From an uncultured Microcaldota archaeon (GTDB lineage: Archaea; Micrarchaeota; Micrarchaeia; Anstonellales; Bilamarchaeaceae), in assembly GCA_903835325.1 (NCBI GenBank), contig CAILMU010000219.1:1-33787 (forward strand): 33,787 nt of DNA, in the 5' to 3' direction. The notes beneath the pieces were generated by a model that worked only from the letters and a program-made list of their open reading frames with translations, searched no databases and was not told the origin of the DNA. Made by a program: the position numbers and the translations under genes. Of this stretch, positions 1 to 33,787 are shown one piece after another. The number at the start of each line of letters is the position of its first letter. The stretch's first letter is position 1.

Positions 1-242
1 CCGCCATTTTTCAGCAGGATTTCACCCACCTTTTCGCGGCCCGCCTCCATCGAAAACCCGTAGCCTTCGGAATACGTGACCAGCGTCCCGCCGCTGAAAT
101 TCGCCCCACAGAACCTTTCGGCCATCGCTATCTGGTCCGCAGTCCTGGGCTTCGTTTGCAGGGGTTGAAGCAGGAATACGGCCTTCCCATCGCTCTTGAA
201 GCCAACGAGCCGTTCCTCCCCGAATTTTCCAATAGGGTTCAT
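1..242 (-). CDS. Hypothetical protein, C-terminally truncated by window edge
   Basis: Reverse strand open from ATG at 242 to the window edge: MNPIGKFGEERLVGFKSDGKAVFLLQPLQTKPRTADQIAMAERFCGANFSGGTLVTYSEGYGFSMEAGREKVGEILLKNGG. No family recognised. Confidence 0.55.
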   Translation of the reverse strand, partial: MNPIGKFGEERLVGFKSDGKAVFLLQPLQTKPRTADQIAMAERFCGANFSGGTLVTYSEGYGFSMEAGREKVGEILLKNG

Positions 243-263
243 GATAAAACCTGTGTTATTGTC

Positions 264-986
264 TCACAAGCGAGTGCCTGCAGGCTTATCCTTCCTGTCA
301 GCTGCTTGAACGCCCGGCACAGGCCTCTTTGCGAAATCCTCCGGAAGCATTTCCCCGCTTTCCGCGCGGAGTTTCAGCGCCAAATCCGCAAGTGCGACCG
401 CCCTTCTCTCGAAAACGCCTTCACAGGAGTTTTTCTTGCTCCCAGCAAAACACTTTGCTTTCTGGTCTATGACCCTGAATGCGCCTATGGCTTCCTCCAA
501 TTTGCCCTTCTCGGCAAGTTCTGCCGCCTCCCTCAGCAAAGAGGCCAGCTCAGATCCGAGTATTTGCATTATCGATTTCCTGTCGGATTCATTTTGAGCC
601 GCACCAAGAACCTTACCGAGAACATCCCTCCCTTCCGTTTCACAAACAATCTGCTTTGCAAAATTTATGGCTTCCGTAAATTTTCCTGCCTTGGCATGGC
701 CCAGGGCCAGCACAGAGAGCTTCCAGTCATCCCTCTTTCTTTGCTCCCGGGTAGGGCCAGCTCCTGCAGATTCATTCCGATCAAAAACGCGCGTGAGTTG
801 TATCTCCCACTCATACATCACATAGGCAGCCGTTTCCAGGGTGTGCATGGCCTCCGGGAAAAGGCCTGCCCTTATCTGCTCTTCTGCGACGAAGCCCATG
901 TAATAATGCCGAGCGCCATCGGGGCAGTCTTTTCTAATGTCTGAAATCAGCTCATCAAACGCAGTTGGGATATCATCCAGTTCCAT
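264..986 (-). CDS. Hypothetical alpha-helical (TPR-like) protein
   Basis: 240-aa ORF with soluble E/K/A-rich composition and repeat-like helices (AEEQIRAGLFPEAMHTLETAAYV, GHAKAGKFTEAINFAKQIV, AELAEKGKLEEAIGAFRVI). Preferred over the antisense ORF 156-944, which has R/C/S/L-rich composition. Confidence 0.7.
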   Translation of the reverse strand: MELDDIPTAFDELISDIRKDCPDGARHYYMGFVAEEQIRAGLFPEAMHTLETAAYVMYEWEIQLTRVFDRNESAGAGPTREQRKRDDWKLSVLALGHAKAGKFTEAINFAKQIVCETEGRDVLGKVLGAAQNESDRKSIMQILGSELASLLREAAELAEKGKLEEAIGAFRVIDQKAKCFAGSKKNSCEGVFERRAVALADLALKLRAESGEMLPEDFAKRPVPGVQAADRKDKPAGTRL

Positions 987-1101
987 GTCATCACTATTGT
1001 GTTATTATTTATGTGTTAAGGTGCTTATAAATATTTGCATCATAGAATGCGCCAGATTAGAAAACAATTTTGCACGCGCGCGTTCGGAAACCCCTCCAAA
1101 A

Positions 1102-1111
1102 CCTTTAAAAA
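1102..1111 (+). promoter_or_regulatory. Candidate TATA/box A for the 16S rRNA transcript
   Basis: cctttaaaaac ~180 nt upstream of mature 16S, followed by a structured leader. Position only; not tested. Confidence 0.4.
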
Positions 1112-1191
1112 CAGATAGCCGCCTATCTATACCTTACCCATTAGTTTTAATGGGCATTTTCTATGAATGGAAACTTGTTCTTTACAAGTTC

Positions 1192-1204
1192 GACTCACGC
1201 TTCA
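1192..1204 (+). other. 5' half of predicted pre-16S processing stem
   Basis: GACTCACGCTTCA is the exact reverse complement of TGAAGCGTGAGTC at 2856-2868, flanking mature 16S. Confidence 0.7.
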
Positions 1205-1283
1205 AAGGTCAAGAAAGGGGAATAAATTGAACTAGCTTACCCGCTAGTAAAGTAATTCCTTGAAAATACAGGTACTCCAAAAT

Positions 1284-2777
<1,494 letters not shown>

Positions 2778-2778
<1 letters not shown>

Positions 2779-2810
2779 AAATATTTACGATACACACTCG
2801 TGGATATTTG
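2778..2810 (+). other. Hairpin abutting the 16S 3' end
   Basis: caaatatttacg-atacacact-cgtggatatttg forms a 12-bp stem (two G-U pairs) with a 9-nt loop. Confidence 0.55.
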
Positions 2811-2855
2811 ATGCAGACGTGTGCGAGAGAATACATTGCATGTTTTAACTCTAGA

Positions 2856-2868
2856 TGAAGCGTGAGTC
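2856..2868 (+). other. 3' half of predicted pre-16S processing stem
   Basis: TGAAGCGTGAGTC is perfectly complementary (13 nt) to 1192-1204. Confidence 0.7.
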
Positions 2869-2982
2869 TCTTTATTTTACTACAGCGCGAGCGCTGGATC
2901 CAGCTTGATGAAGCGTGGATTATCATTTTCTCGTGCATCCTCGCTGTCTCATTTTTATTCATTGCGCTACATATCTATTTGC

Positions 2983-3900
2983 ATGTCTACTAAACCCTTA
3001 GAAGTCGTGCAAGTCAAGGATTCCAAGAGGGCGGTCCATCTTGTCGCCGAGCATATCTGCGGGAGCCGGATTCGGTTCGAGAAACTTTTCGAGCGGCAGA
3101 ATATGCTGATAACGCCCCATCCCAGATATTCCACAATAAACGAATTCAAGCAGAAATTGGAACCGGATTGCTGGAATTGCCTGTCAGATAGCTATGATTA
3201 CGGCCATCGGATCCCAGTATTCACCCATTATAACGGCGGAATGCTGTCAGCGCCAAAACGCCTCGAAGAATGCCGGGAAGCGCTTGCCGGGATCGTCCCG
3301 ACCGTAGAAATGGAGACTGACGATGGAATCAAGTTCTCATTCGCCCTGAGCCAGGGTTGCCGCACCGGCTGGGGGATTATGGAAGAGCGAAAGTTCATGG
3401 ATACCAGTGCAACCCGATATGGAGGCCGACCGCGTGAATCCTCGTATTTCATCATCAATCCGTCTACCAAAGATGCCAACGATGCCCACCCGTTCGTTTT
3501 TCCCGATCCTAAAATCATCCCCGTAACCATGCGCGGGAAGTTCTCGTTCAGTTTCGGGACATCAGGAGGTAGCAGTTCTGATGAATTCTGGAAGGCGGCT
3601 CAGATGGAGCCTCTTCCGGTAAGAGGCGTTGCGTTGACGAACCGGGAAGAATCCGATGGAGTGATAACTAGAAGCGCCGATTATCTTGAATTCACTTTCA
3701 AGGCCAAAGAACAGCCCACCAGATCGGTTATCGATATGAGGTATTTCTCGCTCAACCTGGATCTGGGAGAGTTTTCCTCGGGGGTAGAGTCGTTCTTCTG
3801 GATTGACATGATAGCCAAAGACGGTTTCACGACGAGATTCATGATAGATAACGGCTTCCCGGGGCTATTATTCCCGAATCATTTCAAAACGCCGTTTTGA
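2983..3900 (+). CDS. Hypothetical protein
   Basis: ORF 2905-3900. ATG at 2983 (MSTKPLEVVQVKDSKRAV) is preferred because the upstream part overlaps the pre-16S trailer structures. No family recognised. Confidence 0.65.
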   Translation: MSTKPLEVVQVKDSKRAVHLVAEHICGSRIRFEKLFERQNMLITPHPRYSTINEFKQKLEPDCWNCLSDSYDYGHRIPVFTHYNGGMLSAPKRLEECREALAGIVPTVEMETDDGIKFSFALSQGCRTGWGIMEERKFMDTSATRYGGRPRESSYFIINPSTKDANDAHPFVFPDPKIIPVTMRGKFSFSFGTSGGSSSDEFWKAAQMEPLPVRGVALTNREESDGVITRSADYLEFTFKAKEQPTRSVIDMRYFSLNLDLGEFSSGVESFFWIDMIAKDGFTTRFMIDNGFPGLLFPNHFKTPF

Positions 3901-3932
3901 TCTAAAAATTCCAAAAAAATAGAAAAAAATTT

Positions 3933-4019
3933 TCATCCCCCGAATCCCGGTTCGACCGGTTCTTCTGGGGGTCCGAGCGGTTCGCTCGTGTCGAATCCAT
4001 CCAGCAATGGCATTTTCAT
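3933..4019 (-). CDS. 28-aa Pro/Glu/Gly-rich mini-ORF translationally coupled to the HTH gene
   Basis: ATGA overlap with the stop of 4016-4324. MKMPLLDGFDTSEPLGPPEEPVEPGFGG, followed by an A/T-rich run with poly-U on this strand. Not in the supplied track. Confidence 0.35.
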   Translation of the reverse strand: MKMPLLDGFDTSEPLGPPEEPVEPGFGG

Positions 4020-4324
4020 ATCAACAGCTCCAGGTTCGGATCCGTAAGCATCCGGTACACGCTCATGTGAGAGACGCCGACTATATCTGCGACCTGGCGC
4101 ATCGACATCTTCTCGAGGAAGTACAACCTTACCACTTCCGAGAGCCTCTGCTCATTGGCTCCCTTCCTGGGCCTGCCCTTCCTCTTCTTTGGGCTGGAGG
4201 CCGCCCTCTCCTTGAGGACGGCATCCTCCCCTTCCAGTTCATCATCCAGGCTGGAAAGGTCGTCCAGACCATCCAGCAACTCCATATCCTCTATATCGCT
4301 GCTCTCCGACATCTTTTTCACCAC
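4016..4324 (-). CDS. Small helix-turn-helix DNA-binding protein (resolvase/Hin-type HTH)
   Basis: KRKGRPRKGANEQRLSEVVRLYFLEKMSMRQVADIVGVSHMSVYRMLTDP has an AT-hook-like GRPRK followed by a resolvase-type HTH. No catalytic domain. Confidence 0.75.
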   Translation of the reverse strand: MVKKMSESSDIEDMELLDGLDDLSSLDDELEGEDAVLKERAASSPKKRKGRPRKGANEQRLSEVVRLYFLEKMSMRQVADIVGVSHMSVYRMLTDPNLELLI

Positions 4325-4480
4325 TTTTTATCGGGGCCAATGTTGACCCCCTAAGATGCAGGTTTTTGGTGAATGCCGCAAAAACACGTTATATGGCGGC
4401 GCAATCGCTCAACATATTATTTTCATGCCGGAGGAGCGTCGGGTGTCACGGGTTTTTAGCCCCCTTTTCTCTTCCAGAAC

Positions 4481-4567
4481 TCAATGCCACCTGATGGCGA
4501 AGGTGTAGTGCATCTTATAACAATTAGGCGTCGGCGTCTTTGCAATTGCGGCCGTTCTGCTTTCCAT
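4481..4567 (-). CDS. 28-aa small ORF with SD and upstream TATA
   Basis: MESRTAAIAKTPTPNCYKMHYTFAIRWH. SD ggaggtg 7 nt upstream (4575-4581 on this strand) and a TATA-like tttaaatata at ~4611-4621. Confidence 0.35.
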   Translation of the reverse strand: MESRTAAIAKTPTPNCYKMHYTFAIRWH

Positions 4568-4703
4568 AGTGCTACACCTCCATGAATTTTTAGACATGAA
4601 CGCGCAAGACTTATATTTAAAGGTATGTATCAGAAACCTCCATTCCCGAGGCGCGGAAGCATTTAAATCTATGGCAAACAAGTGATATCCATCCCAAAAT
4701 ATT

Positions 4704-5138
4704 ATGACGAAGGTGACTGTTTTGGCTGAAAAAAAGGCCCAGAAGACGGATTCGGCTCCGGCGCAAAAGAAAGAGAAACAGGCGCCATACAAGCTGACCG
4801 AGCATGTGCGCCGGCTCTGGATAAGGATACGGAACCTCTGGGGCTTCAGCAACGAAGCGTTCTACAACGCGCTCACGGATTTGAAGGACGAGGATGCCAA
4901 TCTGCTCTACGACCTGGTGAAGCTGGCGCTTTTCCGCAATAGCTGGGCCCAGATAGTCCAAGAGAACCCGGCCCTCCATACCCTGATAGGAAGCGAAGAG
5001 GATTATTTCTGCATGATAGACACATACCAGAAGCTGTCCTGGAAGCTTAACCGCAGAGAAGAGTACCCGAAAGACAAGAAGCTTGCCGTCGGCATGAAGG
5101 GAAGGATCGGGCGCCTCATGCCCGATTTCAGTCTCTAG
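4704..5138 (+). CDS. Hypothetical protein, basic N-terminus
   Basis: 144-aa ORF with good composition; upstream catttaaatc TATA-like element. No family recognised. Confidence 0.65.
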   Translation: MTKVTVLAEKKAQKTDSAPAQKKEKQAPYKLTEHVRRLWIRIRNLWGFSNEAFYNALTDLKDEDANLLYDLVKLALFRNSWAQIVQENPALHTLIGSEEDYFCMIDTYQKLSWKLNRREEYPKDKKLAVGMKGRIGRLMPDFSL

Positions 5139-5164
5139 GGTATTACGCAATAACGCGCATCGAT

Positions 5165-6877
5165 GTGATTTCTATGTCCGATCTTGGCTCTATCATCAGG
5201 AAGCATGTCCTCAAGAACGCCTTCGAGTATGGGAAGGCGAATCCAGGCTCCGTAGTCGGAAAGGTTATCGGCGAATACCCGGATGCGAAGTCGGATATGA
5301 AAACGACGATGGCGAAGATAAACAGCGAGGTCGCTTCCATCAACAAGCTTTCCAAAGCCGAGATCGAGAAAGAGATGTCGGGATTCGAATACGCGAAAAA
5401 AGAGGAAGAATCGAAGGGTATCACGGTACCTGACGCGGTTGATGGCGCGGTCATAGTGAGATATCCGCCAGAGCCTAATGGCTGGCCGCATATCGGCCAC
5501 GCGAAGGCCTTCTGCCTCTCCTCGGAGATAGCGAAAACATATCATGGGAAAATCATCCTGCGATGGGATGACACGAACCCGGAAGCCGAAAAACCAGAAT
5601 TCCTGGTTGCGATAAGGGACGGCATAAAATGGCTGGGCCTCGGATGGGATGAAGAGGTCTACTGCAGCGATTATATCCCCCAGATGTACAAGCTGTGCCA
5701 AAAGCTTCTGGCCCAGGGGGACGCGTATGTCTGCTCGTGTCCGCAGGAAGAGATAGCAAAAAGCCGTGAAAGGATGGAGCGCTGCGCCCACGGGTCGGCG
5801 ACGAGCCAAGAGAATCTTGATTCCTGGAAAAGGATGCTGGAAGGGAAGTTATCCGAAGGCGAAGCCACCGTCAGATTGACCGGGGATATGGAATCCCAGA
5901 ACACCGTCATGCGCGACCCGACCATATTCAGGATAATAACAACACCGCACTACAGGCAGGGGAAGAAATACCGGGTCTGGCCGACCTATGATTTCCAGGG
6001 TGCAGTGATGGATTCTATCCTCGGGATAACTCATCCGATACGCTCAAAGGAATATGAATTGAGGGATGAGGCATACATATTCCTTCTCGAGAAACTCAAG
6101 CTCCGCGTCCCACGCATGATTACAATCTCGCGTTTGGCTATCAAAAACGCTCCGATTTCCAAACGGCTCCTGCGCCCTTTCGTCGAGAGCGGCAAACTGA
6201 TGGGATGGAATGACCCGCGCCTTCCGACTTTGGCTGGCCTGGAGCGAAGAGGGATACTCCCGGACGCCATCCGCGCTTTCGTGCTTTCTTTCGGCATATC
6301 GAAAGTGGAGAGCGAGCCGACCTGGGAGGCATTGCTTGCCCAGAATAGGAAATTGCTTGATCCTATATCGCAGCATTACTTCTTCGTCGCTGAGCCAGCG
6401 CATCTGGAAGTCAAAGGATTGGAGAGCAAAACAATCCAGCTCAAGAAGCACCCGAAAAAGGACATGGGGATGCGGTCCATCGACGCGGATAGCATGCTCC
6501 TGATAGCCGGTTCCGATGCCAAACAACTCAAGAGTGGCGAGGTTTTCCGCCTGAAGGATCTCTGCAATGTCAAACTCGGCGTGCGCGGCGATAGACCGAA
6601 TGGCTTTTCCGGCGAAGTACTCAATGACGAGATGGTCGAGAAGAAGATACAATGGGTGAGCGAGAAAAGCTCCATCGATTGCGAAGTTTTGGTGCCGAAG
6701 GATTTGCTTGATGGAAGCGGGCATTTCGATGATAAAAGCCTCGAAATCATCAAAGGAAGATGCGAGCGCTCATGCATTGATTTGGAACAGGGGACGATAA
6801 TCCAGTTCGAGAGGTTCGGCTATTGCAGGCTGGACAAGAAATCAAAGGGCAAGCTGACATTCATCTTCAGCTGCTGA
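5165..6877 (+). CDS. gltX: Glutamate--tRNA ligase, archaeal type (class I aaRS)
   Basis: Archaeal GluRS N-terminal segment (VLKNAFEYGKANPGSVVGKVIGE), HIGH motif in YPPEPNGWPHIGHAKAF, RWDDTNP, KMSKS-equivalent ISKRLL. Confidence 0.93.
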   Translation: MISMSDLGSIIRKHVLKNAFEYGKANPGSVVGKVIGEYPDAKSDMKTTMAKINSEVASINKLSKAEIEKEMSGFEYAKKEEESKGITVPDAVDGAVIVRYPPEPNGWPHIGHAKAFCLSSEIAKTYHGKIILRWDDTNPEAEKPEFLVAIRDGIKWLGLGWDEEVYCSDYIPQMYKLCQKLLAQGDAYVCSCPQEEIAKSRERMERCAHGSATSQENLDSWKRMLEGKLSEGEATVRLTGDMESQNTVMRDPTIFRIITTPHYRQGKKYRVWPTYDFQGAVMDSILGITHPIRSKEYELRDEAYIFLLEKLKLRVPRMITISRLAIKNAPISKRLLRPFVESGKLMGWNDPRLPTLAGLERRGILPDAIRAFVLSFGISKVESEPTWEALLAQNRKLLDPISQHYFFVAEPAHLEVKGLESKTIQLKKHPKKDMGMRSIDADSMLLIAGSDAKQLKSGEVFRLKDLCNVKLGVRGDRPNGFSGEVLNDEMVEKKIQWVSEKSSIDCEVLVPKDLLDGSGHFDDKSLEIIKGRCERSCIDLEQGTIIQFERFGYCRLDKKSKGKLTFIFSC

Positions 6878-6903
6878 ACTCATATAATTTTGCGGTGGGG
6901 ATT

Positions 6904-7467
6904 ATGCTTCTAGAATCGCAGAAAAAAGAGATACTGGACTTCGCAAGGAGCCAGGTTTCCGGGAACGACGCGCTTCATCGGATGGAGCACCTGGAGGAGA
7001 CGGCCAGGGAGGCCCTCAAACTCGCCGAGGGAGAGAGCGGGGATCCGGATGTCGTTTGGGCCGCTGCCATGCTCCATGATATCTGCAAGAGCAAGAACGG
7101 GGATCATGGTGCCGAGGGATCGAAGCTCGCACGGTTATTCCTATCCTCGATCAGGATATCGAAAGACATTACCGATAAAGCCTGCGATGCGATTTATTTC
7201 CACAACAAGGATTTCACTGATGGTCCGATAGAACGGAAGATACTTTGGGACGCTGATAAGCTGCCGATCATGCGGGCGGAAGGGTTCAAGGAAAGGATGC
7301 TGCCTTATTGGACCGCGAAGCTTGGGGAGAAAGAGGGGGTCAAGAAATCGATCGAAGAGTATCATTTCTACCGGTCGCGCTTCCATACCGGGACCGCGAA
7401 GAACGAGGTCGAGGCGAATTCGACGGCCATGCAAAGATGCATAAACAACCTGCCGCATGAGGAATGA
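6904..7467 (+). CDS. HD-domain phosphohydrolase
   Basis: HRMEHLEETAREALKLAE...AAMLHDICK...HGAEGSKLA...WDADKL: typical HD-domain H..HD..D pattern. ATG at 6904 preferred over 6823, which overlaps gltX. Confidence 0.85.
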   Translation: MLLESQKKEILDFARSQVSGNDALHRMEHLEETAREALKLAEGESGDPDVVWAAAMLHDICKSKNGDHGAEGSKLARLFLSSIRISKDITDKACDAIYFHNKDFTDGPIERKILWDADKLPIMRAEGFKERMLPYWTAKLGEKEGVKKSIEEYHFYRSRFHTGTAKNEVEANSTAMQRCINNLPHEE

Positions 7468-7541
7468 TTTGAAGCCGGTATGCTGGCCCGGAACGCAATC
7501 ATAAGATATGCCGCGACAAATTACTTGGGGGGTGTGTGAGG

Positions 7542-8072
7542 ATGGACCTGGTTTATAGGAAGATTGTCGAAGCTGCAAAGGTGCCGATAATCATCGGCAT
7601 CGTCGTCCAGCTGCTGCTGCTCATCGCCTTCGCAGCCCTGACGCAGATAACCGACAAAGCAGCATCGGATCTCATCACACTCGCCATCGTCGCATTCTCC
7701 TTCATTTTCTATCTCGTCCTGTTCATCTGGAGCGGCTATCGGGCTGTAAAACAGTTCGGATATGATATCATCAGCGCTGGAGTTGTCGGCGCAGCCGCAT
7801 ATCTCGGCATCGGCATCATTACATCGCTTCTCATCATAATATTCTTCATCGTTTTCGTGATTGCCAATCTTCTCGTTTTCGGAAGGGCTGGGAATGCTGG
7901 AGGTGGCTCTAGTAGCACGATCGCAGACCTTACGGGCGGTGCGTTTGGTATCGGCCTCCTTATCCTGGTCGCCCTGGCATGCATCTTGATATACCTTTTC
8001 GAGCTTGCAATAGGCGCTTGCATAAATTTCGCGGTCGGTTGCGCTGGCGGGTGGCTTGCGAGCAGGAAATGA
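7542..8072 (+). CDS. Multi-pass membrane protein (paralog of 8171-8707)
   Basis: Hydrophobic segments throughout; YLVLFIWSGYRAVKQFGYDIISAGVVGAAAYLGIGII matches the neighbour. Confidence 0.7.
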   Translation: MDLVYRKIVEAAKVPIIIGIVVQLLLLIAFAALTQITDKAASDLITLAIVAFSFIFYLVLFIWSGYRAVKQFGYDIISAGVVGAAAYLGIGIITSLLIIIFFIVFVIANLLVFGRAGNAGGGSSSTIADLTGGAFGIGLLILVALACILIYLFELAIGACINFAVGCAGGWLASRK

Positions 8073-8170
8073 GTGACCTGCCAGTACTATCGCGAGCCTG
8101 ATGCCGAAAAACGACTTTCATTTATAAATCTTCCATGGAAAACGCATTTGTAGGTAAAAGGTGACTATCG

Positions 8171-8707
8171 ATGGAACGGTTCGAGATACGAAACATACTG
8201 GGAGCGTCTGTGCTGCCTATCATCATCAGTATTGTCCTTGTCATCATATGGGTCGGTCTCGAGGTCGCCAGCTTCCTGATAGATTCAGGTCTGCACGACA
8301 CCCTGCAACTGATATCCAATATCTACATGTACGCCATGTTCCCGATTTACCTGGTCATCTATCTTTGGGCAGGTGCCAGAGCCGTGCGCAGATACCGCCA
8401 GGACGCCATAGGCGCCGGTATCGTATCCGCGTTCTCATATATCGTATCCGGCATATTCCACCTGATAATAACCTCGATTATCGGCCTCATGGTCGTTAAA
8501 CAATTCGTCGACATCCCAGGCTTCCATTCCACCGAATCCACGCTCGCCGCATCGCTTGTCGGGGATGTGGCAGGGACCAGCGGGGTCGGCATCTCTTTCC
8601 TCTGCGGGGCAGGGATCATAATCATGGGAGCGCTCGCCAATTTCGTGGTCGGTTCTTTCGGCGGCCTGCTAGCGACCGGACGCTCGGCTGCAGGGCGCTC
8701 GAGATGA
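8171..8707 (+). CDS. Multi-pass membrane protein (paralog of 7542-8072)
   Basis: YLVIYLWAGARAVRRYRQDAIGAGIVSAFSYIVSGIF aligns with the preceding protein; similar length and layout. Confidence 0.7.
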   Translation: MERFEIRNILGASVLPIIISIVLVIIWVGLEVASFLIDSGLHDTLQLISNIYMYAMFPIYLVIYLWAGARAVRRYRQDAIGAGIVSAFSYIVSGIFHLIITSIIGLMVVKQFVDIPGFHSTESTLAASLVGDVAGTSGVGISFLCGAGIIIMGALANFVVGSFGGLLATGRSAAGRSR

Positions 8708-8889
8708 GATTTGTCAATAAAACACAAAATGTCCGAGTATCCTTCGTCGCCGCGGCATCCATTTAAATTGATTGCGAGTTAAGAAGGGATGCTCGCTAGG
8801 ATTGGCGGGGAATTGAGGCGGAAATCGCAGTTATCCTTGGCATGAAATTATTTCATCCATGCCTTGTGCATGCCGCGACGGTGAGGCAA

Positions 8890-11001
8890 ATGACTATATT
8901 AAAGATACGCAAACGTGACGGCTCGATAGTCGAATTCAACAAAGACAAGATCACGAATGCCATATTCAAGGCTGCCCAGTCTGTCGGCGGGACGGATCGG
9001 GCGGAATCAGAGAAGGTGGCGGATCTCGCGATTGAATACATCAACAAGAAATACCGCGAGGACTACACCCCGACAGTGGAAGAGATACAGGATATCGTGG
9101 AGAAGGCGCTCATCGACAAGGGCCACGCCATGACGGCGAAGTCGTACATCCTCTACCGCCACCGCAAGAACGTCGAGCGCGAGATGAAGAAGATGCTCGG
9201 CGTCCAGGACGACCTGAAGCTTCCTCTGAACTCTGTGCAGGTCCTGGAGAAGAGATACCTGCTGAGGGACGAGGGCGGCAAGGTCATCGAGAGTCCGAGC
9301 ACGCTGTTCCGCAGGGTCGGCCATTTCCTGGCATCGAACGAATTGACCTATGGCGCGGATCAATCGGGCGCCAAGTATTACGAGGATGCTTTCTTCCAGA
9401 TAATGACCAGCTTCGAGTTCCTGCCTAACTCGCCGACACTCATGAACGCCGGCACTTCGCTAGGCCAGCTCGCCGCATGCTTCGTGCTCCCTGTGAAGGA
9501 TGATATCGCCCAGATATTCGGTTCTGTCCGGGATCAGGCCATCATCCACAAGACAGGGGGCGGGACGGGCTTCTGCTTCTCCTACCTTCGGCCCAGGGGG
9601 GACTATGTCAAGAGCACCGCGGGCGTGGCGAGCGGACCCTTGTCTTTCATGAGCGCATTCGACAACGCCACCAACGTGATCAAGCAGGGTGGCAAACGGC
9701 GCGGCGCGAACATGGCGACGATGCATGTGTGGCATCCGGATATCGAGGAGTTCATAACCGCCAAGCAGACTCCTGGGGTCCTGGAGAATTTCAATGTCAG
9801 TGTGATGGCTGACGACCGATTCATGAAAGCCGTAGAAACGAACTCCGAGTACGAGCTCGTCAACCCGCGCAACAACGCGGTAATCAGGAAAGTCGGGGCG
9901 CGCAGCCTCTTCAAGCTGATAGCGTACAGCGCATGGAAATCGGCCGAACCGGGCCTCCTGTTCATAGACGAGATAAACCGCCAGAATCCGACCCCGCAAG
10001 ACCCGATACACGCGACGAATCCCTGCGGAGAGGTGCCGATGCCTGATTATGAATCATGCAACCTCGGGAGCATCAATCTCTCAAGGTTCGTGGAGCTGGA
10101 TTGGAGCAAGACGGCCTGGAAGAAGAAAATAGATTGGGAGAGGCTCAGGTATGTGGCCAGGCTGGGTTTCCAGTTCCTTGACAATGTGATAGATTTGAAC
10201 AAATACCCTATCCCTGAGATACGGACCCAGACCATGAAGAACCGGCGCATAGGCCTAGGGGTCATGGGATTCTCCAGGATGCTCTTCAAGATGGGCGTGC
10301 GGTACGATTCGGATATGGGTTATGAGATCGGCGAGCAGGTGATGAAATTCATCACTGATGAGGCTCGGAAGATGAGCCACGAGCTCGGCCGCGCAAGGGG
10401 TTCGTTCCCTTCCTTCAAGGACAGCGTCTGGGCAGAGAAATACGACGCTATGAGGAACGCGACATGCACCTCTATCGCGCCCACCGGAACGATATCCATG
10501 ATAGCGAACACGAGCAGCGGGGTAGAGCCTGTATTCGCATTATCGTTCCTGAAGACTGTCAGGGCCGGACAGTACTACTATTGCGACGATGTCTTCGAGC
10601 AGGTCCTGAAGGTCCGCGGGCTCTACAGCGAGGAGCTCATGCAGAAGGTCATGGAGGAAGGCACCATAGCGCATATGGACGACCTGCCCCAGGATATCAA
10701 GAACGTCTTCAGGGTTTCGCATGACATCCAGCCCGAATCGCATGTCATGATGCAGGCGGCGTTCCAGAGGCACACCGACCTTGCCGTCAGCAAGACCATC
10801 AACATGCCCGGAGACGCTACAGTCGAGGATGTCGAGAACGTCTATATCCTTGCCTGGAAGAATGGCTGCAAGGGCATCACGATATACCGCGACGGCTCGA
10901 GAAGCGAGCAGGTGCTTCATGTAGGCAAAAGCGCCAAGACCAAAGGGGTCGAGGAGGATGTGTACAAAGTCCTCCAGTCCCAAGTCGCGGTAGCCAAATG
11001 A
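8890..11001 (+). CDS. nrdJ: Ribonucleoside-diphosphate reductase, adenosylcobalamin-dependent (class II)
   Basis: ATP-cone (ILKIRKRDGSIVEFNKDKITNAIFKA), NSPTLMNAGTSLGQLAACFVLP, TGGGTGFCFSYLRPRG, NPCGEVPMPDYESCNLGSINL, ATCTSIAPTGTISMIANTSSGVEPVF. ATG 8890 (MTILKIRKRDG) preferred over 8842. Confidence 0.93.
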   Translation: MTILKIRKRDGSIVEFNKDKITNAIFKAAQSVGGTDRAESEKVADLAIEYINKKYREDYTPTVEEIQDIVEKALIDKGHAMTAKSYILYRHRKNVEREMKKMLGVQDDLKLPLNSVQVLEKRYLLRDEGGKVIESPSTLFRRVGHFLASNELTYGADQSGAKYYEDAFFQIMTSFEFLPNSPTLMNAGTSLGQLAACFVLPVKDDIAQIFGSVRDQAIIHKTGGGTGFCFSYLRPRGDYVKSTAGVASGPLSFMSAFDNATNVIKQGGKRRGANMATMHVWHPDIEEFITAKQTPGVLENFNVSVMADDRFMKAVETNSEYELVNPRNNAVIRKVGARSLFKLIAYSAWKSAEPGLLFIDEINRQNPTPQDPIHATNPCGEVPMPDYESCNLGSINLSRFVELDWSKTAWKKKIDWERLRYVARLGFQFLDNVIDLNKYPIPEIRTQTMKNRRIGLGVMGFSRMLFKMGVRYDSDMGYEIGEQVMKFITDEARKMSHELGRARGSFPSFKDSVWAEKYDAMRNATCTSIAPTGTISMIANTSSGVEPVFALSFLKTVRAGQYYYCDDVFEQVLKVRGLYSEELMQKVMEEGTIAHMDDLPQDIKNVFRVSHDIQPESHVMMQAAFQRHTDLAVSKTINMPGDATVEDVENVYILAWKNGCKGITIYRDGSRSEQVLHVGKSAKTKGVEEDVYKVLQSQVAVAK

Positions 11002-11053
11002 AGCGAACGCGACGATAAAACAAAATAAACCTATCTTTCAGCATGACTGCATG

Positions 11054-12757
11054 TCAAGGCTTTTTATTCTTGCCAATCAACAGGTTGCCGAGCGGAATCC
11101 CCGGAAGGTCCGCCTTTTTCATCGCGGTCCTTATGATGCGGGCCATCTTCTTGTATCTTGAGAGAAGTTCGTTCGGCGACTCGATGCCGTTGACCCTCTC
11201 CCGGAAGTATCCCGCGGTCGCGCTTTCCCTGTCCTTCTTCGTGGTGATGTCTTTCAGTTCCACTCCGACCAGTTCCGACATGGTCGCAAGGTCTATGTTG
11301 TAGGCTGGTTCGAGGTATCTCTCGCCGTCCAAGAGCATCTGCTTGAACGCCGCCTGTATCGTATCAACAATCGGGTGCCTCTCACCCCCATTGATCAGGT
11401 GCTTCTCCTCCTTGAAGTCTTCCCATAGTATCGCAGCGCCAGCCTCGCTCCCTTCCGAACGGAGGCGGATAATCTTCGCTATCTCCTCTGCGACCGCTTT
11501 CGTGTTTATGGAACGCACGTGTATCATCTGCGCTCCGGTGCCGGTCAGTATGATGGCCTTTGCTTCGGTAAGTTCCGAGAATCCCAGGGACTTGTACCTC
11601 AGATCGATGCCAAGGCCTTCTATTGCACGGATGACGCCATCGCGCGTCGTTCCCGGAAGGCACCCATCGCCTATCGGGGGCGTGTACGCCACAAGCTGGC
11701 CGCATTCATCCATGATGACGAAAGCATTCTCTGCCGACCCCTCCACGAACTTCCCCTTGCTGTTGAAAGCGAGGATTTCGCCATAGCCGAAGAAATTGCC
11801 CATGTTTATGGCCATCATGGAATTGACGTAATTTCCAGACACTTTCATGTTCGATGGCATCGTGTCATCGTGAATCCTCCTGTACGGGGATGCAAGGACG
11901 TCGAGGCCGCGTTTGTAATCCTCTTCGCTCAGGTAAAGTGCCCATGGAAGGGTTATCGCGCCGAAGTGCATATCCTTGCTTTTTATCTTGCGGGCGCCGC
12001 TCGCTTCCTGTTCGCTGAAGCATGATGGGACCTTCAGGCCCTGCGCTCCTGCGACCACGCCGAATAAGCGAATATAGCCGGCATTCATCATCTCAAGATC
12101 CTGCGGGAAGTAGTCTGCCGAAACCAGGCGCCCGAGGAAAGCGAGCATCTTCGTGATGGTATCCAGCCTCTTCATGGTGAGGTTCATTGGAAGGCCGAAA
12201 CCCCCAGCTACCTTCATTGTGAGGGGCAATTCCATCTGCTCAGAGTGACCATTGGGATACGTCTTCACAATAGGTATGGACATCTCCTGCCCTTCCTGGT
12301 ACCTCTTCTCCGCAAGGTCATAGAACTGTTTCGGGTAAGGCGCCATGCCCAGAGCGATGCTTTGAAGGTCGTGCTCAGCTGAAAACGATTCAACGATGAG
12401 CCTTGCGAGGACAGGGTTGAACAGGCTGGCCGAGTGCTGGAAGCGGGCGAAATTGCATGCTGGCCTGCTCAGTACTACTCCGTTTGGCGAATCGTAGAAG
12501 CGCATGCCCTCGAAAAACGCTTCTCCGTAATGAATCGCCTGGCTCAATGATGTGTCGAGCGCGATGTTGGCGGGCACGAAACCGCCGGCGCGGCTGTTGT
12601 AGAATCTCGTTACGCCGCTGTCTATCGGGATTTTCGAGACCTCGTATGCGCGCTCTCCTTCTGGATCGAAGCCATACAACGGGACCATCTGGGTGTCCAG
12701 CTGCTTTTTCCCCCTAATCAGATATCCGAATCCGCCATTATCAAGCTCATTCTTCAT
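11054..12757 (-). CDS. Enlarged class IV (IlvE-like, branched-chain) aminotransferase
   Basis: IHYGEAFFEGMRFYDSPNGVVLSRPACNFARFQHSA, MKVSGNYVNSMMAINMGNFFGYGEILAFNSKGKFVEGSAENAFVI, PPIGDGCLPGTTRDGVI. About 570 aa versus ~300 for typical IlvE. Start taken at MKNELDNGG. Confidence 0.82.
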   Translation of the reverse strand: MKNELDNGGFGYLIRGKKQLDTQMVPLYGFDPEGERAYEVSKIPIDSGVTRFYNSRAGGFVPANIALDTSLSQAIHYGEAFFEGMRFYDSPNGVVLSRPACNFARFQHSASLFNPVLARLIVESFSAEHDLQSIALGMAPYPKQFYDLAEKRYQEGQEMSIPIVKTYPNGHSEQMELPLTMKVAGGFGLPMNLTMKRLDTITKMLAFLGRLVSADYFPQDLEMMNAGYIRLFGVVAGAQGLKVPSCFSEQEASGARKIKSKDMHFGAITLPWALYLSEEDYKRGLDVLASPYRRIHDDTMPSNMKVSGNYVNSMMAINMGNFFGYGEILAFNSKGKFVEGSAENAFVIMDECGQLVAYTPPIGDGCLPGTTRDGVIRAIEGLGIDLRYKSLGFSELTEAKAIILTGTGAQMIHVRSINTKAVAEEIAKIIRLRSEGSEAGAAILWEDFKEEKHLINGGERHPIVDTIQAAFKQMLLDGERYLEPAYNIDLATMSELVGVELKDITTKKDRESATAGYFRERVNGIESPNELLSRYKKMARIIRTAMKKADLPGIPLGNLLIGKNKKP

Positions 12758-12907
12758 CTTAAGCACCATCCACAAGATATGCTCCTTCTTGAATCGAATT
12801 TGTTGCGGAATGTATTAAAACGTTGGGAACCGAAAATCGAAATTCGCAAACTTTATATTCAATCTCGTACAATCAAGCATAAACAGATGACAGAGGTCTC
12901 GATTTGT

Positions 12908-14017
12908 ATGAAAACAACCATCAGTGTTATCAAAGCGGATATAGGAGGATTCCCAGGCCATCAGGATGTCCACCCGGAACTCATTAAAGTTGCGAAGGAG
13001 ATGCTGGCGACCGCAAAGAAATCCGGGCAGCTCACTGATTTCTTTGTGGGAAAATGCGGCGACGACCTGCAGCTTATAATGACGCACTCGAAAGGCGTCG
13101 ATTGCAAGGAGATACACAAGCTCGCCTGGGACACATTCGTCGCAGGTACCGAGGTAGCGAAGAGGCTCAAGCTATACGGGGCGGGACAGGACCTTCTCAG
13201 CGACGCGTTCTCTGGGAATGTCAAGGGCATGGGCCCTGGGGTCGCCGAGCTCGAATTCGAGGAAAGGACGAGCGAACCGGTTATCGTCTTCATGATGGAC
13301 AAAACGGATCCCGGCGCGTTCAACCTGCCGGTATACCGCATGTTCGCGGATCCTTTCTGCACGCCCGGGCTCGTCATAGATCCGTCGATGCAAGGGGGCT
13401 TCCATTTCGAGGTCTATGATACGGTAGAAGGCCGAAAGATAACATTCAAGACCCCGGAGGAGATGTACTCCATGCTCGCTTTCGTGGGTTCGCGCTCGCG
13501 ATACGTGATAAAAAGGGTCTATCCTGGTCCGGGAAACAAAGTCTCTGAGAAAGAGGCCGTGGCATGCGTCTCCACAGAGAAGCTCTCCCAGATAGCAGGG
13601 CAATATGTCGGAAAGGACGACCCTGTCGCGATAGTCAGGTGCCAATCCGGGCTTCCTGCTGTGGGGGAGGTGCTGGAGCCATTCAGTTTCCCGCATCTGG
13701 TCGCAGGCTGGATGAGAGGCTCGCACCAGGGTCCGATGATGCCCTGTGCGATGGAACAGGCAACGCCTACCCGCCTGGACGGACCGCCGCGTGTCGTAGC
13801 CCTCGGTTTCCAGTTAGCCAATGGCACTCTAGTCGGGCCTGCGGATATCTTCAAGGATGTCTCCTATGATTACACGCGCCAGAAAGCGAACGAGATAGCC
13901 GAATACATGCGCAGGCATGGGCCGTTCGAACCCCACCGCCTGCCTGAAGAGGACCTTGAATATACCAATCTCCCGAAACTCCAGGAGAAATTCAAAGGCA
14001 GGTTCACGAAGATATGA
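12908..14017 (+). CDS. fbp: Bifunctional fructose-1,6-bisphosphate aldolase/phosphatase
   Basis: KADIGGFPGH, CGDDLQLIMTHSKG, LYGAGQDLLSDAFSGNVKGMGPGVAELEFEERTSEP, YRMFADPFCTPGLVIDPSMQGGF: diagnostic archaeal FBPA/P. Confidence 0.95.
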   Translation: MKTTISVIKADIGGFPGHQDVHPELIKVAKEMLATAKKSGQLTDFFVGKCGDDLQLIMTHSKGVDCKEIHKLAWDTFVAGTEVAKRLKLYGAGQDLLSDAFSGNVKGMGPGVAELEFEERTSEPVIVFMMDKTDPGAFNLPVYRMFADPFCTPGLVIDPSMQGGFHFEVYDTVEGRKITFKTPEEMYSMLAFVGSRSRYVIKRVYPGPGNKVSEKEAVACVSTEKLSQIAGQYVGKDDPVAIVRCQSGLPAVGEVLEPFSFPHLVAGWMRGSHQGPMMPCAMEQATPTRLDGPPRVVALGFQLANGTLVGPADIFKDVSYDYTRQKANEIAEYMRRHGPFEPHRLPEEDLEYTNLPKLQEKFKGRFTKI

Positions 14018-14490
14018 ATGGCCAGGATATAGGGATAGCGCTGTTTGCGGCCATCGTCCTGGTGGCCCTATTCTATCTTATTTATTCATTCACTATCGCA
14101 AAGAACACGGTTAAGAAGGTCTCGATAACGAATCCTGGCGGCTCTATCATAACCGTGGATGCGGAAATCGCCGACAACCCATTCAAAATGATGAAAGGCT
14201 TGATGGGAAGGAGCTCCTTGGACGAGAATGCAGGTATGCTGTTTGTCTTCCAATCCGAAGCCATCCAGACCTTTTGGATGCTCAATACCACGATACCGCT
14301 AGACGCGCTTTTCATCAAGGAGAATGGCTCTGTCGCCGAGATAATCCAGATGGAGCCATGCGGTCTCAACGTGACGAAATGCAAGACATATGCACCGAAC
14401 GAGACCGCGAGGTATGTGCTCGAAGTGAACAAAGGATTCTCGCAAAGGCACGGGATTATCGCTGGGAAAAGCGCTGTCAGCCTGCCCTAA
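14014..14490 (+). CDS. DUF192 family protein, membrane-anchored
   Basis: N-terminal TM, then VDAEIADNPFKMMKGLMGRSSLDENAGMLFVF...FWMLNTTIPLDALFI. ATGA overlap with fbp. Confidence 0.88.
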   Translation: MNGQDIGIALFAAIVLVALFYLIYSFTIAKNTVKKVSITNPGGSIITVDAEIADNPFKMMKGLMGRSSLDENAGMLFVFQSEAIQTFWMLNTTIPLDALFIKENGSVAEIIQMEPCGLNVTKCKTYAPNETARYVLEVNKGFSQRHGIIAGKSAVSLP

Positions 14491-14514
14491 CTGACGATTT
14501 TGGATGAAAAGGGG

Positions 14515-14553
14515 AGCATAGGGGCAGGGGGATGGTTATGTAGCCCCTATGCT
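14515..14553. other. Perfect inverted repeat/hairpin between the DUF192 and dph5 genes
   Basis: agcataggggc ... gcccctatgct: 11-bp stem, 17-nt loop. Confidence 0.6.
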
Positions 14554-14632
14554 GTTCTTTCCACTGAAGGAAATGAACATTTCCCATTATTGAAGGTTTT
14601 TGTTTATAAACATTACGACAATCAACTAAAAC

Positions 14633-15337
14633 ATGACACTTATTCTCGTTGGAGCTGGGGTCGCCTTCGACTTGACGCTGGAAGGCCTGGAAGCCCTCAA
14701 AAGATGCGATGAAGCGTATATAGAGACATATACCAACCCGGCCCAAGATGGGGCTATTGAGCGGATTGAGGGCCTCTGCGGGAAGAATCTGGTGAGGCTC
14801 GGGCGCGACAGGGTCGAAAGCCAATTCCTGGTCGAGAAGGCGCGTTCTGCCGATATCTGCCTTGTCGTCTCGGGCGATCCTCTCACGGCAACGACGCATA
14901 TAACGCTCATCATGGATGCCAAATCCAGCGGTATCAGTGTCCGCACAATCCATAACTCCTCCATATATTCGGTCGCACCGGCCCGTTCAGGCCTCCAGAT
15001 ATACCGTTTCGGCAAGACTGCCAGCCTGGTCAATCCTAGGCCGAATTACAAGCCGGTATCATCGCTCGATATAATACGCCAGAACCAGGAAAACAACACA
15101 CATACGCTCGTTTTGCTCGATACAGAGCCCAAACCAATGGAAGCCAAGGACGCCCTGGATATGCTATCGGAGTTCAGCCATGCCGTCGTACTCTCAAGGC
15201 TGGCTTCGCCTGACGAGAAGATAACTTATGGAAAAATCGCTGATTTAAAAGGAAAAGGATTGGGGTCTCCCCCATTCGCGATTATCATACCCGGGAAGCT
15301 GCATCCTGTGGAGCAGGAATTCCTGGATATGCTATAG
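14633..15337 (+). CDS. dph5: Diphthine synthase
   Basis: MTLILVGAGVAFDLTLEGLEALKRCDEAYIETYT, VSGDPLTATTHITLIMDAK, HNSSIYSVAPARSGLQIYRFGKTASLV: Dph5/DphB tetrapyrrole-methylase fold. Confidence 0.95.
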   Translation: MTLILVGAGVAFDLTLEGLEALKRCDEAYIETYTNPAQDGAIERIEGLCGKNLVRLGRDRVESQFLVEKARSADICLVVSGDPLTATTHITLIMDAKSSGISVRTIHNSSIYSVAPARSGLQIYRFGKTASLVNPRPNYKPVSSLDIIRQNQENNTHTLVLLDTEPKPMEAKDALDMLSEFSHAVVLSRLASPDEKITYGKIADLKGKGLGSPPFAIIIPGKLHPVEQEFLDML

Positions 15338-15358
15338 AAATGAAAAAAGGCAGAGAAT

Positions 15359-15481
15359 TCAGCAAGCCTTGCCTTTCTTGCTTTTCTTGCCCTTGGCGCC
15401 TTTCACCATCTTAGACATGCCCAGAGGCTTCTTGACGGTCTTGACGACGCCGCTCACAAAGTTCTTCAAAGTCGATATCAT
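15359..15481 (-). CDS. 40-aa highly basic amphipathic microprotein
   Basis: MISTLKNFVSGVVKTVKKPLGMSKMVKGAKGKKSKKGKAC. SD ggaggg 6 nt upstream (15488-15493), TATA tttatata at 15550-15557. Not in the ORF track. Confidence 0.65.
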   Translation of the reverse strand: MISTLKNFVSGVVKTVKKPLGMSKMVKGAKGKKSKKGKAC

Positions 15482-15549
15482 TCATATCCCTCCTAACCCC
15501 AGCGCCCTAACGGCATCTGAGTATATGTTATTTATTATGGTCAAAAGGG

Positions 15550-15557
15550 TATATAAA
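15550..15557 (-). promoter_or_regulatory. TATA box for the 40-aa microprotein gene
   Basis: aactttatatac on the minus strand, ~70 nt upstream of the ATG. Confidence 0.5.
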
Positions 15558-15589
15558 GTTATGTTTTTAGGCTAATTGTGTAATAAACC

Positions 15590-16636
15590 TCAAAACAACG
15601 TGGTCTGCTTGCCCAGATCCATGAAGTTCCCGAACCTGATGCCTATCCGGCGGATATCATGTTTATCTTCGTCAAGGAATTGCCTGACCAGCGCAACCTT
15701 CTCTTTCCCCGTATCCTCGCTCCATGCTCTTGGTTTCTTAAACGAGAGCGAACGGGTATGCGTTTTCATGTCATCGGTTATGAATATTATCCCGACCGTT
15801 GAATAGGATTTCTTCATCTCGAGGAGCCACTGCTTGGCCTCTTTCTCAAGTTCATCCAATTTCGCGAGGATCAGGTACGGGTCCCTTGTCTTCTCCTTCA
15901 GGGTGCCTATCCTGCTCACTTCCTCCTGCTCCTTCTCCTCCCCGAGCATGGCAGGATAGCGTCCTGCCCCGAGGTCGATTAGCCAGGAGCCGGTCTTCTT
16001 ACCGAAGATCTCGGATAGTGCGACAGGATCCGCCTTCCCAAGGTCCTTGACCTTGATAATCCCAAGCTGGTTCAACGCCCCTGCAGTCTTCGGCCCTATC
16101 CCAGGCACTTTCTCGACCTCGGAATTCTCGATGAATGAGCGCTGCGCTCTCTCATCAAGGCTCAATAAGCCATCAGGCTTGCTCTTCGATGCTGCCATCT
16201 TGGCGCCTAACGGCGATGGCGCCACGCCGATGCTGCATCTGAGCGCGGTCGCCTGGATGATGGCATCTTTCAGACCCGGGGCTTTCTCCGCCGCCTGTGC
16301 ATCCTCCCCATTCCATTCGTCTATGCTCGCTTGTACGACGTGTTCGACACGCGAACGTATGATCGAATCGATTTGTGCCGACACTTCCGCATAATATTCC
16401 CTGTCCGCAGGCAGGAAAATCGATTCGTGGGGAGGAGCCCGTTTCTTCGCCTGTATTATCGGCATGCCTGCATGTATGCCGAGCGCCCTGCCAGGGTAGT
16501 TGACAGAGCTCACGACTCCGGAATCGGCGGTGCGTCCGCTATACATGCACACCACGATTATCTTGCCGCTCATCATCGGGCGGCGCCTCTCCTCGGCCTG
16601 GGCATAGAAATAGTCCATATCGATATGGATGAACAC
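15590..16636 (-). CDS. dinB: DNA polymerase IV (Y-family, Dpo4/DinB-like)
   Basis: MFIHIDMDYFYAQAEERRRP, NYPGRALGIHAGMPIIQAKK, SIDE, CSIGVAPSPLGAKMAASKSKPDGL, VPGIGPKTAGAL, C-terminal PIP box QTTLF. Confidence 0.93.
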   Translation of the reverse strand: MFIHIDMDYFYAQAEERRRPMMSGKIIVVCMYSGRTADSGVVSSVNYPGRALGIHAGMPIIQAKKRAPPHESIFLPADREYYAEVSAQIDSIIRSRVEHVVQASIDEWNGEDAQAAEKAPGLKDAIIQATALRCSIGVAPSPLGAKMAASKSKPDGLLSLDERAQRSFIENSEVEKVPGIGPKTAGALNQLGIIKVKDLGKADPVALSEIFGKKTGSWLIDLGAGRYPAMLGEEKEQEEVSRIGTLKEKTRDPYLILAKLDELEKEAKQWLLEMKKSYSTVGIIFITDDMKTHTRSLSFKKPRAWSEDTGKEKVALVRQFLDEDKHDIRRIGIRFGNFMDLGKQTTLF

Positions 16637-16690
16637 GTCTCATGTTTCTATTGGAAGCATTATTTAGCTTGCGCTGGGAAACAAAATCCT

Positions 16691-17449
16691 ATGGATGCCC
16701 AGGAAAACGCCGTCTACGAAAGGATGGCGAAAGTCTATGATCTCATCTACAACGATGATCTCGATACGGGTTTCTACCTGGCGGAAGCGAAGAACGCCCG
16801 CGGGCCTGTCCTGGAAGTCGCCTGCGGAACCGGCCGGATTCTATTGCGTTTCCTCACAAAAGGCATCGACGCGGAAGGTATAGACAGCTCTGGGGCGATG
16901 CTTTCCGAGCTCCGCAAGAAGGCAAAAACGCTCAGTTTAGAGCCGCATATCCATAAAGCCGATATGCGCAGGTTCAGCCTGGGAAAGCGCTACAAGCTCA
17001 TCATCGTGCCTTACCGCAGCTTCCTTCATCTCAAAGATGATGATGAGCGGATGAGCGCTTTGCGTTCGTTCTTCGACCATCTTCAGGATAGCGGGCGCCT
17101 GATACTGCATATCTATAACCCTTCACCGGATGACCTCGAACGAGGGGCATCACCATCATTGCTGGAAAGCGAGGATTTGGTATCTGATGACGGCCGGGAT
17201 TATCATCTCGACTGGTTCATGGGGTATGACCGCAAGACGAGCAGGGCGCATTATAGGATATCCCTATCGTTCGAGGACCGGCCTGAAGATGATGCGGTTT
17301 TCGAGATGGATCTCTATTTCCTGCGCTTGAAGGACATCGAACGGCTTCTCGAGCGGTGCGGATTCCGCAATATCCGCTCATACAACGGGTTCGGATATGA
17401 GAAGGCGGATGAGAACTCCCGCGAGGTGGTATGGGTTGCCGAACGATGA
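16691..17449 (+). CDS. SAM-dependent methyltransferase
   Basis: VLEVACGTGRILLRFLTKGIDAEGIDSSGAML motif I, then MRRFSLGKRYKLIIVPYRSFLHL. Start at 16691 avoids overlap with dinB. Confidence 0.85.
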   Translation: MDAQENAVYERMAKVYDLIYNDDLDTGFYLAEAKNARGPVLEVACGTGRILLRFLTKGIDAEGIDSSGAMLSELRKKAKTLSLEPHIHKADMRRFSLGKRYKLIIVPYRSFLHLKDDDERMSALRSFFDHLQDSGRLILHIYNPSPDDLERGASPSLLESEDLVSDDGRDYHLDWFMGYDRKTSRAHYRISLSFEDRPEDDAVFEMDLYFLRLKDIERLLERCGFRNIRSYNGFGYEKADENSREVVWVAER

Positions 17450-17453
17450 AGGC

Positions 17454-18032
17454 GTGTTGAAGGGTTTTTTCTCGCTTTTCAAAAAACAATCAGCGAAAGC
17501 AATCCCCAAGCAATCCGAAAAATGCGTCCATTTCACTGACCCTTTGGGGAATTTCGAGCTGGATATCCCGAAAGGCTGGAGGTTCGACCGGGATGTCATC
17601 GTGGATTCCGGCCAATACTCCATCTCTTTCGAGGCGCAGGACCGGCGCATGCGTTTCGTCGTATCGGTGGATACGAAACCTCCCGAACCAGCGGATTTCG
17701 AATCGTACGTCAGAAAGGAATGCGAAGGGCCGGCCTCTGGAATCCTCTGCGGGATGTCAAAAAAAGAATTCCGGGGATACCTTGGCTATGGCAGGAGATT
17801 CATATTCGGCAAAGGGAATGACGAATCGGTCCGGGAGGATCGGATTTTCCTGACTGCAGGAGCTGTATTCACCATCTCGCGCACCCGCCCGATAATTCAT
17901 TCAGCCCCGGAACCGGATTCAAAAACAAAAATAATCAAAAAAGATGCGAAAGAAGAAGTTCTCGACTGGATGTTCGCTAGTTTCATTGTGAAGAAAGGAT
18001 TATCTGTGCCGGATATCCCGGAATACCGATGA
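17454..18032 (+). CDS. Hypothetical protein (possible PsbP/DcrB-like fold)
   Basis: ORF 17397-18032; in-frame GTG at 17454 just after the methyltransferase stop. FTDPLGNFELDIPKGWRFD resembles the start of DcrB/PsbP-like domains (weak, from memory). Confidence 0.55.
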   Translation: MLKGFFSLFKKQSAKAIPKQSEKCVHFTDPLGNFELDIPKGWRFDRDVIVDSGQYSISFEAQDRRMRFVVSVDTKPPEPADFESYVRKECEGPASGILCGMSKKEFRGYLGYGRRFIFGKGNDESVREDRIFLTAGAVFTISRTRPIIHSAPEPDSKTKIIKKDAKEEVLDWMFASFIVKKGLSVPDIPEYR

Positions 18033-18130
18033 TATCTCATAAGTTATCATTCTCTTTTCCATATCATATTCTATGTTATAATATATGTGAAAATGAGTAT
18101 ATTTATAAAGAGTTTGCGCGTTAATACTTT

Positions 18131-19867
18131 ATGGCAGGACCGAGATTGATATCCCCGCAGACTGATTCTCACAGCACTCACCCGCCTCAGGCGTACAAGC
18201 TCCTGGAACGGGGCCCGTTCCCTATCAGAAACGATGCGATGGCCGCGTATAAGAGCATCGAAGCCATCGGGCAGGGGAGCTCGGGCATCGCGAGGAAAGC
18301 GATTGATGGCGATGGCAAACCTGTCGTCATAAAGGAGCTCAAGACTATCCTGCTTCCCAACGAGAGCGAGGAGCGCTGCAAAGCCGTCATCGACACATTC
18401 GGCAAGGAAGCGTTGATACTCTCCAAGATTTTTCACCCCAACATACCGGAATGCATCGACAGCTTCGCAAGGGAAGTGGATGGCGAGATAAAATTCTATA
18501 TAGTCACAAGGTATGTCGAAGGAACGAATCTCAGGGAAAAAATGAAGGCCGGAGCGTTCAGCGAAGAGCAGGCAAAAGATTTATTGAAACAGCTTCTCGA
18601 AACTACAAGATACCTCCAATCGTTCGATAACCCGATACTTCATCGAGATATAAATCCAAGCAATGTCATTCTCGATAACAAGGGCAGGTATAACCTGGCC
18701 GATTTCGGCATCGCTGCGATACAGGCCCATGGAACGATAAACGGCACGGAATGCGGGACTGCCGGCTATGCCGCCCCCGAGCAGATTGTCCTTGGGAAAG
18801 CGTCCGCATCTTCCGAAGTCTATAGCATCGGCGCGACCGTCATCAGCATGCTCACGGGAAAGCCGCCTTACGATATGGGCAACGACTGGCAGGAGGATTT
18901 CATCAGCCACGCTGATATCTCGCCAGGGTTTGCAGCTGTCCTGAAGAGGATGGTGGCGGTGAACAAGGACGAGAGATGCCAAAACTCCGCTGAAGCGTCC
19001 CAAGCGCTGGAACATTCGGGCAAGGTTATCGCGCTTGCAAAAAGCGCATCAGCTTCATCTAACGATTCGCTCATGAAGGATTTGGATAACCTCGATAAGA
19101 GGAACACGAAGGCGAAAAAGGCATACGAGAAGGAATTGGGCCGAAAGGCCGCAGATATCCTGCACCTGATCAGGAAGATGCTGGACATGAGGAAGCGGAT
19201 TCAGGCGCCTCACACTGATTATCAGCATGGGGAAGACAGGCAATATATCGAGCTTTGGAACATGAGTTGCAGGGTGCATACGAAAGGGGAAAAAGACATC
19301 GTCAACATCGATCCGCACCCTGAGCGGGTTCTATCTGTTTGCGTCTCCACTCTGGTAGCCATGCCAGGCATAATAACATTGATGGTGGATCATTTTCAAA
19401 ACCGGATATTTACAAGTATCGGGTTTCTCTTTATCGCCGTCAGCTTGGCAACCTTCGCCGTGTCATATTCCATTGAGAATGCGGTGAACAGGTTCAACAA
19501 TATCCGTAAAATCAAAAGAGTCCTGCGCGAATTCCCTGGTACTCCGGAAACAGTGGTCAAGCTTGCGAAAAAGGTTCGCGCATCGATAGTCGAGAAGAAT
19601 AATGATTTAGATTCGAACACAAAGAAGCTCTCGGATAAAGGGCAGGCTGAGTCATCGGACTCCATCGAAAGAAAGACTGCAAATGCTAGTCCTTCTGACA
19701 ATTCTGGGGGAGCCATCATTAAAAGCTCTAAACCTAAGATCAGGGTGACGTCTATCACTACGCAAGACGGGCAGAAAAAGATTAGGGTGAAGCGTGAGGA
19801 AAAAGCGGAAGAAGCCTCGGCGGAGATTTCAAGCGACGGATCCAAGAAATCCAAGGGCTCCGCCTGA
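18131..19867 (+). CDS. Hanks-type Ser/Thr protein kinase with two C-terminal TM segments
   Basis: IGQGSSGIARKA, VVIKELK, ILHRDINPSNVILD, LADFGIAA, GTAGYAAPEQ, SIGATVISMLTGKPPY; TM at VLSVCVSTLVAMPGIITLMV and IGFLFIAVSLATFAVSY. TATA tttataaa shortly upstream. Confidence 0.92.
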   Translation: MAGPRLISPQTDSHSTHPPQAYKLLERGPFPIRNDAMAAYKSIEAIGQGSSGIARKAIDGDGKPVVIKELKTILLPNESEERCKAVIDTFGKEALILSKIFHPNIPECIDSFAREVDGEIKFYIVTRYVEGTNLREKMKAGAFSEEQAKDLLKQLLETTRYLQSFDNPILHRDINPSNVILDNKGRYNLADFGIAAIQAHGTINGTECGTAGYAAPEQIVLGKASASSEVYSIGATVISMLTGKPPYDMGNDWQEDFISHADISPGFAAVLKRMVAVNKDERCQNSAEASQALEHSGKVIALAKSASASSNDSLMKDLDNLDKRNTKAKKAYEKELGRKAADILHLIRKMLDMRKRIQAPHTDYQHGEDRQYIELWNMSCRVHTKGEKDIVNIDPHPERVLSVCVSTLVAMPGIITLMVDHFQNRIFTSIGFLFIAVSLATFAVSYSIENAVNRFNNIRKIKRVLREFPGTPETVVKLAKKVRASIVEKNNDLDSNTKKLSDKGQAESSDSIERKTANASPSDNSGGAIIKSSKPKIRVTSITTQDGQKKIRVKREEKAEEASAEISSDGSKKSKGSA

Positions 19868-19914
19868 ATAGAATCCATTTTATTCCCGTCGATATATATC
19901 TATTTTGATTTTTA

Positions 19915-20883
19915 ATGTCAGTCGAATCAGGGGCGGATACGGCGAATCCGAGAAATCCGGGCAAACCCACCCGCCCGATCCCGAAACGGTTCATCGAGCG
20001 CTACTCTCGGGTAGTGGACGACACGGACGCGTTCTTTTCCATCCTCACAACCCCGGTCCCGAAATCATTCCGCGTAAATACGATAAAATCAGATGCGAAG
20101 ACCGTCATGGAGCGGTTCGATTCCTACGGCATGTCGTACCGGCAGATGGGGTGGTACGAAGACGCTTTCACGACAGATAATCTCGATATCGGTTTCTCCC
20201 TCGAGCATTTCACCGGTGCCATCTACATCCAGGAGCTGACGTCCATGCTCCCGCCTCTTGTGATGAGAAAGGAACTGGAGAGCGCCTCGCTTGTCCTTGA
20301 CGGATGCGCGGCACCGGGCTCCAAGACCACTCAGATAGCCGCGATGATGGATAACCTGGGTGTGATATTCGCCAACGACAGCGATTACAGCCGCATCAGG
20401 GCATTGAAATTCAATCTTGAGAAGACGGGGGTGCTCAATACAGTCATTACGAATATGGGCCTGCAGAAATACCCCTCCCGCCAATTCGACTGCGTTTTCA
20501 TCGACGCCCCCTGCTCATCTGAAGGTACATGCCGCAAGAACGACAAGATATTCTTCACATGGGATGAAGGGTATATCGCGAAGAACGCGGAGATGCAGAA
20601 AAAACTCATCCTGAAAGGGTTCGATCTGCTCGCCCCGGGCGGGATGATGATATATTCGACATGCACCTTCGCCCCGGAGGAGAACGAGGCGGTCGTGGAC
20701 TGCCTTCTTTCGCAAAGGGAAGGCGCGAAAATCGAGAGGATTGAGATACCTGGCCTCAAGACCGCGAACGGGGTCGCGGGTTTCGAAGGGGCAGAGTACG
20801 ATTCTTCGGTGAAGGACTGCATCCGGATATGGCCTCACCATAACGATACGGACGGGTTCTTCCTGGCAGGGGTGAGGAAATGA
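19915..20883 (+). CDS. NOP2/Sun family RNA (cytosine-5) methyltransferase
   Basis: VLDGCAAPGSKTTQIAAMM, FIDAPCSSEGTCRKN, MIYSTCTFAPEENEAVVD: both catalytic cysteines present. Confidence 0.94.
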   Translation: MSVESGADTANPRNPGKPTRPIPKRFIERYSRVVDDTDAFFSILTTPVPKSFRVNTIKSDAKTVMERFDSYGMSYRQMGWYEDAFTTDNLDIGFSLEHFTGAIYIQELTSMLPPLVMRKELESASLVLDGCAAPGSKTTQIAAMMDNLGVIFANDSDYSRIRALKFNLEKTGVLNTVITNMGLQKYPSRQFDCVFIDAPCSSEGTCRKNDKIFFTWDEGYIAKNAEMQKKLILKGFDLLAPGGMMIYSTCTFAPEENEAVVDCLLSQREGAKIERIEIPGLKTANGVAGFEGAEYDSSVKDCIRIWPHHNDTDGFFLAGVRK

Positions 20884-21422
20884 GGAGTTCCAACCGAATG
20901 ACTGGAGAGCAGAGCGGGCGCCGTTTCAGGAAAGGCGAACGCGAAGAAGGCGAATTGAAAGGCAACCCCACCACCCTGACCCAGTCCCGAGTCTTAGATT
21001 ACCTTGAACAAAGGTTCGGGCTCGATAAATCGCTCTTCCTGGAATACTCTTTCTATCTCGGCGTCAAGGACCGGCTGTACCTTGGTCCCCGCTCGGACCG
21101 TGCAGACATGAACGGCATGAGAGTTGCGACGGTAGGGCTGATGGTCGCAAGAGCTGACGAGCATATCAAACCTACGACTAACCTGCTTCAGGTTTTCGGT
21201 AGAAGAATAGCGAAAAGCGTGATAGATCTGGATAAGGAAAAGGCAGGAAAATTCGTTTCGGGCGAAGATATAATCCTCACTCCAAGCGAAATAGGCCTTG
21301 TAAGCGAAGGCTACGTGCTACTGCGATATCTCGGCATCCCTCTCGGCTGCGGGCATCTGAAGGACAGGGCGATAAAGAACATGCTTCCCAAAGCCAAACG
21401 CCTGAAACTCAGGTTCATCTGA
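20880..21422 (+). CDS. Small protein coupled to the NSUN methyltransferase, possibly the separate Nol1/Nop2/Fmu C-terminal (PUA-like) domain
   Basis: ATGA overlap with 19915-20883; LTPSEIGLVSEGYVLLRYLGIPLGCGHLKD resembles RsmF-type C-terminal segments. Confidence 0.65.
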   Translation: MRSSNRMTGEQSGRRFRKGEREEGELKGNPTTLTQSRVLDYLEQRFGLDKSLFLEYSFYLGVKDRLYLGPRSDRADMNGMRVATVGLMVARADEHIKPTTNLLQVFGRRIAKSVIDLDKEKAGKFVSGEDIILTPSEIGLVSEGYVLLRYLGIPLGCGHLKDRAIKNMLPKAKRLKLRFI

Positions 21423-21482
21423 AGAAAGAATTCTTAGGGTGATGGGGAATATTTATATACATGTTACACTATAATTAATAAC

Positions 21483-22049
21483 ATGAAACAAACCAGAGCC
21501 AGGCAGATCCATGATAGGCCGGCCGAGCTTCTCAGGTCGAATCCTGTCCGCGCGTTCTGGAAAGCCAGCCTGGATCCATTGGATTCAGGGCGCGCCGAAG
21601 GGGATGTGCGCATAACCATCGAATCCCCTGAATCCGACCATAGGAAAAGGGAGATCAGCTTCCGTTGCCTGACTATCGACGACAGGATGATGGTGCTCGG
21701 TATCGGCAAGCTTCTGGAAACGAGGCACGAGGATGATGAGATAGTCCAGACCCAGTCTGTGATCTCGTATGAAACAATACCGTTCAACATCGTCGAATTC
21801 CTAATAGACCTCAGAAACAACATCGAATCCCAATGGGAGCATATGCAGCGCTCTGTCAAAGGACGGATGATGAAGGCGGAGGGGATAGTCGTCGCGAGGT
21901 TCAAGCACATATTGACCCCGGAAGAGGATATGCGCATCCAGGCAGTGCAAACGCATATAATTGATCCTGAATCAAAAGAGAATGATGGCAAGCCCCAAAG
22001 CCGTGGAAGTGTGCGCCAATTGCGGCCAAGTCGCGAAGGAAGCGACTGA
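21483..22049 (+). CDS. Hypothetical protein
   Basis: 188-aa ORF preceded by atttatatac TATA at 21451-21460 (leaderless spacing). No family recognised. Confidence 0.6.
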   Translation: MKQTRARQIHDRPAELLRSNPVRAFWKASLDPLDSGRAEGDVRITIESPESDHRKREISFRCLTIDDRMMVLGIGKLLETRHEDDEIVQTQSVISYETIPFNIVEFLIDLRNNIESQWEHMQRSVKGRMMKAEGIVVARFKHILTPEEDMRIQAVQTHIIDPESKENDGKPQSRGSVRQLRPSREGSD

Positions 22050-22146
22050 TTCATTTAAATGCAGCTCCTGCGGCTCCCACATCTGCGTCGTCTTGCCTTA
22101 TAATACATTCAAACAGATGGTGAAATCCGGCCTTGCCAAGGAATAA
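21982..22146 (+). CDS. Small zinc-ribbon protein
   Basis: MMASPKAVEVCANCGQVAKEATDSFKCSSCGSHICVVLPYNTFKQMVKSGLAKE; two CxxC knuckles. Overlaps the previous ORF by 68 nt out of frame. Confidence 0.7.
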   Translation: MMASPKAVEVCANCGQVAKEATDSFKCSSCGSHICVVLPYNTFKQMVKSGLAKE

Positions 22147-22247
22147 GCGGAAGGTTATTAGCGCTTGATGGCTCGTTCCTAGATATATCCGTTTCAAGCG
22201 TATCCCGCTTCCTACCGACATACATTTTTATACCCTCTCTTCAAGGT

Positions 22248-22598
22248 ATGGACAGGGGAAAAATGGAAGACACTATCGAGATATGTTCTGGTTGCGGCAA
22301 GATCCCGCGTATCATGGACAAGATGAGCGGATTCTTCGTATGCTCCAGATGCGGAGAGCGGTCGACCATCTTCGTCCAAGCAGACGACTACGAGAGGGTC
22401 GCGACGGATTTGGACAAGAGATTCCACGAGATGATCCTCCGGAAGAAGTCCGAAGAGGCCAAGGCCGAGCCTCTGATCATCCCAAAAGCGAAGGCGAAGA
22501 AGAAAACGAGCGCCAAAGCGCCGATCAAACCAAAAAAAATATCCAAGGCTCGACCTAAAGCGGCTAAGATTAGCAAATCCCGGGCAAAAAAAAGATAA
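22248..22598 (+). CDS. Zinc-ribbon protein with long Lys/Ala-rich C-terminal tail
   Basis: ICSGCGKIPRIMDKMSGFFVCSRCGERSTIFV, then KAKAKKKTSAKAPIKPKKISKARPKAAKISKSRAKKR. Confidence 0.75.
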   Translation: MDRGKMEDTIEICSGCGKIPRIMDKMSGFFVCSRCGERSTIFVQADDYERVATDLDKRFHEMILRKKSEEAKAEPLIIPKAKAKKKTSAKAPIKPKKISKARPKAAKISKSRAKKR

Positions 22599-22688
22599 TT
22601 TCACGGCGCTCCGCCATTCTTATTCTATTATGTTTCTGAAAGTGTCAATACAAGAATCATTAAATATGTTATCCCCGATAATCTAATC

Positions 22689-23462
22689 ATGGCGTATAAT
22701 CCTTACCCGAGGCTGACATTCGCGAAGAAAAGGGCTTCTGACATGCAGCGGCCCGGCACCCCATATCAAATCAGCAATGAGACGGTGATGGATTACTACC
22801 TCAAGCGCCTTCACGCCCAGGTCATGTTAGACTCCAGGGTCAGCGACACGGATAGGGACGCAGTCGTCAACGTTGCACAAAACGATGTATTGGGCCTTCT
22901 CAGCGGCCAAGGCATCAAGAAAATCCTCGACCGCGCGATAGCGGTTGCATGCCCGTCCGCATCGCTTCAGAAAGAGCCGGCACCCACGATATTCATCCCG
23001 CATCACGAGGGCATCCAGCTCGATGAAAAACGCATCGAGAGGGTCGTATTGAAATCCTCGATAAGCGAGGATGTCGTACGGAGGCAGATGAGATTGATGC
23101 TGAAAACTATTTCGAAAGGGCGGTCCGTAAGCCAGAATGCGTTGAACACCCTCATGAAAGTGCTCAAACCCGATCCGAAAGACCGCATCGACGTGTCTAC
23201 TGCGGACCCGACCAAGAAGAAGGGATTCGATGCCATTCTCATCCTGATGCTCCACGTGGTGGAGATAGAGAAGAACCCATACGCGTTCGGACGGGTGAAT
23301 CCGTCGACTTGGTCTCACAACAGCCCTCAGATAATCGAGGCCATTAAGAACGCGGATTTGGACGACCTTATAGTGAGGGGCCAGCTCGGGATAATAGCAC
23401 TCACCAGCCCGTTCCGCAAAGTCAGGAACGCCGCGGAAAGGGCGTTGAAAGGTCAAAGATGA
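22689..23462 (+). CDS. Hypothetical alpha-helical protein
   Basis: 257-aa ORF, coherent composition. No family recognised. Confidence 0.65.
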   Translation: MAYNPYPRLTFAKKRASDMQRPGTPYQISNETVMDYYLKRLHAQVMLDSRVSDTDRDAVVNVAQNDVLGLLSGQGIKKILDRAIAVACPSASLQKEPAPTIFIPHHEGIQLDEKRIERVVLKSSISEDVVRRQMRLMLKTISKGRSVSQNALNTLMKVLKPDPKDRIDVSTADPTKKKGFDAILILMLHVVEIEKNPYAFGRVNPSTWSHNSPQIIEAIKNADLDDLIVRGQLGIIALTSPFRKVRNAAERALKGQR

Positions 23463-23537
23463 CAAAGGGATATCCTGCATCTTTGGACAATATTAATAAT
23501 TTCGTTGATATATATCGATTCCTGAGATGTTGATAAT

Positions 23538-24140
23538 ATGTTGGAACGAGCTATCGAGACCCGCCAGGTGTATGATTCACGCAATTTCGCTGCCCAGAAG
23601 AAGATGATAGAGAAAGCCCTCAGAACGACCCCTCCATTAATCCAGCTCCTCCACGAAGATACGAAGTGCTTCCCTAACCGATTCATCGCAACATATTCTT
23701 CGAATGCCCATCATTTCAAGCCGGCGCGCGAAGTGGGGGATCTCCCTATCCTCGAATTCGCAGGCTCGGTCGCCGATGCATGGGTTAGGAATCCGACGGA
23801 TTCGCTCGCTGTCGCGCGGGATTCCTCGGTATTCGAATTCTTCGGCCCTAAACTGATTGTGATTATCAGGGCAGCGGCGGATTTGATGAGAAGGGTCGAG
23901 ATAAGGCAGGATGTCTTCCATATGATAAATGATACCTATGGGCTCGGGCGTTCGCAGCTCGATGCGCCGTTTGAATCCTCGGTCGCGGGAAGATCGAGCC
24001 CTGATCCATTCGAAGGGCATCCCCCACCTCGGATCCGGACGCCTCCACGGATACTTGATGATGGCCTGATGAGGGAGTATGATACGACGATGACCGAGGT
24101 CGCGCGCCGATTGATAGTCGGATTCAGCCCGTTGGTATGA
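23538..24140 (+). CDS. Uncharacterised protein, paralog of 25391-25981
   Basis: MLERAIETRQVYDS... LEFAGSVADAWVRNPTDSLAVARDSSVFEFFGPKLIVIIRAAADL ... EVARRLIVGFSPLV aligns with the second copy. Confidence 0.75.
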   Translation: MLERAIETRQVYDSRNFAAQKKMIEKALRTTPPLIQLLHEDTKCFPNRFIATYSSNAHHFKPAREVGDLPILEFAGSVADAWVRNPTDSLAVARDSSVFEFFGPKLIVIIRAAADLMRRVEIRQDVFHMINDTYGLGRSQLDAPFESSVAGRSSPDPFEGHPPPRIRTPPRILDDGLMREYDTTMTEVARRLIVGFSPLV

Positions 24141-24259
24141 TGCACAGAGGTTATTTCTATATTTCTTTTGGAATTTCTTAATATTATTTAGATTATTCTA
24201 ATATTCATTGGTATTTCATGGTCGAAAGAGTTATATTCCCTTCATACCAAATATATATC

Positions 24260-25282
24260 ATGCAAAACAAATTATCGTCTCAGGCAGTCCGTGTCGGTGC
24301 TTGCGCAGTCATCGCTTCTTTGGCTTTTTCCTCATGTAAGGCCTCTCCGGAGCGGATGGATACGACTACTAAATCTACAGCCTCAGCTTCTGTCTCAGCT
24401 GCTCCGAAACCATCCATATCTATAGAAACTGCACCATCGGAATCATCCAAAGCAGCTCCAGCAGCAACGATTGCCCCGGAAACCAAAACATCGTCCAAAG
24501 TAATCTCTGAAACAGATGTCCGCAATGATATGAAAATGCCGCGTCTCGTCATAGTCGGCGATGATATCATCGAAAACCAGTCGGACCAGGCCGTTGCCAA
24601 AAGGATCGCAGAACTGCTGCGAAGCGACAGCGCGTGCAGCGGAACGCTCGGCTGCGACGCAATCGGAAAAGCCAGGGGAGGCCAGCTCATCCGCGACGGA
24701 ATATTCAAGGATTTCAAGGTGGCGCTGAATGACCCGGATACCAATACGATCGCGGTCCAGGGCGGCCTCCATGACATGCTTTGGTGGATATCGAAGACCC
24801 CGGCAGAAGGCCAAGAGAAATCGTTCCAGCGTCTGCTTTCTAGGTTCGATGAGATGATATCCCTTGCCAATGAGAAAAACAAGCTCCTCGTGCTCATGAC
24901 GATGACGCCGTGGCGGGGTATCGAAGGATGGACTCCCGAGGCCCAGCAGTTCACAGTCAGATTGAATGATTACCTTCTTTCGAAAAGGCACCGGACAGGT
25001 GTCCTGGTTCTTGATGCCTACAAGCTTCTTGTGATAACAAATCCAGCGTGCGAAGCAGAAGCCGGGATGATGAAAGCAGGCTATCGCGGGAAGGATCAAG
25101 CGCACCCGAATGAGGCAGGCCAGCGTGTCATCGCTGAAGGGATAGTCCAGGCTTTAGGTAAAAACGGGCCGATAACGAGACCCGAGAATGTCGAGGGCAC
25201 GGCTAATCCGATAACCGCCTCCCCTTGCGATCCCAAACCTTCAGACGCAGGAACCAAAGTAGCGGATTCGGGAAAGGACTAG
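24260..25282 (+). CDS. Predicted lipoprotein with SGNH-hydrolase-like domain
   Basis: Signal with lipobox-like LAFSSC; S/T/A-rich linker; block I LVIVGDDIIEN, block III VQGGLHDML, block V DQAHPNEAGQRVIAEGI. ATG 24260 preferred over 24218. Confidence 0.7.
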   Translation: MQNKLSSQAVRVGACAVIASLAFSSCKASPERMDTTTKSTASASVSAAPKPSISIETAPSESSKAAPAATIAPETKTSSKVISETDVRNDMKMPRLVIVGDDIIENQSDQAVAKRIAELLRSDSACSGTLGCDAIGKARGGQLIRDGIFKDFKVALNDPDTNTIAVQGGLHDMLWWISKTPAEGQEKSFQRLLSRFDEMISLANEKNKLLVLMTMTPWRGIEGWTPEAQQFTVRLNDYLLSKRHRTGVLVLDAYKLLVITNPACEAEAGMMKAGYRGKDQAHPNEAGQRVIAEGIVQALGKNGPITRPENVEGTANPITASPCDPKPSDAGTKVADSGKD

Positions 25283-25390
25283 CTGCCATTCTAAAGACGC
25301 TGTTGCCGCCAATAATTGGCCCCCGGACAGCCTCTCGTCAGGATAAGGTTTATAATTGTATTACCAGAATCACCCATTTAGGTTGACCAT

Positions 25391-25981
25391 ATGTTCGAAC
25401 GCGTAGTTTCCACCAGGGCAGTCTTGGATTCGCCTCTTAATTCGCACAGGAAGAAGATGTTGCTATCCGAGCTGAAATCTCAAGCTTCCCTCATCGATGT
25501 TCTCAATAGAGAGGTTCCCTCTGATCCATCGAGGTTCAAGCAGGTCTATTCCGATTTCGCTCATACGTTGAGACCGAAGGTCCGGCTGGATGATACCCGG
25601 ATGTTGAGATTTGCCGAAGCAGTGGCATTGGCATGGGTCCATAATCCGATTGAAAGCTTCAAGGTAGCAAGGGTTAGCTCCATATACTCGTTTTTCGGTC
25701 CTGAGATGCTGGCGCTACTCCGTTCGATATCTGAATTGTCAGCCAAGGCCAATGGGTTCGATGCATACATAGATAATGAAATAGATCTTGACATACGGAG
25801 ATCCAACCCCCGCTTAAAAAAATGCTTGCGCGGACCTGTCCTTTCACACGTCTTCAAGAATGGAGGGATACCGTTAGATGCGCCTCCAGTGATATTCCAT
25901 GATGAATTCACAAAAAAAGCAGAAGAGAATCTTGAGGAGATAACCCGGCGTTTGATAATCGGATGCAGCCCATGGTTCTGA
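25391..25981 (+). CDS. Uncharacterised protein, paralog of 23538-24140
   Basis: MFERVVSTRAVLDS... LRFAEAVALAWVHNPIESFKVARVSSIYSFFGPEMLALLRSISEL ... EITRRLIIGCSPWF. Confidence 0.75.
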   Translation: MFERVVSTRAVLDSPLNSHRKKMLLSELKSQASLIDVLNREVPSDPSRFKQVYSDFAHTLRPKVRLDDTRMLRFAEAVALAWVHNPIESFKVARVSSIYSFFGPEMLALLRSISELSAKANGFDAYIDNEIDLDIRRSNPRLKKCLRGPVLSHVFKNGGIPLDAPPVIFHDEFTKKAEENLEEITRRLIIGCSPWF

Positions 25982-26094
25982 TTTTCTCGATTTTTTATGG
26001 ATATCTTCAAGTAGATTCTATTTGTTGAGGTTGTTTTGTGATATGAAATGGAGGAAATAGAAGTTATATAATCGAAATGCACTAGATAATATTT

Positions 26095-26538
26095 ATGCCC
26101 CAGAATGATATTTCCCCCTCCAAATTGATTGATATTCTGAAAAAGGCGAGCGAGATACTTCGCGAACCATTAGAAGATGTTACAGAAAAAATCGCAAGTT
26201 TCGTCGACTCTCGAGGGGGGATGCAAGCTAAGCCGTTTGCCATGTTGGTCGAGCGCAACGCTTCGGCAAAGGTATTAGATTCCAGCGAGAACCCTATCCG
26301 ATATGTTTCAATTAAGATTGAAGATAGGGTTCCATTCACGATTTCAAGACAATCAGCCCGGGTGTTGGACAAAGAGACGAAGCAGATGGTCGATACTTAT
26401 AGATTATTCATATCCAATTCAAATCTCAGCGATCCTCAATGTGGAGGGAAACCAGAATCGTATCAATTCGAACGTCGCGGGTTCCGAAGACAAATCGATA
26501 GAATGGACTATTCAAAATGCAGAAGAAGATTGAATTAG
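26095..26538 (+). CDS. Hypothetical protein
   Basis: 147-aa ORF; upstream gttatataatc TATA-like element ~30 nt before ATG (leaderless). Confidence 0.55.
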   Translation: MPQNDISPSKLIDILKKASEILREPLEDVTEKIASFVDSRGGMQAKPFAMLVERNASAKVLDSSENPIRYVSIKIEDRVPFTISRQSARVLDKETKQMVDTYRLFISNSNLSDPQCGGKPESYQFERRGFRRQIDRMDYSKCRRRLN

Positions 26539-26584
26539 CTACAATATTTCGCTATTATCGACGATAATTCTATCCTTTTCGCCT

Positions 26585-26622
26585 GTTTTAGGGCCGGGGG
26601 TTACGCCACGCTAAACCCTAAG
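26585..26622 (+). other. G-rich-loop hairpin, copy 1
   Basis: gttttagggccgggggttacgccacgctaaaccctaag; gttttag/ctaaac stem or tttaggg/ccctaag stem. ~66 nt upstream of ORF 26688. Confidence 0.45.
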
Positions 26623-26687
26623 ATTATATTGTGTGAAAAATTGGGATAAAAAGAAAGTATTAAAAAGATGGACTGGGTAATAGAAAC

Positions 26688-27038
26688 ATGCACTACTCAA
26701 CCCAGATTCAATGCCGAAAAAACACGCAACCAGACAAATCCGACTTGACGTCTAAGAGAATCCTTCCACCTGATGCCTTGCGTGAACAAAAAGTAAATAC
26801 GTTTTCCTCTTACAAATTGATCTCAGTCGCCAGCATAGTATCATATACTGCGATCGCTGCATTGGCATTAAGCTTATCCACGGCGTCAGACGCAAAAATC
26901 TCTTCCGGAGCCTGCGACGGGCAGTTTGCTGGATTAGGTCTGGCGATTGCGACGACGGCAGTCCTCGAGAAGCGGTTGGGCCAATTGAAGGCGAAGCGGG
27001 AATTGCTTTGCGCGATTTCGAACATCCGAATCGATTGA
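26688..27038 (+). CDS. Small membrane/exported hypothetical protein
   Basis: One hydrophobic segment LISVASIVSYTAIAALALSLSTASDA. Confidence 0.5.
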   Translation: MHYSTQIQCRKNTQPDKSDLTSKRILPPDALREQKVNTFSSYKLISVASIVSYTAIAALALSLSTASDAKISSGACDGQFAGLGLAIATTAVLEKRLGQLKAKRELLCAISNIRID

Positions 27039-27053
27039 AGGGATGAAAGTATC

Positions 27054-27383
27054 ATGAAACGCCTTTACAATCCCAATCCCGATACTCGGCCCTATCAACG
27101 AGAATCCCTTATTTGGTTCATCCAAGATGGGGCTTCAACGATGCTCACAAAGGAGTATCCTGGGTATGCGATAGGTTTCAAGGCTGAGAGTGGTTCTCGG
27201 GGAGTTTTCCGGAAAGCAGTAGACGTCTTTTCCAAAAAAACAGGGAATTGGGAAGTGAATGGCGGCTTGGATCCGTCAAAGGCTGAGATCGACCGTTTCA
27301 AACAGGATGTGTATGAATTGGCAAGGGTGGCTACGGACGTCAAGGCGTTTGTTGATGGTCACCCGGAATTGAAAACTGGATGA
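27054..27383 (+). CDS. Hypothetical protein
   Basis: 109-aa ORF 15 nt downstream of the previous gene; likely co-transcribed. Confidence 0.55.
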   Translation: MKRLYNPNPDTRPYQRESLIWFIQDGASTMLTKEYPGYAIGFKAESGSRGVFRKAVDVFSKKTGNWEVNGGLDPSKAEIDRFKQDVYELARVATDVKAFVDGHPELKTG

Positions 27384-27444
27384 TTTCGCTTATAAAAGTA
27401 ATCCGATTCCCGATCCAAATCAATTTACCAATATTCTTTGAATT

Positions 27445-27461
27445 TCTAAGAGTATCTTAGA
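27445..27461. other. Perfect palindrome
   Basis: TCTAAGA-gta-TCTTAGA in an intergenic region. Confidence 0.5.
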
Positions 27462-27512
27462 TGAAAAATATTTCTTCATTTTCTATTGACGTTAAATCTA
27501 TTCTTTCGGGTA

Positions 27513-27539
27513 GTTTTAGGGGCGGAGGCCTACCTAAAC
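27513..27539 (+). other. G-rich-loop hairpin, copy 2
   Basis: gttttaggggcggaggcctacctaaac; same gttttagg/cctaaac stem with one bulged T, G-rich loop. ~80 nt upstream of ATG 27621. Confidence 0.45.
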
Positions 27540-27620
27540 GGATACGAAATCGTTTTTTGTTTTGTTATTGAAAAAGGTAATCTAGGAATATTTAAATATT
27601 CCATGATACATATTAAAATT

Positions 27621-28127
27621 ATGAAAACGCTTACCACAAGGAATTCAGCTATTTTGAAAGTCGGAGCCCTCGCCATCCCAGCAGCAATGGCTTTTGGATG
27701 CAGAAACGTAGATTTTGATTGTTTCCCTTTTGATCCGATGGGTCCGACAAAATCAGAAAAGGCGACTATGCAGGTAAGGAATGCTGAGGCGAAAAAAATC
27801 CTGGACAGGGCGGTGCACGAGCAGATCTGCAAAGGCGAATCAGGCAAATTGTTCTATTCACCTAATCCATCTCAACGATTGGAGATAATGAATGACAGGG
27901 AAACGACGGCGCAGATATTATACGCCAAGATCCCGACGGGGAATGTACTGGTCAGCGGAGACGTTTGGGTAACTATCACCGGCAATTCAGATGCTTCAGC
28001 TGAACCGACTGGGGTTTCGTTCAAAGTGACTTATGGCAAGCAGGGGTACTTCCTTGGCAGCCCAACTTTGCCAGTTGTAATGGAGAAGAATTATACTGGA
28101 CAGATAGATGCGTGCAAAAAGGAATAA
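27621..28127 (+). CDS. Predicted small lipoprotein
   Basis: MKTLTTRNSAILKVGALAIPAAMAFGCRN: short basic N-terminus, hydrophobic core, cysteine. ATG 27621 preferred over 27486. Confidence 0.6.
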   Translation: MKTLTTRNSAILKVGALAIPAAMAFGCRNVDFDCFPFDPMGPTKSEKATMQVRNAEAKKILDRAVHEQICKGESGKLFYSPNPSQRLEIMNDRETTAQILYAKIPTGNVLVSGDVWVTITGNSDASAEPTGVSFKVTYGKQGYFLGSPTLPVVMEKNYTGQIDACKKE

Positions 28128-28151
28128 TACGTATTACATTAAGGTTTGAAT

Positions 28152-28550
28152 ATGGATAAATATCGCCAGAAAGATCCAAAAGTTATCAAATTCCGCAAAC
28201 CGAAAGCAATTACAGAACCCCAGGTTCTTGATCAAATCCTGCGAAGAGAACAGCTTCAGAGATTTCATCCGAGCAGATATTTTGATGCAACTATTGAAGT
28301 GCCATGTTCACAGCTTACAGAAAAAACGTTATCGAGGATGATTATTACAATCGATAGGCCGATAACTGGATTGAACCTCGCCCGTACAACGATGGTTCAA
28401 TTTGTTCCCAGAACTACAAGCCTGGATAATGGATTGTTAAAAATCCGTGGTGACGTTATTGCGGATGTTGAAATCCCTCGCTTAATCGCAATAAAAATCA
28501 TTCGAGAAAACATTGAAGACGAGTTAACCAATGAAACCTCGTCTAAGTAA
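28152..28550 (+). CDS. Hypothetical protein
   Basis: 134-aa ORF from 28146; ATG 28152 (MDKYRQKDPK) also possible. Confidence 0.55.
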   Translation: MDKYRQKDPKVIKFRKPKAITEPQVLDQILRREQLQRFHPSRYFDATIEVPCSQLTEKTLSRMIITIDRPITGLNLARTTMVQFVPRTTSLDNGLLKIRGDVIADVEIPRLIAIKIIRENIEDELTNETSSK

Positions 28551-28704
28551 ACCGATTTTCCATTTCCAAACCTTATCAGTAAACCGTCCGCTCGCGAGTT
28601 TTAGCGTTTTCGGCCCCATGGTTCACAGTCACGATGTTGATTGGGAGAACGTGATGGTGGAATAGGGCTTCCAGCTATGAAACTGGCCAAAAGAATGGAA
28701 TTTG

Positions 28705-29262
28705 CTACTTTTGAGGTGCGTTTGGTTTACCTATTTGAGGTAGTGATATCTTGGGTTTACTAATTTGATATGCTAATAACCCACCGCATAGTGAAAAAAA
28801 TATTTCTACCAAACAAATAACAGCGGAGCCAAAAACATATCCGATTATTACAAGAGCCAGACTAGTATTGGCAGGTGGATTTAATATGGGCTGGCCATTT
28901 AGAAGATGTTCTCCATATGATAACAACAATTCTGCGATCAGCCCCAAAATGCCAAAAACGACAAGGACAGATATTGCATCTGAAATTTTACTAGTAGCAT
29001 TTTTTCTGAAGTAAATCAGCGAACCGACAAAATAGCCTATTATTCCTGGTGAAAAGAAGCTAACAATCCAAATCACAAAACCAATCAAAGTTATGGAGGA
29101 TGCGTCCTGGGCGATGCTAATACATCTTACACCGTATTCATTAATTTGCTGTCCTACGAGAGAGCAAAAACCTACCAGTTGAATTGCGATTCCTAATCCT
29201 TCCGTCAATATTACGAGAATTACCAAACTTAAAAATAGCGTTTTCCAGTCTATTTTAAGCAT
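28705..29262 (-). CDS. Multi-pass membrane protein
   Basis: 185 aa, several hydrophobic segments. No family recognised. Confidence 0.6.
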   Translation of the reverse strand: MLKIDWKTLFLSLVILVILTEGLGIAIQLVGFCSLVGQQINEYGVRCISIAQDASSITLIGFVIWIVSFFSPGIIGYFVGSLIYFRKNATSKISDAISVLVVFGILGLIAELLLSYGEHLLNGQPILNPPANTSLALVIIGYVFGSAVICLVEIFFSLCGGLLAYQISKPKISLPQIGKPNAPQK

Positions 29263-29297
29263 GATTCCACCATTTTCTCACTCTCTTTTAGTATTTC

Positions 29298-29945
29298 CTA
29301 AACTCTTTTTCCTTTCTCCTCGTCCCGGTAAACAAAATATGAGTAAACGAATAGGAACACCGTTCCAACCAGGATGAACACTATCGCTGGCCAGAAGCCC
29401 ACCCAAGGAATCGCCCCAAGAATCGAGATCAACCCGGCGACCTTGAAAATCACAGCTCCGGCCTTATGCGTCTTGTCCCAGACCACATCGCTGCTCATCG
29501 TCCAAGGTGTTCGGATCCCCATGAACCAGTTCCTCTTCGATTTCTCGAGGAAAAAGCCGAGATAGATGAACAATAACCCGAGAAGTATCGGCATAGTGAT
29601 GCTGAAATCTATCATCGTCCCGAGATTCCACAAGATAGATTGTATCTGGACGAGAAGCAACACTGCAGCTACAACTATGAAGAATCTCTCGTATTGGACC
29701 TTGAAGCCCTCCAGATTCGCCTTAAATGGGTCTATCTTCGGGATTACAAAGCATAGCGCCAATATTAACCCCAGGACGAGAGGCATGATGAAAACGCCGA
29801 GTTCTTTGGACAGATATCCGTTCGGCTTGCCCTGGGCATTCCAATGCGTAACGATTTGACTGGGCAGAATAGCATAGGCGTATGCTCCAATGGCGATGGA
29901 GATTATGAAAAGGACAACCAATGCCATCTGTTCGTTGCTTGCCAT
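29298..29945 (-). CDS. SdpI/DUF1648-family membrane protein
   Basis: LPSQIVTHWNAQGKPNGYLSKELGVFIMPL and EKSKRNWFMGIRTPWTMSSDVVWDKTHKAGAVIFKVAGLISILG: hallmarks of SdpI-like proteins. Start taken at MASNEQM. Confidence 0.88.
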   Translation of the reverse strand: MASNEQMALVVLFIISIAIGAYAYAILPSQIVTHWNAQGKPNGYLSKELGVFIMPLVLGLILALCFVIPKIDPFKANLEGFKVQYERFFIVVAAVLLLVQIQSILWNLGTMIDFSITMPILLGLLFIYLGFFLEKSKRNWFMGIRTPWTMSSDVVWDKTHKAGAVIFKVAGLISILGAIPWVGFWPAIVFILVGTVFLFVYSYFVYRDEEKGKRV

Positions 29946-30010
29946 GACGAGAACACTCAACCAGAGTTAATATACGTTGCTTTTCTCAATCTCTTTTAGT
30001 ATTTCTAATA

Positions 30011-30409
30011 TCATTCTAGAATCTTTGAATTCTTGTAATGCTTGAAGTGATTATCCTTGCTGATGATCATCGCCATTTTCATCTCGGCGTGTTTCATTAT
30101 CACACAATCGACAAGGGATATCCCCGGCTCAACCTCCTTTAATTCAGCATGAAGGAGCCCAGCTTCTTTGGCGATGTTGGAATCAAGATTTAATATCAAG
30201 GAGTTCTCCTCAAGCGCAGAGATGAAACCGGTCGGGTCCAACTTTGCCCTTTTTAATTTGCTGACGAGTTCGCAAAGGACCACGGTCGGAATCAGGTTTT
30301 CAACATCCTCTTCTTCAAGAAGCTCTTTTACCTGTTTTCCCTGAAGCCCGCCCTGGAAGAACTCCAGGAGCGCCGACGTATCATATACTACCTTATATCC
30401 CCCAGACAT
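30011..30409 (-). CDS. PIN-domain toxin (VapC-like)
   Basis: VVYDTSALLEFFQGG...PTVVLCELVSKLKRAKLD...ISLVDCVIMKHAEMKMAMIISKDNHFKHYK. Confidence 0.85.
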   Translation of the reverse strand: MSGGYKVVYDTSALLEFFQGGLQGKQVKELLEEEDVENLIPTVVLCELVSKLKRAKLDPTGFISALEENSLILNLDSNIAKEAGLLHAELKEVEPGISLVDCVIMKHAEMKMAMIISKDNHFKHYKNSKILE

Positions 30410-30629
30410 CCAATCGATCCTCCGTGCAGCTCCAATTAACGTGTTTACCCTTCAACGCCCCGAATAATGAATCCAGTTTCTTGACGTCTTTGTTCTTTTT
30501 CTTTTGGATCTGGGCAACGACATCGCTATTCGCTTTGATTCCTAGAGAATTGCAGATGTCTGCCGGCACGAAAAGTGCTATCGAATTCCCGACCTGCTTG
30601 GCCTTAACGACTATCGATACGCTATCCAT
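30393..30629 (-). CDS. AbrB/SpoVT-type antitoxin (VapB-like)
   Basis: MDSVSIVVKAKQVGNSIALFVPADICNSLGIKANSDVVAQI; overlaps the PIN toxin gene by 17 nt. Confidence 0.82.
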   Translation of the reverse strand: MDSVSIVVKAKQVGNSIALFVPADICNSLGIKANSDVVAQIQKKKNKDVKKLDSLFGALKGKHVNWSCTEDRLDVWGI

Positions 30630-30646
30630 CAATCCACCTTTGTTAA

Positions 30647-30664
30647 ATGTATTTAATTATACAT
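30647..30664. promoter_or_regulatory. Candidate operator of the toxin-antitoxin pair
   Basis: ATGTAT-ttaatt-ATACAT inverted repeat 18 nt upstream of the antitoxin start. Confidence 0.35.
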
Positions 30665-30940
30665 GTTATATTAATACCTATGTATATATTTTTCCAAAGA
30701 ATGGCAAATAGGCGCGTTCGCCAGCTTTCTCGTGCTCGCGGACATGCCGGCTATCGTCGTGGACCATTCAATCGGGAATTCTGCGGCTTCTTGGACGGAT
30801 CCATCTAGAACGCTCGCCCTGAAAGACCGGACCCAGCCGACTTCGAGATAAGCCGGGCGCATTGCCAGGATATCGGATCCCGGATCGTTTACACAGCAGA
30901 TGATGGCATTTTCTCATTCTCTATTTTCATGGAATCATCG

Positions 30941-31273
30941 TCATATGAAAGCGGACATTACCATGCAAACAAATACTGTCCATGCGAATAAAAGCATGAA
31001 TCTGGCTATTGGATTCTCGATGAAAGACTCCTTCCTCCATATTGATAATTTCGGGGTGAAAAGCAGGAAAGCCATCAAACAGCTCAGATCTAACACGATC
31101 GTATCTCTGAATGAGTTTCCCCCGAGCAATCCCAACGGCGATAATATCATCAATCCTACAAGAAACGCGAGAATTGTGGCCCGAAAATTCGTCCGAAGAC
31201 CCGATCGAATCGTAAGGGGAAACCACTTTTCCCCTTCATAACAGAACCACCCATTCCGATCTTCTTTGTTCAT
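30941..31273 (-). CDS. Small membrane protein
   Basis: MNKEDRNGWFCYEGEKWFPLTIRS... with hydrophobic segments; start overlaps the stop of 31270-31845. Confidence 0.55.
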   Translation of the reverse strand: MNKEDRNGWFCYEGEKWFPLTIRSGLRTNFRATILAFLVGLMILSPLGLLGGNSFRDTIVLDLSCLMAFLLFTPKLSIWRKESFIENPIARFMLLFAWTVFVCMVMSAFI

Positions 31274-31845
31274 ATCTCTCGATCTCTTTTGGCATTTCGT
31301 ATAGGCGTAAATGCAGATTTACTGAAATAGAAGATAACCGCTCCGATGAGTATCAGGCACAACCCGATGAAAAACGTTATGTTTGATTGCACGAAGGTGC
31401 CTGAAACCTTATACGAATAATTCCCGCACGTCCCGAGAGACTCGTTTTTTATCGAACCGACAAATATCGCGCCGATCTCGTTATCGCCCTGGAACATGAT
31501 AGGTTTGGTCGCTATCTGATGATCGAATGTCCCATCGCCGGAACAGGTTTGGGAGCTGAGAATGTTTCCTGTCTGTGTGCAGCTGACCCTTGGAAATAGC
31601 CTCGGGGATAGACTTGGATATGCCTCGCCTGTATACGTCGAAGCGAAATCGATTGCGGTCATCTGAGTGCCAGGAACTAGGACCACTGAGGCATTGTTGA
31701 CATCCCCTAGCCCGATGATGTTCATCGAGACATGATAGGTATCCGGGATCACGGCGGGGCAAGTCGCTGCCCAGCTCGATAGCGCCAAAACAAGAAATGC
31801 TATGAAACCAACAAACAGATTATCGAATAGAGATATCTTCGGCAT
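31270..31845 (-). CDS. Membrane protein with TM helices at both ends and a Cys-containing central domain
   Basis: LFDNLFVGFIAFLVLALSSWAA ... CTQTGNILSSQTCSGDG ... ITFFIGLCLILIGAVIFYFS. ATG 31845 preferred; the track's 31926 uses TTG. Confidence 0.55.
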   Translation of the reverse strand: MPKISLFDNLFVGFIAFLVLALSSWAATCPAVIPDTYHVSMNIIGLGDVNNASVVLVPGTQMTAIDFASTYTGEAYPSLSPRLFPRVSCTQTGNILSSQTCSGDGTFDHQIATKPIMFQGDNEIGAIFVGSIKNESLGTCGNYSYKVSGTFVQSNITFFIGLCLILIGAVIFYFSKSAFTPIRNAKRDREI

Positions 31846-31922
31846 ATAACCATTCCCTATCTTACGATAATAGATATCGTATTTAACCTCTTCGCCAAGC
31901 TTCTCAATCTCTTTTGTAGTTC

Positions 31923-32093
31923 TCAAATTCTTTTTCCTTTATCCTCGTCCCTGAAAACAAGATAGGAGTATACGAAGAGGAACACCGCTCCGAACAGGAT
32001 GAATGCTATCGCTTGCCAGAGGCCTATCGCCGGATATATCCCAAGAATCGATATCGCCCCAGCCACCTTGAAATTCACAGTCCCGGCCCATTT
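31923..32093 (-). pseudogene. C-terminal remnant of a second SdpI-like gene
   Basis: Reverse-strand KWAGTVNFKVAGAISILGIYPAIGLWQAIAFILFGAVFLFVYSYLVFRDEDKGKRI* aligns with the end of 29298-29945 (KAGAVIFKVAGLISILGAIPWVGFWPAIVFILVGTVFLFVYSYFVYRDEEKGKRV*); no upstream body. Confidence 0.85.
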
Positions 32094-32182
32094 CGCTTTC
32101 CGCTATTTAAACCTTGCGTTATCGTCCGTAATATCCGCCCGAGGTACAAGCCTTTTAAAAGCATGATTGATTAGCCTCTCCA

Positions 32183-33382
32183 ATGTCCAATCCCAGGCAC
32201 TTAGAGTTGGCCAGCAGACGCCAGCGCAATCCCTCGACGAGGATGCCATCGCATTACAGCGTCAAACCCGAGCCGCTGGAAAGCCTTCAATCCATCGAAC
32301 CGGTCTATGGGATGAAAGACAAGCCGGTATCTTCCTCTCCGCCAAGCAACTCGAAGGTCATCGCAAGGATGGCCGACGACCAGGACAGGGAGGTTTTCGG
32401 GGTCGTCATGGAGACTGTGCGATCAAGCGGAGCCATACTCTGCCCCCACGATGTCCCGGATGCAGACGCTTTCGGAGCGGCATATGCTGTAAGGGCATTC
32501 TTCCAGACCGAAAATATCCCGACGACTATAGTGGCCGAACGCATCATCCCGAACTCCGACCTGCTCTTGCTGGCGCTCGGAATCTCTCCGGTCGGTTGGG
32601 ATTCTATAAGAGCCGACGACCTCCGCCCGATAATCACCCTGGACACCAGCTCCAGGAACACGTTCAGGAAAGGGGCGGAACGGAAGAACAGGGTGATACT
32701 TTCCATCGACCATCATTATGCTGACCAGGCCAAGCTCGAACCTGTCTACAGGATAATAAACCGGCAGGCAGGCTCTACATGCGGCATCGTGGCATCCCTC
32801 ATTCCGGGCGAGCTGATAGATCCATTGACCGCCCTTGCCTTGGCCGCAGGCATATCCTGCGATACGCAGAGGCTTCTGACAGCCGACGATGAGACCTTGA
32901 GACTGTTCAGGCGCCTGAGAAGGATATCCAAGGTCCCGAGGCACAGGATCGACGAGCTGGCCTTCCCGTCGCTCAAGAGGGATGTCCTGGCCACACTCAT
33001 CGCCGAGCTCTCATCCATAAGGAGCGTAGTCTATAATGAGAGGGTCATCGCCGTGTGCATGACTGCTATAAAGCCACCGGCCATCATGGTCACTCTCATG
33101 CGCGAAATGGACATCGACATCTCGGCGGCGCTTTCTCCGCTCTCGCACAGGAGGTTCCAGCTCTCGCTGAGGGTGAACCAGAAGAACGCCTTCGAATACG
33201 GCATCAAGGCGCATGAGCTGGCCCGTTCCATAAGCAGCAGGTGCGGTTCGTTGTCCAAAGGCGAAGTCGGCGGGCATGATGATATGGCAGGCGGTACGCT
33301 GCCTGGCCAGTACGAGGATATCGTTGACCATATCATCGCAGCGGTCCGTGAAGCGGTGGATAAGGCGCTGGCCAAGCCATGA
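32183..33382 (+). CDS. DHH-family phosphoesterase
   Basis: CPHDVPDADAFGAAYAV, IITLDTSS, LSIDHHYAD, C-terminal DHHA1-like GGHDDMAGG. Confidence 0.9.
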   Translation: MSNPRHLELASRRQRNPSTRMPSHYSVKPEPLESLQSIEPVYGMKDKPVSSSPPSNSKVIARMADDQDREVFGVVMETVRSSGAILCPHDVPDADAFGAAYAVRAFFQTENIPTTIVAERIIPNSDLLLLALGISPVGWDSIRADDLRPIITLDTSSRNTFRKGAERKNRVILSIDHHYADQAKLEPVYRIINRQAGSTCGIVASLIPGELIDPLTALALAAGISCDTQRLLTADDETLRLFRRLRRISKVPRHRIDELAFPSLKRDVLATLIAELSSIRSVVYNERVIAVCMTAIKPPAIMVTLMREMDIDISAALSPLSHRRFQLSLRVNQKNAFEYGIKAHELARSISSRCGSLSKGEVGGHDDMAGGTLPGQYEDIVDHIIAAVREAVDKALAKP

Positions 33383-33500
33383 AAAGGGCATGCACCTATC
33401 TTACAGCCGCGATTTCCTGTTTCCATGCGTTTTTATCGATGCTTTTAATAGGTCACGATAAGGATAGTATTAATAAAAGTGTGTGAATATTATAATTATT

Positions 33501-33787
33501 GTGAGCCGAATTAAGCGCGAGGGTCCTAGTACCAAGGACATGCATGAGACTTTTGCTTCAGAGGAGCCGCCCACATCGAGGCGTGGGTTCCGCGCAGTGA
33601 CCAGCCTCACAGACACCCTTTCCAGATACCGGGATCTTCTGGACCATCTGCCCCAAATCGTTTTCGAAACAGACAGAAAAGAAATCGAGTGGACCTTTAT
33701 ACGTACTCCTACGGAGTGGGACGAACAGAAGACCCTCTGTGAGTGGTTATGTAGGGAACACCCGCGTTTAGTTTTTTGGTCGGTACC
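33501..33787 (+). CDS. Partial ORF running off the window
   Basis: GTG at 33501 (or ATG 33540) open to the edge: VSRIKREGPSTKDMHETFASEEPPTSRRGFRAVTSLTDTLSRYRDLLDHLPQIVFETDRKEIEWTFIRTPTEWDEQKTLCEWLCREHPRLVFWSV. Confidence 0.5.
   Translation, partial: MSRIKREGPSTKDMHETFASEEPPTSRRGFRAVTSLTDTLSRYRDLLDHLPQIVFETDRKEIEWTFIRTPTEWDEQKTLCEWLCREHPRLVFWSV

Follow-up and report, generated by a model that had tools for sequence, protein, structure and literature searches.

A lysine-rich, nearly acid-free microprotein gene beside dph5 in Micrarchaeota, with a possible membrane-anchoring helix

The window, i.e., the whole stretch of 33,787 nucleotides that was analyzed, derives from a Micrarchaeota MAG. Between dph5 and dinB its minus strand carries a 40-amino acid microprotein CDS (15359-15481, stop codon included), translated as MISTLKNFVSGVVKTVKKPLGMSKMVKGAKGKKSKKGKAC in the ORF list. 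The preliminary description had given a 40-residue product with 12 Lys and no Asp or Glu, which agrees with this ORF letter for letter; the single Cys is at the C-terminus. The features of the locus are:

14633..15337, plus strand: dph5 (diphthine synthase; TP_methylase), the convergent neighbor, which adjoins every member of the family (Pfam PF00590; synteny)
15343..15348, minus strand: T6 run 3' of the stop, a likely T-rich terminator (sequence; T-runs follow the stop in several relatives)
15359..15481, minus strand: CDS of the 40-aa basic microprotein (ORF list; relatives in 13 other genomes; purifying selection)
15362..15427, minus strand: codons 19-40, disordered basic tail, net +8 over 22 residues, with the C-terminal Cys (composition; AF2)
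15428..15478, minus strand: codons 2-18, conserved amphipathic helix, ISTLKNFVSGVVKTVKK (alignment; muH 0.61; AF2)
15488..15493, minus strand: Shine-Dalgarno (SD) GGAGGG, 6 nt 5' of the ATG (sequence; GGAGG is likewise placed in most relatives)
15498..15521, minus strand: leader hairpin CUCAG-A-UGCC-GUUAG-GGCG-CUGGG, just 5' of the SD (RNAfold of the leader)
15526..15541, minus strand: conserved start-region block ACCATAATAAATAACA, family consensus ACCATAAATAATAACA (pattern across members)
15549..15557, minus strand: TATA box TTTATATAC (TATA at about equal spacing in the other clear-promoter members)
15590..16636, minus strand: dinB, a Y-family DNA polymerase, the upstream neighbor in many members (Pfam IMS, IMS_HHH, IMS_C; synteny)

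The convergent neighbor is a tetrapyrrole-methylase-family gene (PF00590) and is taken as dph5; its named relatives are all Micrarchaeota-type MAGs, one of them titled Candidatus ainarchaeum. The window also holds a complete archaeal 16S rRNA gene (1286-2779). No tRNA was found in the 33.8 kb and the 23S search gave no match at gathering threshold; the rRNA genes appear unlinked. This small archaeal genome also encodes, at 18131-19867 of the window, a protein with a Ser/Thr protein kinase domain (Pkinase, E=2e-40).

The SD described earlier (ggaggg, 6 nt spacing) is present. Its GGAGG core is complementary to the CCTCC in ATCACCTCC, with which the 16S gene of the window ends, and is thus a proper Shine-Dalgarno sequence. 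A second, out-of-frame ATG (ATGAATGATA) lies upstream of the start. Homology and SD spacing (6 nt to the downstream ATG vs. 2 nt to the upstream one) favor the downstream ATG, which was also the choice of the preliminary description. The TATA box attributed to the gene is likewise found where it was placed and belongs to a promoter that is conserved in relatives: a simple pattern search recovers TATA plus a ACCATAAATAATAACA-like block at near-constant spacing in most members (G014 by eye), and in G011 the TATA is present and the block is not clear. Transcription is predicted to start near the 3' end of the ACCATAATAAATAACA block, at about 15527-15531 on the minus strand. The block directly abuts the ATG in G001, G006 and G021, whose transcripts are therefore expected to lack a leader. 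Unrelated leaderless genes also have close matches at their ATG or near it, i.e., a kinase (G012), a methyltransferase-like gene (G004) and another gene (G005). We therefore rejected the block as a site for a gene-specific regulator and regard it as an ordinary start-region motif of the lineage. Two further copies in the window, each with 2 mismatches, lie at 1000-1015 (minus strand) before ORF 264-986 (minus strand) and at 21468-21483 (plus strand) before ORF 21483-22049 (plus strand); their positions are consistent with leaderless or short-leader starts. The pattern (TATA, ACCATAAATAATAACA at a short fixed distance, and the ATG directly after if leaderless) is useful for annotating genes of the genus. 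Hairpins occur in five leaders (the window's and those of G002, G004, G012 and G013) and are missing from several others, and thus are not a family-wide feature.

An initial protein search, covering 59 relatives, gave weak matches, several with the same start Met and an adjoining dph5. Examination of the 450 nt 3' of dph5 in 30 family genomes yielded 14 members, the window's copy counted: 13 from the 17 genus genomes (G000, G001, G002, G004, G005, G006, G008 and G010-G015) and one from a sister genus (G021). Profile searches of 84 order genomes and 301 phylum genomes returned no further credible member; since these order and phylum profiles missed the known members G011 and G021, profile-based absences are not absolute, and the positional check within the family is the stronger result. 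Weak genome matches (G036, G011:C11, G002:C2, G016:C10, G010:C21, G023, G028, G050 and G202) were rejected on the grounds of long frames, alignment across stops, partial profile cover or a true copy elsewhere in the genome. A tblastn search with the microprotein against phage sequences gave nothing, and no paralog was found in its own genome. The G011 copy (L041, 3' of dph5) has a good SD (AAGGAGGGATAA) and an ATT at the expected ATG position; it may either start at ATT or have lost its start codon.

All 14 members sit at the 3' end of dph5, usually inside the dph5-dinB gap and on either strand. In most members the two genes converge (dph5 > < microprotein), and dinB is often found on the upstream side of the small gene. 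The gene is inverted within the same gap in G001 and G006, lies 3' of dph5 on the same strand in G021, and has a different gene upstream in G002, with dinB more distant. The neighbors identified at the locus are dph5, dinB, DUF192 and methyltransferase genes (Pfam; synteny). The gene is missing from G003, G009 and G016; in G009, dph5 and dinB abut, leaving no space for it. G009 and G016 fall within the microprotein-bearing group in a dph5 tree, many forks of which are weak; this nesting points to gene losses.

Selection on the ORF was assessed at the codon level. Pairwise differences in the helix codons are 0.42, 0.32 and 0.68 at positions 1, 2 and 3, the third being the most variable, and pS exceeds pN in 78 of 78 member pairs, a result somewhat favored by the protein-guided alignment. 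The G012-G013 pair is ungapped and free of that bias; its in-frame dN/dS is 0.42 (Fisher p = 0.04), while the same DNA read in the shifted frames gives 1.29 and 1.22. Aligned pairs give 0.20 (G008-G015) and 0.13 (G005-G010; p<1e-4 each). The corresponding values for dph5 are 0.12 (G012-G013) and 0.16 (G008-G015), with saturation for G005-G010; the microprotein is thus under purifying selection, yet evolves faster than dph5. The preliminary description had named an unconserved frame and near-neutral ratios as grounds for dropping the gene; we found the frame conserved and the ratios below neutrality. The relatives, the conserved promoter and the dN/dS values bear out its proposal that this is a dedicated gene, equipped with a TATA box and an SD of its own. 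Judged from its sequence, the ORF at 15359-15481 is a genuine protein gene; the N-terminal pattern, composition and gene neighbor shared by its relatives, along with codon-level purifying selection, indicate more than chance.

Members are 33-61 residues long with a net charge of +9 to +16 (tabulated without G011), and acidic residues number zero or near zero. They share the core M-I-x-T-I-x-x-F-V-S-K-V-V-x-T-V-x-x-P, read as an N-terminal amphipathic helix, followed by a disordered Lys/Arg tail. The amphipathic helix and Lys/Gly tail proposed earlier for the window's copy are supported by its hydrophobic moment (0.61, shuffle p = 0.0002) and by an AF2 model with a helix at residues 2-17; this model of 40 residues is of low confidence (mean pLDDT 64), with block values of 71-77 for the helix and 53-55 for the tail. 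The 18-residue moment at 100 degrees ranges from 0.40 to 0.62 (shuffle p<0.03) in 13 of the 14 members, the exception being the sister-genus G021 (0.25, p = 0.35). The most conserved part is the I/V/F hydrophobic face of the helix; the polar face is composed of Ser, Thr, Gly and Lys with almost no acid. Helix net charge spans 0 to +5, with STGN contents of 44-50% and a charge of 0 or +1 in G004, G008 and G015, and of 12-38% with +4 or +5 in G000, G005 and G010. Across members the hydrophobic pattern and the charge of the tail are kept, and the sequence and length of the tail are free to vary. The terminal Cys noted in the preliminary description is real in the window's copy, but does not stand as a conserved single Cys: Cys counts range from 0 to 5, three members have none, and 8 of 14 have a C-x-C at or near the C-terminus (e.g., KCCKKCRC, KKCKCN). 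The inverted copies L036 (G006) and L037 (G001) have Cys at the helix/tail junction (SICCLITKIVGGSCSCK and VLGKSCSSSKK, respectively) and no C-terminal C-x-C.

The best explanation, which we hold tentatively, is a monocistronic, genus-specific microprotein composed of an in-plane membrane helix and a polyanion-binding tail. The TATA/ACCATAAATAATAACA promoter, some 45-50 nt 5' of the gene, would yield a monocistronic message, with translation starting from GGAGGG. Residues 2-17 are probably unfolded in water and would become an amphipathic helix lying in the plane of the cell membrane at its inner face, with the I/V/F face buried and the Ser/Thr/Gly/Lys face exposed. The disordered polycationic tail would then bind a polyanion close to the membrane, be it lipid phosphates, ribosome/RNA or DNA. 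Membrane binding, the ligand of the tail and the cytoplasmic location are what we infer here. The combination of the two faces with almost no acid favors binding to a negatively charged surface, and an acid-poor core rich in Val, Ile, Thr, Ser and Gly would be less suited to a stable soluble helix than to one that folds on an anionic surface. In the simplest reading, the helix would lie flat in the membrane and carry a polycationic tail. However, with the a/d-like spacing of I2-I5-V9-V12-V16, packing of the helix against itself or a partner protein is equally conceivable, and since helix charge varies from 0 to +5, electrostatic attraction is not uniform among members. A more specific version seems to us a long shot: in very small, histone-less archaeal cells, a genus-specific protein would tether nucleic acid, in the form of the nucleoid or of ribosomes, to the membrane, with the helix in the membrane and a protamine-like Lys/Cys tail holding DNA or RNA. 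On that reading, the Cys of members that end in C-x-C could carry a lipid, bind metal or form disulfides.

The main rival to membrane binding is a nucleic-acid-binding or condensing protein of a histone-less lineage, in which the protamine-like tail would contact DNA or RNA and the helix would serve in dimerization or oligomerization; we consider this possible, though unlikely. Charges as high as +9 to +16 in only 33-61 residues and Lys/Arg/Cys-rich tails such as KSRKCCKKCRC would suit such a role, and histone is absent from 17 of 17 genus genomes in a search in which three control genomes score. This absence is family-wide, however: 42 of 43 family genomes are without a histone match and only 14 genomes have the microprotein. 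Alba, present in 17 of 17 genus genomes, means that a chromatin protein is already available. Histone absence thus does not track the microprotein, which is therefore not a simple histone replacement, and we rejected such replacement as a driver. The conservation pattern also argues against nucleic-acid binding, since it is the hydrophobic helix face, rather than the basic tail, that is most conserved, and the Cys is not. By Pfam, the microprotein contains no histone or Alba domain; the Alba genes of the genus are separate. Histone-fold proteins were found in other families of the order, compared with none in 42 of 43 genomes of this family. The protein probably binds membranes or nucleic acids; between the two, we lean towards membrane anchoring.

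Less likely still is a role as an antimicrobial or as a type I toxin. A peptide secreted as an antimicrobial or directed at the membranes of a host, similar to a leaderless bacteriocin and lytic, would be in keeping with a cationic, almost acid-free amphipathic helix and with the finding that small peptides of archaeal proteomes can kill bacteria (PMC12408343). We nonetheless view it as improbable: the sequence has no apparent signal peptide, the neighbors (dph5, dinB, DUF192 and methyltransferase) include no adjoining transporter, immunity or modification gene, and the gene is single-copy, at a fixed housekeeping locus in divergent species and under purifying selection; moreover, the archaeal peptides in question, archaeasins, are Glu-enriched fragments of larger proteins, unlike the microprotein. 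The small size, amphipathic character, basic tail and hairpins 5' of the SD in five leaders are what might be expected of a type I toxin-like peptide under the control of either an antisense RNA or the hairpin in its leader. That reading is very improbable, given that the genome has no paralog, synteny is fixed with no mobility, many members lack the hairpin and three are predicted to be leaderless. Finally, a short ORF could arise by chance, and a conserved promoter might serve a non-coding RNA. This alternative has a negligible probability: selection is frame-specific with an excess of changes at third positions, members with clear promoters have either a well-spaced SD or a leaderless ATG, and stops interrupt the other forward frames in nearly all members. 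The locus gave no match in an Rfam search, and its RNA fold z-score is unremarkable (-1.45).

A 40-codon ORF that had gone unlisted can thus be described as a defined protein family: its locus is fixed, its promoter is conserved and selection on it has been measured. The DPANN phylum to which it belongs is nearly all uncultured. At this length the peptide can be synthesized, which makes membrane vs. nucleic-acid binding directly testable.

For five members, Pfam and NCBIfam gave no match up to E=10, and a PHROG search gave matches at E=1.4 and 2.2 only. PDB sequence matches to a caveolae-associated protein (E=1.2) and a surface layer protein (E=0.068) were weak and set aside. The family appears to be new, though its general kind is known; its design of helix plus Cys/Lys tail is unusual. 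Protamines are very short, acid-poor proteins in which Lys/Arg occurs with Cys in a fast-changing basic tail. The microprotein shares these traits, but its conserved part is an N-terminal amphipathic helix, its charge density is lower, and there is no sequence similarity.

Amphipathic lipid-packing-sensor (ALPS) helices are similarly short, with large aliphatic/aromatic residues on one face opposite a Ser/Thr/Gly face, and the resemblance extends to the few charges in G004, G008 and G015; polybasic membrane anchors, like the microprotein with its putative membrane helix, place a polybasic stretch beside a membrane-binding element (PMC7752083). The microprotein differs from both in being archaeal and stand-alone, at 33-61 aa, and G000, G005 and G010, with Lys on the polar face, look more like anionic-lipid binders than ALPS. 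Zinc-finger micro-proteins of Haloferax volcanii, which carry two C(P)XCG motifs, are also archaeal and <70 aa, with Cys as in many members (PMC6562870, PMC11241148); unlike them, the microprotein has 0-5 Cys (none in three members), and no member has a paired C(P)XCG motif. Archaeasins are encrypted antimicrobial peptides in archaeal proteomes (PMC12408343). The microprotein is similarly short, archaeal and cationic and may be membrane-active, but is a dedicated gene product. The FESNov catalog of families from uncultivated taxa includes 240 families of <50 aa with antimicrobial signatures (PMC10849945). The microprotein family resembles FESNov families in being small, restricted to one uncultivated lineage, conserved in genomic context, with dN/dS <1 and without known relatives; in contrast to the catalog, the present analysis describes the locus with its inversions, the promoter and the helix.
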